A stretch of 64,000 nt of DNA from Nautilia profundicola AmH (GTDB lineage Bacteria > Campylobacterota > Campylobacteria > Campylobacterales > Nautiliaceae), in NCBI RefSeq assembly GCF_000021725.1, contig NC_012115.1:831001-895000 (forward strand), read 5' to 3'. Within the stretch, counting starts at the first letter, position 1. Each line of letters opens with the position of its first letter. The position numbers and the translations under genes are program-made. Under the pieces are notes generated by a model. That model was not told where the DNA came from. It saw only the letters and a program-made list of their open reading frames with translations, and did not search any database. Of this stretch, positions 1 to 64,000 are shown in pieces.

Positions 1-16
1 TTTAATATTAAGATAT

Positions 17-862
17 TTATACATTTTCAAAACTTTTAAGTAATTTTATTTCATCCGCCCATATTTCAGGCTCTATTGTTTCAAGTACCAGCGGAATATT
101 GTCTATTCTGCTGTCCTGCATAATAAATTTAAATGCGTCTATTCCTATTTCGCCTTTTCCGAGTGAGTGGTGTCTGTCCACACGGCTTGCGAATTTGGCC
201 TTAGAGTCGTTTATATGCATACCTTTAAGATATTTAAATCCGACTATTTCGTCAAATTCCTGCATTGTTTTTTCATATGCTTCTTTTGTTCTTATATCAT
301 ATCCGGCAGCAAAAATGTGAGCCGTATCAATACATACACCGATTCTGCTTTTATCTTCAATATTATCTATAATATATGCGAGATGTTCAAATTTATATCC
401 TAAATTACTTCCCTGTCCGGCAGTAGTTTCAAGTACAAGAGTTGCATATTCGGTATCTTTGATGGCTCTATTGATATTTTCACTTATTAAATCCAGACAC
501 TCTTCTTCGCTTATTTTTTTAAGATGACTTCCGGGATGGAAGTTTAAATATTTTAATCCAAGCTGTTCAACACGTCTGATTTCGTCCACAAACGCGTTAT
601 ATGATTTTTCTCTTTTGTCTTCTTCAGGATGTCCGAGATTAATAAGATAACTGTCGTGAGGTAATACACCATCAGCAATAAAACCGTGTTCTTCCATTAA
701 CTCTTTGAATTTATTTATAGATTTTTCACTTAATGGTTTTGCAACCCACTGTCTTTGGTTTTTTGTAAAAAGAGCAAAACCGTTTGCACCGATATCCACT
801 GCGTTTTTTACGGCGTTTTCCACTCCGCCGCTTGCACTTACGTGTGCACCTACATATTTCAT
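17..862 (-). CDS. nfo: Endonuclease IV (AP endonuclease)
   Basis: 281 residues, the usual length for bacterial Nfo. It cleaves DNA 5' of abasic sites in base-excision repair, using a three-zinc centre in a TIM barrel. The N-terminus [18 protein letters not shown] is the family signature, and the metal ligands lie in the expected segments: NFHPGSH near residue 110, LETTAGQG near 145, [13 protein letters not shown] near 178, HINDSK near 217, [12 protein letters not shown] near 230 and LET near 262. ATG follows an AAGGGTCTTA ribosome site. It is a single gene upstream on the same strand as nothing else except the window edge; the HIT gene lies 44 bases upstream on the same strand. Confidence 0.95.
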
Positions 863-906
863 TAAGACCCTTTTTGTCGGAATTTTATCAAAAAAAAGAA
901 AAAAGC

Positions 907-1242
907 TTAAGAAAGCTTAGGCCAGAGAAGTTTACCGTTAGGGTTTGCCACCATGTGGATATGAAGATGGAAAACTTCTTGTCCGGCATTGCTTCCGTTA
1001 TTTGTAATTAGCCTGTAATCGGTAATATTAAGCTCTTTAGCAACGTTTTTAATAAATTCTGCAAGTTCAGGCATAAGTTCCGCCGGAGTTTCGTCAAATT
1101 TCGCAAAATGTTCTTTCGGGATAATTAACACATGCACCGGAGCAATAGGGTTTATATCATGAAACGCTAAAAATTTATCGTTTTCCAATACTTTGTTTGA
1201 AGGAATTTCACCTTTTACTATTTTACAGAAGATACAATCCAT
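907..1242 (-). CDS. HIT family protein (HINT-like)
   Basis: 111-residue histidine-triad protein of the HINT/PKCI branch, expected to hydrolyse purine nucleoside phosphoramidates. The N-terminus [16 protein letters not shown] is typical, and the active-site triad HLHIHMV lies near residue 94. It precedes nfo on the same strand and diverges from pheS, with only about 55 bases between the start codons, so both promoters must lie in that short T-rich gap. A second, different HIT protein is encoded at 25720. Family assignment is secure; the substrate is not known from sequence. Confidence 0.92.
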
Positions 1243-1296
1243 TGAAAGGCTCCTTTTTTTTTGGTAGTATTATACCTAAAAAATAAAAGGACTGTT

Positions 1297-2283
1297 TTGG
1301 TGGATTTATCAGAAATTAGCAAAGTTTTAGACCTTGAAGAACTTGAAAAAACAAGAGTTAAACTACTTGGTAAAAACGGTGTTATTACACAAAAATTCAA
1401 AGAGCTTAAAAACGTAGCCCCTGAAAAGAAAAAAGAGGTGGCTAAAGAACTTAACGAATTAAAAGAAAAAGCATTGGCTTTAATAGCCGAGAAAAAACAA
1501 GAGCTTGAAGAAAAGCTGTTGGAAGAGCAGCTAAAAAAAGAAAAAATCGACGTTACGAGCTTTGTTCCCAAAGCTACGGGGGCAATGCATCCGATAACCG
1601 AAACTATGAATAAAATTATAGACTTTTTCACTAAGCTAAACTTCAGTGTCGAAACAGGACCTTTGGTTGAGGACGATTTTCATAACTTTGAAGCGTTAAA
1701 CCTTCCGAAATACCATCCTGCAAGGGATATGCAAGATACATTTTATTTTAAAGACGGAACTCTTCTAAGAACACACACTTCTCCTGTGCAGATCAGAACA
1801 ATGAAAAAACAAAAACCTCCTATCAGAATGATAAGCCCGGGAGCGGTATTCAGAAGGGATTACGATTTAACACACACTCCGATGTTTCATCAGGTAGAAG
1901 GATTAGTGGTTGATGAAGCGGGTAAAGTTAGTTTTGCGAATCTGAAATTTATACTTGAGAGTTTTCTGATTCATATGTTCGGAGACGTAAAGGTCAGATT
2001 CAGACCTTCGTTTTTCCCTTTTACGGAACCGAGTGCGGAAGTAGATATCAGCTGTATATTCTGTGAAGGCAAAGGGTGCAGGGTTTGCTCTCACACCGGA
2101 TGGCTTGAAGTGTTAGGATGCGGGGTTGTAGACCCGAACGTATTTAAAGCGGTAAGATATGAAAATGTAAGCGGTTACGCTTTTGGTTTAGGAGTTGAGA
2201 GATTTGCAATGTTATTGCACAGAATCAACGATTTAAGAAGTATGTACGAAGGAGATATCAGACTTATGGAGCAGTTTAAATGA
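1297..2283 (+). CDS. pheS: Phenylalanyl-tRNA synthetase alpha subunit
   Basis: Catalytic alpha subunit of the alpha2beta2 enzyme that charges tRNA-Phe. After an N-terminal helical arm come class II motifs: the GP-x-E-x-x-x-x-NF stretch ([16 protein letters not shown]), motif 2 [10 protein letters not shown] and motif 3 [10 protein letters not shown]. The C-x2-C-x4-C-x2-C-x2-TGW insert common in bacterial PheS is present. The reading frame is open from 1261, but an AAAAGGA ribosome site ends at 1291, which points to TTG at 1297 or GTG at 1300; I chose 1297 (328 residues). The stop overlaps pheT by ATGA, so the two are translationally coupled. Confidence 0.95.
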
Positions 2284-4529
2284 TAGTAACAAGAAGATGG
2301 CTTGAGGAATTTATAGATTTAAAAAATATATCAACTCAGGAAATAATAGATACATTAAATAGAATAGGTCAGGAAGTTGAAGGTTATAAGAAATTTGAAG
2401 TTCCTCAAAACGTTGTAATCGGAAAAGTTATCGAGTGCGAAAAACATCCGAATGCCGATAAACTAAACGTGTGTAAAGTGGATGTTGGTGATGAAGTGCT
2501 GCAAATTGTTTGCGGAGCGAGTAATGTTGTAAATGCCGAATATGTTGTTGTTTCAAAAGTCGGAGCGGTACTTCCGGGTGATTTCAAAATCAAAAAAGCA
2601 AAACTCAGAGGCGTGGAAAGCCACGGAATGATCTGTGCAGCAAGGGAAATAGGTTTACCTGACTTTCATGAGGGTATTATAATAATGGATGATTCGCTGG
2701 GTGAGCTTAAAATCGGTGAGTACGCAGGAAAATATTTAAACGATGAAGTAATCGAACTGGGTGTTACCGCAAACAGGGGAGACAGTTTCAGTATTTACGG
2801 TATTGCAAGGGAACTCAGTGCCGGATTAAATATTGATTTGAAAAATATCGAATACTCTTTTGAAGAACTTCAGGAAGGAATCGGAAGGGTTGTAAACGTA
2901 TCGAAAAGTGAAGTAAAACACTCTTCTCATTTATTAAGAGCAATAAACGGAGAGCTTAAATCTAATTTAAAAATTGATTTAAGACTTGCTTTATGTGAAG
3001 TTGATTTTAAAAACGAGCAGGATAAAGTAGTAAAATATTCTATGCATGCGACGGGTGTACTGCTTGTGCTAAGCAACATCGGAGAAGTTTCTTTTGAAAG
3101 CGAAAAAGGAATAGATAAATTTGTTACGAAAACCGGAGATTATATTGTCGGTGTTAAGAATAATATTGAACTAAGTGAGAACACGAGTTACGTAATCAAT
3201 GCAAACTACATTGATCCTGAATACGTAAGTGAAATCGTATTTTTAAACGGTCTTAAAACGGATGAGTATTTTTTCAGGGCAAGCAGAGGAAGTGAACCAG
3301 ATTTGGAATTCGGAGTAAATTATTTTATCAATGAAACGAAACTCCCTGTTTATTCAGGCAATATCGATTTAATTAATGAAATACCTGCGAGATATATCAA
3401 TCTTAATATTGAAGAAATTAGAAATATAATTGGTGCGGATATTGATGAAAAAACAGTAGTTGAAATATTAAAAAAACTAAATTTTGAAGTAGAAGTAATC
3501 AATGAAGAAAATATGAAAATAAAAGTACCTTCATTCAGAAACGATATTAAAAACATTCAGGATGTTGCTGAAGAAATATTAAGAATTTACGGTATCGATA
3601 AAATAGAATCGAAACCTCTTTATTTCAAAGAAACTAACAGAATTAATTCTATTATTGAATTTCATGAATTTATTAATGAACTTAAATATAAAGCTATATC
3701 ACAAGGGTTTTATGAAACACTTCATTTTGTATTCGATGATAAAGAAAGGCTTCAAAAATACGGATTTAGCATAGTTGATGAGCATTTGGACTTAATCAAC
3801 CCGATTGTTAAAGAACTTGATACGTTAAGAAGTACGTTACTGCTTCAATTGTTGGAAGATATTGCAAGAAACAGGGCAAACGGATATAAAAGAATTTACC
3901 TGTTTACTACAGGAAGTGTATATAACAGAAAAAGAGAAGAATCTCAAAAAATAGCATTTGTAATAAGTGGATATGAAGATTATGAAAACCCTATAAACCA
4001 CGGTAAACCTAAAAATGTTGAATTTAAAACTATGGTTGACAAACTTGCGCAGATTATAGGTGAATTTGAACTTGTAGAGAATGATTCGCATCCTATTGCG
4101 CATCCTTATCAAAACGCCAAAATTATTCAAAACGGAATGCCGATAGGAGTTGTTGCCAAACTACATCCTAAAGTTGCAAAAGAGTTTAATATCGATGATA
4201 CATATTTTGCGGAAATCGATCTTTCTAAACTTAAAAATGAAATGAAACTTGCAAAAGATATAAACAAATTCCCTAAAGTAACAAGGGATTTGAGTCTTGT
4301 TGTGGACAAAGACACTCCGTATAAAGAAATATTTAAAATTATCGACTCTTTAGGAATTAAAGAGCTTAAAGATTTTTATCCGATAGATATATATGATTTG
4401 GGTGAAAACAACTCACTTACCATAAGATTTGTTATTCAGGGTGAAAAAACATTAACAGATTCAGAAATAAATGCTATAATGGAGAAAATTTTAAATCAAC
4501 TGGAGAGTAAAGGAATTAAGCTTAGATGA
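2280..4529 (+). CDS. pheT: Phenylalanyl-tRNA synthetase beta subunit
   Basis: 749 residues. The beta subunit edits mischarged tRNA and helps bind tRNA-Phe. Domain order visible: an N-terminal OB-fold tRNA-binding domain (roughly 40-150, with [16 protein letters not shown] and [11 protein letters not shown]), the B3/B4 editing region, the B5 domain around 390-460 ([25 protein letters not shown]), and a C-terminal ferredoxin-like anticodon domain from about 655 ([21 protein letters not shown]). It starts inside the pheS stop and its own stop overlaps aroA by ATGA, placing a synthetase and a shikimate-pathway gene in one transcript. Confidence 0.96.
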
Positions 4530-5821
4530 TTTTAACAGTAGTTGGCGGTAGAAAGTTTGAAGAAGAGTTTATTGTAGACGCTGATAAATCTATCTCGCAC
4601 AGATGTGCGATTTTCTCTCTTTTAACTAACGGTAAAAACACAATTAAAAACTATCTTCGTGCGGAAGACACTATGAATTCTCTTGAAATCGCAAAAGCTC
4701 TCGGCGCAAAAGTCGAAGATGACGGCGAAACAATAACAATACAGGCTCCTAAAACACTACAAGAAGCGGAAGATGTTTTATACTGCGGTAATTCAGGCAC
4801 CACTATTAGAATTTATATGGGACTGTTGGCAGGAATTGACGGATTTTTCGTATTGACCGGTGATCAGTATTTAAGACGCCGTCCTATGAAAAGGGTGGCT
4901 GAGCCTTTAAGAAGTATAGGTGCGAAAATAGACGGTAGAAAAAACGGGGATTTGGCTCCTTTAGCCGTTAGAGGCGGTAAACTTAAATCATTTAATTATG
5001 TAAGTAAAATCGCTTCCGCACAGGTTAAATCCGCTATGATTTTAGCGGCATTGAATGCGGACAAACCTTCATATTACGAAGAACCGATGCTGAGCCGTGA
5101 CCATACGGAAAGAATGCTTAAAGGCATGGGGGCTAAACTTGAATGTATAATGGAAAATGGAAAATGGAAAGTTAAGATATATCCACTTGAAAAGAAACTT
5201 GAGCCGTTAAACATTGAAGTACCGAATGATCCGAGCAGTGCGTTTTTCTTTGCCGTGGCGGCGGCTATTACGGATTCAACGGCAATTATTAAAAACGTAA
5301 CACTAAACCCTACGAGAATTGAAGCATATAAAGCGCTTGAGCGAATGGGTGCTGATATCGAGTATGTTTTAAAAGAAGACAAATACGAACCGATAGGCGA
5401 TATCATCGTAAAAGGCGCAAAATTAAGTGCTATAGAAGTAAGTGACAATATTCCTTGGCTAATAGATGAACTACCCGCACTTGCAATGGCCATGGCTGTA
5501 GCTGAAGGTAAAAGCGTCGTAAAAAATGCAAAAGAACTGAGAGTAAAGGAATCCGACAGAATCTCTACCGTAATTAACGGACTGAAAGCTTGCGGAATCG
5601 AAGCGAAAGAGTTTGAAGACGGTTATGAAATTACCGGCGGAATTCCGAAAAAAGCAAAAATAGATTCGCATGGAGACCACAGAATAGCTATGAGCTTTGC
5701 CGTTTTAGGACTTCTTTGCGGAATGGAAATTGAAAAAGCGGAAAGTATCAATACGTCTTTTCCGAATTTCTTTAAACTTTTTGAAAAAATAGCTGATTTT
5801 AAGGTAAATGATGATAATTGA
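4526..5821 (+). CDS. aroA: 3-phosphoshikimate 1-carboxyvinyltransferase (EPSP synthase)
   Basis: 431 residues. It joins shikimate-3-phosphate and phosphoenolpyruvate in the sixth step of chorismate synthesis. Seen: [13 protein letters not shown] (substrate lysine), [67 protein letters not shown] and [13 protein letters not shown]. The start overlaps pheT and the end overlaps ispH by 14 bases. Oddity: codons near residues 208-217 ([14 protein letters not shown]) are written in a perfect run of 7-bp repeat units (see the repeat at 5149). Confidence 0.96.
5149..5176 (+). repeat. Heptanucleotide repeat array inside aroA
   Basis: Four consecutive 7-bp units: three copies of AATGGAA followed by AGTTAAG. 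The units encode the MENGKWKVK stretch of AroA, in a surface-loop-like position between conserved motifs. The same unit family recurs at 16675, 17796, 49044, 54322, 58199 and, more loosely, 9804 and 58283. Confidence 0.75.
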
Positions 5822-6641
5822 AAAGGCTAAAAGTTACGGATTTTGCTTTGGTGTTAAAAGAGCGGTTGAAATTGCCGAAGAATCTCAAAATGCCGTTACT
5901 TTAGGTCCGCTTATTCATAATCCTTTGGAAATTGAAAGACTTGCTAAAAATTATAATGTAAAATACGTTGAAACCATAGAAGATATTGATGAAAACGTAA
6001 AAAGGGTAATCGTTAGAACTCACGGTATTCCTAAAGACAAACTCCAAAATCTAAAAGAAAAAAATGTTGAGATTATAGACGCAACCTGTCCTTTTGTAAA
6101 AAAACCTCAGGAAATTGTAGAAGAAATGAGCAAACAAGGTTATGATATCGTTATTTTCGGTGATAAAAACCACCCGGAAATTCAAGGGGTTATGAGCTAT
6201 TCTGTACATAACAGGGTTTATGTCGTATTGGATCCCAAAGAGCTTGAAGGTATCAGATTGAAAGAGCATATTGCAACAGTGGCTCAAACAACAAGAAAAA
6301 TTAACGATTATCTTAAAATAACAAATTATTTGATCCAAAACTATAAAGAAGTCAGAGTTTTTAATACAATATGTAATGCGACTTTTGAAAATCAGGATGC
6401 GGTCAGAGAACTTGCAAAAAAAGCGGATATAATGATAATTATAGGCGGCAAAAACTCGTCAAACACAAAACAGTTATATAATATAGCAAAAGAGTTTTGC
6501 GAAGCCTACTTGGTTGAAAGTGAAGAAGAGTTAAAAAAAGAGTGGTTTGAAGGTAAAAAGCACTGCGGGATAAGCGCAGGTGCTTCTACACCGGAATGGT
6601 TGGTTGAAAAAATAATCTCAAGAATAAAGGAATTAGCATGA
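5808..6641 (+). CDS. ispH: 4-hydroxy-3-methylbut-2-enyl diphosphate reductase
   Basis: 277 residues. A [4Fe-4S] enzyme that makes IPP and DMAPP in the last step of the MEP isoprenoid pathway. The three cluster cysteines are present: GFCFGVKRA near residue 13, DATCPFV near 97 and NTICNAT near 188. Also seen are HPEIQG with the catalytic Glu, VAQTT, and the SSNTKQL diphosphate-binding segment. Two ATG codons stand in tandem (5808 and 5811); the AAGG at 5801 spaces better to 5811. It overlaps aroA by 14 bases and rpsA by ATGA. Confidence 0.95.
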
Positions 6642-7798
6642 GTGAATTAAAAGTTGGAGATGTAGTAGAGTTCAAAATTGAAAAGTTAATCAAAGGCGGT
6701 TTTGTTGGTTATGTTGACGGACAGGAAATATTCCTTCCGAAAAGTCTTAGCGGTCTTAAAGAAGATGAAAGCGTAATAGGAAAAACTGTAAAAGCATATG
6801 TGAAAGAATTTAAGCAAAATTCAGTTGTAGTTGATAGAAAAGCGTATTTAAACGATATAAAAGCAAAACTTGAAAGCAAAGCGGATGAAGTTATCGACGC
6901 TGTTGTTACAAAAGTGAAACCTAAAGGTATTGTAATCGATGTGGACGGTATAAGCGGTTTTGTACCAAAAGAAGAAATTTTTTACAAAAAAATAGACCAC
7001 AGACAATATATTAGTGAAGGTGATGAAGTTCAGGTTAAACTTATTGATCCTGTGAGAAGAATATTCTCAATTAAAAAAACACTTCCGAATCCGTGGGAAG
7101 AAGTTAAAGAACTTAACATCGGAGATGTGGTCAAAGTAAGTGTTTCTCATATAACCGATTACGGTGCGTTTGTAGATCTCGGTAACGGTGTTGAAGGTTT
7201 CTTACATATCAGCGAAATAAACTGGGACGGAATTAACGACCTTACATTAGGCGACGAAATTGAAGTGGAAATCGTTGAAATCAATCCTGAAGAAGAAAAA
7301 TTAAGAGTTTCAAGAAAAAACCTGCTTACAAAACCTGCCGTAATATTTAACGAAAATCACAATGTTGGCGATATCGTCGAAGGTGTTATTACAAAATTCA
7401 TCAATGTTGGTGCGTTTGTAGAAATAGACGGTATAAGCACACTTCTTCCTAATAAATTCGCATCATTTAAAAAAGGTGAAAAAGCAAACGAAATATTCAA
7501 TATCGGCGATAAACTTGAATTCAAAATAATCACTATATCTCCTGAAGAAAACAAAGTTATCGTATCAAGAAAAGACGCTATGCCTAATCCTTATGATTCG
7601 TTCGCTCAAACTCATCAGGTAGGTGACGAAGTTGAAGGTAAAGTTAAATATATTACAGATTTCGGTATGTTTATTGATTTAGGCGATATTGAAGCTCTTG
7701 TAAGAAAAGAGGACTTTAATAACGAATATAATATCGGAGACGAGTTTAAAGGTAAAATTATCGAAATTAACGGTGAGAGAGTAAAACTTGCTGAATGA
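6638..7798 (+). CDS. rpsA: 30S ribosomal protein S1 (short form)
   Basis: 386 residues made of five consecutive S1 RNA-binding repeats, at about 4-70, 78-150, 155-224, 240-318 and 325-384. The best conserved are repeat 3 (GDVVKVSVSHITDYGAFVDL...GFLHISEI) and repeat 5. S1 binds mRNA leaders on the 30S subunit. Its place between ispH and serA matches rpsA in Campylobacter, where the protein is much longer (about 556 residues, six repeats), so this one lacks the C-terminal part. The end overlaps the next gene by ATGA; no frameshift signs appear downstream, because an unrelated gene begins at once. Confidence 0.9.
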   Translation: MSELKVGDVVEFKIEKLIKGGFVGYVDGQEIFLPKSLSGLKEDESVIGKTVKAYVKEFKQNSVVVDRKAYLNDIKAKLESKADEVIDAVVTKVKPKGIVIDVDGISGFVPKEEIFYKKIDHRQYISEGDEVQVKLIDPVRRIFSIKKTLPNPWEEVKELNIGDVVKVSVSHITDYGAFVDLGNGVEGFLHISEINWDGINDLTLGDEIEVEIVEINPEEEKLRVSRKNLLTKPAVIFNENHNVGDIVEGVITKFINVGAFVEIDGISTLLPNKFASFKKGEKANEIFNIGDKLEFKIITISPEENKVIVSRKDAMPNPYDSFAQTHQVGDEVEGKVKYITDFGMFIDLGDIEALVRKEDFNNEYNIGDEFKGKIIEINGERVKLAE

Positions 7799-8235
7799 AA
7801 TTAGTAATTTTTATTTTAACGGCTATAATTACAGCAATATTGTTTGTGACTTATGATAAAATTTCACAGCCGGATATTGAGAGAATTCAACCAACCGAAC
7901 AAAATATAACAAAAATATCAACCAAGGGAGATGTTTTAAAACTCTCTTTTAATTCCTATACCTTTCCGGCAAGAGAACTTTTTATGAAAATTGATTTTAA
8001 AGAGTATAAAAATATTATACTCTATAAAGTTGTAATTAACGCAAACGACGAATATGCTATATTCAATATAAAAGCAATACTTGAAAACGAAGGTATAGCT
8101 TATTCGATGCTTGAAAAGAAAAAGACGGAAATTTTTATTTTATTTAAATCATTGCAACAAGCTGAAAAAGTTATTAAATTATTTAAAAGTTATAATTTCA
8201 AAATAAAAATAGAAAAAATAATAAAAAGGATATAA
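7795..8235 (+). CDS. Membrane-anchored protein of unknown function, rpsA–serA spacer gene
   Basis: 146 residues. Residues about 3-19 (LVIFILTAIITAILFVT) form an N-terminal signal anchor; the rest should be periplasmic. The C-terminal half (residues 70-146) alternates strands and helices, with segments such as YKVVINANDEYAIFNIKAILE and SLQQAEKVIKLFKSY. This is compatible with a small ferredoxin-like or SPOR-like fold, but I cannot assign a family. A gene of similar size occupies the same place between rpsA and serA in Campylobacter. It overlaps rpsA by ATGA and abuts serA directly. Confidence 0.75.
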   Translation: MKLVIFILTAIITAILFVTYDKISQPDIERIQPTEQNITKISTKGDVLKLSFNSYTFPARELFMKIDFKEYKNIILYKVVINANDEYAIFNIKAILENEGIAYSMLEKKKTEIFILFKSLQQAEKVIKLFKSYNFKIKIEKIIKRI

Positions 8236-9804
8236 ATGAAAGTAGTAGTTTGTGACCCGATACATCCTGCTGGATTTGAAATATTAAAAAATGCTAAAGA
8301 CATCGAACTTGTAGATGCAAGTAGAACTCCGAAAGACGAACTTCTAAAAGTAATAGAAGATGCAGACGGTGTAATTACAAGAAGCCCGACTCCTGTAGAT
8401 GAAAAATTCCTCTCACACGCAAAAAAATTAAAAGCGGTAGTAAGAGCCGGTGTAGGTGTTGACAATGTTGATATGGAAGCGGCAAGCAAAAAAGGTGTTA
8501 TTATTATGAACGTGCCTACCGCTAACACATTGGCTGCGGTGGAACTTACAATGGCTCATTTACTGACTGCTGCAAGAAGTTTTACAAATGCAGTATGGAA
8601 CTTGAAAAAAGAGCATGAGTGGAACAGGGAAAAGTGGCTTGGAATCGAGCTTGCAGGTAAAAAACTCGGAATCATCGGTTTCGGTAATATCGGAAGCCGT
8701 GTAGGTATCAGAGCAAAAGCACTTGAAATGGACGTAATTGCGTACGATCCTTATATCGATCCGAGCAAAGCAACTGATCTTGGATGTAAATATACGACTG
8801 ATTTTGAAGAGATTTTAAAATGTGATTTTATTACAATCCACACTCCGAAAACAAAAGAAACAATAAATATGATTACTAAAAAAGAAATCGAAAAAATGAA
8901 AGACGGAGTAGTGCTTATTAACTGTGCAAGAGGTGGACTTTACAATGAAGAAGACGTTGCGGAAGCTCTTAAATCCGGAAAAATCGCTTGGCTTGGAATA
9001 GATGTATTCAACAAAGAACCTCTAACTGAGCATCCTTTTTTTGAACTTGAAAACACTTCTGTTACACCTCACATAGGTGCTAATACAAAAGAATCACAAG
9101 AAAGAATCGCAATCCAGGCTGCAGAAGGTATTATTGAAGCACTAAGAGGCAGCAGTTATCCGAATGCCCTTAACCTTCCTATCAATACCGCAAACACACC
9201 TGAATGGGTTATCAAATATCTTGAACTGTCTCAAAAAATGGGATATATCCTGTCACAGGTTATTAATAAATCGATCAAAAAAGTAAAAGTAAACCTAAGT
9301 GGTGACATTTCAAAAGAAGATAAATCGGTTCTGACTTTTACACTTGTAGGACTTTTACAAAACATTACCGAAAACGTAAACTACGTAAATGCTGAATTCC
9401 TCGCAACTGAAAAAGGAATTGTTACAGAAACTAAAGAAATTAAAAACGACACTTACAAAAACCTTGTAAATATCAAAGTAATTACGGATGACGGGGAATA
9501 TTCAATCAGTGGAACAATGCTTGAAGAGCATCCGAGAATTGTTGAGTTTAAAGACTTTGACCTTGAATTCGAACCTAAAGGTAAAATGATCTTCTTTAAA
9601 AATACCGACGTACCTGGAGTAATTGGTGAGGTTGGTATGACACTTGCTAAAAACAATATAAATATCGCTGATTTCAGACTCGGTAGAAACAAAGAAGGTC
9701 AGGCTATGGCGGTAATTATAGTAGATAATGAAGTAAATGAAGACGTACTAAACGAGTTAAGAAACTTAAAAGCCGCGTTAAGCGTCGGATATGCTGAAAT
9801 ATAA
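8236..9804 (+). CDS. serA: D-3-phosphoglycerate dehydrogenase
   Basis: 522 residues, the long form. It oxidises 3-phosphoglycerate with NAD+, the first step of serine synthesis. Seen: the NAD-binding GIIGFGNIGSRVG near residue 145, catalytic Arg in NCARGGLYNEEDV, Glu in FNKEPLTEHPFFE and His in TPHIGANTKES. An intervening ASB domain (about 320-445) precedes a C-terminal ACT domain (FKNTDVPGVIGEVGMTLAKN), which usually binds serine for feedback inhibition. It starts one base after the previous stop, behind AAAAGG. The spacer after the stop holds 7-bp-type repeats. Confidence 0.95.
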   Translation: MKVVVCDPIHPAGFEILKNAKDIELVDASRTPKDELLKVIEDADGVITRSPTPVDEKFLSHAKKLKAVVRAGVGVDNVDMEAASKKGVIIMNVPTANTLAAVELTMAHLLTAARSFTNAVWNLKKEHEWNREKWLGIELAGKKLGIIGFGNIGSRVGIRAKALEMDVIAYDPYIDPSKATDLGCKYTTDFEEILKCDFITIHTPKTKETINMITKKEIEKMKDGVVLINCARGGLYNEEDVAEALKSGKIAWLGIDVFNKEPLTEHPFFELENTSVTPHIGANTKESQERIAIQAAEGIIEALRGSSYPNALNLPINTANTPEWVIKYLELSQKMGYILSQVINKSIKKVKVNLSGDISKEDKSVLTFTLVGLLQNITENVNYVNAEFLATEKGIVTETKEIKNDTYKNLVNIKVITDDGEYSISGTMLEEHPRIVEFKDFDLEFEPKGKMIFFKNTDVPGVIGEVGMTLAKNNINIADFRLGRNKEGQAMAVIIVDNEVNEDVLNELRNLKAALSVGYAEI

Positions 9805-9842
9805 TTAAGTTGTAAAGCAGATAAGTCGTTAAGTTGTGAAGC
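9804..9842 (+). repeat. Degenerate heptad repeats after serA
   Basis: Right after the serA stop lie two copies of a 14-bp doublet: ATTAAGT TGTAAAG at 9804-9817 and GTTAAGT TGTGAAG at 9828-9841, ten bases apart. The second doublet recurs exactly, on the opposite strand, in the bioA–transporter gap near 58339-58352. It forms part of the spacer before efp. Confidence 0.55.
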
Positions 9843-9874
9843 TAAAATAAAATTATTATGTTAAGGAGAAAACA

Positions 9875-10438
9875 ATGGCATACAGTATGAGTGATTTAAA
9901 AAAATATCTTAATATTGAACTTGACGGAATTCCGTACAAAATCGTTGATTATCATCACGTAAAACCGGGAAAAGGTGCAGCGTTTGTTAGAACTAAACTT
10001 AAAAACCTTATTGACGGAAGAGTAATCGAAAAAACTTTCCACGCTGGTGACAAAGCGGATGAGCCTAATCTTGAAAGAAGAAAATACCAGTATTCATACA
10101 ATGAGGGTGACCTTTATTATTTTATGGACAATGAAACGTATGAAATGATTCCTATTGATCTTAAAGTTTTTGAAGAAAGCAAAGGATTCTTACTTGAAGG
10201 GATGAATGTTGACGTACTGTTCCATAACGGAAAAGTAATAGGTGTTGAACTTCCTTTAACAGTTGAGCTTGAAGTAGTTGAAACTCAGCCTGTAAGTAAC
10301 AGAGATAGAAGTGGAGCCTGCAGAAAGCCGGCAAAAGTTGAAACAGGAGCGGTAGTGACAGTTCCTTGCCATATTGTAGAAGGTGACAAAATCAAAGTTG
10401 ACACAAGAACAGGTGATTATTTAGAAAAAGTTAAGTAA
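9875..10438 (+). CDS. efp: Translation elongation factor P
   Basis: 187 residues, standard length. EF-P relieves ribosome stalling at polyproline. The loop [13 protein letters not shown] near residue 33 carries a lysine at the tip (KPGKG), the type modified by beta-lysylation in other bacteria. The EF-P signature near 150-170 ([20 protein letters not shown]) departs from the usual ATYK...PAKLETG wording but is recognisable. Start ATG follows TTAAGGAGAAAAC. It ends shortly before an intercistronic hairpin and apt. Confidence 0.95.
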
Positions 10439-10439
10439 T

Positions 10440-10467
10440 CGTTAAAAAATCTTTTGATTTTTTAGCG
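10440..10467 (+). terminator. Intercistronic hairpin between efp and apt
   Basis: A 12-bp near-perfect inverted repeat (arms 10440-10451 and 10456-10467, one G·T-type mismatch) with a four-T loop. It is AT-rich and is not followed by a clear T run, so it may be a weak terminator or an RNA-stability element rather than a strong stop. Confidence 0.45.
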
Positions 10468-10485
10468 TTAAACCAAGGAGAAAAA

Positions 10486-11016
10486 ATGACTTTGGCTGAG
10501 AAAGTTCAAAAAGCAATACGTGATATTCCAGATTATCCTCAAAAAGGTATAATCTTTAAAGATATAACAACTCTGCTAAACGACGGAGAGCTTTTTAGTG
10601 AAGTAATAGATTACTTTAGTGAAAAGTATAAAAATGTTGATTTTATATGCGGAATTGAAAGTAGGGGTTTTATTTTCGGCGCTGCTATTGCCGCTAAAAT
10701 AAAAAAAGGATTTGTTCCGCTAAGAAAAAAAGGCAAACTCCCTTATACTACTGTTGCGGAAAAGTACGCTCTTGAGTACGGATTTGATGAAATAGAAATT
10801 CATATAGACGCATTTAAAAACGTCAAAAACCCTAAAGTTTTGTTAATTGACGACTTAATAGCTACTGGCGGTACTGCGGAAGCAGCAGTTAAGCTTATTG
10901 AAAAAATAGGCGGTGATTTAGTAGCTGCCGCATTTATTATCGAACTTACATTTTTAGACGGTGCAAAAAAAATAAAAGAATTGGGTGTAGAAGTAGACAG
11001 CCTGGTAAAATATTAA
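10486..11016 (+). CDS. apt: Adenine phosphoribosyltransferase
   Basis: 176 residues. It salvages adenine to AMP using PRPP. Seen: the N-terminal [20 protein letters not shown] typical of bacterial Apt, [14 protein letters not shown], and the PRPP-binding motif [17 protein letters not shown] near residue 122. Start ATG sits behind AAGGAG. It is separated from efp by a hairpin and from trpB by a short promoter-like gap. Confidence 0.95.
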
Positions 11017-11019
11017 TTT

Positions 11020-11025
11020 TATAAT
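11020..11025 (+). promoter_or_regulatory. Candidate -10 box before trpB
   Basis: TATAAT, 27 bases before the trpB start, in an AT-rich gap; no convincing -35, as is normal for Campylobacterota sigma-70 promoters. Confidence 0.4.
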
Positions 11026-11051
11026 AACTCATATGATTTTAAAGGATAATT

Positions 11052-12251
11052 ATGTATATTCCAAAACCTATATTTGACCCGGACGAAAGAGGGCATTTTG
11101 ACAAATTCGGAGGGCGTTATGTTCCTGAAACGCTAATGCCAGTACTTTTAGAACTTGAAGAATTTTATAACAGCGTCCGTTTCGATAAGGAATTCTGGAA
11201 AGAAATGGACTATTATTTTAAAGAATATATCGGCCGTCCTTCACCACTTTATTTTGCGGAAAATCTCAGTAACGAATTAAACGCAAAAGTTTATTTAAAA
11301 AGAGAAGATTTAAATCACACAGGAGCACATAAAGTAAACAATACTATCGCTCAGGTACTTCTTGCTAAAAAAATGGGCAAAAAAAGAGTAATAGCCGAAA
11401 CCGGAGCCGGACAGCACGGTGTGGCCACGGCTACTGCTGCTGCTCTTTTCGGACTCGAATGCGAAGTGTTTATGGGAGAAAAAGACGTCAAGAGACAGGA
11501 ACTCAATGTATTCAGAATGAAACTGCTTGGAGCTAAAGTACACGCCGTTAAAAGTGGAAGCAGAACGCTTAAAGACGCTATGAACGAAGCAATCAGATAC
11601 TGGGTAACCAATGCAAGAGACACATTCTACGTTATCGGAACTGTGGCCGGTCCTCATCCGTATCCTATGATGGTAAGGGATTTTCAGGCGATTATCGGAT
11701 ATGAGGCAAAAGCTCAGATACTAAATAAAGAAAACAGGCTTCCTGATTATGTAATAGCATGTATTGGGGGCGGAAGTAACGCAATGGGAATTTTTTCTCA
11801 CTTTCTTGAAGAAGAGGGTGTTCAGTGTATAGGTATCGAAGCCGGAGGTATGGGTGTTGAAACGGATAAACACGGAGCCAGCCTTCTTAAAGGTGCACCT
11901 GGAGTACTTCACGGTCAAATGAGCTACCTTCTCCAAGATGAAGACGGACAGATAAAAGAAGCATATTCTATTTCAGCCGGTCTTGATTATCCGGGTATAG
12001 GTCCTGAACATGCGTTTCATTTTGAAAAAGGCAATGTAAAATACGATTATATTACGGATAAAGAAGCACTGGATGCATTTGTTTGGCTTTCACAAAAAGA
12101 AGGTATTATTCCGGCTTTTGAAAGCTCTCATGCAGTCGCCTACCTTAAAAAACTTAAAGACATAGAAAACAAACTTGTAATCGTAAACCTCTCCGGACGC
12201 GGTGATAAGGATATGATCCAAGCAAAAAACATCTTACATTTTGAGGATTGA
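11052..12251 (+). CDS. trpB: Tryptophan synthase beta chain
   Basis: 399 residues. A PLP enzyme that joins indole and serine. [14 protein letters not shown] opens the protein; the PLP lysine is in the classic [18 protein letters not shown], followed by [12 protein letters not shown] and the phosphate-binding [10 protein letters not shown] near 235. This is a TrpB1-type enzyme, which normally pairs with TrpA, yet no trpA or other trp gene lies nearby; its partner must be elsewhere. ATG follows AAAGGATAATT. Confidence 0.95.
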
Positions 12252-12253
12252 TT

Positions 12254-12922
12254 ATGAAAAAATATCTGTTTTTAATCCTCATTTTTGTTACGTTTCTTTA
12301 CGGTTTTGATTTACAGTCAATCAAAGACTTTTTTAGCGAAGAAAACCTTGTAAATTTATTAAAGGAATATGGTTATATTATTCTTTTCTTCTGGTCTATT
12401 GCCGAAGGTGAAACAGGCCTTGTAATGGCCGGCGTTTTATCACATACGGGAGATATGAATGTAGTTACTTCCATAATAGTTGCTGCTCTTGGAGGATTTG
12501 TCGGTGATCAGATCTATTTTTATCTCGGTAAATGGAATAAAAAATGGGTTTTGGAAGAATTAAGAGCACACAGGGGTAAATTTGCAAGGGCAAGACTGCT
12601 TCTTAGAAAATACGGCGGATGGGTTATATTTATCCAAAGATTCATATACGGAATGAGAACAATTATTCCGATGGCTATAGGTATAAGCGGGTACGATCCT
12701 AAAAAGTACGCAATTATCAACTTTATAAGTGCATTCGTGTGGGCGAGCGTTACGATTATTCCGAGTTATATTTTCGGAGAACACATCATAAACCTGCTAA
12801 AATGGGTAAAAGAACACTGGTATTTCGGTATTGTTTTTGCCGCTATGATGCTTGCACTGCTTTGGTATATAAACCACAGGGAAGATCAAAAAAGAGAGCT
12901 TAAAAAAGCACAAAATGATTGA
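12254..12922 (+). CDS. DedA-family membrane protein
   Basis: About 222 residues. An integral membrane protein of the DedA/VTT family, linked in other bacteria to lipid carrier and phospholipid flipping and envelope homeostasis. A signal-like N-terminus (KKYLFLILIFVTFLYGF) precedes the family core: EGETGLVMAGVLSHTGDMN, GGFVGDQIYFYLGKW and the FIQRFIYGMRTIIPMAIGISG motif near residue 135. The ATG at 12254 has GAGG seven bases upstream, better than the TTG at 12248. It starts just after the trpB stop, and the GNAT relic overlaps its 3' end. Confidence 0.88.
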   Translation: MKKYLFLILIFVTFLYGFDLQSIKDFFSEENLVNLLKEYGYIILFFWSIAEGETGLVMAGVLSHTGDMNVVTSIIVAALGGFVGDQIYFYLGKWNKKWVLEELRAHRGKFARARLLLRKYGGWVIFIQRFIYGMRTIIPMAIGISGYDPKKYAIINFISAFVWASVTIIPSYIFGEHIINLLKWVKEHWYFGIVFAAMMLALLWYINHREDQKRELKKAQND

Positions 12923-13137
12923 ATACAAAATAAATCCTGAAATTTCAGTTGAGGATTTTATTGAGTTATTAAACCGCTCCGGTTTAGGAGAAAGAAGACC
13001 CGTTGATACATTTTTTAAAATTAAAACAAAAACTTCACAAAAACTATAAAATTATCCTGCTTTCAGCTCCTGCCGCAACTGGATATTACCCTAAAATCGG
13101 ATTTGAAAAACATAATTCTGCCTGGGTTTTGAAGTAA
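12915..13137 (+). pseudogene. GNAT acetyltransferase remnant with internal deletion
   Basis: From ATG 12915 one frame reads MIEYKINPEISVEDFIELL and onward (SGLGERRPVD) to a stop at about 13049, the N-terminus of a GNAT acetyltransferase. A second frame then reads KNYKIILLSAPAATGYYPK, followed by IGFEKHNSAWVLK and a stop, the family's C-terminal beta-strand and Y-P-K-x-G-F-x-x-H end. The acetyl-CoA-binding middle (roughly 70 residues) is missing and the two parts are out of frame. The N-terminal part could still give a short peptide, but enzyme function is lost. It overlaps the dedA stop, as an intact downstream gene would. Confidence 0.8.
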
Positions 13138-13163
13138 TTAATACAAATTTATCCCATTTTTAC

Positions 13164-13169
13164 TATAAT
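13164..13169 (+). promoter_or_regulatory. Candidate -10 box before pepA
   Basis: TATAAT, 27 bases before the ATG, downstream of the GNAT relic; AAGGAG at 13186-13191 is the ribosome site. Confidence 0.45.
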
Positions 13170-13196
13170 TACGCAAATACAATATAAGGAGTTTAT

Positions 13197-14567
13197 ATGG
13201 AATTTATAAAAGGAAAAGGCGAGGTTAAAGCCGAAATTGTAATTGACGGAGCTAAAAAATTTGAAGAATACGGATTTGAAGGAAAAGACGGGGAAGTTTT
13301 GGTTTTACCTGAGAAAAAAAGAATTTATGTAGGTATAGAATCGCTAAATCCTGAAAACATTAAAACGGCAACTGCTACAATAATTAAATCTCTTAAAAAA
13401 TACAAATTTGAAAGCGTGGAAATTACACCTCCGAATACTAAAAACGAAGATGTTTTGGTTGCGTTTTTTGAAGGGTTTATGCTTGGGGATTATGAGTTTG
13501 ACAAATATAAAAGCAAAAAAGCAAAACATCCTGTTAAAAAAATAGCAATCTATTCAAAAAGAGATTTTGAGAAAATAATTAAAGAAGCAAAAGTAAGGGC
13601 TGAAGCTGTTAATTTCGTAAGGGATATTATCAATTCGGTACCTGATGAGCTTACACCTGCAAAACTTGCAAGTATTGCCGAAGATGTAGCTAAAACAAAC
13701 AAACTTGAGTGCAATATTTACGATGAAAACTACCTGTTTGAAAACGGATATCATGCATTCTACAGCGTTGCAAAAGCAAGCTCCAATCCTCCAAGACTCA
13801 TTCACCTTGCATATAAACCTGAAAAAGCAAAAAGAAAAATCGTTTTAGTCGGAAAAGGTTTATGCTACGATAGCGGTGGACTTAGCCTTAAACCGAGTGA
13901 CTTTATGGTAACAATGAAAAGCGACAAATCAGGTGCTGTAACAGTATTAGGGATTATAAAAGCAATCAGTGAGCTGTGTCTAAACGTAGAAGTTCACGCA
14001 ATACTCGGTGCGGCTGAAAATATGATAGGCGGAAACGCTTACAAGCCTGACGATGTGCTAAAAGCCAAAAACGGAAAAACTATTGAAGTTAGAAACACAG
14101 ATGCGGAAGGAAGACTTGTCTTGGCAGACTGTCTGTGTTACGCTCAGGAAAATATCAAAGATTTTGATGAAATATATGACTTTGCGACACTTACGGGTGC
14201 CTGCGTTGTGGGTGTAGGAGAATATACGTGCGGAGTTATGGGGTTTGAAAAAGAAAAAATCGAAAGCATTATAAACACAGGAGAAAACACGGGAGAGCAT
14301 TTTGCATACCTGCCGTTTAACAAATACCTACCAAAACTTTTAAAAAGCGAAATCGCAGATATTTGCAACATTGCTTCAAGCAGATACGGAGGAGCACTTA
14401 CAGCAGGACTTTTCCTAAGCGAATTTATTGAAGATGAAAACAAAGAAAAATGGACTCACCTTGATATCGCAGGACCTGCGTTTGTGGAAAAAGCATGGGG
14501 ATTCAACCCTCACGGCGCGAGCGGTTTCGGGGTAGATACGTTCGTAACGCTTCTTAAATCCCTTTAA
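13197..14567 (+). CDS. pepA: Leucyl aminopeptidase (M17)
   Basis: 456 residues. A cytosolic two-metal aminopeptidase that removes N-terminal residues from peptides. The N-terminal domain (1-140) is poorly conserved, as usual. The catalytic domain has VGKGLCYDSGGLSLKPSD near 218, MKSDKSGAVTVLG with the metal Lys/Asp, and the signature NTDAEGRLVLADCL near residue 299. The hexamer-forming C-terminus ends PHGASGFGVDTF. It stands alone with its own promoter; a large inverted repeat follows. Confidence 0.95.
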   Translation: MEFIKGKGEVKAEIVIDGAKKFEEYGFEGKDGEVLVLPEKKRIYVGIESLNPENIKTATATIIKSLKKYKFESVEITPPNTKNEDVLVAFFEGFMLGDYEFDKYKSKKAKHPVKKIAIYSKRDFEKIIKEAKVRAEAVNFVRDIINSVPDELTPAKLASIAEDVAKTNKLECNIYDENYLFENGYHAFYSVAKASSNPPRLIHLAYKPEKAKRKIVLVGKGLCYDSGGLSLKPSDFMVTMKSDKSGAVTVLGIIKAISELCLNVEVHAILGAAENMIGGNAYKPDDVLKAKNGKTIEVRNTDAEGRLVLADCLCYAQENIKDFDEIYDFATLTGACVVGVGEYTCGVMGFEKEKIESIINTGENTGEHFAYLPFNKYLPKLLKSEIADICNIASSRYGGALTAGLFLSEFIEDENKEKWTHLDIAGPAFVEKAWGFNPHGASGFGVDTFVTLLKSL

Positions 14568-14588
14568 TTTTTAAAGTTATACAGATTA

Positions 14589-14634
14589 TTAGGGTTAGTT
14601 AGGGTTAAAATAAAAAAACCTTAATAACCCTAAC
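14589..14634 (+). repeat. TTAGGGTTA-type inverted repeat after pepA
   Basis: Perfect 10-bp arms GTTAGGGTTA (14598-14607) and TAACCCTAAC (14625-14634) around a 17-base AT loop. A second TTAGGGTTA copy at 14589 offers an alternative left arm. No T run follows on the plus strand, so it is not a classic intrinsic terminator; it could act as an RNA 3'-end hairpin for pepA. Confidence 0.6.
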
Positions 14635-14682
14635 AACCATAGCTTCCTTTAATATTTTCATAGAATTACCACCTTATTTCGA

Positions 14683-14688
14683 TATAAT
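14683..14688 (+). promoter_or_regulatory. Candidate -10 box before ychF
   Basis: TATAAT, 20 bases before the ychF ATG; the AAAAAAGGA between them is the ribosome site. Confidence 0.4.
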
Positions 14689-14708
14689 TTCACCAAAAAA
14701 GGATTTTA

Positions 14709-15803
14709 ATGAAAGTTGGTATTGTCGGACTTCCGAATGTCGGAAAATCTACTACTTTTAACGCACTTACAAAAACACAAAACGCGGAAGCTCAAAACTA
14801 TCCGTTTTGTACTATTGAGCCGAATAAGGCAATCGTTCCGGTTCCGGATGAGAGAATTGAAGAACTTGCAAAAATTGTAAACCCTGATAAAATTCAGTAC
14901 TCTACAATTGAATTTGTTGATATTGCGGGGCTTGTAAAGGGTGCGAGCAAAGGTGAAGGGCTTGGTAACCAGTTTTTGGCCAACATTAGAGAAACGGATA
15001 TTATTTTACACATGGTAAGATGTTTTGAAGACGATAACGTTATACATGTAGAAAACAGCGTAGATCCGATAAGAGACGTTGAAATAATCGAACAGGAACT
15101 TTTATATGCGGATATGCAGACGCTTGAAAAAAGAATAGCAAAACTTCAAAAACAGGCAAAAGGCAGCAAAGACGCCAAAGCTCAGCTTGAACTTGCAAAT
15201 GAACTGATGGAATGGATCAGTGAAGGAAACCCTGTAAAAACATTCCCTAAAAAAGACGAAGAAGCGTTTAAAGTAATAGAAAGAGAGCTTAGCTTCCTTA
15301 CAAACAAAGAGATCTTTTACGGTGCGAATGTAGATGAAGAAGGCTTAGCGGAAGATAACGAATACGTAAAAGCATTAAAAGAATACGCGGCTAAACACGG
15401 AAGGGAAGTAATTAAACTCTGTGCAAAACTTGAAGAAGAAATGGTTGATATGAGTGATGAAGAAAGACATGAATTCCTTGAGAGCCTTGGAGCTAAAGAG
15501 AGTGGGCTTGATCAGATAATCAGAAAAGCGTATGAAAAACTTGATCTTATCAGCTATTTTACAGCCGGAAAAATCGAAGTTAGAAGCTGGACTATTAAAA
15601 GAGGAACAAAAGCTCCTCAGGCAGCCGGTGTAATTCATACAGACTTTGAAAAAGGTTTCATCAGAGCGGAAGTTATAAGTTATGAAGACTTTATAAAATA
15701 TGGCGGAGAGCAGGGTGCAAAAGAAGCGGGAGCCATGAGACTTGAAGGTAAGGATTACGTGGTACAAGACGGGGATGTAATGCATTTCAGGTTTAACGTA
15801 TGA
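14709..15803 (+). CDS. ychF: Redox-regulated ATPase/GTPase YchF (OLA1 family)
   Basis: 364 residues. An Obg-family P-loop protein that binds ribosomes and prefers ATP in studied homologues. G1 is GLPNVGKSTTFNALT; the G2/G3 region has TIEPNKAIVPVPDERI and DIAGLVKGASKGEGLGNQFL. A coiled-coil insert (about 130-205, KRIAKLQKQAKG) and a C-terminal TGS domain (SWTIKRGTKAPQAAGVIHTDFEKGFIRAEV) follow. The stop overlaps the next gene by ATGA. Confidence 0.96.
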   Translation: MKVGIVGLPNVGKSTTFNALTKTQNAEAQNYPFCTIEPNKAIVPVPDERIEELAKIVNPDKIQYSTIEFVDIAGLVKGASKGEGLGNQFLANIRETDIILHMVRCFEDDNVIHVENSVDPIRDVEIIEQELLYADMQTLEKRIAKLQKQAKGSKDAKAQLELANELMEWISEGNPVKTFPKKDEEAFKVIERELSFLTNKEIFYGANVDEEGLAEDNEYVKALKEYAAKHGREVIKLCAKLEEEMVDMSDEERHEFLESLGAKESGLDQIIRKAYEKLDLISYFTAGKIEVRSWTIKRGTKAPQAAGVIHTDFEKGFIRAEVISYEDFIKYGGEQGAKEAGAMRLEGKDYVVQDGDVMHFRFNV

Positions 15804-16630
15804 TTGAAGAATATTTGAAATTAGGCTCTCTTAACAGACTCAAAATTTCCAAAAAAACTCCTCAGGGGCTTTACCTTGAAGCCCTTGACGGTGACACCGT
15901 TTTACTCCCTAACAGATACGTAACCGATGATATGAATATAGGCGATGAAATAGAAGTGTTTATCTATAACGATTCGGAAGACAGATACGTGGCAACCACC
16001 GATAAACCGAAATACGAATACGGGGAATTCGGAGTATTCAGGGTTGTGGACGTAGCAAAATTCGGTGTATTTGTTGACTGGGGAATGCCAAAAGATCTTT
16101 TCATGCCGCTTGGAAATATGAAAAAACAATTAAACAAGGGCGACAGTGTAATAGGTAAAATCGTATATGACGAAAAAACTGACAGATTAATGCTTGATTC
16201 TAAACTATCAAGGCATATCAAAAAAGCAAAAAACTATGATGTTAACGATGAAGTAAAAATAATAGTAATCGCAAAAACTCCTCTCGGATACAAATGTATA
16301 GTTGATGACATGTATGAGGGAATGCTTTTTGATAACGAAATATTTGAAGATGTAAGAGTGGGGCAAAAGAAAAAAGCGTTTGTCAAAAACTTAAGAGAGG
16401 ATGGAAAACTTGATCTTTCACTTCAAAAAATCGGCTCAAGAGATGATGTTAAAGATAAAGTCTATAATGTTTTAAAAGAATGGGGCGAAATGAAAATAAC
16501 CACCAAATCAGACCCCGAAGAGATTAAAAAGTACTTCAAAGTCAGTAAAAAAGCCTTCAAATCGGCTGTAAACGAGCTGATTAAAGAAAATGAAATCGTT
16601 CAGGAAAATGGTACAATAAGAATAAAATAA
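15800..16630 (+). CDS. S1-domain RNA-binding protein, CvfB/YitL-like
   Basis: 276 residues. Order of parts: an N-terminal S1-like domain (GLYLEALDGDTVLLPNRYV), a second S1 domain (residues 75-135; FGVFRVVDVAKFGVFVDWGMPKDLFMPLG cut at the GVFVDWG core), a third at 150-215, and a C-terminal winged-helix region (KSAVNELIKENEIVQENGTIRI). This is the architecture of CvfB, an RNA-binding regulator described in Staphylococcus. It is translationally coupled to ychF. The family is well supported; the RNA target is unknown. Confidence 0.85.
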   Translation: MIEEYLKLGSLNRLKISKKTPQGLYLEALDGDTVLLPNRYVTDDMNIGDEIEVFIYNDSEDRYVATTDKPKYEYGEFGVFRVVDVAKFGVFVDWGMPKDLFMPLGNMKKQLNKGDSVIGKIVYDEKTDRLMLDSKLSRHIKKAKNYDVNDEVKIIVIAKTPLGYKCIVDDMYEGMLFDNEIFEDVRVGQKKKAFVKNLREDGKLDLSLQKIGSRDDVKDKVYNVLKEWGEMKITTKSDPEEIKKYFKVSKKAFKSAVNELIKENEIVQENGTIRIK

Positions 16631-16640
16631 AAGGTTTCTT

Positions 16641-18299
16641 ATGTTCTGTCCGCTTGACTGTTGGGACTCCTGCAAGTTAAAAGTTAAAAGTGAAAAATTA
16701 AAAGTTAAATTTGAGGGGGATTCAATAACTCCTTATTTATGCTGGAAGCTGAACAATTACTTCAAATTTCCTTCCGAAACCACTCCAAAATACAATAGTA
16801 AAAATATTATGTTAAATGAAACTCTGGATAAATTAGCTGATATATTGAAAAATAAAGGCCCCAAAAGAGTGCTTTTTGTAAAAGGTTCCGGTAATATGGG
16901 GATTATGCAAAACGTAACAAAGCTTTTTTTTGAAAATTACGGAGCAACATTTGCCGTAGGTTCCACATGCGATGGGCTTGGAGAAGAGGGGATAATTAAA
17001 GGGCGTGGAAAATCACTAATACTTCCCACTTGGATAATTAAAAACGCTAAAAACATCATCATATGGGGCAGAAACCCGTATGTGACAAACATTCATTTAA
17101 TTCCAATGATAAAAGACAAGTTTACTGTAACTATTGATGCTATTGAAACTAAAACGGCTAAAAACTCTGATCTTTTCATACAGGTAAAACCAAACAGCGA
17201 TTTTTACTTGGCTATACTGCTGGCTCAAATGGTGATTGAAAGTGAGCAATATGAAGTGAGTGATAATTTTGATGAGTATAAAAAAATAGTCTTTTCATAT
17301 GATAAAAAAGATCTAATGAAAAAATGTGGAATAAATAACGAAGAATTAATGAAACTTTTTGAAATCATAAAACAGGGCGGTGCAGTCCTTACAGGGCTTG
17401 GAACGGCAAAATGTAAAGAATGCTGGAAAACCACATGGGCTATTGACAGTTTATTTTATATGCTTGGATATTTCGGAAAGAAAGACAGGGGAGTTGCGTT
17501 TCTTGGAAGCAGCGGATACGGAATAAATAACCCTTTCAGTATGAATCATAAAAACAAAGTGCCGCTCTGGGATGTAAACCTTGATGATTATGAAGTTGTT
17601 TTTGTACAGGCGGGTAATCCTCTTGTAAGTTTCCCAAACAGGCATGAATGGCAAAAACTTAAAAACAAAACAACGGTCGTTTTTGGTAAATATATGGATG
17701 AAACGGCTCAAATTGCCACGCTTTTTATCCCGAGTAAAGATTTTTTTGAGAAAAAGGATGTGAGGGGGAGTTATTTTCACGAATATGTCATAACAAATGA
17801 AAAGTGTAAAGTGAAAAATGAAAAATGTATAAGTGAATATGAATTAACAAAATTTTTAATGAATGAGTTTGGATTTACGGGCTTAAAAAGCGAGGATGAA
17901 TATATTGAAGAGATTTTAAATGCCGATTTGGAAAAAACAGGGGATGAAATATACCGCAAAAGGGTATTCGATAAGCCCCCATATAGTGACGGCTTTTTTA
18001 CGGATAACGGAAAATTTAAATTTTTAAATGAAGATTTTGAATACAATAAAAAACCTTTTGAAATAGTGACGGCAAAGCATGATAAAGCTCTGAATTCGCA
18101 GTTTCAACGTGATGAAATTATCTATATCAATCCAAACAGTAAAAATATTATGTTAAGATGGGTTACAGAAAATATTCCAGAAAAAAGAGTTGTGTTTACT
18201 GAAAATATACCTGAAAACATCATATACGCCAAAGGCGGAAGCGTTATAAACGAATTTATAAACTGCAAAGGAGAAAATGCGTATTATGAAATTCACTAA
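16641..18299 (+). CDS. Molybdopterin oxidoreductase-family protein, compact
   Basis: 552 residues. Related to the Mo/W-bis-MGD enzymes. The N-terminus holds CPLDCWDSC and a fourth Cys near residue 34, the C-x3-C-x3-C-x(n)-C pattern of the family's [4Fe-4S] domain. Later segments fit the dinucleotide-binding lobes: STCDGLGEEG, IIIWGRNPYVTNIHLIPM, GSSGYGINNPF, VVFVQAGNPLVSFPNRHEW, and the late FIPSKDFFEKKDVRGSYFHEY. It is shorter than typical catalytic subunits (700 or more), and no electron-transfer partner lies beside it. Two 7-bp repeat runs are embedded in the gene, one between the third and fourth cluster cysteines. Substrate unknown. Confidence 0.75.
   Translation: MFCPLDCWDSCKLKVKSEKLKVKFEGDSITPYLCWKLNNYFKFPSETTPKYNSKNIMLNETLDKLADILKNKGPKRVLFVKGSGNMGIMQNVTKLFFENYGATFAVGSTCDGLGEEGIIKGRGKSLILPTWIIKNAKNIIIWGRNPYVTNIHLIPMIKDKFTVTIDAIETKTAKNSDLFIQVKPNSDFYLAILLAQMVIESEQYEVSDNFDEYKKIVFSYDKKDLMKKCGINNEELMKLFEIIKQGGAVLTGLGTAKCKECWKTTWAIDSLFYMLGYFGKKDRGVAFLGSSGYGINNPFSMNHKNKVPLWDVNLDDYEVVFVQAGNPLVSFPNRHEWQKLKNKTTVVFGKYMDETAQIATLFIPSKDFFEKKDVRGSYFHEYVITNEKCKVKNEKCISEYELTKFLMNEFGFTGLKSEDEYIEEILNADLEKTGDEIYRKRVFDKPPYSDGFFTDNGKFKFLNEDFEYNKKPFEIVTAKHDKALNSQFQRDEIIYINPNSKNIMLRWVTENIPEKRVVFTENIPENIIYAKGGSVINEFINCKGENAYYEIH
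16675..16709 (+). repeat. Heptanucleotide repeat array in the molybdopterin gene (5' part)
   Basis: Five consecutive 7-bp units: AGTTAAA twice, AGTGAAA, AATTAAA, AGTTAAA. They encode the low-complexity KLKVKSEKLKVK segment between the iron-sulfur cysteines. Same unit family as the arrays at 5149 and 54322. Confidence 0.75.
17796..17837 (+). repeat. Heptanucleotide repeat array in the molybdopterin gene (3' part)
   Basis: Six 7-bp units: AATGAAA, AGTGTAA, AGTGAAA, AATGAAA, AATGTAT, AAGTGAA. They encode the NEKCKVKNEKCISE segment and, like the 5' array, add Lys/Glu-rich low-complexity sequence without breaking the frame. Confidence 0.7.
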
Positions 18300-18684
18300 A
18301 AATTCTCCGTGTCCCTGCGGAAGCGGTAAGAAATATAAAGAGTGTTGTTTTAAATGGCACAAAATCGGAAGCGCTCCGAATGCTTTACTTCTGATGAAAA
18401 GCAGATACACGGCATATGCTATCGGAGATGCTGATTATGTAATTAAAACCACACATCCCGATTCACCGCACTTTGAAAAAGATCTAAATGAATGGAAAAG
18501 GTCTGTTAAGGAATTCGGCAACAGTGAATTTAAAAAACTCGAAATTATTGAATTTATTGACGGTGATAATGAAGCGTATGTGGAATTTAAGGCATATATT
18601 AATGATTATGTAATGCATGAAAAAAGCAGGTTTATTAAAGACGGGAAGTGGTTTTATATTGACGGCATACAAAAAGATGTATAA
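18277..18684 (+). CDS. YchJ/UPF0225 family protein with SEC-C metal-binding motif
   Basis: 135 residues. An N-terminal SEC-C zinc motif ([13 protein letters not shown]) is followed by the YchJ core: the MKSRYTAYAIGDADYVIKTTHP segment at about 40-60 and an NTF2-like half with FKAYINDYVMHEKSRFIKDG. The molecular role of YchJ is not established. Two starts are possible, 18277 (GGAG three bases upstream) and 18286. It overlaps the end of the molybdopterin gene, so the two are probably co-expressed. Confidence 0.85.
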   Translation: MRIMKFTKNSPCPCGSGKKYKECCFKWHKIGSAPNALLLMKSRYTAYAIGDADYVIKTTHPDSPHFEKDLNEWKRSVKEFGNSEFKKLEIIEFIDGDNEAYVEFKAYINDYVMHEKSRFIKDGKWFYIDGIQKDV

Positions 18685-18705
18685 TAAATAAAAAAAGGAT
18701 ATGCC

Positions 18706-19155
18706 ATGAAAATAAACCGTTTTCCTAAAATGGCGGCACTTCAAAAACTTAGAGCTTTAAAGCTTGGATTTGACCTTCCGACAGCGGAAGCAATAGGAAT
18801 TGCAGAAGCTACAAAATACGCAATTTTTAAAAACCTCTCTCATAAAAAACGTATTGCCAAAGAAAAAGAAGAGGTTATTAAACAGTTTCAGGGCAAAAAG
18901 GAGCTTGATGAAGAGACTTTTGCCGTATTTAAACTCCCGGCCGTTGACGGACTGCCTTATGTGGGAGGTAAGATTTATACAAGCGAGGATTATGAAAGAT
19001 ATTTTATGAAATGGGGAGATAAAATTAAATCAATAATAGAAAAATGGGCAGAAAATATTATTGAAAACTGTGATGAAAAAACTTTAAAAAGTGAAAACAG
19101 GTTTTTTAACGATTGCTGGAAACCTCATAGGGATGAACTTAGTGAAATAGAATAA
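18706..19155 (+). CDS. Uncharacterised soluble protein
   Basis: 149 residues; not recognised. It has no signal peptide or membrane segment and is rich in Lys and Glu. An Ala/Leu-rich helical N-terminus (MAALQKLRALKLGFDLPTA) is followed by a charged helix (residues 45-65), a short FKLPAVDGLPYVGGKIYT strand-turn region, and an acidic C-terminus with two cysteines (ENCDEK, NDCWKPH). ATG follows AAAAAAGGATATGCC. It lies 21 bases after ychJ on the same strand, so it may share its transcript. Confidence 0.6.
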   Translation: MKINRFPKMAALQKLRALKLGFDLPTAEAIGIAEATKYAIFKNLSHKKRIAKEKEEVIKQFQGKKELDEETFAVFKLPAVDGLPYVGGKIYTSEDYERYFMKWGDKIKSIIEKWAENIIENCDEKTLKSENRFFNDCWKPHRDELSEIE

Positions 19156-19201
19156 ATAAAGTATAAAAATAATTATGTTAATTAAGCAATAAAGGGATTA
19201 T

Positions 19202-19699
19202 ATGAAAATAGTAACGACATTCGGTGCAAGCAGGGTGGATGATGCGGAGCTTTACGATGAAGGTGTTGAACTCGGCAGGTTTTTGGCTGAAAATGGCTTC
19301 ACAGTTAAATGCGGTGGATACGGGGGACTTATGGAGGCCGTTAGCAAGGGTGTCAAAGAAGGAGGAGGAGAAGTAATCGGTATTACACTCGAATATTTTG
19401 ATGAAATACGTCCTAAAAACCCTTATCTTACAAAACGTATACCTACAAAAGATCTGTTTGAAAGATTAAAAAAGCTGATTGAAGACAGTGGTATGTTTAT
19501 AGCTCAAACAGGCAGTATCGGAACATTAAATGAAATATTTATGGTTTGGGCTTTGAAGTACGGATTAGGACTTGATTTTAGGATCTGTTTAATAGGCAAA
19601 ATTTATGAAGAGTTTAATAATTGTACGTTTATACCTAAAGAGAGACTAAAAGATATTGAGATTTATGAGAATTTAGAAGTTTTTAAGAAAAATTTTTGA
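19202..19699 (+). CDS. LOG/TIGR00725-like Rossmann protein
   Basis: 165 residues, similar to LOG-family (lysine-decarboxylase-like) nucleotide-binding proteins; true LOGs release cytokinin-type bases from nucleoside monophosphates. The N-terminal FGASR and the glycine loop KCGGYGGLMEAVSKGVKEGGG are clear. The usual PGGxGTxxE catalytic motif is replaced by TGSIGTLNEIF near residue 106: the GT and Glu are kept, but the PGG is lost. The activity may therefore differ. ATG follows AAAGGGATTAT. Confidence 0.7.
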   Translation: MKIVTTFGASRVDDAELYDEGVELGRFLAENGFTVKCGGYGGLMEAVSKGVKEGGGEVIGITLEYFDEIRPKNPYLTKRIPTKDLFERLKKLIEDSGMFIAQTGSIGTLNEIFMVWALKYGLGLDFRICLIGKIYEEFNNCTFIPKERLKDIEIYENLEVFKKNF

Positions 19700-19726
19700 T
19701 ATTATTGCAGACAAAAAAGGTCTGAT

Positions 19727-20359
19727 TTGGAACTGTTGATTTTTGATTTGGACGGAACACTCATAGATTCAGTGCCCGATTTGACTGATGCAATTAATAA
19801 AACATTTAATGAACTCGGTATTGATAGGGTAACTGAAGAAGAGGTTAGAAATTATCTCGGAAACGGTGCAAGGACTTTGATTGAAAGGGCCTTAAAAGAG
19901 AAAAACGACCGGGAGTTACTCCAAAAAGCATTACAATCATTCAAAAACCACTATAAAAACAACGTCTGTGTAAAAACATCCCTTTATCCCGGAGTTAAAG
20001 AAACCCTCGAGAAACTTCCGCATAAAAAAGCGATTGTTACGAATAAACCGTATGAATTTGTGGGGGAGATATTAAAAACTCTCGGAATTGACACTCACTT
20101 TGAAATGTATATCGGAGGGGAAAGTCTGCCGGAAAAAAAACCGTCACCAATGCCTCTTTTGTATGTATGTGAAAAAATGGGGTTTGATCCAAAAAACAGC
20201 ATTATGATAGGTGATTCCAAAAATGATATTATTGCCGCAAAAAATGCTCAAATTAAATCAATAGCGGTAAACTACGGATACAATTACGGAGAAGATGTTG
20301 CAGTGTTTGAGCCTGATATAATAATTGATGAATTCAATAAACTTTTGGAGGTTTTATGA
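19727..20359 (+). CDS. gph: HAD phosphatase, phosphoglycolate phosphatase-like
   Basis: 210 residues. HAD motif I is LIFDLDGTLIDSVPDL, motif II the Thr in AIVTNKP, motif III the Lys in EKKPSP, and motif IV MIGDSKNDIIAAKNA. The cap is an alpha-helical insertion at about 15-85. This pattern is that of Gph, which clears 2-phosphoglycolate made during DNA repair and oxygen damage. The start is TTG, six bases behind AAAAAAGG. The stop overlaps the following oxidoreductase by ATGA. Confidence 0.85.
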   Translation: MELLIFDLDGTLIDSVPDLTDAINKTFNELGIDRVTEEEVRNYLGNGARTLIERALKEKNDRELLQKALQSFKNHYKNNVCVKTSLYPGVKETLEKLPHKKAIVTNKPYEFVGEILKTLGIDTHFEMYIGGESLPEKKPSPMPLLYVCEKMGFDPKNSIMIGDSKNDIIAAKNAQIKSIAVNYGYNYGEDVAVFEPDIIIDEFNKLLEVL

Positions 20360-21723
20360 AAGTAGCGATTATAGGAGGAGGAATTACGGGCAGCAGTATT
20401 GCTATGTATCTTGAGAATTTAGGTATAGAGGTTAAACTTTTTGAGAAAAACGATCTTGTAAGCGGACCTCCGATTTGCCACTTGCATGCCGGAGGGAATT
20501 TATACAGGGAAATAACGCTAAAAGAAAAAATCGCTCTTTTAAAAGAATCTATCGACTTTATAAGACTTTATCCACATGCAATTGATTACAGACCTACGGT
20601 TATAGTCGTTCCGAAAAGTGACGAAGGGGATCCTGAAGATTTAATAGAAACTCTTGATATTTTAAAAAACGAATATAAAAAACTCATAAGTGAAGATCCG
20701 AAAAACAAAGTTTTGGGTGATCCTGATGAATATTACAGACTTTATTATAAAGAAGATATATTGAAATTAAAAAACAAAGATTTAATCAAAAACCCTAAAA
20801 CAGCTGACGAATGGCTTATACCGTTTGCAAAATATGTTGATCTTGAGAGTATCAAATACCCGGTGATTTTAGTTCAGGAATACGGAGTAAACGTATTCAG
20901 ACTTGCGGCTATTGCAAAGCTCATTCTTGAAAAGAAAGGAATAGTGAAATATGAAGAAGCCAATGTCGAAAAAAAAGGCGACAAATGGATTGTAAACGGT
21001 GAAGAATTTGATTATTTAATAAATGCAGCCGGTTACAGAAGCGGCGAGATTGATGACGCACTTGAATTTAAACGCGAGAGACTCACAGAGTTCAAAGCGG
21101 CATATGTGGTAAAAAACAATGATTTTAATTTCGCATGGCCTGAGATAATTTTCCACGGCAAAAGGGGAACCCCAAAAGGAATGGCCCAGTTTACGCCTTA
21201 TCCTAACGGTTATTTTCAGCTTCATGGTATGACAAAAGATATCACACTCTTTGAAGACGGGCTTGTAAGTTCGGATGAAAAAAGTTCATACCCAAAACTT
21301 CCAAAACATTTCATTGAAAAAATAGAAAAAGGCTGGCAAAAAGAAGAAGCGGGCAAGAGAGCCAAAAGAGCGATTGAACATATGAGTCAGTATATCCCGG
21401 AATTTAGTTCAAGCGAGGTTACTTACGTACCTTTATACGGAGCGCAGCAGATTCCGGGCTGCGATGCGGAATTAAGAGCGGTTGAGATAAGTTTTGAAGA
21501 TAATTACGCAAGGTGTGAAGTTGTAAAAGCGTCAACCGTTACGTCAATGGCTGATTCGATTGTAAAAGATTTAAGTAAGAAATTCGCAATACCTTATAAA
21601 AAACAGATTGAAATAGATGAAATAAATAAGCTCAGTGATGAATTAATTACAGAAAAATCATGTGAAATTGCACAAAAAAGAGGATACCCGGAAGATATGG
21701 GCAAAAGATGTTTTAAAGCTTGA
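20356..21723 (+). CDS. FAD-dependent oxidoreductase (DAO family)
   Basis: 455 residues. The N-terminal dinucleotide-binding site is VAIIGGGITGSSIAMYLE, followed by the acidic end of the second strand (VKLFEKND). HLHAGGNLYREI near residue 47 and DYLINAAGYRSGEID near 220 mark the family. It resembles 2-hydroxyacid or malate:quinone oxidoreductase-type flavoproteins, but the substrate cannot be fixed from sequence. There is no membrane segment. It overlaps gph at its start and its 3' end overlaps convergent recR by 11 bases. Confidence 0.75.
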   Translation: MKVAIIGGGITGSSIAMYLENLGIEVKLFEKNDLVSGPPICHLHAGGNLYREITLKEKIALLKESIDFIRLYPHAIDYRPTVIVVPKSDEGDPEDLIETLDILKNEYKKLISEDPKNKVLGDPDEYYRLYYKEDILKLKNKDLIKNPKTADEWLIPFAKYVDLESIKYPVILVQEYGVNVFRLAAIAKLILEKKGIVKYEEANVEKKGDKWIVNGEEFDYLINAAGYRSGEIDDALEFKRERLTEFKAAYVVKNNDFNFAWPEIIFHGKRGTPKGMAQFTPYPNGYFQLHGMTKDITLFEDGLVSSDEKSSYPKLPKHFIEKIEKGWQKEEAGKRAKRAIEHMSQYIPEFSSSEVTYVPLYGAQQIPGCDAELRAVEISFEDNYARCEVVKASTVTSMADSIVKDLSKKFAIPYKKQIEIDEINKLSDELITEKSCEIAQKRGYPEDMGKRCFKA

Positions 21724-22276
21724 ATCTAAGCTTAATAGCTTTTGCAAGAGAGTTTACGTCTACATTTTCAAAATGAACGCCCGTCGGAACTCCCTGTGCT
21801 ATTTGCGTGAATTCTATATTTAAATCTTTTAGTTTATCTTCAATATAAAGGCTTCTCGCTTCCGACTCCACCGACGGTGGAAAAGCAAATATAACTTCTT
21901 TTATTTCTTTATCTTTAATAATTTCCCTTAATTTTTGTATAACCTCATCGTCGATATGAGTTAATACAAAATAATATCCGTTATAACTTCCGGATTCTTC
22001 TATAATCATAATATCTTTTGAATTCTCTACTATTGCGAGTGTTTTATCTCTGTTTTCAGACGCACATATGTCGCAGATTTCGTGCTCACTGAAATTACCA
22101 CAAATTTCGCATTCTTTAATATTCGCAACCACATCTTCTATTGCGTTAATAAGTTTTAAGGCTTTAAATTTGTCTTTTGCAATGGAAAGGGCAAGTCTTG
22201 TTGCCGATTTTTTACCTATACTCGGCAGCTCCTCAAAAGCTTCAATAAGTCTGTTGATTGAGTGTAAGTCTTTCAT
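21713..22276 (-). CDS. recR: Recombination protein RecR
   Basis: 187 residues. RecR acts with RecO and RecF to load RecA at gaps. Order: a helix-hairpin-helix (FEELPSIGKKSATRLALSI), a C4 zinc finger (CEICGNFSEHEICDIC near 57), a Toprim domain (LAIVENSKDIMIIEES...YYFVLTH) and a C-terminal Walker-like segment (QGVPTGVHFENVD). It is convergent with the FAD oxidoreductase and diverges from msrB. Confidence 0.94.
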   Translation of the reverse strand: MKDLHSINRLIEAFEELPSIGKKSATRLALSIAKDKFKALKLINAIEDVVANIKECEICGNFSEHEICDICASENRDKTLAIVENSKDIMIIEESGSYNGYYFVLTHIDDEVIQKLREIIKDKEIKEVIFAFPPSVESEARSLYIEDKLKDLNIEFTQIAQGVPTGVHFENVDVNSLAKAIKLRFKL

Positions 22277-22325
22277 TTGACTCCTATTTTGGATAAAATT
22301 TTCAAAATTATATCAAAGGTTTTAT

Positions 22326-22712
22326 ATGTGCGAATGCAAAAACACATTAAGTGATTTCGAAAAATACGTTATTTGTGAAAAAGGTACCGAACCTCCTTTC
22401 AATAACGAATACTGGGATAATAAAACACCGGGAATCTACAAATGCAGATGCTGTGGAACGGAGCTTTTCAGCAGTGAGCATAAATTTGACAGCGGTACGG
22501 GCTGGCCGAGTTTTTATATATCGATCGGACCTGTGCTTGAACAGGCGGATTTTACAGGAGGTATGACGAGAATAGAAGCAATGTGCGGCAACTGCAGGGG
22601 CCATCTCGGACATATCTTCGGCGACGGTCCGGCACCTACGGGAATCAGATACTGTATAAATTCTGCAAGTTTGAAATTCATACCTAAATACGGAGATAAA
22701 AGTGGCTCTTAG
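22326..22712 (+). CDS. msrB: Peptide methionine (R)-S-oxide reductase
   Basis: 128 residues. It reduces methionine R-sulfoxide in proteins. The two zinc CxxC pairs are CRCC near 45 and CGNC near 92, SGTGWPSFY marks the substrate pocket, and GHIFGDGPAPTGIRYCINSASL carries the catalytic Cys. No fused MsrA is present. ATG follows CAAAGGTTTTAT. The gene overlaps the next by 11 bases. Confidence 0.95.
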   Translation: MCECKNTLSDFEKYVICEKGTEPPFNNEYWDNKTPGIYKCRCCGTELFSSEHKFDSGTGWPSFYISIGPVLEQADFTGGMTRIEAMCGNCRGHLGHIFGDGPAPTGIRYCINSASLKFIPKYGDKSGS

Positions 22713-23433
22713 AACTGTAAAAATCGACAATAAACACTTTGATATATCATATGAGATTATTAACCCTTCCAATAAAAAAGATATAATTTTTCTGCACGGA
22801 TGGGGAAGTAACAAAGAGATTATGAAAAGTTTTAAAAATAATTTCAAAGATTTCAGACATATTTATATTGATATGCCTGGATTTGGAAAATCAAGCAATG
22901 ATTATGTATTAACCACAAAAGATTATGCCAAAATATTAGATAAATTCTTAGAAGATATTAATGTCAAAAAAGAGATAATAGTAGGCCACAGTTTTGGAGG
23001 TAAAGTAGCAACGCTTCTAAACCCTGATCTTTTAGTGTTGCTTGCAAGCGCCGGAATTATAATTCCGAAACCTAAAAGTGTACAAATAAAAATAAAAATC
23101 TATAAATTCCTTAAAAAAATCGGCCTCGGTTCATTAAGAGACCTGTTTGTAAGCAGTGATGTAAAAGGTATGAGTGAAAATATGTATGAAACGTTTAAAA
23201 AAGTGGTTGACGAAGACTTTAGTGAAGAATTTAAAAATTTCCGAAACAATGCTTTGATTTTCGGAGGAAGCAGTGATACCGCCGTTCCTCCTTATGCAAT
23301 AAAAAAACAAAGTGACCTTTTGGCGTGTGACTTTGATATATTAAATGGTGATCATTATTTCTTCTTTACCGGGGAAAACGCCGAAAAAAACAGACAGATA
23401 ATTGAGCAAAAAGTTCTCGAATGTATAAAATAA
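22702..23433 (+). CDS. Alpha/beta-fold hydrolase
   Basis: 243 residues. The oxyanion region is IIFLHGWGSNKEIMKSF, the second strand motif DMPGFGKSS, the nucleophile elbow VGHSFGGKVA near residue 94 (Ser in GHSFGG), the acid in FGGSSDTAVPP and the catalytic His in NGDHYFF near 217. It is cytosolic. The start is GTG with GGAG six bases upstream; it overlaps msrB, and its own end overlaps the macro-domain gene. Substrate unknown. Confidence 0.82.
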   Translation: MALRTVKIDNKHFDISYEIINPSNKKDIIFLHGWGSNKEIMKSFKNNFKDFRHIYIDMPGFGKSSNDYVLTTKDYAKILDKFLEDINVKKEIIVGHSFGGKVATLLNPDLLVLLASAGIIIPKPKSVQIKIKIYKFLKKIGLGSLRDLFVSSDVKGMSENMYETFKKVVDEDFSEEFKNFRNNALIFGGSSDTAVPPYAIKKQSDLLACDFDILNGDHYFFFTGENAEKNRQIIEQKVLECIK

Positions 23434-23927
23434 TTGTAAAACAGGGGAATATCTTTGATGAAAAAGAAGCGGACTTTATTGTAAATCCTTCAAATACTGA
23501 TCTTTTCTTAGGAAGCGGGGTATCAGCCGCATTTAGAATAAACTGTGGAAATGAACTGCAGACTGAAATGAAAAAATATACTCCGATAAAACAGGGAGAA
23601 GTAATAGTTACAAGCTGCCCTAAAAATCCAAACTTCAAACATGCTTTGCATGCTGCGGTAATGGACTATTCAAAACTAAATCCCTCACCCACATACGACA
23701 CAATCAAAACCATCCTTAGAAACATTGAAAAATTAATAAAACCTCATGCTCCCTGCAAAATGGTACTGCCGCTTATGGGTACGGGAGTAGGCGGCCTTGA
23801 TAAAGAAAAAGTTATAAGAATATATAAAGAGTTTTTTTCAAGGGATGTGGATTTTGAGTGTGAAGTAATTATTTACGGCTACAGACATGATGATTATAAA
23901 CTTATAAAAAAGATATTCGATGAATAA
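23421..23927 (+). CDS. Macro-domain protein
   Basis: 168 residues, a single macro domain. Such domains bind ADP-ribose and often remove it from proteins or nucleic acids. Seen: VNPSNTDLFLGSGVSAAFR near 22 (the ligand-binding NxxN-like loop) and VLPLMGTGVGGLDKEKV near 113 (the second glycine loop). It is in a tight string with an alpha/beta hydrolase before it and a small membrane protein after it, overlapping both. No toxin-like ADP-ribosyltransferase is nearby. Confidence 0.88.
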   Translation: MYKIIVKQGNIFDEKEADFIVNPSNTDLFLGSGVSAAFRINCGNELQTEMKKYTPIKQGEVIVTSCPKNPNFKHALHAAVMDYSKLNPSPTYDTIKTILRNIEKLIKPHAPCKMVLPLMGTGVGGLDKEKVIRIYKEFFSRDVDFECEVIIYGYRHDDYKLIKKIFDE

Positions 23928-24213
23928 TATAAACGATTTTTTAACATTTAAAAAATTTATCAGCACAGACGTGCTTATATTTTTTTACTATTTTTTTGCT
24001 TTGCTGATACCTCTGTTTTTAATATACGGCAAAAACAAAATTCTAAGCTCCAAAATATTCAAATCCGTTTTTCCAAACTACAGCCCTGCAATACATAAAA
24101 CCAAAATGATTATTTTTATGCTTGTATGCTTTTTACTTTTTGAGCTGTTTTTGAGAATGTTTTTTGAGTTTTTAATCGCTTATTTGCAGATTAGGGATGC
24201 GCTTGTTCAATAA
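23920..24213 (+). CDS. Small membrane protein, DUF4282-like
   Basis: 97 residues. Two transmembrane segments at about 18-38 (VLIFFYYFFALLIPLFLIYG) and 65-90 (MIIFMLVCFLLFELFLRM). The FLTFKKFISTDVLIFFYY opening and the final FEFLIAYLQIRDALVQ fit the pattern of DUF4282 proteins, which have no known function. It overlaps the macro-domain gene by eight bases and is probably the last gene of the msrB transcript. Confidence 0.6.
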   Translation: MNNINDFLTFKKFISTDVLIFFYYFFALLIPLFLIYGKNKILSSKIFKSVFPNYSPAIHKTKMIIFMLVCFLLFELFLRMFFEFLIAYLQIRDALVQ

Positions 24214-24221
24214 CTTTTTGG

Positions 24222-24227
24222 TAAAAT
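24222..24227 (+). promoter_or_regulatory. Candidate -10 box before the thiamine-binding gene
   Basis: TAAAAT, 21 bases before the ATG at 24249, preceded by a T-rich tract; AAAAAAGGAG follows as the ribosome site. Confidence 0.35.
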
Positions 24228-24248
24228 CCAATCAAAAAAGGAGAAAAA

Positions 24249-24560
24249 ATGAGCGTACTTGTGGAATTCGCTATTTTCCCGACAGATAAGGGGGAGAGTG
24301 TGAGCGAATATGTAAGCAGGGTAATTAAAATGTTTAAAGAAAGTGATTTAAACTATCAGCTGACACCTATGGGTACGGTGTTTGAAGTGGAAAGCATGGA
24401 AGAAGCCACAGCCGTTATCAATAACGCGTACAAACAATTAGAACCCGACTGCAACAGGGTATATACTACAATCAAAATGGATATAAGAAAAAATAAATCT
24501 AACAGAATGAAACAGAAAATCAACTCCATAAAAAACAAAATAGGGGAGGTTAATGCTTAA
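24249..24560 (+). CDS. MTH1187/UPF0045 thiamine-binding protein
   Basis: 103 residues with a ferredoxin-like fold. The family binds thiamine or related pyrimidines in the cytoplasm. Seen: VEFAIFPTDKGESVSEYVSR, LTPMGTVFEVESMEEA and DCNRVYTTIKMDIRK, each diagnostic. It overlaps the ABC ATPase gene by eight bases, so the pair may serve one uptake route, although no permease gene is close. Confidence 0.87.
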   Translation: MSVLVEFAIFPTDKGESVSEYVSRVIKMFKESDLNYQLTPMGTVFEVESMEEATAVINNAYKQLEPDCNRVYTTIKMDIRKNKSNRMKQKINSIKNKIGEVNA

Positions 24561-25269
24561 GCTCTCGTTTGAGCACCTCTTTTTGGACATTGCTTTTGAA
24601 GCGAAGGACTCTTTTGCAATACTCGGGCCTAACGGCAGTGGTAAAAGCCTGCTTTTAAAAATCATTACCCATGAGCTTTATCCAAAAAAGCTCTTTAAAA
24701 GAGAAGTTTTCGGTAAAACGCTGACGCTTGAAGAAGCGAGGAAAACATTTGGGGTGGTAGACAGCTATATGGAGTATTTTTACAAGCAAAATTCCGTCAG
24801 AGTTTTAGACGCTGTACTTTCTTCTCTAAAAAACTCATACGACATATATCCTTTTCATAACATAACCTCACAAGATCTCGAAAAAGCAAAAGAGCTTTGT
24901 GAAAGGTTTAAACTAAAAGAATCACAGTTTACAGCTACACTCTCACTCGGAGAGCTTAAAAGGGTGCTGATTGCAAGAGCAATAATACATGAGCCGAAAA
25001 TCCTCTGTCTTGACGAACCTACTAACGGGCTGGATATTAAGGCTAAGTATGAGTTTTTTACTTTATTGGAAAGCCTTGAAAATAAAAAGATCTTAATTAC
25101 ACACGACTTTAATGAAATAAATGAAACATATAAAGAGATTATCCTTTTAAAAGAAGGGCGTATATACAAAAAAACCGACACTATAACCTCAAAAGATCTA
25201 ACAGAAGTATTTGATGTATCAGAAAATATTTTGAACAAATTTAATTATTTGAAATTTTTATTTCGATAA
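24553..25269 (+). CDS. ABC transporter ATP-binding protein (orphan)
   Basis: 238 residues. Walker A is GPNGSGKSLLLKII, the signature LSLGELKRVLIARAI, Walker B ILCLDEPTNGLD and the switch His is in ILITHDFNE. It is a single ATPase domain with no membrane segment. ATG follows GGGGAGGTTA inside the upstream gene. No permease or binding-protein gene lies within several kilobases, so its partners are unknown; coupling to the thiamine-binding protein is suggestive only. Confidence 0.88.
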   Translation: MLKLSFEHLFLDIAFEAKDSFAILGPNGSGKSLLLKIITHELYPKKLFKREVFGKTLTLEEARKTFGVVDSYMEYFYKQNSVRVLDAVLSSLKNSYDIYPFHNITSQDLEKAKELCERFKLKESQFTATLSLGELKRVLIARAIIHEPKILCLDEPTNGLDIKAKYEFFTLLESLENKKILITHDFNEINETYKEIILLKEGRIYKKTDTITSKDLTEVFDVSENILNKFNYLKFLFR

Positions 25270-25293
25270 TTTGAATTATTTTAAAAATTAGCC

Positions 25294-25299
25294 TATAAT
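25294..25299 (+). promoter_or_regulatory. Candidate -10 box before the DUF2089 gene
   Basis: TATAAT, 27 bases before the ATG at 25327. Confidence 0.4.
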
Positions 25300-25326
25300 T
25301 TTTTAATAATATTAAAAGGCTGAAAA

Positions 25327-25686
25327 ATGACAAAATGTTTCGTATGTAAATCCAACCTTCAGATAGAACGTTTAAAATGCACGCATTGTAATACTGTATT
25401 TGAAGGCGGGTTTTCTTTTCCTCTACTTGCAAAGCTTTCTCTAAACTCCCAAAAACTCGCACTTGAGCTTATTCTTGCGGGTGGAAACCTAAAAGATCTG
25501 GCCGAGAAACTCGGTATTACGTATCCTACGCTTAAAAAAAGAATTCAAGATTTACAGAGTGAACTTATTATGTTAATAAAAGAGAGAGATGATGAAATAA
25601 CATACATAAAAAGCAAAATAAGAAACAACGAAATATCAAAAGAAGAAGGCGAGAAAATAATTAACGAACTGCTCGGAAACATTTGA
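25327..25686 (+). CDS. DUF2089-type zinc-ribbon/HTH protein
   Basis: 119 residues. An N-terminal zinc ribbon (C-x2-C at 5-8, C-x2-C at 20-23 in KCTHCNTVFEG), then a helix-turn-helix-like segment (residues 50-80; GNLKDLAEKLGITYPTLKKR) and a helical C-terminus. This is the layout of DUF2089 proteins, presumed transcription regulators. It is a single gene with its own promoter-like box. Confidence 0.8.
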   Translation: MTKCFVCKSNLQIERLKCTHCNTVFEGGFSFPLLAKLSLNSQKLALELILAGGNLKDLAEKLGITYPTLKKRIQDLQSELIMLIKERDDEITYIKSKIRNNEISKEEGEKIINELLGNI

Positions 25687-25692
25687 TATAAT
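25687..25692 (+). promoter_or_regulatory. Candidate -10 box before the second HIT gene
   Basis: TATAAT beginning at the DUF2089 stop, 27 bases before the ATG at 25720; AAAGGAAAATA is the ribosome site. Confidence 0.4.
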
Positions 25693-25719
25693 CCATACAT
25701 TAATATATAAAGGAAAATA

Positions 25720-26205
25720 ATGGAAAGACTCTATGCTCCATGGAGAAGAGAATACCACGTCAAAAAACAGACAGGCTGTGTCTTTTGCGATATAGCGAAC
25801 ACTCCTGAGAAAGATGAAGAAAACCAGGTGTTTTACCGTGATGAAATCTGTTTTTTCGTAATGAACAGGTTTCCTTATAATCCTGGGCATTTTATGATTA
25901 TCCCTCTAAGACACGTATCAAATTATGAAGATCTGAATGAAAAAGAAGTCTGCCATATAGCCAAAATGGCTCAGACAGGCTGTAAAATATTAAAAGATTT
26001 CGGTGCTCACGGTATAAATATGGGGTGGAATTTAGGATTTGACGCTGGTGCGGGGATTCCTGATCATATACATTTACAAATGGTTCCGAGATTTAAGCGT
26101 GATACGAATCTGATGACTACGGTTTTTGATACGAGGGTTTACAGTGCGGATTTTGACAAAATATACGAAGAAATAAAATCAATTGCAGGAAAATACCTGA
26201 AATAG
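25720..26205 (+). CDS. HIT family protein, Ap4A phosphorylase-like
   Basis: 161 residues. The N-terminus MERLYAPWRREYHV and the CVFCDI cysteine pair are typical of the bacterial Ap4A-phosphorylase-like branch. The histidine motif near 115 reads DHIHLQMVPRF, that is H-x-H-x-Q, the form seen in dinucleoside polyphosphate phosphorylases, in contrast to the H-x-H-x-H protein at 907. It is convergent with phnA, with a hairpin between the two. Confidence 0.88.
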   Translation: MERLYAPWRREYHVKKQTGCVFCDIANTPEKDEENQVFYRDEICFFVMNRFPYNPGHFMIIPLRHVSNYEDLNEKEVCHIAKMAQTGCKILKDFGAHGINMGWNLGFDAGAGIPDHIHLQMVPRFKRDTNLMTTVFDTRVYSADFDKIYEEIKSIAGKYLK

Positions 26206-26220
26206 GGGAGTAGCCCTATT
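26201..26220. terminator. Hairpin between convergent HIT and phnA genes
   Basis: AATAGGG and CCCTATT arms around a six-base loop, overlapping the HIT stop and ending at the phnA stop. It is placed to end transcription from both sides; only short T runs follow. Confidence 0.45.
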
Positions 26221-26749
26221 AGATCTTTTTAAGAAATTCGGTTTTTAAATAAACCTGACCGATACCGTCGACTTTACATGATACATGACCGTCAACGTCA
26301 CACATTCTGATGTTTTTAACAACCGTTCCTCTTTTGATTGTTTTACCGGCGCCTTTTACTTCAAGATCTTTTATAACACTTACGCTGTCTCCGGCTTTTA
26401 GAATGTTTCCATTTGCATCTTTTACAACTTCTTCGGTTTTGTTTGCGACTGCCATTTCTTCATCTGTTAGGTACATCATATCAGTCATATCGCTTCTTCC
26501 AAGCGCTTTCCATATTTTATAGCTTAGAATCTTAACTGTCGGCACTTCACTCCACATTGCGTTATTCAGACAGTTGAAATGGTTTTCGTCATAGTTTTGA
26601 GATTCTATCTGACTTAAACATTTATCACAAAGCAGGGCATATCCGTCGTTGTCGTCGCTTTTGTATACTTCGTAAACTGTAAGGTTTTCTTCACTTTCAC
26701 AAAGTTCGCATTTGTTGTTTGCTCTTGCAAATATCTCTTTTTCGTTCAT
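26219..26749 (-). CDS. phnA: PhnA/YjdM-type zinc-ribbon protein
   Basis: 176 residues. The N-terminal part carries two CxxC pairs (CELCESEENLTVYEV and CDKCLSQ), the PhnA zinc ribbon. The C-terminal SH3-like domain has VVKDANGNILKAGDSVSVIKDLEVKG (key: KDLxVKG) and GTVVKNIRM. Despite the historical name, this family is not a proven part of phosphonate breakdown. It diverges from the small RHH gene. Confidence 0.88.
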   Translation of the reverse strand: MNEKEIFARANNKCELCESEENLTVYEVYKSDDNDGYALLCDKCLSQIESQNYDENHFNCLNNAMWSEVPTVKILSYKIWKALGRSDMTDMMYLTDEEMAVANKTEEVVKDANGNILKAGDSVSVIKDLEVKGAGKTIKRGTVVKNIRMCDVDGHVSCKVDGIGQVYLKTEFLKKI

Positions 26750-26818
26750 TTATCGCCTTTTTTTGGTGAAAGTATAGCAAAAAAGCCGAAAATTGAATAA
26801 AATAACATTACACATATT

Positions 26819-26824
26819 TATAAT
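26819..26824 (+). promoter_or_regulatory. Candidate -10 box before the small RHH gene
   Basis: TATAAT, 31 bases before the ATG at 26856, in the divergent gap shared with phnA. Confidence 0.35.
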
Positions 26825-26855
26825 GAAAAAATAATGAAATTATAAAGGAAACATA

Positions 26856-27017
26856 ATGATAGAAATGAAAAATGCAAATTTTAAAATAGAAAAGTCAAAA
26901 TGGGAAGCGTTTAAAAAGATCTCAAAACTGAAACATTCTGATTCAAGTAAAGAGCTCAGAAAGCTTATTGATAAATACTTGGAGGATAACAAAGAATTAT
27001 TGAATAAATTATTTTAA
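26856..27017 (+). CDS. Small ribbon-helix-helix-like protein
   Basis: 53 residues. ATG stands behind a strong AAAGGAAACATA ribosome site. A short strand (ANFKIEKSKW) is followed by two helices (WEAFKKISKL and SKELRKLIDKYLEDNKELL), with the S-x-E-L-R-x-L-I-x-x-Y-L wording common to Arc/CopG-type DNA-binding proteins. There is no toxin gene beside it. It may be a free-standing regulator of the divergent phnA or of the exported protein downstream; this is inference from position. Confidence 0.65.
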   Translation: MIEMKNANFKIEKSKWEAFKKISKLKHSDSSKELRKLIDKYLEDNKELLNKLF

Positions 27018-27045
27018 TGTTAACTTTTCATTAACTCCTTGATTT

Positions 27046-27051
27046 TATAAT
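27046..27051 (+). promoter_or_regulatory. Candidate -10 box before the Gly-rich exported protein
   Basis: TATAAT 31 bases before the ATG at 27082; AAAAAGGAG follows as a very strong ribosome site. Confidence 0.45.
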
Positions 27052-27081
27052 TTTACATAACTTAATAAAAAGGAGTTAAAA

Positions 27082-27552
27082 ATGAAAAAAGCAGCAAAAT
27101 TATTAAGCGTAGCACTTTTAAGCGGAACAATGTTATTTGCATTCGGTGGAGGAATGGGTGGTTCATTCGGAGGTTCAGTTGGCAGTTCAATGGGTGGAGC
27201 AAGCGGAAGCGCTTCAGGATCAGGCAATTATGGAGGAATATCTCCTGAAATGATTACAGGCGGACCTGACGGAACATCTATGAACAAAGCACAAAAAGCC
27301 AAACAAGCTAAAAATCAAGTAAGAACGAGAACTCAGGCAAGAGTAAGAGCTATGAAACAAAATATGCAAACTGTCAGTGAATCAATGGATCAACTAAGAC
27401 AACAAATTAGACAGATGAAACAAGACATGAAACAAACAAATAAAAGAGCATATCTTGATGCAGTGCAATTAGAACAACAACTTAAACAAATGCAGTACAA
27501 CTATAGAAAAATGCAAAGAATTATGCAAAGACTTCAACAAGAAGCCCAATAA
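27082..27552 (+). CDS. Exported Gly/Ser-rich protein with Gln-rich coiled coil
   Basis: 156 residues; not recognised. A clear signal peptide (MKKAAKLLSVALLSGTMLFA) is followed by a Gly/Ser-rich low-complexity stretch (about 22-52: GGGMGGSFGGSVGSSMGGAS and onward), then a basic Gln/Met/Arg/Lys helix from 70 to the end that looks like a coiled coil (residues such as QLRQQIRQMKQDMKQ). It is strongly basic with no cysteine. It has its own promoter box, an excellent ribosome site and an intrinsic terminator, so it is a single-gene unit likely to be well expressed. A periplasmic or surface structural or chaperone-like role is a guess. Confidence 0.7.
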   Translation: MKKAAKLLSVALLSGTMLFAFGGGMGGSFGGSVGSSMGGASGSASGSGNYGGISPEMITGGPDGTSMNKAQKAKQAKNQVRTRTQARVRAMKQNMQTVSESMDQLRQQIRQMKQDMKQTNKRAYLDAVQLEQQLKQMQYNYRKMQRIMQRLQQEAQ

Positions 27553-27570
27553 AAAGGGCTTTTCTCTTTT
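27542..27570 (+). terminator. Intrinsic terminator of the Gly-rich exported protein
   Basis: AAGCCC and GGGCTT arms with an eight-base loop, followed by TTCTCTTTTG. The left arm lies inside the last codons and the TAA stop is in the loop. Confidence 0.75.
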
Positions 27571-27650
27571 GTTTTTTAATTTTATTATATGTATACGATT
27601 ATAAGTATAAAAAAACATTAATATTATTTAGTTAACATAATGTATATTCT

Positions 27651-28361
27651 CTAAATTTTATTTTCTAATATAGCCTTCAACCTCAAAGCGTCTTTAAACG
27701 CACTGTTATCATCCGTATTGTTAAAATAAACATAGCTTTCATGTTCTTTTAGTCTGCTGTAAAGATCAAAGAGAAATTCATCGCTGTAGTCGCCTTTATA
27801 TTTCCCTTTAGACCCATGTAGTCTTACATAAACAAAATCAGCGGTTTGTTCAAAATTAATATCTTGATTATAGTCATGCCACACAAGAGCTATGTTTTTG
27901 TCTTTCAAATGTGCGTATGTCTCAATTCTGTACCAAGAGTCGTTTCTGAATTCTATGGCGTACTTTATATCTTCATCCAAAGACCTTGTGAAATGTATCA
28001 AAAGATCTATATCGTATTTAAGGCTCGGAGGCAGCTGAAACAATATAACTCCCAACGAATTTCCGAGATTTTTGCATATACTTATAAAACTTTTAAGCTC
28101 ATCCAAATCTTTCAGTTTTGATCTGTGTGTGATTTGTCTGTTGGCTTTGATTGAGAGTTTGAAGCTGTTTATTTTTTTTAGCTTGTATTTCCATGATTTG
28201 ATCGTCGTAATTTTGGGGAATCTATAAAAAGTAGAATTTAATTCAAGTGTATTGAATTTTTGTGCGTAGTAATCAAAAAACTCATAAGTTTTCAAATCGG
28301 CAGGGTAAAACTCCCCTACCCAGTTTTTGTAAAAATATCCGCTTGTTCCTATATAAATCAT
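27651..28361 (-). CDS. DUF72 family protein
   Basis: 236 residues, a TIM-barrel-like family of unknown function widespread in bacteria. Family wording: IYIGTSGYFYKNWVGEFYP at the start, FNTLELNSTFYRFP, FKLSIKANRQITH, VILFQLPPSLKYD, AIEFRNDSW and DFVYVRLHGSKGKYKGDYSD. It is the last gene of the minus-strand run behind dctM, whose stop it overlaps by one base. Its relation to the transporter is unknown. Confidence 0.9.
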   Translation of the reverse strand: MIYIGTSGYFYKNWVGEFYPADLKTYEFFDYYAQKFNTLELNSTFYRFPKITTIKSWKYKLKKINSFKLSIKANRQITHRSKLKDLDELKSFISICKNLGNSLGVILFQLPPSLKYDIDLLIHFTRSLDEDIKYAIEFRNDSWYRIETYAHLKDKNIALVWHDYNQDINFEQTADFVYVRLHGSKGKYKGDYSDEFLFDLYSRLKEHESYVYFNNTDDNSAFKDALRLKAILENKI

Positions 28362-29653
28362 CAGTTAACTAATATATAAACAAGTTTCGGTACGAAAATT
28401 ACGATTAAAAGCGTAATAATCTGTATAAGAATAAACGGAATAATTCCAAGATACAGGTCTTTTGTCTGTATTTTATCACCTGCCGCACCTTTTAGATAAA
28501 ACAGACTAAATCCAAACGGCGGTGTCAGGAATGAAGTCTGCAAGTTAATTGCAATAAGCAGTGCAAACCATAAAGGATCGATGCCGAATTCCTGTACGAT
28601 CGGCAATAAAATAGGGATAACAATAAACGTAATTTCAATAAAATCGATAAAGAATCCCAAAATAAAAATTAACACCATCGTAATGGCAATAAAAGCATAT
28701 TGATTTGATATCGAATCAGTAAAGAAGGTAGTAACGATGTCCCCTGCTCCAGATTCGTTAAACACAAGTGAAAACGCAGTCGCACCTATTAAAATCATAA
28801 ATATCATTGCTGTGATTTTTACCGTTTCAACCGTTGCGTATCTTAAAAGCTCCATATTAAACGTTCTGTAAAAAAACGTAAGAATAATTGAACCCAGTGC
28901 ACCAATAGCCGCTGATTCTGTAGGTGTTGCGAATCCCGCAAAAATACTTCCAAGAACAACCGCAATCAAAATAAAAGGAGCAACCAGTGATTTAAGAGCC
29001 TGAAAGAGTATTTTTGAATAGGGTTTATCGGTTTTGATTGCAGGAGCGATTTCCGGTTTTAAAAACGCTACGATTAAAATATAAACAATATAAAGCCCGA
29101 CAATTATAAGCCCCGGGATAATCGCTGCTTTAAAAAGATCTCCCACGCTGATATTCATAACGGCACCTAAAATAATAAGTACGATGCTTGGAGGAATAAG
29201 CTGTCCAAGCGTACCGCTTGCGGCAATTACACCGCCTGCGAGTCTCGGTGAATAACCGTGTTTTAACATAATAGGCAGAGAAATAATTGTCATCATCACA
29301 ACACTCGCACCGACAATTCCCGTAGAAGCCGCTAAAATCGCACCTACTATTACGATTGCTATCGCAAGCCCTCCTCTTACGGGACCGAACAGCTCACCGA
29401 TAGATTCAAGCATATTTTCAGCAATTTTACTTTTTTCAAGAATAAATCCCATAAAAATAAACAGTGGAACAGCCATAAGGGTGAAATTTTGCATAATACC
29501 GTAAACACGGTAAGGTAAGAGTCCGAAAACATCAAGTCCCAAATTAGGATCTATAAGTGCCGCAAAAATCGCACTCGCACCGAAAGCAAAAGCAACCGGA
29601 ATACCGACCATTAACAATATAAATGCCACTATAAATAAAACTATACCCGTCAT
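28361..29653 (-). CDS. dctM: TRAP transporter large permease subunit (DctM type)
   Basis: 430 residues, about 12 membrane segments. Forms the sodium-driven translocation channel for organic acids in tripartite ATP-independent periplasmic transporters. Family wording: GIPVAFAFGASAIFAAL, VPLFIFMGFILEKSKIAENM, GGVIAASGTLGQLIPPSIVLIILG (cut at the core GTLGQLIPPS) and FATPTESAAIGALG. Starts at the dctQ stop. No dctP gene for the binding protein is found in the window. Confidence 0.93.
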   Translation of the reverse strand: MTGIVLFIVAFILLMVGIPVAFAFGASAIFAALIDPNLGLDVFGLLPYRVYGIMQNFTLMAVPLFIFMGFILEKSKIAENMLESIGELFGPVRGGLAIAIVIVGAILAASTGIVGASVVMMTIISLPIMLKHGYSPRLAGGVIAASGTLGQLIPPSIVLIILGAVMNISVGDLFKAAIIPGLIIVGLYIVYILIVAFLKPEIAPAIKTDKPYSKILFQALKSLVAPFILIAVVLGSIFAGFATPTESAAIGALGSIILTFFYRTFNMELLRYATVETVKITAMIFMILIGATAFSLVFNESGAGDIVTTFFTDSISNQYAFIAITMVLIFILGFFIDFIEITFIVIPILLPIVQEFGIDPLWFALLIAINLQTSFLTPPFGFSLFYLKGAAGDKIQTKDLYLGIIPFILIQIITLLIVIFVPKLVYILVN

Positions 29654-30264
29654 TAATTACCTTTTGAATGTTTTAATTTGTAATATGCTTTTTTAAGTTC
29701 TGATACACTTTGTAGCAATACAACAAAAAATCCGAACATCATTGCGCTTTTTATAATCCATCTGCAGCAAAGTCCGCCCGGATCGCCTGACTGCTCATGC
29801 ATTGAGTAACTCATTTGAATAAAAGGTATTGCTTCAATTACAATTAATGTTGATAAAGGAATAACAAAAAACAATACCGTTATTATTTGTATGATTGCTT
29901 TTGTTTTTGTAGAAAATTTATCATAAAAAATATCTACCCTCACGTGTTTATCATGACTTAACGTATATGCAATAGCAAAAAGAAACGTTAAATCGAATAA
30001 ATGCCATTCAAGCTCCTGCAAAGCTATACTTCCACCGTGAAAGAGTTTTCTGACTATTACGTCATAACTAACAATTAATGTTAGAACAATAAGAGAAATT
30101 ACTGCAAGAATCATAAAAAATTTGGTAATTTTTTCAACGAAAACATCTATTTTAGGAACAAATGACAACACTAACACAATAAATGCCGCCGCAATTATCG
30201 TATAATCAATATGTTCACTAAGCGGCATCGTTAAATTAAAAAAAGCATTAATAAAATTATCCAT
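29653..30264 (-). CDS. dctQ: TRAP transporter small permease subunit (DctQ type)
   Basis: 203 residues, four membrane segments (about 20-38, 50-70, 92-110 and 125-145) plus a late fifth near 170. The LEWHLFDLTFLFAIAYTLSHDKHVRVDIFYDKFS region is typical of the DctQ helix 2-3 hairpin. It overlaps dctM by one base and follows murF by nine, so it is transcribed with the cell-wall run. Confidence 0.9.
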   Translation of the reverse strand: MDNFINAFFNLTMPLSEHIDYTIIAAAFIVLVLSFVPKIDVFVEKITKFFMILAVISLIVLTLIVSYDVIVRKLFHGGSIALQELEWHLFDLTFLFAIAYTLSHDKHVRVDIFYDKFSTKTKAIIQIITVLFFVIPLSTLIVIEAIPFIQMSYSMHEQSGDPGGLCCRWIIKSAMMFGFFVVLLQSVSELKKAYYKLKHSKGN

Positions 30265-30273
30265 TATTTCTCC

Positions 30274-31686
30274 TTACAAATATTCCGGAGCATCGTTACT
30301 AAACAGTATCAAATCTCCGGCTTTTGTGTTTTCCGCTAAAATTTTTTCCAAATCTTTTTTGTCATTTAAAATAATTTTATCAGTATTTACAATATTTTCA
30401 CATAAGACTTTTTTATTTATACTTCCGGTTAAAATCACTAAATCAAAAACCTCGTCTATTTTTTTAGCAAGTTGTTTGTTTTGCTCATCTGTAGCTTCCA
30501 CTATACCCGGCGTTACTAATATTTTTTTGCCCTTATATTCTTTTACAAGTTCGTAAGATTCTATCATACCCTCTAAATTACCATTAAAACTATCATCAAT
30601 GATTATTTTACCACCGACTTCGATTTTTTGAAGTCTGTGAGGAATTGATTCCAATTTTAGCACTTTTTGTTTTAATTCTTCAACACTTAACCCAAATTCC
30701 AATGCCTGAAAAATTGCAAGTGTTACATTTACGGCATTAAAACCGCCTAAAAGTTTACATTCGAACTTATGTATTCTATCGTTTATTTCCACTTCCCATT
30801 CTATACCGTTTAAAGAAGCTTTTATGTTTTTAATTTTATTTTTAATAACCAATACTTTCTCGTTATACGGTACCTCGTATGAAAAACCTTTTTTCAGTTT
30901 AGGTGTTTTGAAAATTTCAAGTTTTGTCTGTTTGATATTATCAAGTGTTTTAAAATATTCAATATGCTGAGGACCGATTTTACCAAGTATTGAATATTCA
31001 TTTTCTAAAAATTCGACAATTTCAAGTATATCACCCTTCTCTCTCGCTCCGGCCTCTGCAATATAAATTTCAATGTTTTCCGGCATATCGACATTTATAT
31101 CTTTAATAATGCCTTTTAGTGTATTAACGCTTCTTGGTGTTTTGTATACTTTAAACGTCCCTTCCAAAAGCTGATATAAAAAGTTTTTTATAGATGTCTT
31201 CCCGTAGCTTGCGGTTATTGCAACAATTTTAGGGTCTATTTTAGTCAGTTTTTCTTTAGCAAGTTTTTTATATTTTAAAAACAGAATATACTCTGTAATT
31301 TCCGATGCGATTATCGCAGCAATAACCACAGCCAAAACACCTATTCCCGGATTATAATGATATTTATTTAAAAGAAGTAAATTCAGTGTTTCAAAAAGGC
31401 CTACATAAACGAAAAATCTTTTGACTCTGTCTGTAACAACAAGTCCTTTGACTCTTCTCTGCCATAAAAAAAGTGAAGGAATAAGTCCGAAAAACAGATA
31501 AATCCAAAAAAACTTATATGCCGCGATATACGTTACGACAGGAATTACAAAGTATAATAAATGCCAAAGCGGTTTATGAAAATGAAATATTATTCTATCG
31601 ACTCTGTAACTGTACCATTGAAGAACAGTAATTATGTAAAAACCAAGAATATATGCAGTTATAAAATTTACTATTAAATCAAACAT
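30274..31686 (-). CDS. murF: UDP-MurNAc-tripeptide–D-Ala-D-Ala ligase with membrane N-domain
   Basis: 470 residues. It adds D-Ala-D-Ala to the peptidoglycan precursor. The first ~150 residues are several hydrophobic helices (FITAYILGFYIITVLQWY; LLYFVIPVVTYIAAY; GVLAVVIAAIIASEITEYIL), followed by the Mur ligase domains: P-loop ITASYGKTSIKNFL, YIAEAGAREKGDI, IGPQHIEYF, GGFNAVNVTLAI and IDDSFNGNLEGM. A membrane-tethered MurF of this size is also known in Campylobacter. It neighbours ddl, the maker of its D-Ala-D-Ala substrate. Confidence 0.9.
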   Translation of the reverse strand: MFDLIVNFITAYILGFYIITVLQWYSYRVDRIIFHFHKPLWHLLYFVIPVVTYIAAYKFFWIYLFFGLIPSLFLWQRRVKGLVVTDRVKRFFVYVGLFETLNLLLLNKYHYNPGIGVLAVVIAAIIASEITEYILFLKYKKLAKEKLTKIDPKIVAITASYGKTSIKNFLYQLLEGTFKVYKTPRSVNTLKGIIKDINVDMPENIEIYIAEAGAREKGDILEIVEFLENEYSILGKIGPQHIEYFKTLDNIKQTKLEIFKTPKLKKGFSYEVPYNEKVLVIKNKIKNIKASLNGIEWEVEINDRIHKFECKLLGGFNAVNVTLAIFQALEFGLSVEELKQKVLKLESIPHRLQKIEVGGKIIIDDSFNGNLEGMIESYELVKEYKGKKILVTPGIVEATDEQNKQLAKKIDEVFDLVILTGSINKKVLCENIVNTDKIILNDKKDLEKILAENTKAGDLILFSNDAPEYL

Positions 31687-31687
31687 A

Positions 31688-31960
31688 TCAATACCTTATT
31701 TCAAAATCATTAAATTTAATATCTTCTATTTGCTCTATTTCAATGTCTTTAACTTCACTGTACGGCGAGCCTTTTTTTAAAATTTCAATAAATTCTTTTA
31801 ATCTTTCGTCATTTTCTATTTCAGCAACAGCTTCAACCCTTGTATCGGGCAAATTTCTCACATAACCTTTGAAGCCGGCTTTTTTTGCATTCTCACTTAC
31901 AAACTTTCTGTACCAAACTCCTTGGACTTTACCGCTTATTATAAATCTGTATACAGCCAT
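31688..31960 (-). CDS. acyP: Acylphosphatase
   Basis: 90 residues. Hydrolyses acyl phosphates. The catalytic Arg is in FIISGKVQGVWYRKFV near residue 18, and the Asn in GYVRNLPDTRVEAVAE near 36; both key residues are present. It lies between ddl and murF in the same run. Confidence 0.93.
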   Translation of the reverse strand: MAVYRFIISGKVQGVWYRKFVSENAKKAGFKGYVRNLPDTRVEAVAEIENDERLKEFIEILKKGSPYSEVKDIEIEQIEDIKFNDFEIRY

Positions 31961-31974
31961 TTTAAGCCTTTATG

Positions 31975-33009
31975 TTATTTTCCTTTAGCCATTTGGATTT
32001 TATTGATATATTCAAAATCAATTTTAACTTCTTTTTCCGATTCAATATTTTTAGCAAGTTTTTCCAAAACATCATCAAAATCATCAAAGAGATAATTCGC
32101 CATACTACCAGGTATCGGATTTATTTCATTTAAATATACACTACCCTCTTTTACAAAAAAATCGCACCTGATAATCGCATTTTTAAAAGTACTATTATAG
32201 ATTTTTTTAAAAGTTTTTTTAATTCTCTCAGTAAGGTCTTTATCAACATCACTTAACATAACATTCTTTCTGCTGAAGTCCATATATTTCTTCTCAAAGT
32301 CCAAAAAGTCTGATTTTTCGACTTTTTCAATATTGCTAAGCATAAACTCCCCTCCGGCCAGACATCCCGCAAGGTTATATTCTTCTATTCCTTCTATAAA
32401 AGGTTCTGCAATAATTAAATCATCAAACTCCCTCGCCACGTCAAAAGCATAGTCAAACTCTTCTTGTGTTTTGACTACACTAACACCGATACTGCTTCCA
32501 AGGCGCGCAGGCTTTATAATAATCGGGAAGTCAAAGCTGCTTTTAGGCTCCGTGATTATTTCATAATCTATTACATTTACCCCTATTTCTTTGGCGTATG
32601 CTTTAGTTAAAACTTTATTATAGCTTATAACGCTTGCTTCTACATTTGGAGTAATTGACTTTATGTTAAAAAACTCTAAAATTCCCGCAAGTTTTCCGTC
32701 TTCACCATCTTTACCGTGAATAAGATTAATAACCGCATCATAATTTAAAAACACATCTTTTTTCAAAAGCCCTTTTGTGTATTTAAATCCTCCTTTTGTA
32801 ATTTCGATTTTTTGAGAGTTTTTATATTCTCCGCTTGCAAAATATTTGCTTTTCATGTTTTGTTTATCTACAAGATACATATTTCTGTTTTGGTCAATAT
32901 ATATAAATTCTAACGTATGTTTTTTTATTTTGTCTTTAAGTGTAATAGCACTTACTATCGAAATTTCGTGTTCAAAGCTGTTTCCGCCGAAAAGCAAAGC
33001 AAATGTCAT
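31975..33009 (-). CDS. ddl: D-alanine–D-alanine ligase
   Basis: 344 residues, ATP-grasp fold. Makes the D-Ala-D-Ala dipeptide. Seen: LFGGNSFEHEISIVSA at the N-terminus, LIHGKDGEDGKLAGIL, IIKPARLGSSIGVSVV and the metal-binding end LNEINPIPGSMANYLF. The start overlaps ruvA by ATGA. Confidence 0.95.
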   Translation of the reverse strand: MTFALLFGGNSFEHEISIVSAITLKDKIKKHTLEFIYIDQNRNMYLVDKQNMKSKYFASGEYKNSQKIEITKGGFKYTKGLLKKDVFLNYDAVINLIHGKDGEDGKLAGILEFFNIKSITPNVEASVISYNKVLTKAYAKEIGVNVIDYEIITEPKSSFDFPIIIKPARLGSSIGVSVVKTQEEFDYAFDVAREFDDLIIAEPFIEGIEEYNLAGCLAGGEFMLSNIEKVEKSDFLDFEKKYMDFSRKNVMLSDVDKDLTERIKKTFKKIYNSTFKNAIIRCDFFVKEGSVYLNEINPIPGSMANYLFDDFDDVLEKLAKNIESEKEVKIDFEYINKIQMAKGK

Positions 33010-33560
33010 TTTATATCCTTACTCAGTTTTTTTAATGCTAACTTTATAGTTTCTTCTAAATTATCGCTCTTGATACCGTTTAAGGCTTTAACTATATCGT
33101 TTTTGTTAAATCCTAAACTTTCAAGTGCACTGAGTGCTTGATTAAATACAGGGTTTTGTTCTTCAAACACAACCTCAAATTCACCCATTTCCATTAATAT
33201 TCTTTTAGCACTTTTAGGTCCTATTCCTGGTATCTTTTTAAGAGCGTTTATATCATGATTCGCAATTATATCCATAAATGTCTGTGGGGTATAAGTTGAA
33301 CATATTGCAAGAGCGACTTTTGGCCCTACTCCGTTAAGCTTTATTAAAGAATCAAACAGTTTTTTTTCATTCTTATCCGCAAAACCGTATAATGTATATT
33401 CATTTTCCTTGATAATCTCGGTAATATAAAAAAGTCCCTTATCATTTACCGAAGAAAAAGTAATCATACTGACATTAAGTTCATAAATTACATTATTTAC
33501 ATCCAGCAGAATTTTGCCGCCGTCTTTTTCAAAAATATTACCTCTAAGAGCCGCTATCAT
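33006..33560 (-). CDS. ruvA: Holliday junction helicase subunit RuvA
   Basis: 184 residues. Binds Holliday junctions and recruits RuvB. An N-terminal OB fold (IAALRGNIFEK) is followed by two helix-hairpin-helix motifs (LNGVGPKVALAICS near 73; IPGIGPKSAKRILMEM near 108) and a C-terminal RuvB-contact domain (ALESLGFNKNDIVKAL). It overlaps the fapA-like gene and ddl. Confidence 0.95.
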   Translation of the reverse strand: MIAALRGNIFEKDGGKILLDVNNVIYELNVSMITFSSVNDKGLFYITEIIKENEYTLYGFADKNEKKLFDSLIKLNGVGPKVALAICSTYTPQTFMDIIANHDINALKKIPGIGPKSAKRILMEMGEFEVVFEEQNPVFNQALSALESLGFNKNDIVKALNGIKSDNLEETIKLALKKLSKDIK

Positions 33561-35424
33561 CTTTATTTACCTTTATTTTAACTATTTTATATGTGTCTCC
33601 GTAATCTTTAAGTTTAAATCCGCACACACCCTCATTACCTTTTGTATCATAAGTTAATTTAACGGGCGGTTCAACCATATCAAATTCAATTCTGTTATAA
33701 GCACTCCAAGGTGTGTATGATATTATTTTTGCATTAAATATTGCAGTTTGGTAATTTTGAAGTGTTTCATGAAGTTCTTGTAAATCTTTTTGTAGTAGAA
33801 CAATTTCATTTTTTAATTCAAGCGTTTTGTCTTTAAAATCATTATACTCTTTTATTTTTTTAATAATAGTCGGGGATGTTTTAATCCCTTTTTTCTTGTT
33901 TTCTTTATATGCAGCCATTAATCTTTCAATTGTAGGTTTGTTTTTAAGTAAAACTTCTTTTCTTTTATTGTATTCTTTAGTCTTAATTTCGATATTTCTT
34001 TCTATTTCTTCAATCATTTTTTCTAATTTATCCGCATCTGCGTTTAATCCCAAAACTTCCAAAGGAGATATAATAAGTTTATTTTCGCTTCCTTTTAATT
34101 TATTGATAATTATATTTTTTAACGCATAAACTTCCACATGAGAGCCCATAATCTCAAACTCTACCTCTTCAGCAACGACTTTTCCACCGATTGCCTGTTT
34201 TATTTTTACTTTTTTACCTTTGACAATACCGCTTTCGAGTCTGTTGATTTCGATTTCTTTACCTTCGATATACCCTTTATGTACATTAACAAAAGCCTTG
34301 TTTGCATGAATTTTGGCTTTTTGATGAGTTTGTCCTTCGATAGTAAGCTCTTCAGCATTGATTTTTGCTGATTTTCCTACATTTCCCCTTACAATCAACA
34401 CAGTTGTTTCAACAACCATATTATCGGCTATCGCTTCTTTTAAAGCATCGCTTTCTTTTACGTCAAGTTTTACGTTTGCATCTTTTGCACCGCTGACATT
34501 ACCGGTTTGAAGGTTTATTTGGGATACTTCCATTTCGTCTTTAATAGTATATGAATCGCCCTCTTTATATATATAACCGTCCTTCATTGCGATATACAAT
34601 ATTTTTTTGTCAGTTTCCTCAACTTTAATTTCTTCAGGGTTAACGCTTATATTAGGAATATTAAAGTCTTGCACCTGTGGTATTTTAATTATTTTACCTC
34701 TGCAGTCCCTACCGTTTCTTCCCTGTTGAGGTTTTATAATCTCAATTACGACTTCTCCTGTTTTAACAGGGAAAATGAGTTCGTTTTTTATATTTTCTCT
34801 TTTTTTAAGATAATGATAAATAACCTTTCCTTCAATATTCTCAATCGGATCAACCCCTTGGCATAGTTCTATTTCTTCATTATGTTCAAGCTGACCCAAC
34901 ACTCTGATTTTAGCAACTACTTTTTCTATATCCTGATTCATTTTATCATCGAAAAGCTCTATTAACATTGAATTTCTAATTTTTTTCTTATTTAGCTCGT
35001 TTTTAAGTTTTTTTTCAAGTCCCGGTTTATAAACTATTAATGATTCCGGTTTCATTATATATACCGCATGTGTTAAAAATCTGTTTACTTTTACTTCACC
35101 AACTAATTCGAAATCGTCACTAAAACTGGCTTTTTTTATTTCTATTTCATAAACTTGTTTTATTTCATTTTCCTCATTGATTAAAAAGTCTTCATTATGA
35201 ACAAGTTCTTTACTTTGATCGTCCAATTCAACAAACTCACTATTACCGAGTTTAATATATGTAGTAAAATCCAAGATTTCAAAATCAAGTGCGGAAATAG
35301 GTATATTGTTACTTGTTGAAATTTTAAGCAATGCGTCGTTTACGTTTTCAGTTCTTATTACAACAGGTAAAGTTTCTTTTTTTTGTTTTTTTTCTTCTTT
35401 TTTTAGAAAATCAAAGAGTCCCAA
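33544..35424 (-). CDS. FapA/DUF342 family protein
   Basis: 626 residues. The central part (about 215-430) is the DUF342 beta-helix: GRNGRDCRGKIIKIP, GYIYKEGDSYTIKDEMEVSQ, NLQTGNVSG and repeated strand-rich segments (VLIVRGNVGKSAKINAEELT). A long charged coiled coil (455-545) and a C-terminal beta domain follow; the N-terminal 200 residues are variable. Polymer-binding or cell-polarity roles are proposed for the family but not settled. It heads the ruvA–ddl–murF run and diverges from murJ, as in Campylobacter. Confidence 0.85.
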   Translation of the reverse strand: MGLFDFLKKEEKKQKKETLPVVIRTENVNDALLKISTSNNIPISALDFEILDFTTYIKLGNSEFVELDDQSKELVHNEDFLINEENEIKQVYEIEIKKASFSDDFELVGEVKVNRFLTHAVYIMKPESLIVYKPGLEKKLKNELNKKKIRNSMLIELFDDKMNQDIEKVVAKIRVLGQLEHNEEIELCQGVDPIENIEGKVIYHYLKKRENIKNELIFPVKTGEVVIEIIKPQQGRNGRDCRGKIIKIPQVQDFNIPNISVNPEEIKVEETDKKILYIAMKDGYIYKEGDSYTIKDEMEVSQINLQTGNVSGAKDANVKLDVKESDALKEAIADNMVVETTVLIVRGNVGKSAKINAEELTIEGQTHQKAKIHANKAFVNVHKGYIEGKEIEINRLESGIVKGKKVKIKQAIGGKVVAEEVEFEIMGSHVEVYALKNIIINKLKGSENKLIISPLEVLGLNADADKLEKMIEEIERNIEIKTKEYNKRKEVLLKNKPTIERLMAAYKENKKKGIKTSPTIIKKIKEYNDFKDKTLELKNEIVLLQKDLQELHETLQNYQTAIFNAKIISYTPWSAYNRIEFDMVEPPVKLTYDTKGNEGVCGFKLKDYGDTYKIVKIKVNKDDSGS

Positions 35425-35450
35425 TCTTATCCTTTTGGTAAAATACGTTT

Positions 35451-36839
35451 ATGTTTAAATCTATAATCGTCAATTTTTTAGGAATTTTCAATTCCAGAAT
35501 CCTTGGATTCATACGTGATTTGTTAAGTGCTTCCGTTCTCGGCGCCAATATATATTCGGATATTTTTTTCGTTGCATTCAAATTTCCGAACCTTTTTAGA
35601 CGTATATTCGCCGAAGGCGCTTTTGCACAAAGCTTTCTTCCGAGTTTTGCAAAAGCAAAATATAAACCCCGTTTTACATGGCTCGTTTTTAAAAAGTTAT
35701 TTATAATTATACTTATTTTCTCACTGTTTGTAACCCTTTTTTCCAATCTGGTCACCAATATATTAGCATCGGGCTTCAGTGAAGAAGCAAAAAAACTGGC
35801 TTCCCCTCTTATCGCACTTAATTTCTGGTACCTGGATTTGATATTTATAGTCACATTTCTTGCAAGCCTGCTGCAGTATAAAAAACATTTCGCAACTACG
35901 GCTTTTTCAACAGCACTGCTTAATATTTCTCTCATAATAGCACTGCTATTATCTATGAACCTGCCAAAAGAGCAGATTATCTGGTATCTGAGCTTCGGTG
36001 TTATAATAGGCGGAATTGCCCAGGTAATCGTTCACCTCATTGCCGCCAGAAAATATAAAGTGCTAAAACTTCTCTACATCGGAGCAAAAAGTAAAAAAGA
36101 AGCCGACATATCAACTTTTAAAAAGCATTTCCTACCCTCAATACTCGGAAACTCCACAGCTCAAATCAGCGCATTTATCGATACGTGGCTTGCAACGTTT
36201 TTAATCAGCGGAAGTATAAGCTATCTTTATTACGCAAACAGGCTCTTTCAGCTGCCTTTTGCCCTTTTTGCCATTGCGACATCAACCGTACTGTTTCCCA
36301 AAATTACGAAAAACCTGAATGACGGCAGGGAAAAAGAGGCATTTGAAAGTATGAAAAAAGTGTTTTGGGTGCTTTTTTACCTCTTGATAACAGCTACCGT
36401 AGTAGCAATAATTTCCAGCAAAGAGATAATCAGACTGCTTTTCGAGCACGGTGCGTTTACGGCTAAAGATACCGAATTTACTTCCGTAGTGCTTATAATG
36501 TACATGATAGGACTAATTCCTTACGGACTTAATAAACTCTTTTCAAGCTACCTTTACGCAACGCACAAACACCTAAAAGCTGCAAAAATTTCGGCAATAT
36601 CGCTTTTGGTCAATATCGTATTTTCAGTAGCACTGATTTTCCCACTGAAAGTATACGGCCTTGCACTTGCAAGCAGTATCGGAGGTATGGTTTTATTTAT
36701 TTTAACGCTAAAAGAGTTCGGATTCAGTGAATTTGTAAAATTTTTTGAAAAAAAATATATTTTTTATATGATTTTGGTTATATTAATAAGTATAATTTTG
36801 GCAATAGTATTTAAACAGCTGATACTTTTTATAATTTAA
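35451..36839 (+). CDS. murJ: Lipid II flippase MurJ
   Basis: 462 residues, about 14 membrane segments (MOP superfamily). Moves lipid II across the inner membrane. Seen: GFIRDLLSASVLGANIYSDIFFVAFKFPNLFRRIFAEGAFAQSFLPSF (only its core NLFRRIFAEGAF is diagnostic), and LFEHGAFTAKDTEF. A TAAAAT box lies in the 26-base gap to the divergent fapA-like gene. It is followed closely by cysS. Confidence 0.95.
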   Translation: MFKSIIVNFLGIFNSRILGFIRDLLSASVLGANIYSDIFFVAFKFPNLFRRIFAEGAFAQSFLPSFAKAKYKPRFTWLVFKKLFIIILIFSLFVTLFSNLVTNILASGFSEEAKKLASPLIALNFWYLDLIFIVTFLASLLQYKKHFATTAFSTALLNISLIIALLLSMNLPKEQIIWYLSFGVIIGGIAQVIVHLIAARKYKVLKLLYIGAKSKKEADISTFKKHFLPSILGNSTAQISAFIDTWLATFLISGSISYLYYANRLFQLPFALFAIATSTVLFPKITKNLNDGREKEAFESMKKVFWVLFYLLITATVVAIISSKEIIRLLFEHGAFTAKDTEFTSVVLIMYMIGLIPYGLNKLFSSYLYATHKHLKAAKISAISLLVNIVFSVALIFPLKVYGLALASSIGGMVLFILTLKEFGFSEFVKFFEKKYIFYMILVILISIILAIVFKQLILFII

Positions 36840-36848
36840 AGGAGTCCT

Positions 36849-38243
36849 ATGACAATTTACGATTCTCACCTAAAACAAAAAGTTGATTTTAAACCTATAA
36901 AAGAAGGCGAAGCCAGAATCTACGTATGCGGTCCTACGGTGTATGATGACGCACACCTCGGGCATGCGAGAAGTTCTATCAGTTTCGACCTGCTCAGGCG
37001 TACACTTGAAAAACTGGGTTATAAGGTTACATTTGTTAAAAACTTCACCGATATTGACGACAAAATCATAAACAAAATGAACCAGACAGGCAAAAGCCTT
37101 AAAGAAATTACGGAATATTATATTGACTCATATCTCAGGGATATGGGCGCGCTTAACGTAAAAAGAGCCGATATCGAACCTAAAGCCACCGAATCGCTTG
37201 AAGCGATGTTTGATCTGATTCAAAACCTGCTTGACAAAGGCTATGCGTATCAGCTCCCTAACGGAGATATATATTTTGACGTAAGCAAGGATGAAGAATA
37301 CTGCAAATTATCAAACAAATGCCAGGATGATGAGGTCGTTCACAGAGTTGATACGGAAGGCAAAAGAAACCCGGCCGATTTTGCGCTTTGGAAAGCATGC
37401 AAAGGTGAGGATGACGTGTGTTTTGATTCGCCTTTCGGAAAAGGAAGACCGGGCTGGCATATAGAGTGCAGTGCCATGATTAAAAAACATATCGCATACA
37501 ACGGCGAATATGAAATAGACATCCACGGAGGGGGAGCGGACCTGTTTTTCCCTCATCACGAAAACGAAGAAGCCCAGACTCACTGCGCATACGGGGAACA
37601 CCTCGCAAAATACTGGATGCACAACGGATTCGTACAGATAAACGGTGAAAAAATGAGTAAATCCCTTGGAAACAGTTTCTTTATTAAAGACGCCCTTAAA
37701 CATTATCCTGGAGAGGTTTTAAGATTTTACCTTATGAGCACACACTACAGAGCCCCTCTGAATTTCAGCGAAGAGGACCTCATTGCCAGCAAAAAAAGGC
37801 TCGATAAACTCTATAGACTCAAAAAAAGAATTTACGGTCTTGCCAAAAAACAAAAAGACAGCGAATTTGAAGCGAAACTTCTTGAAGCCATGAGTGATGA
37901 CTTAAATATTTCAAAAGCTCTGGCTGTTGTGGATGAATTTGTAAAAGAGGCAAACGAAGCGCTTGATAAAAACCCGAAAGATAAAGTTTTAAAACAAAAA
38001 ATCCTAAGCAACATAGAATTTATTAATGAGCTTTTAGGTATCGGAGGAAGCGACGCATACGAATATTTCCAGGCCGGAATCGATGAGGAAACCAAAGCCA
38101 AAATAAATGAACTGATCGAAAAAAGAACTCAGGCAAAAAAAGAAAAAGATTTCGAAACGGCAGATAAAATAAGAGACGAACTCACATCAATGGGTATTCA
38201 GATTCAGGATACTCCAAACGGTACGGTTTGGGAGAAGGTTTAG
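36849..38243 (+). CDS. cysS: Cysteinyl-tRNA synthetase
   Basis: 464 residues, class I synthetase. [18 protein letters not shown] carries a zinc Cys and the HIGH-type motif; further zinc ligands are in WHIECSAM and [18 protein letters not shown] is the KMSKS loop near 268. ATG follows AAAGGAGTCCT. The 3' end overlaps the convergent small membrane protein gene by four bases. Confidence 0.96.
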
Positions 38244-38791
38244 TTTTTATTTTCTAAAAACTTCTCTTCTTCTATTATTTCCGCATTAATTATTTCTTCA
38301 ATAGTTACAAATCCGATTAATATCAAAAGCCACCCTATTACACTTACGATAAGACCTATTGCAAAAATATTCAAAACGGCACCCGCTATGAGGAAATTAC
38401 CTGCAATTTTTAAATACCTGTTATTGTACTCCTCACCCAAAAGATAAAAACTTTTTTTAAAATACACGGCACTTACTATTTGTAAAACATAATAAATAGT
38501 AAAATATATCAGTATACTAAACCCTATCGGCACAACGGGATTGTTTGAGAATAAACCAAGTACAAAGCTCGTAATTACGGCTATAAGTTTAAAATAAAAA
38601 AGCATGGTGGCTATAAAAGAGAGCAAAGAGGCTATTAAGAAATAATTAAAAACCTTTTCGTTTTTGCTTAGGGCATTTAATGCTATTCCTGTAAATATCA
38701 ACCCTAAAATCGTAAATAAAACCGATACACTCGGTATAAAGGCAAGACTCAAAAATCCGGCCCCCAAAATCCCCCACACTTTTATATTCAA
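38240..38791 (-). CDS. Membrane protein of unknown function, four-to-five helices
   Basis: 183 residues from TTG 38791, which has AAGGA six bases upstream; the frame stays open much farther, but that part would run into pyrD and lacks a ribosome site. Hydrophobic helices at about 4-22, 24-45 ([18 protein letters not shown]), 54-75, 85-110 and 140-165. The C-terminus is acidic ([11 protein letters not shown]). No family recognised. It diverges from pyrD, with the two starts 51 bases apart. Confidence 0.65.
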
Positions 38792-38816
38792 TTTAGTCCT
38801 TTTTTTAAATTTAATG

Positions 38817-38822
38817 TATAAT
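38817..38822 (+). promoter_or_regulatory. Candidate -10 box before pyrD
   Basis: TATAAT, 20 bases before the pyrD ATG, in the divergent gap; AAAAAAGG is the ribosome site. Confidence 0.4.
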
Positions 38823-38842
38823 TTTAACAAAAAAGGCTGTTT

Positions 38843-39922
38843 ATGAGTTTTTTTAATATGGTTAAACCTCTTATTTACAAAACCGACCCGGAACTTGCAC
38901 ATGATCTTGTTGATCTTGCTATGCGAACCGCCAGAAGATGCCCTCTTTTTTTCAATCCGTTGGTTAAAGCAAACTTCGTAGATGATGTGATGCTTCATCA
39001 AAAGATTTGGGATCTTGAGTTTAAAAACCCGGTAGGTGTTGCCGCAGGATTTGACAAACATGCGACTATGGTGTACGGATGGCCGGCTTTAGGATTTGGA
39101 TGGGGAGAAATCGGAGCGGTTACTCCCAAGCCTCAGCCGGGAAACGAAAAACCAAGAGCCTGGAGACATATAGAGTACGAAGCCGTACAAAACGCATACG
39201 GATTTAATAACGAAGGTGTTGAGGTCATAAAAAAAAGACTTAAAAAGATCTACCCTTTTATACTTCCTATCGGTGCAAACATCGGTAAAAACAAAACAAC
39301 TCCGGAAGAGAGGGCGGTGGAAGATTATAAAATACTCGTAAACGAACTCAAAGACGTTGTAGACTTTTTCGTAGTTAACGTATCTTCACCCAATACACCG
39401 GGACTGAGAGACCTTTTAAACGCGGAATTTATATCAAGCCTCTTTGGCGAGCTTAAAAACCTCACAGACAAACCGATACTCATAAAATTTTCACCCGATA
39501 TGGAAGATGAGCTTATTATAAACCTTGCAAACTATTCCGTTTTGGCAGGTGCCGACGGTATTATCGTTACAAACACAACGGTAAATTACGACCTCGTAAA
39601 CAGTGAAATAAAAAGAGGCGGTATTTCCGGGAAACCGCTTGCCCAGAGAAGTTATGAAGTTTTAAGAATTGTAGCGGGTGAAGTATTCGGAAAAGTTCCT
39701 ATTATAAGTGTCGGCGGAATAGACAGCGCCGAGGAAGCGTACAAAAGAATAAAAGCGGGAGCTTCTCTTCTTCAGGTATATACGGCTATAATCTATAAAG
39801 GTCCGGGAATCGTAGGTGAAATAAACAGAGGATTAATCGAGCTTCTCAAAAAAGACGGCTACAGCCATATAAGCGAAGCGATAGGGGTGGAAATCCCTAA
39901 AAAATTAGAAAACAAAGCCTAA
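38843..39922 (+). CDS. pyrD: Dihydroorotate dehydrogenase, class 2 (quinone)
   Basis: 359 residues. FMN enzyme of pyrimidine synthesis that passes electrons to quinone at the inner membrane. The amphipathic N-terminal helices (FFNMVKPLIYKTDPELAHDL) mark class 2. Seen: NPVGVAAGFDKHATM, GEIGAVTPKPQPGNEKPR, NAYGFNNEGV, catalytic Ser in NVSSPNTPGLRDL, and GGIDSAEEAYKRIKAGASLLQVYT (its GASLLQVYT end is the FMN phosphate site). The 3' end overlaps the convergent reductase gene. Confidence 0.95.
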   Translation: MSFFNMVKPLIYKTDPELAHDLVDLAMRTARRCPLFFNPLVKANFVDDVMLHQKIWDLEFKNPVGVAAGFDKHATMVYGWPALGFGWGEIGAVTPKPQPGNEKPRAWRHIEYEAVQNAYGFNNEGVEVIKKRLKKIYPFILPIGANIGKNKTTPEERAVEDYKILVNELKDVVDFFVVNVSSPNTPGLRDLLNAEFISSLFGELKNLTDKPILIKFSPDMEDELIINLANYSVLAGADGIIVTNTTVNYDLVNSEIKRGGISGKPLAQRSYEVLRIVAGEVFGKVPIISVGGIDSAEEAYKRIKAGASLLQVYTAIIYKGPGIVGEINRGLIELLKKDGYSHISEAIGVEIPKKLENKA

Positions 39923-41295
39923 CTCTCCTTCAAAGCCTCTGCAGCCGTAGCCGAAATCGGGTAAAACGTCGGCGGAGGCGTCAGTATTGGATGGGTGCCT
40001 ATCTGCATGGTATATAAATCCGTGGCGGTTGCGCTTTTTTGTATAGCAAGACTCAAAATATTTATAATCTCCGCACTGTTTAACCCTCCGCTGAGCTGCG
40101 CACCTAAAAGATAAAGATCTTTTTTTGAAAATATCAGTTTCAGCGTCACATCAGTGGAGTGTGAAAATTTCGGAGGATGTGTTGAATGGGTTACGGTTTT
40201 GGCGACAATTATGTCAAACCCCTGCTCTTTTGCCATTTTTTCGGTAATCCCGACAGCGGCAAACGTTTTAGAATCTATTACCGTCGAATAGATGTTAAGA
40301 GCATCTTTGTTGTGTCTTATGATTCTCAGGTTATAAAGGTTCGCAGCCGCAACCCTTGCATCAAAAGCGGCTGTGGATGCGAGCATCAAAGGTGTCGGAT
40401 TAGATGTAAAAAATTCCTTGTGTTCCACACAGTCCCCTATCGCAAACACGTCTTTTGAAACCCTGAAATAATCATCCGCCTGAATAAATCCTTTCGGATT
40501 AAGAGGCAGTACATCCTTAAACATTTCGGTATTTGGTTTATACCCGGTGGCTACGATCGTAAGATCGCTTTTTATTGTTCGGGAATTTACTAAAACCTCC
40601 TCTTTTGTTATTTTGGAAACTTTTGAATTTAATAAAATTCTTACTTTTTTTGAGAGCAGTTCTTTTACCGACTCGGAAAAATCGGTATCGAACGAATTAG
40701 GAAGCAGTGAATCCATCGCTTCTATTAAAGTTACGTTTTTGGTTTTACTGAGCTCATCCGCTATTTCAAGCCCGATAAAACCTCCGCCAATTATAGTAAT
40801 ATCCGATGCATTTTTGGCTTTTGAAACAAGATCTTTTAAATAATCATAATCTTTTTTTATAAAATATGCGTTTTCAATCCCTTCAATGGGAGGTACGAAA
40901 GGTTTAGAACCTGTTGCTATTATCAGTTTTTCGTATTTTAGTATATTCGTATCATTGGCATCAGTGTTATTTTCACCCGTTTCTTTTTCCGCTCTGCTCC
41001 CACTTGCACAAGATTCACCTGAGGCTTCACTTAACATAATAACTTTACTATTAACATCAAAAGATCTGACTTCTTTTGTTATAAGCTCTACATTAAATTT
41101 TTTGAGTTTCTTTTCAAGATGCATTAAATCATCATCAATTCCATATGTATCGAAAATATAAGGTATTCCGCACGGAATAAGTTTTTTGGGATTTTTTTCG
41201 ATTACGACAACTTTTTTTGAAGGGTAAAACCTTTTGGCGTTTACAGCAGCCACAAATCCTGAAACACCACCCCCTATTACTACTATATCATACAT
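39919..41295 (-). CDS. FAD/NAD(P)-disulfide-type oxidoreductase (NADH oxidase/CoA-disulfide reductase-like)
   Basis: 458 residues. FAD site IVVIGGGVSGFVAAVNAKR; a single Cys in KLIPCGIPYIFDTYG near residue 43, the position of the redox Cys in CoA-disulfide reductases and NADH oxidases; ATGSKPFVPPIEGIE; the NAD(P) site ITIIGGGFIGLEIADELS near 165; the second FAD motif VFAIGDCVEHKEF. The C-terminal dimer domain is present. A small Ser/Gly/Asn-rich insertion (residues 75-100) is unusual. It diverges from the M16 peptidase gene. Confidence 0.82.
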   Translation of the reverse strand: MYDIVVIGGGVSGFVAAVNAKRFYPSKKVVVIEKNPKKLIPCGIPYIFDTYGIDDDLMHLEKKLKKFNVELITKEVRSFDVNSKVIMLSEASGESCASGSRAEKETGENNTDANDTNILKYEKLIIATGSKPFVPPIEGIENAYFIKKDYDYLKDLVSKAKNASDITIIGGGFIGLEIADELSKTKNVTLIEAMDSLLPNSFDTDFSESVKELLSKKVRILLNSKVSKITKEEVLVNSRTIKSDLTIVATGYKPNTEMFKDVLPLNPKGFIQADDYFRVSKDVFAIGDCVEHKEFFTSNPTPLMLASTAAFDARVAAANLYNLRIIRHNKDALNIYSTVIDSKTFAAVGITEKMAKEQGFDIIVAKTVTHSTHPPKFSHSTDVTLKLIFSKKDLYLLGAQLSGGLNSAEIINILSLAIQKSATATDLYTMQIGTHPILTPPPTFYPISATAAEALKES

Positions 41296-41346
41296 ACTTC
41301 TGCCTTAAAAATTTTTATGATATGATAACACAAAAAAAGGCGTTAA

Positions 41347-42573
41347 ATGCTTCATAAGTTTTATAAACAAAAACTCAAAAACAACCTCGAAGTTATCGTT
41401 GTGCCTATGAACAAAGGCTCTAACGTAATTACCAGTAATATTTACTATAAAGTCGGAAGCAGAAACGAAATAATGGGCAAAAGCGGAATAGCACACATGC
41501 TTGAACATATGAACTTCAAATCCACAAAAAACCTCGCTGAAGGAGAATTTGACAAAATAATAAAAAGCCTCGGAGGAGTAGACAACGCATCCACCGGGTT
41601 TGACTATACGCACTATTACATTAAAACTTCAAGTGCGTATCTTGATAAAACGTTTGAACTTTTCAGCGAAGTTATGGAAAACCTGAATCTAAACGACGAC
41701 GAATTTCAAAGGGAAAGAAAAGTCGTATATGAAGAAAGACTCTGGAGAACGGACAACAACCCTATCGGGTATCTATATTTCAGGCTTTTTAACAATACAT
41801 ACCTTTACCATCCGTACCACTGGACCCCTATAGGGTTTAAGGACGATATTCTTAACTGGAGCATTGAAGATATCAGATCTTTTCACAAAACGTTTTACCA
41901 GCCTAAAAACGCGTTTTTACTCGTAGCAGGCGATATCGACCCTGAGGATGTGTTTAATTTGGCCGACAAATATTTCTCTCACATCAAAAACAGCAGAAAA
42001 ATTCCGAAAGTGCATATGAAAGAGCCTGAACTCGACGGTGACAGGCATGTGGTTATTCAAAGAGACACCGAAGTCGATATTGTAGCCATTGCTTACAGGA
42101 TTCCCGATTTCAAACATGAAGACCAGTTTGCGCTCAGTGCATACAGCGAGATACTAAGCGGAGGTAAAAGTGGCGTACTGCGTGAGAAACTGATAAACAA
42201 AAAAAGATTAGTCAGCGAAGTATACGCGTATAATATGGAACTAATTGATCCCGGTGTGTTTTTGGCTCTTGCAATATGTAACCCGGGAGTAAGTCCGGAT
42301 CTGGTGGAAAATGAGCTGAAAAAAACACTTCTGAATACCAAAATTACAAAAAAAGCCCTGAACAAAGTCAAAAACCAGACCAAAATGGACTTTTTGACAC
42401 AGCTTGAAAGCAGCTCGGGAGTTAGCAACGTATATGGGGATTATTTCGCAAAAGGCGACATTACCCCGCTTCTTGAATATGAAGACAAAATAAATGCTTT
42501 AACTCCTGAGAAGGTAGAGGATATAAAAAAATATTTCGACAAAAGCGTAACGGTAAAACTAATCAAAAAATAA
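41347..42573 (+). CDS. M16-family zinc peptidase
   Basis: 408 residues. The inverted zinc motif HMLEH occurs in GKSGIAHMLEHMNFKST near residue 46, with the third ligand in ERKVVYEERLWR about 75 residues later. The C-terminal M16 half (residues 190-400) is also present. No signal peptide is visible, so it is probably cytoplasmic, although some relatives are exported. Its nearness to pyrD and dapA matches Campylobacter, but here the restriction-modification block sits next to it. Confidence 0.9.
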   Translation: MLHKFYKQKLKNNLEVIVVPMNKGSNVITSNIYYKVGSRNEIMGKSGIAHMLEHMNFKSTKNLAEGEFDKIIKSLGGVDNASTGFDYTHYYIKTSSAYLDKTFELFSEVMENLNLNDDEFQRERKVVYEERLWRTDNNPIGYLYFRLFNNTYLYHPYHWTPIGFKDDILNWSIEDIRSFHKTFYQPKNAFLLVAGDIDPEDVFNLADKYFSHIKNSRKIPKVHMKEPELDGDRHVVIQRDTEVDIVAIAYRIPDFKHEDQFALSAYSEILSGGKSGVLREKLINKKRLVSEVYAYNMELIDPGVFLALAICNPGVSPDLVENELKKTLLNTKITKKALNKVKNQTKMDFLTQLESSSGVSNVYGDYFAKGDITPLLEYEDKINALTPEKVEDIKKYFDKSVTVKLIKK

Positions 42574-42626
42574 TTCCATATTTTGAATATTTCAACTTTT
42601 TTTTTGCTTTTCTCCCATTTTTATTA

Positions 42627-42632
42627 TACAAT
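42627..42632 (+). promoter_or_regulatory. Candidate -10 box before the HTH–methylase pair
   Basis: TACAAT within a T-rich stretch, 29 bases before the TTG at 42662. Confidence 0.35.
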
Positions 42633-42661
42633 AATATGAATATTTCTAAAAAGGTTAAACT

Positions 42662-42874
42662 TTGAATTTCCATGAATTTGAAAATATTTTAAAAAAAATC
42701 AAATTAACAAAGCAAGAATTTGCAAACTTTTTAGATATAGATAATACTACGATTTCTAAATGGAAAAATAACAAATATATACCTAAATATGCTGAAATAG
42801 CAATAAAATATTTATTGAACTTACAAAAAAACTGTATTGAATTTAAAAATATTAAGGATAAATATGGAAACTAA
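42662..42874 (+). CDS. Small HTH DNA-binding protein, possible controller of the R-M genes
   Basis: 70 residues. Cro/C1-type helix-turn-helix at about 14-36: KLTKQEFANFLDIDNTTISK, then WKNNKYIP. Start TTG lies seven bases behind AAAAAGG. It overlaps the methyltransferase start by 11 bases, so the two are coupled. Small HTH proteins in this position often regulate methylase and nuclease expression (C proteins), but it does not closely match the classic C-protein family; controller function is inferred. Very AT-rich, like the rest of the block. Confidence 0.7.
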   Translation: MNFHEFENILKKIKLTKQEFANFLDIDNTTISKWKNNKYIPKYAEIAIKYLLNLQKNCIEFKNIKDKYGN

Positions 42875-43922
42875 ACATATTTTATTATTTAAAAATTCTC
42901 AAAACACTCAAATAAATAATGAAAGTATTGATTTTATTTTAACATCACCTCCTTACCCTATGATTGAAATGTGGGATGAAACTTTTTTTAAATTAAATCA
43001 GGAAATAAAAAATCAATTTAATAAAAAAAATTATAGATTAGCATATGAATTAATGCATAATGAACTAAATAAAACATGGAAAGAATGTTATAGAGTACTA
43101 AAACCTGGAGGAATAATAGCTATTAATATTGGAGATGCAACCAGAACACTTAATAAAAACTTTCAATTATTTACAAATCATGTAAAAATAATAGAATATA
43201 TGCAAAATTTAGGCATGCAATCTCTTCCACCTATTATTTGGAGAAAAACCTCTAACAAACCAAATAAATTTATGGGATCAGGAATGTTACCAGTTAATGC
43301 TTATGTTACATTAGAACATGAATATATTTTAATTTTTAGAAAAGGTGAAAAAAGAAAATTCAATAAAAATGAGATTATAAGACGAAGAAAAAGTGCATTT
43401 TTTTGGGAAGAGAGAAACAAATGGTTTTCTGATATTTGGAAAGATATCGTGGGTGAAAACCAGACAATTGATAAATATTATAAAACAAATAGAGATAGGA
43501 ATGCAGCTTTTCCTTTAGAATTATCATTAAGACTAATACATATGTTTTCAATATATGAAGATACTGTTTTTGATCCCTTTCTTGGAACAGGTACTACAAC
43601 AATTGCAAGTGCAGTACTTGGACGTAACTCGATTGGATATGAAATTGACACATCTTTTAAAAATTTAATAAAAGAAAGAATTAATAATATTAAAACAATA
43701 ACTGAGCAATATATAAACAATAGAATTAATAGTCATAAAAAGTTTATAGAAAATTATATAAAACAAAAAAATAAAGCTTTTAAATATTATAATGAAAATT
43801 TAAAAACACCAGTTATGACCTCCCAAGAAAAAGATATCAGTTTTTATCAAATTTCTAATGTGCAAAAAAATGAAAATTTATTTATTTGTAAATATTCTAA
43901 TTTTACACCTTTTTTAATTTAA
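42864..43922 (+). CDS. DNA methyltransferase, TSPPY (N4-cytosine/beta) class
   Basis: 352 residues from ATG 42864, which has AAGGA five bases upstream; the frame is open from 42837. The catalytic motif IV comes first (FILTSPPYPMIEMWDE near residue 25), and the AdoMet-binding motif I comes late (VFDPFLGTGTTTIASAVLGR near residue 235), the circularly ordered beta-class layout. SPPY in place of DPPY points to N4-cytosine methylation. ECYRVLKPGGIIAINIGD is the conserved strand V region. With the MjaI-type nuclease next door, the target is probably CTAG. The coding sequence is visibly more AT-rich than its neighbours, a sign of transfer. Confidence 0.9.
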   Translation: METKHILLFKNSQNTQINNESIDFILTSPPYPMIEMWDETFFKLNQEIKNQFNKKNYRLAYELMHNELNKTWKECYRVLKPGGIIAINIGDATRTLNKNFQLFTNHVKIIEYMQNLGMQSLPPIIWRKTSNKPNKFMGSGMLPVNAYVTLEHEYILIFRKGEKRKFNKNEIIRRRKSAFFWEERNKWFSDIWKDIVGENQTIDKYYKTNRDRNAAFPLELSLRLIHMFSIYEDTVFDPFLGTGTTTIASAVLGRNSIGYEIDTSFKNLIKERINNIKTITEQYINNRINSHKKFIENYIKQKNKAFKYYNENLKTPVMTSQEKDISFYQISNVQKNENLFICKYSNFTPFLI

Positions 43923-43924
43923 TT

Positions 43925-44518
43925 TTATTTATTAAAAATAGCTTCGTCATATTCAATTATTAAATAAGATTTTGTTTTTTTATAAAAAATTATAGATACT
44001 GAAATATCTTCATTTTTTACATTAGTTTTTACTTTATATGACTCAGGTTTAATTTGAATTGGAATATCCCCAATAAAGCCATCTATATTTTGTGCCTCTT
44101 CTTCTGGTGTAGCTAATTTATATTTTTTATTATTTTTTTGTGCAAGATATTTTAATATAAATTCTTGTATCATTAATCCTTCTGGTGTTTTATTATATAT
44201 TAAATCTTCTACCCATACTTTAACTAATTCTTTATCAATTTTAATAAAAGCTTCTTTTAAATTTTGTAACATATTCCAAATTTTATCTACAGCTATTTCA
44301 ATTCTATCTTCGTAATTGTTTTTATAAAACTCTTTCCATTCTCCAATAGAATTAACTTCTTTGATTAATTCACTCATTTGACCTACCACCGCAGGTACAG
44401 TTCCTTTTGCATTTTGATTTGCAAGATTTATTATTTGAGTAGTATATTTAGGAAAAGTTGGCTTTTTTATATCTAACAATTCAAAAATATGATCTAATTT
44501 TATTTTTTCTTTTTTCAT
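43925..44518 (-). CDS. Type II restriction endonuclease, MjaI family (probable CTAG)
   Basis: 197 residues. It reads like the RE_MjaI family (known member R.MjaI of Methanocaldococcus, CTAG): PKYTTQIINLANQNAKGTVP near residue 24, VVGQMSELIKEV, WVEDLIYNKTPEGLMIQEFI, and the likely nuclease core ATPEEEAQNIDGFIGDIPIQIKPESYK near 140-165, whose D-x(n)-Q-x-K pattern suits a PD-(D/E)xK-type site. It is convergent with the methylase, two bases apart. Its ATG follows AAAAAAGGAAAGAA and lies 12 bases after the ICMT-like gene on the same strand, so it may be read from the housekeeping run upstream. Confidence 0.85.
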   Translation of the reverse strand: MKKEKIKLDHIFELLDIKKPTFPKYTTQIINLANQNAKGTVPAVVGQMSELIKEVNSIGEWKEFYKNNYEDRIEIAVDKIWNMLQNLKEAFIKIDKELVKVWVEDLIYNKTPEGLMIQEFILKYLAQKNNKKYKLATPEEEAQNIDGFIGDIPIQIKPESYKVKTNVKNEDISVSIIFYKKTKSYLIIEYDEAIFNK

Positions 44519-44530
44519 TTCTTTCCTTTT

Positions 44531-45052
44531 TTAATCAAAAAATAACTTCTTAAAACACTCCTTTGTTTTCGGAAAAAGGGGTGTTTTTTCTTTATATTTC
44601 AGATACTCTTCACCGAATTTCATATACGCTTCTTTTTCTTCAAGCGTAATAACCATAACAAATATAAATAACGCTTCAAGAGGAGCGATAAAGAATATAA
44701 AACTCGGCAAACCCAAAAAAAGTGCAACTCCAAGAGGCAGAAGCATCAGCCCGAAAAGCATAGGATGACGTGTGCATTCGTATATACCGCTTGTTACGAG
44801 TCTGTTTGTCTCAAGTCTCGGGATATCACCCTCTCGCCCTTTTCTTTTAAGCTCTCTGCCTCCGACTGCCGCCGCGTGAAAAGCGAATTTGAGTATAAAA
44901 TAACCAAGAGGCAAAGTAAACACGTGAAAAAAAGGATTTAATAAAAGGTTTTTAAAATATCTAAGATCAAGGTATAAAGAAAGGGCAATGCCCCCGAATA
45001 TTAATATAAGCCAGATAATTATCCTGATTACTACCGAAAGAGTTGTTTTCAT
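44531..45052 (-). CDS. Isoprenylcysteine carboxyl methyltransferase-like membrane protein
   Basis: 173 residues, four or five membrane helices. The AdoMet-binding signature of the ICMT/PEMT superfamily is in LVTSGIYECTRHPMLFGLML near residue 88, followed by LEEKEAYMKFGEEYLKYKEKTP near 140. It probably methylates a small hydrophobic or lipid substrate; bacterial members have varied roles. It overlaps the yggS stop by ATGA. Confidence 0.82.
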   Translation of the reverse strand: MKTTLSVVIRIIIWLILIFGGIALSLYLDLRYFKNLLLNPFFHVFTLPLGYFILKFAFHAAAVGGRELKRKGREGDIPRLETNRLVTSGIYECTRHPMLFGLMLLPLGVALFLGLPSFIFFIAPLEALFIFVMVITLEEKEAYMKFGEEYLKYKEKTPLFPKTKECFKKLFFD

Positions 45053-45708
45053 AGGTATGAATTAAGAAGGGCGCTTCCTACTCTTATCATATTACTGCCC
45101 TCTTCTATCGCTATTTCAAAATCGCCGCTCATACCCATTGAGCATATTTTAGCACCGTATGGTTTCAGTTTTTCAAATATATCATATGTTAGTCTGAAAC
45201 TTTTTCTGATTTCCGTTTCATCATCCACATGCGCACCTATCGTCATTACACCCTGAAGATTGATATTCGGGAGGTTTTCTTTGATTTTCAGATACGTCTC
45301 AATTGCAAGTTCAGGCTGAAGGCCGTGTTTTGTAGGCTCTTTTGCCGAATTTATCTCAAGAAGGCACCTTACCGGCTTATCGGTTCTTTTGTTTATTGCC
45401 TCGGCCAACTCGTAAGAGTTTATTGACTGTATCATGAAAGGGTTTAATTTTAGAAGTTTATTGATTTTGTTTTTCTGAAGGTTTCCTATAAAATGCCATT
45501 CAATCGGCAAATCACTTAGGGCATTTACCTTATCTTCCATATCCTGAACCCTGTTTTCACCAAACGCCCTCTGGCCTTCGGCGTAAAGTCTTCTAAGAGG
45601 TTCGGTCTCTTTTGTGTATTTCGTAACAGCCACGATTTGAACAATTAAATGCTCGCTTCTTCTAAGCCTTGCCGCCTCTACTCTTTGAATTAACTGATCT
45701 AAATTCAT
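45049..45708 (-). CDS. yggS: PLP homeostasis protein YggS/PROSC
   Basis: 219 residues, an alanine-racemase-like barrel that binds pyridoxal phosphate and buffers its level. The PLP lysine is in IVAVTKYTKETEPL near residue 31; FGENRVQDMEDKV, WHFIGNLQKNKI, LEINSAKEPTKHGL, MTIGAH, SMGMSGDFEIAIEEGSNMIR and VGSAL are all family wording. It stands between rseP and the ICMT-like gene with tight spacing. Confidence 0.94.
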   Translation of the reverse strand: MNLDQLIQRVEAARLRRSEHLIVQIVAVTKYTKETEPLRRLYAEGQRAFGENRVQDMEDKVNALSDLPIEWHFIGNLQKNKINKLLKLNPFMIQSINSYELAEAINKRTDKPVRCLLEINSAKEPTKHGLQPELAIETYLKIKENLPNINLQGVMTIGAHVDDETEIRKSFRLTYDIFEKLKPYGAKICSMGMSGDFEIAIEEGSNMIRVGSALLNSYL

Positions 45709-45709
45709 G

Positions 45710-46753
45710 CTACCCTCCTATGAGTCTGTGTAAGTCGTTGTATATACCTATAAGCATTAAACTACCGAGTATTATCCACCCGCCGATTGTCAGTTTTACC
45801 ATTATCTCTTCGCTGACTTCCCTTTTAAAAATAGCTTCATAAAGGTTAAACATAATATGCCCGCCGTCAAGTGCCGGGATCGGAAGAAGGTTAAGCACAC
45901 CGAGGTTTACGCTAAGAAGCGCTGCCAGCAGTAAAAGCGGCTGCCATCCGTAATCGGCGACTTTTGCAGTAATATCGACAATTCCGATCGGACCGCTCAG
46001 GGTGTTAAGACCGACTGCTCCGGTTATTAGCTTTTGTACGCCTTTAATTATCAGCATAGAATCGAACACAAACTTATCCCATGCTATTTTTACCGCCTCA
46101 ACAGGCGAATAATGTACCTTTATAACATCTCCGCTCGGAATGATTCCGACTATTTTTCTTTTGATTTCTTCACCGAATATGTTTTTTTGAAGCTCGATTT
46201 TAGGCTTTAAATCAACACTCAGATATCTTTTGTTTCTCTCAACCGTTAGATGCAAGACATCATATTTTTGAATTAAAGGAGATATTTCATCCCACGATTT
46301 AATTTCAACACCGTTGATTTTTACAATTTTATCGCCGGGTTTGAGTACTTTTGCCGCGGGTGTATTTGGAATGGTTTTTCCTATTACGGGAGCTAATTTC
46401 GTCCAGCCTGTAAAAGCGATAAAAAGATATATTAAAAAGGCAAGCAGGAAATTAAACCCGGGACCGCCTAAAAGTATCAAAATTCTCTGCCAGGGAGTTT
46501 TGGAATTGTATGAGTCGGGATCATTATTTTTTAAATTCGGATTCGTATCATCTTGCCCCTTCATCTGCACATATCCGCCAAGAGGTATCGCACTTAGACA
46601 CCAGTTCGTATCCCCGAACTTTTTACATATCAATTTTTTGCCGAATCCTATTGAGAAAACTTCAACTTTAACACCGACAAGCCTTGCCATAAGAAAATGT
46701 CCGAGTTCATGAAAGAAAATCAAAAAAGAGAGTATTATAACAGCACTGATCAT
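45710..46753 (-). CDS. rseP: Site-2 (intramembrane) zinc protease RseP-like
   Basis: 347 residues. The HExxH motif is at the start (FFHELGHFLMARLVGVKVEVFS; key HELGH), and the third zinc ligand is in PIPALDGGHIMFNLYEA near 290. One central PDZ domain (about 115-195, with AKVLKPGDKIVKINGVEIKSWDE) in place of the two in E. coli. It cuts membrane-embedded regulators or signal-peptide remnants. It overlaps pgsA by ATGA. Confidence 0.93.
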   Translation of the reverse strand: MISAVIILSFLIFFHELGHFLMARLVGVKVEVFSIGFGKKLICKKFGDTNWCLSAIPLGGYVQMKGQDDTNPNLKNNDPDSYNSKTPWQRILILLGGPGFNFLLAFLIYLFIAFTGWTKLAPVIGKTIPNTPAAKVLKPGDKIVKINGVEIKSWDEISPLIQKYDVLHLTVERNKRYLSVDLKPKIELQKNIFGEEIKRKIVGIIPSGDVIKVHYSPVEAVKIAWDKFVFDSMLIIKGVQKLITGAVGLNTLSGPIGIVDITAKVADYGWQPLLLLAALLSVNLGVLNLLPIPALDGGHIMFNLYEAIFKREVSEEIMVKLTIGGWIILGSLMLIGIYNDLHRLIGG

Positions 46754-47343
46754 CTTTGAGCTTTCACATATACTTTTACGTAGTCATATCCGCTGTAAAG
46801 CGTAAGAATTACGGCAACCCATAAAAGACACTCAGCACACGGCCAGTTCATAAGAAGAAACCCGATAGCACCCATCTGAGAAACGGTTTTTACCTTACCC
46901 GCAAACGAAGCCTTTACGCTAAGACCTTCCTGAACCATTGCAATTCTTAGAGCCGTTATAAAAAACTCTCTAACCAGTATAAGGTAAATTGCCCACGCAT
47001 TTGCCCTGTGCAGGTATAATAGCCCCAAAAAGGCACCGAGTGTCAGCATTTTATCCGCAAGCGGGTCTAAAATTTCACCAAGTTTGCTGCTTGCATCAAA
47101 ATTTCTGGCAATATATCCGTCAAAAAAATCCGTTACACTTGCAATAACAAAAATCAAAGCCGCAAAATAATCAAGCCATGTTTCATGAACACCCGGGAAA
47201 AAATCCCTGTTTACCAAAAACAGGTACATCAAAAACGCCATCAAAACCCTGATAAAAGCAAGGATATTAGGTACGTTTTTCAGGCGTTTTTTCCACTTTT
47301 CGTATCTGTATAGCTTTATGCCGTCTTCCGTAATTATTGACAT
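46750..47343 (-). CDS. pgsA: CDP-diacylglycerol–glycerol-3-phosphate phosphatidyltransferase
   Basis: 197 residues, with several membrane helices. Makes phosphatidylglycerol phosphate. The CDP-alcohol phosphotransferase motif is complete: TDFFDGYIARNFDASSKLG followed by EILDPLADK (D-G-x2-A-R-x8-G-x3-D-x3-D). NVPNILAFIRVLMAF is the typical opening. It lies one base from the fabL-like gene. Confidence 0.94.
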   Translation of the reverse strand: MSIITEDGIKLYRYEKWKKRLKNVPNILAFIRVLMAFLMYLFLVNRDFFPGVHETWLDYFAALIFVIASVTDFFDGYIARNFDASSKLGEILDPLADKMLTLGAFLGLLYLHRANAWAIYLILVREFFITALRIAMVQEGLSVKASFAGKVKTVSQMGAIGFLLMNWPCAECLLWVAVILTLYSGYDYVKVYVKAQR

Positions 47344-48122
47344 TAACCTATTTTCCCTCCGAATGTAGTTCCACCGTCTACTACTATCGTCTGCCCTGTA
47401 ATCCAGCTTGCTTCATCAGTACATAAAAAGTATGTAATTCCTGCTAAATCTTTAGGTTCACCCATTCTGTTTAGAGGGCTTCTTTTCTCAACTTCCGCTT
47501 TTACTTCTTCATAATTCGGAAACGCTTTAAGCGCATCGGTATCAATAGGACCGCCGCTTACCGCATTAACTCTGATACCCCATTCTCCAAGCTCCGCAGC
47601 CGCGTATTTAACCATAGTCTCAACCGCCGCTTTACTTGTACCGTGCCCCGCATAGTTTGGAGTATATACGAGGTTACCTGTGGAGCTTAGTGAAATAATA
47701 CTTCCGCCGCCTACTTTTTGCATTCTTTTAGCTGCTTCCTGAGCTCCCACTACAAATGCGTTTACAGTTGCTGTAAATATATTGCAGATTCCTTTAGGTC
47801 TGAGTCTCATAAAAGGACCGAATCCACCAACAACCGCTCTTCCGCTGATAATTGCGTTTGAAACGAAAAAGTCGACTCTGTCAAAATCTTCATCAATCTG
47901 TTTGAAAAGATCTTTGTATGTTTCAGGCTCTAAAATATTAAGTTTATACGCTTTTGCCTTAATGCCGTATTTTTCTTCCCACTCTTTTGCAAGGTTGTTT
48001 GCAATTTCCTCATTTGAGTTATATGTAAAAGCTATATTGATCCCCTCTTTTGCAAATCTTTCGGCTATTGCTTTACCTATACCTCTTGTCGCCCCGCTTA
48101 TTACTAATGTTTTACCCTTCAT
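47343..48122 (-). CDS. fabL: Enoyl-ACP reductase, FabL-like SDR
   Basis: 259 residues. NAD(P)-binding VISGATRGIGKAIAERF at the start. The catalytic Tyr and Lys occur as YAGHGTSK, a Y-x6-K spacing; ordinary SDRs (FabG) have Y-x3-K, whereas FabI and FabL enoyl reductases have Y-x6-K. The following RVNAVSGGPIDTDALKAFPN matches the VNAVSGGxIDTDALKxFPN wording of Bacillus FabL. So it probably reduces enoyl-ACP in fatty-acid elongation. The gene beside it is dapA, as for an SDR gene in Campylobacter. Confidence 0.82.
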   Translation of the reverse strand: MKGKTLVISGATRGIGKAIAERFAKEGINIAFTYNSNEEIANNLAKEWEEKYGIKAKAYKLNILEPETYKDLFKQIDEDFDRVDFFVSNAIISGRAVVGGFGPFMRLRPKGICNIFTATVNAFVVGAQEAAKRMQKVGGGSIISLSSTGNLVYTPNYAGHGTSKAAVETMVKYAAAELGEWGIRVNAVSGGPIDTDALKAFPNYEEVKAEVEKRSPLNRMGEPKDLAGITYFLCTDEASWITGQTIVVDGGTTFGGKIG

Positions 48123-48131
48123 AAAATTCCT

Positions 48132-48998
48132 TTATAAATATTTTTTAAGTACTTCTTTTATTTTAGCTTTATTCTCATCACTCGGCTCGCAAAGCGGCAG
48201 TCTGTATTCAAGTGACGGAATAAGTCCCGCTTCATACATAGCGAATTTGATAGGAATCGGATTACTTTCTACAAATAAAACTTTGTTGATATCGTAAAGT
48301 TCCTCATTTATAGCCCTGCTCGTATCAAAATCTCCCTTTAACGCCGTATGGATTAAATCGGCGATTCTTTTTGGAAGAAGGTTTGACGTAACAGAAATAC
48401 ACCCTTTTCCGCCTGTGGCCATTATCGGATAGTTAATGGCATCATCCCCGCTTATTACAGCAATATCGCTGTTTGCACAAAGTGCTACCACGTTTTCGAT
48501 ACTTCCTGTCGCTTCTTTAATCGCTATTATGTTTTCAACGTCATTGAATAGCTTTATAGCAGTTTCAACATTTATATTGCTACATGTTCTTCCCGGTACG
48601 TTATATAAAACAACAGGAATTTCGATTGCGTTTGCAAGGGCTTTGTAGTGTTCGTAAAGTCCTCTTTGAGTAGGTTTGTTGTAATACGGTGATACGCTAA
48701 GAACCGCATCGGCGCCTTTCGCTTCGGCAAATTTAGCCAAGTCGATACTTTCATGGGTAGAGTTGCTTCCTGCACCTGCAAGAACTTTCGTATTTGTACC
48801 TTTACACACCTCTACTGCTATTTCGATACATCTTTTATGCTCGTCATGTGTAAGAGTCGCACTCTCTCCTGTCGTACCCACCGGTACAACCCAGTCTATT
48901 TCATTGTCAATCTGTCTTTGAATAAGTTTTGCATACGTTTCTTCGTCAACTTTTCCGTTTTTAAACGGCGTAATAAGAGCGGTCATTGCACCTTGCAT
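48132..48998 (-). CDS. dapA: 4-hydroxy-tetrahydrodipicolinate synthase
   Basis: 288 residues, TIM-barrel aldolase. Condenses pyruvate and aspartate semialdehyde on the way to diaminopimelate and lysine. Seen: GTTGESATL near 43, the Tyr in [14 protein letters not shown] near 133, the Schiff-base Lys in [10 protein letters not shown] near 162, and [14 protein letters not shown]. It heads the run that continues to fabL, pgsA, rseP and yggS. Heptad repeats fill the spacer upstream of it. Confidence 0.95.
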
Positions 48999-49043
48999 AA
49001 AACGTCCTTTTTTACGAAATTATAGCATATTATATAAATAGAC

Positions 49044-49107
49044 AATGGAAAAATGAAAATGGAAAAATTTTTATATTTTATCCGTTTTTATTTTGCACTT
49101 TCCATTA
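49044..49107. repeat. Heptad repeats in the lolC/E–dapA gap, inverted
   Basis: Three plus-strand units (AATGGAA, AAATGAA, AATGGAA at 49044-49064) face two minus-strand units (AATGGAA, AGTGCAA; plus-strand 49093-49106) across an AT-rich centre, so the gap between the lolC/E stop and the dapA start can fold back on itself. It may also serve as a 5' leader or promoter region for dapA on the minus strand. Confidence 0.55.
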
Positions 49108-49114
49108 AAATTGA

Positions 49115-50308
49115 TTATTCATATCTTAACGTCTCAAGCACATCAGTTTTGCTGGCTTTGAGCGCCGGATATATGCTTGAGAGTATTACAATTATAAAAG
49201 CACCCAATATTATCAGTCCGAAATCAACAAGACTGAGATCTATCGGCAGCCTGCTAACACCGTAAACATCTTCGGGGAGTTTGATAATATCAAACGTTTT
49301 AAGAACCCATATACCAAGTCCTCCGAGCATCGCTCCGATTGTAATTCCCAAAATACCGATAAAAGTACCGAGTTTAAGAAAAATGGATTTTATCTCTTTA
49401 GGACTCGCACCAAGACTTAGCATAAGGGCAATCTCTTTTCTTTTACTCATTATCATCATAAGAAGAGAACTGATGATATTAAGTGCAGCCACTATAATTA
49501 TCAGCATCAGTACTAAAAAAAGAGCTCTTTTTTCCATTCTTAAAGCTGCAAAAAAGTTTCCGTTTTGCTCCCACCACCCTATTACACCTACACCGGGAGG
49601 TACCGCTTTTTTTATTTTTTGAATATCTTTAAAAGGATTCGGACTCCATATATGAATTCCGCTGTAGTGGTTTTGGTGAAGAATTCTTTTAAGACCTTCG
49701 ATGTTCATATAAGCAATCCCCTTGTCATATGCTACAAGTCCGCTGTTAAATACACCTACGATTTTTACTTTTTTAAGTATAGGGGAAATTCCGAATCCCA
49801 TGGGTGAGAGTTTTGAAAAAATCATAATAACCTTTTCACCTCTTGCTATTCCAAGGTCAGCAAACAGCCTGCTTCCGACGACCACATCAAAAAGCCCAGG
49901 TTTTTTTAAATCTTTTACAGCTTTTTTAAAAATATAATTAATTTCCGATTCTTTATTAAAATCAACACCGTAAAGCATTACACCGTTTAGTGAATTTTTC
50001 TGTATTACGGCGCTGCTTTCGATATAAGGGGAATATTTAAAATCAGGGAATTTTTTTTGAAGTTTATGTAAGAGTTTCTCATCCACATTTACAAGCGAAG
50101 AGTAAACGGTAATGGGATAATTCATAACTTTGAGTTTTTTTTCAAACTCCTTATCCATACCGTTCATAATACCCATAGCGATCATAAGGGTCGCAACACC
50201 CGTCATTATCCCAAGAAATGCAAGGATAAAACTAATATAAATAAACGGGTGTTTTTTATCAAACCTTAAATATCTTCTTATTATAAAATTTACAAATTTT
50301 TTATTCAT
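49115..50308 (-). CDS. Lipoprotein-release ABC permease, LolC/LolE family
   Basis: 397 residues. An N-terminal helix (HPFIYISFILAFLGIMTGVA; TM1), a large periplasmic domain (about 50-265), then three helices at the C-terminus (LVLMLIIIVAALNIISSLLMM; LGTFIGILGITIGAMLGGLG; FGLIILGAFIIVILSSIYPA), the MacB/LolE fold. It moves lipoproteins from the inner membrane to LolA, which is encoded nearby at 53073. Only one LolC/E gene is seen, as in bacteria with a homodimeric (LolF-like) permease. It is spaced three bases from secA. Confidence 0.88.
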   Translation of the reverse strand: MNKKFVNFIIRRYLRFDKKHPFIYISFILAFLGIMTGVATLMIAMGIMNGMDKEFEKKLKVMNYPITVYSSLVNVDEKLLHKLQKKFPDFKYSPYIESSAVIQKNSLNGVMLYGVDFNKESEINYIFKKAVKDLKKPGLFDVVVGSRLFADLGIARGEKVIMIFSKLSPMGFGISPILKKVKIVGVFNSGLVAYDKGIAYMNIEGLKRILHQNHYSGIHIWSPNPFKDIQKIKKAVPPGVGVIGWWEQNGNFFAALRMEKRALFLVLMLIIIVAALNIISSLLMMIMSKRKEIALMLSLGASPKEIKSIFLKLGTFIGILGITIGAMLGGLGIWVLKTFDIIKLPEDVYGVSRLPIDLSLVDFGLIILGAFIIVILSSIYPALKASKTDVLETLRYE

Positions 50309-50311
50309 TTT

Positions 50312-52964
50312 TTAGAATTTTGGACTTTTCCCACAGCAGTCTTTGTATTTTTTACCGCTACCGCAAGGGCAAGGGTCGTTTCTTTTTACCTTTTTCTTTT
50401 GCTGTTTTGCTTCAAATTCAGCCTTAAGCGCTTCAGTCTGAGCTTCAAGCTGTTTCATAATTTCATCAGCATCCGCCTCTTCAAGTTCTTCAGGAATTTC
50501 CGGTATGTTATGTAATATTTCGTCAATATTTTTACCTTTGATAGCGTTTAAAAATTCAGCTACATCAGGGTCGATTTCCGGCTCTTGATACTCTATTTTC
50601 AAGTTATGAAGTATTTTCATACTTTCTATTTTAATTCTTTCAATTAATTCTTGGAATAGATTGAAACTCTCTTTTTTATATTCTACAAGCGGATCTTTTT
50701 GGTTGTATCCTCTGAGTCCTATACCTGTTTTTAATATATCCATCATATAAAGATGGTCTCTCCAGCTCTCATCAAGCACCTGAAGCATAACCTGTCTTTG
50801 AATTCTGTTTTTATCTTCAGGTGACGCTTCTGCAAATTTTTTCTCATATTCTTCTTTTAATCTGTTTACAAGGTATTCTTTAAGAGCTTCGTAATCTTTA
50901 CCGCTAAGCTCTTCTTTTGTAAATTCAATTCCTGTATATTCTTTAAGGTGTGCAATTAAATTATCAAGATCAAAATCTTCTTCAAGCGTATGAGGGAATA
51001 TATCAGCTTCACTCAAAATATATTCAACAAATTCTTCTCTAATTTCATTAATTTTTGATTCGATATCGTAATTAGGATCAAGCAGCTGATCACGGAATGC
51101 ATAAATAACTTTTCTCTGCTCATTTGCAACATCATCGTATTTTAAGATATGTTTTCTTGCTTCAAAATGCATTGTTTCAACTTTTTTCTGAGCATTTTCA
51201 ATTGCACGGCTTACGATTTTAGAATCGATGTGTTCACCTCTTTCAATGCCGAGTCTGTCCATGATGTTTTTGATTCTGTCACTTCCGAAAATTCTTAAAA
51301 GATCATCTTCAAGTGAAAGATAAAACTGACTCTCACCCGGATCACCCTGACGTCCCGAACGACCTCTAAGCTGGTTGTCGATTCTTCTACTTTCGTGTCT
51401 TTCCGTACCGATAATGTAAAGTCCGCCAAGTTCCCTTACTTCATCGTCGATTTTAATATCAACACCCCTACCGGCCATGTTTGTAGCAACGGTTACAGCG
51501 CCTCTTTTACCCGCTTCGGCAATAATCTGCGCTTCTTTTTCATGATTTTTGGCATTTAGAACAGTATGAGGAATTTTTTCTTTTTTAAGAAGGTGGCTTA
51601 AATATTCACTTTTTTCCACGCTCGTAGTACCCACAAGTACAGGCTGTCCTTTTTTGTGAAGCTCTTTTATTTTCTTAACAACCGCTTCAAATTTTTCTTC
51701 TTCCGTTTTATATACAAGGTCGTTTTTATCTTTTCTTATTACAGGTTTATTTGTAGGAATTGAAATAACTTCAAGCCCGTAAATTTCGATAAACTCTGTC
51801 TTTTTCCGTCTGAGCGGTACCCGTCATACCCGCTAATTTTTTATAAAGTCTGAAGTAGTTTTGGTACGTCGTTTCCGCAAAAGTCTGTGATTCTTCTTGA
51901 ATTTCAACACCCTCTTTTGCTTCAAGCGCCTGGTGTAATCCTTCACTGAATCTTCTACCTTCTGCAATTCTTCCCGTAAACTCGTCAACAATTAAAACCT
52001 CACCTTTTCTTACGATATAATCTTTACCTTCCTGGAAAAGATAGTTTGCTTTAAGAGCCTGGTCAAGGTGATGCGCAAGTATTGCGTTTTCAGGAGTATA
52101 CAGGTTGTCAACTTCAAAAAGTTTTTCAGCTTCTTTAATTCCTTCTTCAGTTAAAAGAACCACTTTGTCTTTTTCATCTACGGTAAAATGTTTATCTTTT
52201 ACGAGCTGTTTAGCCACTTTATCCGCTCTTACGTAATCTTCAACCCTTTTATTAGAAGGTCCAGAAATAATAAGAGGAGTTCTCGCCTCATCAATTAAAA
52301 TAGAGTCCACTTCATCGACAATTGCGTAATAATGCCCTCTTTGAACTTTATCATTAATATCAAACACCATATTATCTCTAAGATAATCAAATCCGAATTC
52401 CGTATTCGTTCCGTAAGTAATATCTTTTTTATAAGCTTCTTTTCTTTCGTAATCTTCCATACCACCTACAACACATCCTGTACTTAGTCCGAAAAATTCA
52501 TAAAGTTTTCCCATATCATTGGCATCTCTTTGGGCAAGATAGTCATTTACCGTTACAACATGTACGCCTTTTCCCAAAACTGCATTTAATACAACCGGAA
52601 GCGTTGCTACGAGTGTTTTACCCTCACCTGTTTTCATTTCGGCGATTTTACCTTCATGCAGAACCATACCACCCACAAGCTGAACGTCAAAATGTCTCAT
52701 ATTAAGTACACGTTTGCCGGCTTCCCTTACCATTGCAAACACGTCGTTTAAATATTTATTTAATGTTTCCTGCTCATCAGCTCCGTTTTTAACTTCTTCA
52801 AGAATCTGGCTTTTTATTTTGTCAAATTCGCTTTTTAACTCTTCATCACTCATTTTTTCATATTTTTCTTCTAAAGCATTTATCTCTTTTACTCTTGCGA
52901 AATATTTTTTAAGTTCTCTATCGTTTTTAGTACCAAAAATCTTTCTAAATACTTGTTTTACCAT
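50312..52964 (-). CDS. secA: Preprotein translocase ATPase SecA, interrupted by a one-base frameshift
   Basis: Two frames make one SecA of about 883 residues. N-terminal part (ATG 52964 to about 51800): Walker [24 protein letters not shown] and the motif [11 protein letters not shown]-terminal part (from about 51799 to 50312): [68 protein letters not shown], and the SEC-C zinc end [14 protein letters not shown]. One extra base (C on the plus strand at about 51800) breaks the frame; removing it gives [10 protein letters not shown], the exact family spacing. SecA is essential, so an assembly error is the simplest explanation. The ATG at 52964 is preferred to the TTG one codon earlier. Confidence 0.93.
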
Positions 52965-53072
52965 CAAAAAAGCCTTTGCAAAGTTTTTTGTTATAATAAC
53001 ATAAAAATGAATTGAGAATCACGGAGCACTCAAAAAATTAATTTTTTTTTCAAATAATAAGGAGAAACAAAA

Positions 53073-53570
53073 TTGAGAATTGTTTTAATTAATATTTTAT
53101 TAATTTTGGAGTTATTTGCCATTAATTTTCCAAAATATTTTTCTGCAGACTTTGTACAAAAAATATATTCAGACAATAATACACTTACATATAAAGGAAA
53201 AATTTATACCGATTCAAAACATGTTTTTTGGAAATATACATATCCCAACGAAAAAGAAATATGGATAAATGATAAAGTATATGTTTATGAACCGGATCTC
53301 TTGCAAGTTACCATTTCAAAAAAACCAGAATTTAATCTTTTTAACGCATTAAATAAAGCTAAAAAAATTAATAGCAAAGAATATGAAGCGGTTGTCGATA
53401 ATAAAAAAGTTTATTTCGTATTCGACAATACCTTGAAAAAAGTATGGTATACCGATGATGTCGGAAATAAGGTTGTTATAATATTTAATAATCAATCTGA
53501 TAAAAATATAAAATCTTCTATTTTCAAACCGAACTTTCCAAAAGATATCGATATTATTTATCAGAACTGA
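53073..53570 (+). CDS. lolA: Outer-membrane lipoprotein carrier protein LolA
   Basis: 165 residues. A short signal peptide (RIVLINILLILELFAINFP) precedes the LolA fold: FSADFVQKIYSDNNTLTYKG, HVFWKYTYPNEKEIWINDKV and VYVYEPDLLQVTI are family wording (W-x-Y-x-x-P and the following strand). Carries lipoproteins through the periplasm from LolC/E. The start is TTG behind AAGGAG, eight bases away. It diverges from secA and its end overlaps convergent suhB. Confidence 0.85.
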   Translation: MRIVLINILLILELFAINFPKYFSADFVQKIYSDNNTLTYKGKIYTDSKHVFWKYTYPNEKEIWINDKVYVYEPDLLQVTISKKPEFNLFNALNKAKKINSKEYEAVVDNKKVYFVFDNTLKKVWYTDDVGNKVVIIFNNQSDKNIKSSIFKPNFPKDIDIIYQN

Positions 53571-54333
53571 GAAGATCTACAAGCTGAGTGTGGATCAATG
53601 AATTTGATGCAACTATACATTTATCTTTAAACATATCATATTTCTCACCTCTGTCATTTGATATTTTGCCACCCGCTTCTTTTACAATAAGCATTCCAGC
53701 ACTTACATCCCAAGGCTTTAAATTGATCTCATAAAACCCTTCATATTTACCTTCCGCCACATAGCAAAGATCCAATGCCGCACTTCCGAGTCTTCTTATA
53801 TCCTGGCACTTCGGGAGTATTTTATGTAGTCTTCTGATTACCAGATCAAGATCATCGGTATTGTCAGCACTCGAATACGGAAAACCTGTAGCTATCAAAG
53901 CCCTTTGGAAATAGTCATTCCTGCTGACTTGAATTTTAACGCCGTTTTTATACGCACCCTCACCTGCTATCGCCGTATAAAATTCATTAAGAATTGGATT
54001 ATATACGAATGCAAAATTAGGCTTTTTATTTTCATATACACCTATACTAATTGCACAGTGAGGTATCTGATGAGCGAAATTCGTAGTACCGTCAATCGGG
54101 TCTATTATAATTGAATTATTAAATTCATCCTTTACGGACTCTTCCGCAATAATCGAATAACCGAAATTTTTAAATTTTTCTTTTAAAAACTCTTCAATTT
54201 TTACATCATATTCGGTTACAAGGTCTTTTTTGCCTTTGAGGGTGATTTCCTTAGAGGAGTAAAATCCCTCTTTGAAAATCTCCCCGGCTTTTATAATTAT
54301 TTCTTTAAACTCTTCAAATTCCTTAATTCTCAA
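53554..54333 (-). CDS. suhB: Inositol-monophosphatase family protein (SuhB)
   Basis: 259 residues. Metal motif 1 IIDPIDGTTNFAHQIP near 76 and motif 2 WDVSAGMLIVKEAGG near 205; the earlier Glu is in IIAEESVKDEF. A sugar-phosphate or inositol-phosphate phosphatase; SuhB also associates with RNA polymerase in E. coli. The only possible start is TTG 54333, since a TGA stands two codons upstream in frame; GGAG nine bases upstream, inside the heptad array, is the likely ribosome site. Confidence 0.9.
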   Translation of the reverse strand: MRIKEFEEFKEIIIKAGEIFKEGFYSSKEITLKGKKDLVTEYDVKIEEFLKEKFKNFGYSIIAEESVKDEFNNSIIIDPIDGTTNFAHQIPHCAISIGVYENKKPNFAFVYNPILNEFYTAIAGEGAYKNGVKIQVSRNDYFQRALIATGFPYSSADNTDDLDLVIRRLHKILPKCQDIRRLGSAALDLCYVAEGKYEGFYEINLKPWDVSAGMLIVKEAGGKISNDRGEKYDMFKDKCIVASNSLIHTQLVDLLSSDK

Positions 54334-54356
54334 TTCTCAATTCTCCATTCTCAATT
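54322..54356 (-). repeat. Heptanucleotide array joining htpX and suhB
   Basis: Five contiguous 7-bp units, read on the minus strand: AATTGAG, AATGGAG, AATTGAG, AATTGAG, AATTAAG. The array begins in the htpX TAA stop, spans the whole 21-base spacer, supplies GGAG and the TTG start of suhB, and ends in codons 3-4 of suhB. Confidence 0.85.
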
Positions 54357-55233
54357 ATATGTTGTATCCCATCTCTCTTGCAACTTTTTTAATATTTTCA
54401 AGTCTTTTTTCAATAGGCGGATGTGAACTGAATAGATCTAAAAACCCTACAATACCAAAGGCTTTCATATCACTCGGTAATGCAACCTGGTCTTTCGGAA
54501 TCTGCCCGAGTTTTGCAAGTGCATAATAAATTCCCTGTGGTCCGTCAAGTCTTACGGCACCGGCATCCGCTTTATATTCCCTATATCTGCTAAACCACAT
54601 TGCAAGCATTGTCGCAAAAATACTTAAAAGCATTTCAAGTGCAAAACTTATCGCCATATATGCAAAAGGAGATACGTTTCCTTCTTCGTCTTTCGGTGCA
54701 ATAATCTGTGCAATAAGACGTGAGATGAAAAACACAAATGTATTAAGTACACCCTGAAGCAGAGTCATCGTAATCATATCTCCGTGTTTTATGTGGCTTA
54801 TTTCGTGAGCAAGCACACCTTCTATTTCATCAAGTTCCATTAAATCAAAAAGACTTGTCGAAACCGCTACAAGTGCATCGTTTCTGTTCCATCCTGTCGC
54901 AAAAGCATTAGGAGGTCCGTCAAAAACACCAACTTCAGGCATTCCGATACCCGCTTCTTTTGCGAGTTTTGCCACTGTGTTCACAAGCCATGCTTCGGCC
55001 TCATTGCTCGGAGTTTCAATTACTCTAACCCCTGCGCTCATTTTTGCCAACCATTTAGACATAAACAGCGATATCAAAGCACCACTGAATCCAACTATAA
55101 ATGATAAAATCAAAAGACCGCTAATTGTTCCCTGATCAAGTCTTACGCCGAAAAACGCCTCAATCAAAAATATTGTAAGATATATCGAAGCCATTACGGC
55201 TAAGTTCATTAGTATTAACATTACAATTGCCAT
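54355..55233 (-). CDS. htpX: Heat-shock membrane zinc protease HtpX
   Basis: 292 residues, M48 family. Two N-terminal helices, then the protease domain: PEVGVFDGPPNAFATGWNRN, the zinc motif VLAHEISHIKHGDMITM near 140, two further helices, and the third ligand in YREYKADAGAVRL near 220. Degrades damaged membrane proteins with FtsH in other bacteria. ATG follows AAAGGAGAATAAAGT. Confidence 0.95.
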   Translation of the reverse strand: MAIVMLILMNLAVMASIYLTIFLIEAFFGVRLDQGTISGLLILSFIVGFSGALISLFMSKWLAKMSAGVRVIETPSNEAEAWLVNTVAKLAKEAGIGMPEVGVFDGPPNAFATGWNRNDALVAVSTSLFDLMELDEIEGVLAHEISHIKHGDMITMTLLQGVLNTFVFFISRLIAQIIAPKDEEGNVSPFAYMAISFALEMLLSIFATMLAMWFSRYREYKADAGAVRLDGPQGIYYALAKLGQIPKDQVALPSDMKAFGIVGFLDLFSSHPPIEKRLENIKKVAREMGYNI

Positions 55234-55316
55234 ACTTTATTCTCCTTTACTCAAGTTTTTTTAGTATTATAACTAAAAGTTATAACTTAGTCAATATGTT
55301 TAATTATTTAAAATAT

Positions 55317-56597
55317 TTATTGAATTGAAGATTCTTTAAGAATTACCATTTCAGCAATAAATCTCATTAGTGGTACTTCTTTTACAAGAATTCTATCATC
55401 TTTAAATGGTGTATATTTCGTTTTATCACCATCCTTACTATGGACTAAAGCATTTCTTGTAGAATAAATTCTCTTAGTTAATAATTTAAAAACATTTTCT
55501 TCATTATCATTTTCTAAATCAACTTCATTTCCATTAGAAAATTCTACTTTTGTAGTTTTATAATATTCTAAAATAGTCTCATCATATTCAGATAATTTTG
55601 TTTTTAAATCTGATAATGAAACGTATTTAATTAAACAAAGTCTTAATGCTTCGCTTTCACTAAAAGTAATAGTTTCTTTTCTAATTTGCAATGAACGTTT
55701 TATAGTATTTATTAACTGTCCTATATCTTTTTTTCTTTTATAAGAAAATCCTGGATCTGTAATTTTAGATTTAATAGTTTCTAATAAATCATCATTAAAT
55801 ACTGCTTCATAAAAATGCTCTAAAATATGATAATAAGAAAGATATTCAATAACTGGATTATCTGTAGATACCGCGAGTAAGTAATGTTGAACTAAATTTT
55901 CATTATATATTCGTCTTGGAGGGTCTATTTCATCTACTCTTGAACGACGCATACGAGTTATTCTTCCTCTACGAGTTATTTCTTCTAATAGTCGCTGAGG
56001 AACCAATGCAATGTCTAAATTATAACCAATATGAAATAGAAAAGCATAAGCTAATTTTGAAAACTGGAATGGACTCTGTTTTTTGTCAGAAAGAATTTTT
56101 AATGTTAAAAATCTCCTTGAAGTTAATCGAATGAACTCAATAAGACTAACTTCATCTTCCTCTTCTAAAAATTTCTCTATTTTTGGGCTATAGAAAAAAC
56201 TAAACCTAAAGTCACGTAAAGATAAATTTTGCTTAATTTCATTTAATAACCAAACTAAATAAGCATCGGATGCTGGAGAAAGCTCATATAATAAACCATT
56301 TTCTTCATTATTTACTTTTATTTCATCATCTCTGATTCTGCGTATTGGAATAGAAGATTCTTCTCTCACTATGATTTCATAGTTGAAATCATTATGTAAA
56401 GCTGTTTCATCACTAATTTCTAAGTTTGATAATATTGTAGAAATTTTATCAACTTCTGAAAATTTTGCATTGAGTTCAATTGATGTTTCTCGGCGTGTAA
56501 TTGTAATAATATATCTATCATCTTTTTCTGTAATAGTACCTCTGACAAACTCAGCTAAAAGTTCAATAATTTCTTGTCTCGACAACACATATCCCAT
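55317..56597 (-). CDS. Unknown protein with C-terminal HEPN-like motif, accessory
   Basis: 426 residues; family not recognised. It is soluble and rich in charged residues and Ile/Leu, with no signal peptide or membrane helix. The region about 255-280 (IEYLSYYHILEHFYEAVFND) and the later segment YSTRNALVHSKDGD near 385 look like an alpha-helical HEPN domain: R-N-A-L-V-H gives the R-x4-H RNase motif. The N-terminal 230 residues are strand-rich near the start and then helical. It sits alone between htpX and a transporter, with an AT-rich leader and a good AAAGGAAATAAT ribosome site. A defence or stress RNase is a hypothesis. Confidence 0.6.
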   Translation of the reverse strand: MGYVLSRQEIIELLAEFVRGTITEKDDRYIITITRRETSIELNAKFSEVDKISTILSNLEISDETALHNDFNYEIIVREESSIPIRRIRDDEIKVNNEENGLLYELSPASDAYLVWLLNEIKQNLSLRDFRFSFFYSPKIEKFLEEEDEVSLIEFIRLTSRRFLTLKILSDKKQSPFQFSKLAYAFLFHIGYNLDIALVPQRLLEEITRRGRITRMRRSRVDEIDPPRRIYNENLVQHYLLAVSTDNPVIEYLSYYHILEHFYEAVFNDDLLETIKSKITDPGFSYKRKKDIGQLINTIKRSLQIRKETITFSESEALRLCLIKYVSLSDLKTKLSEYDETILEYYKTTKVEFSNGNEVDLENDNEENVFKLLTKRIYSTRNALVHSKDGDKTKYTPFKDDRILVKEVPLMRFIAEMVILKESSIQ

Positions 56598-56674
56598 ATT
56601 ATTTCCTTTTATAAATTAATTAAATTTATATAAAGTTTTACCATAATTTGTATAGCAAGTGTAGCATTACCTTT

Positions 56675-58204
56675 TTATATTACCATCTTTTTATCCCTTT
56701 TCACAACCATCAAATAGTAAATAGTAACTATAGGAATCGTTACATTCAGTACCGTAACTATAATCATCAAAATTCCAAGGTTTGAATAATCCTGAGGCAT
56801 TACAACATGTCCGTTCTCAACAACCTTACGGCTGACTACAAATATCTCATTGAGATACTTTGTAAAGAGTCCTCCTGCGGTAAGTGCCAGGTTCATAAGG
56901 CTTGCCATCAGGGCAAACCATGTAGCCCTTTTACCCTCAGGTGCGTATATGGCTATAAGTGTAAGAAGCGGTATCATACTAAGCTGTGCAAACGGTGATT
57001 CAAGAGCCGTATCAATTACCGCTACCGTTTTAGGATCTATCCCCATACTCTGAGGAATGTTGTAATATAGCCCAATTATTGGTAAAAACAGAATTGTAGT
57101 AATCACAGTCAGCCAGATAAGCGTATAATGAACGGGCTTTTTGGCAATAAAATCACTAAAAAGCCACATTCCGAGAATTGAAAGAATCGCTCCTATTTGC
57201 GATAACGTTCCAAAAAACGCCTTGTCAAAATGAAGTATGTCTATCTCCCACCACTGCAGCCCGGGACCCACACTCGGCATTGCACGGTATACGAAAATAA
57301 TAATTGCGGTTTTAATAATAAAACTTTTGGTTTTCGGATCAATATCGTCTAAAAGAAGGCTCAACATATAAGCAATAACACTGAAACTTACCAAAAATAC
57401 TATTTCCTGGGAATATTTAAAAATAAAAGCAAGAATTTGGTTATGCCACTGCTGATACTGCCCGTATCCCATTAGTACCACAAAAACGGCAAAAGCGAGC
57501 CCTCCACACAGTATCTTACAATTGATAGGAGAAGGCTTTGCGACATCGAGTTTTACTATAGTCACACCGATAACGGATATAACCGGAATAATAAGGGAAA
57601 TTTTAAAAATTGTCTCATACGAATAAATCTGAGCAAGCCATCCGCTGAGCCCTGCAACCATTACACCGGCGAGGGATATAGCAAGACGCCCAAGAATCTG
57701 CACGTAAGCAAGCTCTTCCTGGACAATCTCTTCGGGCTGGTTTCTATCAACCACCTCAGTACTCATCGTATCCGCCACAACATCCTGAAGCACAAACCCG
57801 ATAACGCTTAGAAGTGCGGAAATAATATACACATTTTCCTTACTCGCAAATTTAGCCCACGGATAATCTCCCGCCAGCCCAATAAGTAAAATCGTCCCGA
57901 GAGCAATAAGTGAAGCTCCGATATATACATATACCCTTCTTTGAGACCCGAGTATCGGTACACTGTCCACAAGCTGTCCGAACACCATCTTAATAGTCCA
58001 CGGAATACTCAGCCACACACCAAGGCTCACAAGTGCGGTAGCCGAAAGCTTTAGCTCCTCTTTTACCCAAAACGTTTCGGCAACTCCACTAATTCCGCTT
58101 GCTCCGTATGCAAAATATATCATTAAAAGCGGCAGGTAACGCAGCTTAAAATGCCTGATGGGATTTAAAAGTGAATTTTTAATAGCTTCTTTAACATTTA
58201 TCAT
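56675..58204 (-). CDS. Major-facilitator transporter, BT1/FBT-like
   Basis: 509 residues, about 12 membrane segments. The N-terminal part (LMIYFAYGASGISGVAETFW, WLSIPWTIKMVFGQLVDSVP, GSQRRVYVYIGASL) resembles folate-biopterin (BT1) transporters: PWxIK, G-x-L-x-D-S-x-P and R-R-x-Y are that family's wording. DVVADTMSTEVVDRNQPEE near 140 is consistent. The substrate is unknown. The ATG lies inside a 7-bp repeat unit (AATGATA), with GGAG eleven bases before it. Confidence 0.75.
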   Translation of the reverse strand: MINVKEAIKNSLLNPIRHFKLRYLPLLMIYFAYGASGISGVAETFWVKEELKLSATALVSLGVWLSIPWTIKMVFGQLVDSVPILGSQRRVYVYIGASLIALGTILLIGLAGDYPWAKFASKENVYIISALLSVIGFVLQDVVADTMSTEVVDRNQPEEIVQEELAYVQILGRLAISLAGVMVAGLSGWLAQIYSYETIFKISLIIPVISVIGVTIVKLDVAKPSPINCKILCGGLAFAVFVVLMGYGQYQQWHNQILAFIFKYSQEIVFLVSFSVIAYMLSLLLDDIDPKTKSFIIKTAIIIFVYRAMPSVGPGLQWWEIDILHFDKAFFGTLSQIGAILSILGMWLFSDFIAKKPVHYTLIWLTVITTILFLPIIGLYYNIPQSMGIDPKTVAVIDTALESPFAQLSMIPLLTLIAIYAPEGKRATWFALMASLMNLALTAGGLFTKYLNEIFVVSRKVVENGHVVMPQDYSNLGILMIIVTVLNVTIPIVTIYYLMVVKRDKKMVI

Positions 58205-58353
58205 TCTTAATTCTCCATTTTTAAAATTAGTTTAGGTTTTAGGATTGAAGATTTTGAAAATAACATATCTAAATCTTACACACTACATCCTTAATTCTCT
58301 CATTTCTACTTGGAACCTGGAACTCATCCTTCTTTATTCACTTCACAACTTAA
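58199..58353 (-). repeat. Heptad-repeat-filled gap between bioA and the transporter
   Basis: On the minus strand the three units next to the transporter start are AATGGAG, AATTAAG, AATGATA (58199-58219). The region 58283-58353 continues in 7-bp steps with varied units: GTTAAGT and TGTGAAG near the bioA stop, then AGTTCCA, GGTTCCA, AGTAGAA, ATGAGAG and AATTAAG. The bioA TAG stop borders this tract. Between them lies about 60 bases of unremarkable AT-rich sequence. No gene is seen. Confidence 0.7.
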
Positions 58354-59649
58354 CTACTCACCTACTTTTTTTATTCCTTCATACGCAACATCAATCATTT
58401 GATCTATTTCATCATAATTGATAATGAAAGGGGGCATAAAATATATTACATTCCCAAGAGGTCTTAAAAGCACACCGTTTTTCAGACCGTATTCGTAAAC
58501 TTTAAGTCCTTTTCTCTCCTGCCACGGATAATCAATCATTTCAATAGCCGTAATCATACCGGTCTGGCGTATCTCTTTTACATTCGGTAAATCGTTGAAT
58601 TTTTGTATTTTATCCCAGATATATTTTGATTTTTGTCTGTTATTTTCAAGAATATTGTCTCTTTCAAATAGGTCTAATACTGCATTCGCAGCAGCAATTC
58701 CGAGTGGGTTTGCCGTATATGAATGTGAATGCAAAAAGGCTTTTAGTTCTTCATAATCACAGTAAAAAGCCATATATATTTCATCAGTAGTAAGTACAAC
58801 GCTTAGAGGCAGATAACCTCCGGTAAGCCCTTTGCTCAGACACATAAAATCAGGTTTAATCCCCGCCTGCTCACACGCAAACATTGTACCAGTTCTACCG
58901 AATCCCACGGCAATTTCATCCGCAATCATTAGGATATTGTACTTATTACAAAGCTCCCTTAGCCCTTTAACAAACAAAGGCGAATGCATTTTCATATATC
59001 CCGCACACTGTACAAGCGGCTCGATTATAAGAGAAGAAATATTTTTATGATGTTTTTCGAAAACTTTTTCGGCTTCTTTTAGAGCTTTTTCGGCTTCTTT
59101 TTCGCTTTGATCGGCAGGAATAGGAATAGTTATGTTTTTAATCAGAATTTCTTTATAGGTATCTTTGTAAAGTCCTACATCTCCGACACTTAACGCTCCT
59201 ATTGTTTCACCGTGATATGAATTTTTAAGACTTAAAAACAGCTCTCTTACCTCTCCTTTGTTTTTCCAGTAATGAAACGCCATTTTAATGGCGACTTCCA
59301 CTGCGCTGCTTCCGTTATCGGCATAAAAAACTTTATCAAACCCGGTTAAATTACAAAGCCTCTCACTAAGCCTTACGGCTCCTTCATGAGTAAACCCTGC
59401 AAATATGACATGTTCAAGAGTATTTAACTGTTCATTTATTTTTTTATTTATGTATTCGTTTGAGTGTCCTAAATTATTTACCCACCAGCTGCTTATCGCA
59501 TCAATATATTTGTTTCCTTCAAAATCCTCAAGCCATACGCCCTTAGCTTTTTTAATAGGAATAATAGGTAAAAACTCATGATCTTTCATTTGAGTACAGG
59601 GATGCCAGTTAAATTTTAGATCTTTTTGCATAATTTCTTGATTTTTCAT
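58354..59649 (-). CDS. bioA: Adenosylmethionine–8-amino-7-oxononanoate aminotransferase
   Basis: 431 residues, class III PLP aminotransferase. Transfers the amino group from AdoMet in biotin synthesis. HPCTQMKDHEFLPII at the N-terminus is BioA-specific; SSWWVNNLGHSNEYI, the GSSAVEVAIKMA PLP-binding stretch, ADEIAVGFGRTGTMFACEQ, and the PLP lysine in CLSKGLTGGYLPLSVV near 270 follow. It stands alone from the other bio genes here. The last codons run into the repeat tract. Confidence 0.94.
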   Translation of the reverse strand: MKNQEIMQKDLKFNWHPCTQMKDHEFLPIIPIKKAKGVWLEDFEGNKYIDAISSWWVNNLGHSNEYINKKINEQLNTLEHVIFAGFTHEGAVRLSERLCNLTGFDKVFYADNGSSAVEVAIKMAFHYWKNKGEVRELFLSLKNSYHGETIGALSVGDVGLYKDTYKEILIKNITIPIPADQSEKEAEKALKEAEKVFEKHHKNISSLIIEPLVQCAGYMKMHSPLFVKGLRELCNKYNILMIADEIAVGFGRTGTMFACEQAGIKPDFMCLSKGLTGGYLPLSVVLTTDEIYMAFYCDYEELKAFLHSHSYTANPLGIAAANAVLDLFERDNILENNRQKSKYIWDKIQKFNDLPNVKEIRQTGMITAIEMIDYPWQERKGLKVYEYGLKNGVLLRPLGNVIYFMPPFIINYDEIDQMIDVAYEGIKKVGE

Positions 59650-59682
59650 CGAAAATCCCTTTTTTAGGACGTTTTTTTTTAT

Positions 59683-59688
59683 TATAAT
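59683..59688 (+). promoter_or_regulatory. Candidate -10 box before the SurA/PpiD-like gene
   Basis: TATAAT after a long T run, 38 bases before the ATG at 59727, in the gap shared with divergent bioA. Confidence 0.4.
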
Positions 59689-59726
59689 ATCAAAAAACGT
59701 GTAAGATTTTATACCAAAGGAAAAAA

Positions 59727-61163
59727 ATGATTGAATGGATGCAGACGCATAGAAAATGGCTGGTAATTACTATATGGATAGCGACAATAGCATTTATCGG
59801 AGCAGGATTTGTAGGATGGGGTCAGTTTCAGTTCGGAAGAAAAAGCTCAACAGTTGCAAAAATTAAAGATACCGAAGTTAGCATTCAAGATGTACAGGAA
59901 GTTTATAATAATCTATTCCAAGAAAAAAACAAACAGTTAGGCGGGACTTTAGATGACGCAACTGCAGAAAAAATGGGGCTTAAAAAACAAGCTTTTGATA
60001 TGGCGATTCAGCAGGGTATTTTAAGACAGTACGCAAAAGACCTTGGAATGTATGTAACAGACGAAGAAGTTGCTAAACAGGTACTTCAATATTTCAAAGA
60101 CAAAAAAACATATTTAATGTATTTAAAACAAACAGGACAAAAAGCTAAAGATTTTGAAGCTAAACTCAGAAAACAACTTTTAATTCAAAAACTTCTTACG
60201 GCATTGCACATCAAACCGTCAAAAACACTACAGCTGACTTTTGCAAGCGCTTTATATAACAGCGATAATTTAGAAATTAAAATAATTAATAAATCATCAG
60301 TAAAAGTTAATCTTAGCGAAGATGAAATAAAAGCATTCTGGGAAAAAAACAAACAAAAATATCAATCACCTACAATGTATAAAATCGCAATCGTAAAAAC
60401 TCCAATAAAAGGCGTTGCCACTGAAAACGATTTAAAAGCATTCTATAATGAAAATAAAACTAATTACAGAAACGATAAAGGTGAAATTTTAACTTACGAA
60501 GAAGCAAAAAATCAGGTAAAAAAAGATTATCTTGCAAAAATATCTAAAAAAGACGCAATTATTGCTTATAAAAAACTCAAAGAAGGTGCTGAGAATTATG
60601 AACTGTTAACACTTACTATTAACAATAAAATAATACCGGCCGAAAAAATGCAAAAACTGATTCAAACTGGATATTTAAAACCATTTGTGGATAACAACGA
60701 ATACATCAGTGCAAAACTTGTAGAAGAAATCAAACCGAAACCTTTACCATATGAAGAAGCAAAAGCACAGGTAACAAAAGATCTTTTAAACATAAAAACA
60801 TTACAAGCTCTTGAAAACAAAGCGAAAGAAGCATTAAAAGGATTCAACGGAACTAAAACGGGATTCGTTACAAAATACGACGCTAACAAAATTAAAGGTT
60901 TGAGTCCCCAAGAAGCAACTGAGTTTCTATTTACTGAATTCAGTTTGGAATTAAATAAAAATTATTTACTTATTCCTGCATTAAATCCTCAAAAAGCCGT
61001 TGTTTACAAAGTTTTGGAACAGAAGTTGCTGGATAAAGCTAAATATGAAAAAAACAAAGAGCAAGTTGCTGCAATGGCCGACGCTACTTTAAATGCAGCG
61101 CTTCTTGACGATTTAATTAAAGATTTAATGGCAAAATACAACATTGTAAGTTATGTAAAATAA
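59727..61163 (+). CDS. Membrane-anchored SurA/PpiD-like periplasmic chaperone
   Basis: 478 residues. An N-terminal anchor (WLVITIWIATIAFIGAGFVG, about 11-30) precedes a SurA-N-type helical domain (VAKIKDTEVSIQDVQEVYNN; KQAFDMAIQQGILRQYAKDLG; TDEEVAKQVLQYFKD). The rest is Lys-rich and helical. I cannot find a convincing parvulin active site, so it may be a foldase-type chaperone without isomerase activity. It precedes ftsA and ftsZ, as a PPIase-annotated gene does in Campylobacter. Confidence 0.8.
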   Translation: MIEWMQTHRKWLVITIWIATIAFIGAGFVGWGQFQFGRKSSTVAKIKDTEVSIQDVQEVYNNLFQEKNKQLGGTLDDATAEKMGLKKQAFDMAIQQGILRQYAKDLGMYVTDEEVAKQVLQYFKDKKTYLMYLKQTGQKAKDFEAKLRKQLLIQKLLTALHIKPSKTLQLTFASALYNSDNLEIKIINKSSVKVNLSEDEIKAFWEKNKQKYQSPTMYKIAIVKTPIKGVATENDLKAFYNENKTNYRNDKGEILTYEEAKNQVKKDYLAKISKKDAIIAYKKLKEGAENYELLTLTINNKIIPAEKMQKLIQTGYLKPFVDNNEYISAKLVEEIKPKPLPYEEAKAQVTKDLLNIKTLQALENKAKEALKGFNGTKTGFVTKYDANKIKGLSPQEATEFLFTEFSLELNKNYLLIPALNPQKAVVYKVLEQKLLDKAKYEKNKEQVAAMADATLNAALLDDLIKDLMAKYNIVSYVK

Positions 61164-61173
61164 AGGAAGAAAA

Positions 61174-62490
61174 TTGAAGTCAATCTTAGCTATTGATGTA
61201 GGTAGTTACAAAACAATCGCAATAATTGCTAATGCGGATGAAGAACTATCTATCAGCGGGGTGGGAATAGCAAAAAGTAAAGGTATTAAAAAAGGTGCTA
61301 TAACGAATATAGACGAAGCAGCCAAATCAATTAAGCATGCGGTAAGTGATGCTAAAAGAATAGCAGGAATTGATATCAATAAGGCGATTGTTTCTATCTC
61401 TTCAACTTATACACAAAGCATTAAAAGCAATGGAATTGTTAACATTCCGGGTAATGAAGTAACTCTAAAAGAAATCAACAGAGCCATCCAAACCGCTCTT
61501 TATAATGCTACAATTCCAAACGATTATGTTGTCCTTCAAGCTATTCCTTATGACTTTAAAGTAGATGAACTGAGTGAAATCGAAGACCCTCAGGGAATGA
61601 GCGGAAGTAGACTTGAAGTTTCTTTACATATTATAATCGCTCAAAAAGCCGGCATGGAAAACCTTAAAAAAACATTCAAACAAGCTGGAATTGAAATAGT
61701 AAATATTGTAAATGCCGGATATGCAAGTGCTCTTGCAGTTCTAAACGAAGATGAAAAAGATTTGGGAGTAGCAGTTATAGACATAGGTGCGACTACTTCC
61801 GATCTTGCGATATATTTAAATAAAGCACTTAGATATACCGACTTTTTAGCTGTCGGAAGCCATCATATAACAAGTGACCTCTCAATGGCACTGCACACTA
61901 CTCCGAGTGAAGCAGAATATATTAAAACACATTTTGAAGAGCTAATTAAAACAGATGAGGATTTAATTGAAATTTCAGTTATCGGAAATGAAAACGAAAA
62001 ACAAAAAGCGTCTTTAACAACAATTACACAAGTTATAAGTGCAAGGGTTGAAGAGACGTTTTTACTTCTGAACAAAGAAATCGAAAGAAGCGGTTTAAAA
62101 CCGAAACTTGGAGCCGGAATTGTTTTAACAGGAGGATTCACGAACTTCTATAACGTAAAAGAAATCGCATCTCAATTTTTTGACGGACATCCTGTTAGAG
62201 TCGGAAGACCTAAAGTAATCAACGGGCTTGTTGAAAATTTACAGGCACCTGAATATGCGACAGTAATAGGCTTACTTTTATACGGTAACGGCGAAAACAA
62301 CAAATATGAAAAAGACTCTAATCAACAGTTCAAATCTGAACATGTATTTGATATTCATTTTGAAGAAGAATCTCAAAACGAATCTAAACAAATAGATGAA
62401 AAGGAGGAACTTGCAAATATCGCATCACAAAAACCTCAGGGTGTTAATCCATTCAAAAAATTCATCACTTGGTTAAATAATCTATTTTAA
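61174..62490 (+). CDS. ftsA: Cell division protein FtsA
   Basis: 438 residues, actin-like ATPase. ILAIDVGSYKTIAIIA is the phosphate 1 motif, followed by the 1C domain (about 80-160) and AVIDIGATTSDLAIY phosphate 2, and LTGGFTNFYNVKE for adenosine binding. The C-terminal KFITWLNNLF is an amphipathic membrane-targeting helix after a flexible linker. Tethers FtsZ to the membrane. TTG start with AAAGGAAGAAAA upstream. Confidence 0.96.
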   Translation: MKSILAIDVGSYKTIAIIANADEELSISGVGIAKSKGIKKGAITNIDEAAKSIKHAVSDAKRIAGIDINKAIVSISSTYTQSIKSNGIVNIPGNEVTLKEINRAIQTALYNATIPNDYVVLQAIPYDFKVDELSEIEDPQGMSGSRLEVSLHIIIAQKAGMENLKKTFKQAGIEIVNIVNAGYASALAVLNEDEKDLGVAVIDIGATTSDLAIYLNKALRYTDFLAVGSHHITSDLSMALHTTPSEAEYIKTHFEELIKTDEDLIEISVIGNENEKQKASLTTITQVISARVEETFLLLNKEIERSGLKPKLGAGIVLTGGFTNFYNVKEIASQFFDGHPVRVGRPKVINGLVENLQAPEYATVIGLLLYGNGENNKYEKDSNQQFKSEHVFDIHFEEESQNESKQIDEKEELANIASQKPQGVNPFKKFITWLNNLF

Positions 62491-62499
62491 GGGGAGAAC

Positions 62500-63606
62500 A
62501 TGAACGAATTATTCAAAATAAACGAATCAATAGACGGACCGGTAATAAAAGTAATCGGTGTCGGAGGCGGCGGTAATAATATGATAAACTATATCGCAAC
62601 TCAAGGAATTAAAGGAGTTGAGTTAATAGCCGCAAACACTGACATACAAGCGCTTAAAACAAGTAAAGCTCATAAAAAAATACAACTCGGTTCACGTCTT
62701 ACAAACGGACTTGGTGCGGGAATGAAACCGGAAATCGGTATGAAAGCTGCAGAAGAAACATATGAAGAGCTAAAAGAAGCGCTTCAAGGAGCAGACCTTG
62801 TATTTATTTCTGCAGGTATGGGCGGTGGAACCGGAACTGGTGCAGCACCTGTAATTGCAAGAGCTGCTAAAGAAGTAGGTGCTCTTACAATCGGAGTTGT
62901 TACTAAACCTTTTCCTTTTGAGGGACCTAAAAGAAAAAAACTTGCAGAAGCAGGTACAACGGAACTTAAACAAGAAGCAAACTCAATCGTAGTAATTCCA
63001 AATGAAAAACTTCTTACAATTATTGACAGAAAAGTCGGAAGAAGAGAAGCGTTTGCACTTGTTGATGATGTTTTATACCAAGCTGTAGGCGGTATTTCAA
63101 ACATGGTTATCAGCTACGGTGAAAACGATATCAACGTTGACTTTAACGACCTTAGAACTGTTATGTCTCATCAAGGGCTTGCTCTTATGGGTATGGGACA
63201 AGATCAAGGTGAAAACGCCGCATTTAACGCCATTAAAAAAGCAATCGAATCACCATTGCTTGATAATCTTTCAATCGACGGTGCTATGGGTGTACTTGTT
63301 CACTTTACATTACATGACGATTATCCTCTTGCGGAAATTGATGAAGGTATGAATATCGTATATGAAAAAGCTGATGAAGACGCTGATATTATATTCGGTA
63401 CAACTACAGACAACAGCTTAGCACCTGATGAAATTAAAGTAACTATTGTCGCTACAGGTTTTGAAAAAGGTAAAACCGAAAAAAAACCGGTTAATGATAT
63501 AAAAGAAGAAATTATGCAATCATTTACTAAAAAAGTTGTAGGCGGAATTGAACTTGACAGTGACGCTCTTGATATTCCGGCATATTTAAGAAGAATGAAG
63601 GATTAA
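62500..63606 (+). CDS. ftsZ: Cell division GTPase FtsZ
   Basis: 368 residues. Tubulin-like protein that forms the division ring. Seen: IKVIGVGGGGNNMINYI, the tubulin signature GGGTGTGAAPVIA near residue 108, NEKLL with the usual IIDRKVGRREAFALVDDVLYQAV context (only the first part is needed), and FNDLRTVMSHQGLALMG with the T7 loop. The C-terminal peptide LDIPAYLRRMKD is the FtsA-binding tail. ATG follows AAGGGGAGAAC, nine bases after ftsA. Confidence 0.97.
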   Translation: MNELFKINESIDGPVIKVIGVGGGGNNMINYIATQGIKGVELIAANTDIQALKTSKAHKKIQLGSRLTNGLGAGMKPEIGMKAAEETYEELKEALQGADLVFISAGMGGGTGTGAAPVIARAAKEVGALTIGVVTKPFPFEGPKRKKLAEAGTTELKQEANSIVVIPNEKLLTIIDRKVGRREAFALVDDVLYQAVGGISNMVISYGENDINVDFNDLRTVMSHQGLALMGMGQDQGENAAFNAIKKAIESPLLDNLSIDGAMGVLVHFTLHDDYPLAEIDEGMNIVYEKADEDADIIFGTTTDNSLAPDEIKVTIVATGFEKGKTEKKPVNDIKEEIMQSFTKKVVGGIELDSDALDIPAYLRRMKD

Positions 63607-63612
63607 TTCCTT

Positions 63613-64000
63613 CTAAAAGATTAAATAAAACGCAGATACAATATAATCTGCTACAAAGATTAAAATAGAAGAAATCACAACTGCTTTCGTTGTGCTAACA
63701 CCTACACCTTTAGCACCTCCCCTTGTGTTATATCCAATATATGTACCAACCGCACTTATTAAATAGCCGAATACTATACCTTTAACAATACCTTCAGTAA
63801 AATCACCCAACTCGCCAAACTGTTTTATGTTTTCGATATAAGTATATCCGTTTACGTCCAATGTATAAACAGAAATCAAATATGCACCGATATTTGCAAC
63901 CGCATCAAAAAAAAGTATTAAAAGAGGAAGGGAAATTATAGTTCCTATAATTCTTGGTACAATCAAGTACTGTTTTGAATCGACAGCCATAACATCAAGC
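63613..64000 (-). CDS. MlaE-type ABC permease, C-terminal part (cut by window edge)
   Basis: At least 128 codons to the window edge; the frame continues upstream beyond 64000. LDVMAVDSKQYLIVPRIIG matches the MlaE family's A-x-x-V-M-x-V-x-P-x-x-Y-L-x-x-P-R segment, followed by hydrophobic helices and GYNTRGGAKGVGVSTTKAVV, the conserved G-x-x-x-x-G-G-A-x-G-V-G-x-x-T-x-x-A-V end. Part of the phospholipid-transport (Mla) system between membranes. The ATG at 63990 is an internal Met, not the true start. Convergent with ftsZ, with six bases between. Confidence 0.9.
   Translation of the reverse strand, partial: LDVMAVDSKQYLIVPRIIGTIISLPLLILFFDAVANIGAYLISVYTLDVNGYTYIENIKQFGELGDFTEGIVKGIVFGYLISAVGTYIGYNTRGGAKGVGVSTTKAVVISSILIFVADYIVSAFYLIF

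What the first reader, a model, noticed from the sequence alone, without database searches (positions are those of the whole stretch)
42627..44518. Compact probable CTAG restriction-modification system with HTH gene
The sequence shows a TSPPY-class methyltransferase and, two bases away and convergent, a 197-residue protein with RE_MjaI-family wording (PKYTTQIINLANQNA, VVGQMSELIKEV, NIDGFIGDIPIQIKPESYK). A TTG-started HTH protein overlaps the methylase start. R.MjaI and its N4-cytosine methylase recognise CTAG (established for Methanocaldococcus). CTAG specificity here is inference. The block is visibly more AT-rich than the genes on both sides.
Basis: partly seen in the sequence, partly recalled or inferred. 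Interest (0 to 1): 0.68.

Follow-up and report, generated by a model that had tools for sequence, protein, structure and literature searches.

The report
Acquired CTAG-type restriction-modification cassette
A deep-sea vent bacterium carries a complete, horizontally inserted 2-kb DNA-cutting and DNA-protecting gene pair of a known (archaeal-type) family, and its genome has almost entirely lost the four-letter word CTAG that this family is known to cut.

Summary
The finding is real and largely correctly read. 43925-44518(-) is an RE_MjaI-family endonuclease (Pfam 179 bits, cut-off 22.7). 42864-43922(+) is a beta-class SPPY (m4C-type) methyltransferase. Both are about 52% identical to the convergent R/M pair of archaeal plasmid pFZ1, whose methylase M.MthZI is a characterised CTAG enzyme. 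A 70-aa HTH gene overlaps the methylase start by 11 nt.

New here: (1) Two congeneric genomes have the empty site, where the flanking genes overlap tail-to-tail. In the window a 14-bp direct repeat brackets a 1,958-bp, 22.5%-GC insert that keeps both gene ends and displaces the left gene's terminator. (2) CTAG is nearly extinct in the host: 14 sites against 479 expected in 464 kb, none in the window; 13 of the 14 lie at rRNA/tRNA genes or in one AT-rich island. Congeners without the cassette stand at 0.49 and about 1.0. Only 2 of 73 aligned CTAG sites of a congener survive, against 39% for control palindromes.

Caveat: another genus of the family is equally CTAG-poor without this system, so depletion supports but does not prove specificity. 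No methylome was available. Verdict: a new member of a known kind, with good indirect evidence for its target.

The parts
42560..42573 (.). Left copy of 14-bp direct repeat TAATCAAAAAATAA (3' end of the M16 peptidase gene)
   Evidence: Only direct repeat of 9 bp or more between the two junctions; single copy at the empty site of two congeners
42574..44531 (.). Inserted cassette, 1,958 bp, 22.5% GC, no CTAG, no transposase or integrase gene
   Evidence: Absent from congeners G028 and G397, where the flanking genes overlap; composition
42662..42874 (+). Small Xre-like HTH protein (70 aa, TTG start); putative regulator, overlaps the methylase start by 11 nt
   Evidence: HTH_19 E=6.5e-7, HTH_3 at cut-off; regulation is inference
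42864..43922 (+). DNA methyltransferase, beta-class order (TSPPY then DPFLGTGTT), MthZI-like, inferred m4C at CTAG
   Evidence: N6_N4_Mtase 147.5 bits, PADLOC MTase_II 471 bits; 52% identity to the pFZ1 methylase
43925..44518 (-). RE_MjaI-family type II restriction endonuclease; invariant E141, D146, K157
   Evidence: Pfam RE_MjaI 179.4 bits; PADLOC REase_II 200 bits; 52% identity to pFZ1 R; alignment of 25 members
44532..44545 (.). Right copy of the 14-bp direct repeat (3' end of the PEMT-family gene)
44552..44590 (+). Intrinsic-terminator-like hairpin followed by a T run; directly behind the M16 gene at the empty site, here displaced to the far side of the insert
   Evidence: -15 kcal/mol, z -3.7; same hairpin in both congeners
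41347..42573 (+). Left host gene, M16 peptidase
   Evidence: Pfam; orthologues in 21 of 21 genomes
44531..45052 (-). Right host gene, PEMT/ICMT-like methyltransferase, last gene of the run rseP-like, yggS-like, PEMT and co-directional with the endonuclease
   Evidence: rseP-like and yggS-like names from reading the translations

Best explanation
A complete type II restriction-modification system of the MjaI/MthZI family. The methyltransferase protects CTAG sites (most likely N4-methylcytosine). The 197-aa PD-(D/E)XK-like nuclease cuts unmethylated CTAG in incoming DNA. The 70-aa HTH protein, coupled to the methylase gene, probably tunes its expression. The unit entered the chromosome horizontally as a 1.96-kb cassette at a tail-to-tail gene overlap, leaving a 14-bp duplication that keeps both host genes whole, and has since driven CTAG almost out of the genome. 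Shown: gene families, homology to a characterised CTAG system, empty site, flanking repeat, CTAG loss. Inferred: CTAG as the actual target, m4C chemistry, HTH regulation, and that the cassette caused the CTAG loss.
For: Family hits well above cut-offs. R and M are both about 52% identical to the pFZ1 pair, in the same convergent order; M.MthZI is described as an experimentally characterised 4mC CTAG methylase (PMC5867850). All 25 relatives found in genomes have a methylase next door. Empty site in two congeners plus a 14-bp direct repeat. CTAG 14 against 479 expected, survivors mainly at RNA genes and in one AT-rich island. Congeners lacking the cassette: 201 against 409 (G028) and 15 against 15 in 20 kb (G397). 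2 of 73 aligned G028 CTAG sites are kept, against 548 of 1418 for six control palindromes; 0 of 12 aligned G397 sites are kept. No other N6_N4 methylase over the cut-off in the genome.
Against: CTAG is under-represented in most genomes irrespective of R-M content (PMC4687349). Relatives G004 and G039 are as CTAG-poor (0.01, 0.04) without RE_MjaI or any N6_N4 methylase match. The cassette's composition looks young while the depletion looks old. Which residues read the target was not tested. No expression or methylation data.
Confidence: 0.88

Rival explanations
1. The cassette is a working R-M system, but the CTAG depletion predates it and has another cause (an older CTAG system now lost, or a family-wide structural or mutational bias); the two coincide.
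For: Other members of the family are depleted without this system (G004, G039; G381 with 0 of about 15 expected); the cassette keeps foreign composition; CTAG avoidance is widespread (PMC4687349).
Against: Within the genus only the cassette bearer is depleted to 0.03; G397, the nearest relative (83.5% nucleotide identity), shows no depletion in 20 kb, and none of its 12 aligned sites is kept in the window. An ancestral depletion would require gains in both congeners.
Confidence: 0.25
2. Same system, but with a changed recognition sequence (not CTAG) relative to MjaI/MthZI.
For: R and M are only about 52% identical to the characterised pair; the residue two before the catalytic K157 is Q here and in a few relatives, S in most.
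Against: Of the 16 palindromic tetranucleotides only CTAG is nearly absent; the next, CGCG, is at 0.35 and is about as low (0.39) in a congener without the cassette. The conserved blocks FPKYTTQIINLANQN and IDGFIG are kept.
Confidence: 0.07
3. The endonuclease is silent or inactive and the unit now acts only as a methylation system.
For: The endonuclease has little promoter room of its own: 12 nt separate its ATG from the upstream PEMT stop. No expression data.
Against: The ORF is intact with all 30 columns that are invariant among 25 members, a purine-rich ribosome-binding site (AAAGGAAAG) and a co-directional host gene run; the lost CTAG sites mostly changed at the central bases (CTTG, CTCG, CAAG, CGAG) and rarely at the cytosine, which fits selection by cutting better than decay of methyl-cytosine.
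Confidence: 0.1

Closest known systems
MthZI R-M system of plasmid pFZ1 (Methanothermobacter thermautotrophicus, NC_001337)
   Same: Both proteins homologous end to end (about 52%), same convergent tail-to-tail order, CTAG methylase characterised
   Different: pFZ1 genes overlap by 12 nt instead of leaving a 2-nt gap; no HTH gene upstream of the methylase; plasmid-borne and archaeal; here chromosomal in a Campylobacterota bacterium
MjaI R-M system (Methanocaldococcus jannaschii), Pfam RE_MjaI PF09568
   Same: Same endonuclease family; M. jannaschii is the one control genome that rings; MjaI endonuclease cloned and characterised (PMC4752239)
   Different: Sequence not compared directly here
Spirochaetia MAG locus L006
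   Same: Nearest endonuclease relative in the tree (support 91/89), convergent methylase at 53% identity
   Different: The small gene overlapping the methylase start is a different 59-aa protein, not the HTH
R-M units inserted with long target duplication in bacterial genomes (Nobusato et al. 2000, seen only as a citation in PMC3874152)
   Same: R-M unit bracketed by a duplicated target sequence
   Different: Here 14 bp only, exactly at an overlap of two convergent genes; the original paper was not read
Orphan CTAG methylases of Haloarchaea (HVO_0794, PMC5867850)
   Same: Same kind of methylase
   Different: No endonuclease partner there

Membership tests
RE_MjaI (PF09568) type II endonuclease | Whole-domain match over the curated cut-off | tested here: met
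   179.4 bits against 22.7, profile positions 1-162 of 164
RE_MjaI (PF09568) type II endonuclease | Family-invariant residues present | tested here: met
   Shares the 30 invariant columns of the alignment of 25 members, including E141, D146, K157
RE_MjaI (PF09568) type II endonuclease | PD-(D/E)XK nuclease fold | tested here: inconclusive
   Model pLDDT 77.5; C-terminal half aligns with SPARDA nucleases and Hjc resolvases at Z 4-6, below the clear-match range
Beta-class m4C methyltransferase of the CTAG type | Motif IV (SPPY) before motif I, N6_N4_Mtase domain | tested here: met
   TSPPY at 27-31, DPFLGTGTT at 237-245; 147.5 bits; TSPPYP invariant in 16 relatives
MthZI-like R-M system | Cognate R and M adjacent and convergent | tested here: met
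   Window, pFZ1 and most MthZI-like relatives
MthZI-like R-M system | Recognition of CTAG | tested here: inconclusive
   Near-extinction of CTAG supports it, but G004 and G039 show the same without the system; no methylome
C-protein-controlled R-M system | Xre-type HTH controller coupled to an R-M gene, with operator repeats | tested here: inconclusive
   HTH present but coupled to M, not R; no convincing operator repeat found; no controller family among PADLOC hits

The most novel reading that the evidence does not exclude
A transposase-less R-M cassette that inserts with a short target duplication into the tail-to-tail overlap of two host genes, takes its endonuclease transcription from the upstream host gene run and methylase read-through from a host gene whose terminator it displaced, and then purged its recognition word from a whole genome; with the small gene coupled to the methylase being exchangeable between lineages (HTH here, unrelated small proteins in a Spirochaetia MAG, Woese-/Nanoarchaeota and Pacearchaeota).
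Probability: 0.25. Interest if true: 0.55.

Novelty: new member of a known kind. Interest (0 to 1): 0.4.

Why it matters
It gives a clean natural experiment: one cassette bearer and two congeners with the empty site, with loss of CTAG visible site by site in aligned DNA. Whether an R-M system drives avoidance of its own word is hard to settle for CTAG, because CTAG is rare in most genomes; here it becomes testable within a single genus. It also predicts which DNA would enter this strain poorly.

Tried and rejected
Single-protein scans of genome and viral contigs found nothing; the two-member alignment found 25 and 1. Weak RE_MjaI hits in other Campylobacterota were rejected: those in G223 and G260 fall in unrelated proteins (loci read), and the one in G030 lies in a frame with stops. 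Sequence search of solved structures for the endonuclease gave nothing; fold search gave only weak PD-(D/E)XK-like matches. The promoter scan found no more sites than shuffles, and no clear operator palindrome was seen. The idea that the G004/G039 depletion comes from a related CTAG system was tested by searching the second methylase type and PF01555; no match in either genome. The nearest HTH relatives on plasmids are not beside methylases in the two records read.

Full report
What is there. The convergent pair is an RE_MjaI endonuclease (179.4 bits, cut-off 22.7) and an N6_N4 methyltransferase (147.5 bits; PADLOC MTase_II 471 bits). The small upstream gene is an Xre-like HTH protein at the edge of Pfam cut-offs. 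The window lies in a single 1,676,444-bp contig.

Relatives. Plasmid pFZ1 of Methanothermobacter carries the same pair, each about 52% identical and convergent. Its methylase M.MthZI is described as a characterised 4mC CTAG enzyme in PMC5867850, and MjaI as cloned and characterised in PMC4752239. A profile scan found 25 further loci in a collection of 84,980 species genomes, scattered over bacteria and archaea, every one with a methylase beside the endonuclease. There are two methylase types: MthZI-like, nearly always convergent with R, and a second one (33-36% identical to the window's) in tandem with R. The window belongs to the first. Among 397 sampled Campylobacterota species only this genome has a full-length RE_MjaI. 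The endonuclease tree pairs it with a Spirochaetia MAG (91/89) rather than with archaea, so the donor is unknown.

Insertion. In congeners G028 and G397 the M16 peptidase gene and the PEMT-like gene overlap tail-to-tail and share one copy of TAATCAAAAAATA(A/G). In the window each gene has its own copy, and 1,958 bp lies between the copies. A terminator-like hairpin with a T run that sits just behind the M16 stop in the congeners (-13.5 to -15 kcal/mol, z -2.9 to -3.7) now lies beyond the insert. Sequence alone therefore suggests that M16 transcripts can run on into HTH-methylase, and that the endonuclease, 12 nt behind PEMT with its own ribosome-binding site, is read from the rseP-yggS-PEMT run. 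This is inference; no transcripts were seen. No transposase or integrase is in the insert. R-M units with duplicated targets have been reported (Nobusato et al. 2000, seen as a citation in PMC3874152). Because each gene needs its own 3' end, part of the 14-bp repeat could have been kept by selection rather than made in one duplication.

Target word. In 464 kb of the genome CTAG occurs 14 times against 479 expected from trinucleotides, and not at all in the 64-kb window. Of the 14, six lie in or next to the 23S and 5S rRNA genes, two in tRNA genes, five in an AT-rich glycan-type gene cluster near 1.55 Mb, and one in a gyrB-like gene. G028 has 201 against 409. G397 has 15 against 15 in 20 kb. 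A survey of about 50 Campylobacterota samples puts most between 0.3 and 1.1. Of 73 CTAG sites of G028 aligned to this genome 2 are kept, against 548 of 1418 (39%) for six other palindromes; changes are mostly at the central bases (CTTG, CTCG, CAAG, CGAG), few at the cytosine. None of 12 aligned G397 sites survives. The loss is therefore probably specific to this lineage. Against over-reading: CTAG is scarce in most genomes whatever their R-M content (PMC4687349), and relatives G004, G039 and perhaps G381 are equally poor without this family.

Mechanism. M methylates CTAG, R cuts unmethylated CTAG. The invariant E141, D146 and K157 and the strands at 147-158 of the model fit a PD-(D/E)XK-like site with S or Q at the usual E position; fold matches are weak. 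The HTH protein probably regulates the methylase with which it is coupled. In relatives other small ORFs end within -1 to +17 nt of the methylase start (L006, L009, L012, L014, L023/L024), while 9 of 150 large ORFs in these loci do so (that count includes these methylases). They match no Pfam family over its cut-off, so the idea of exchangeable regulators is only a lead.

Verdict. A genuine, acquired type II R-M system, a new member of a known kind; CTAG specificity is likely but not measured.

Noticed in passing
Genomes G004, G039 (and G381 in 20 kb): CTAG is 0.00-0.04 of expectation in these relatives of the same family although no RE_MjaI was found in them, and G004 and G039 have no N6_N4 methylase match; cause unknown.
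   Followed up: partly
L006, L009, L012, L014, L023, L024: directly upstream of the methylase: Short ORFs (48-97 aa) overlap or abut the methylase start; their sequences differ between lineages (one cysteine-rich, zinc-ribbon-like), suggesting exchangeable small partners.
   Followed up: partly
L031/L217 (IMGVR_UViG_3300021476_000163): A viral contig carries a diverged RE_MjaI-like gene overlapping an MthZI-like methylase in tandem, with a second partial RE-like match downstream.
   Followed up: no
Viral loci L215-L229: MthZI-like methylases occur on many viral contigs, mostly without an endonuclease within the 3 kb read on each side; possible counter-defence against CTAG systems.
   Followed up: partly
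Host genome about 1,550,000-1,559,500 (L086 10200-19300): AT-rich (20-25% GC) glycosyltransferase/flippase-type cluster that retains CTAG sites; probably acquired after the CTAG loss.
   Followed up: partly
L007, L008, L010, L011, L013, L015, L017-L020, L022: The same endonuclease family is paired with a second, distant methylase type in tandem order: a partner swap within one R-M family.
   Followed up: partly
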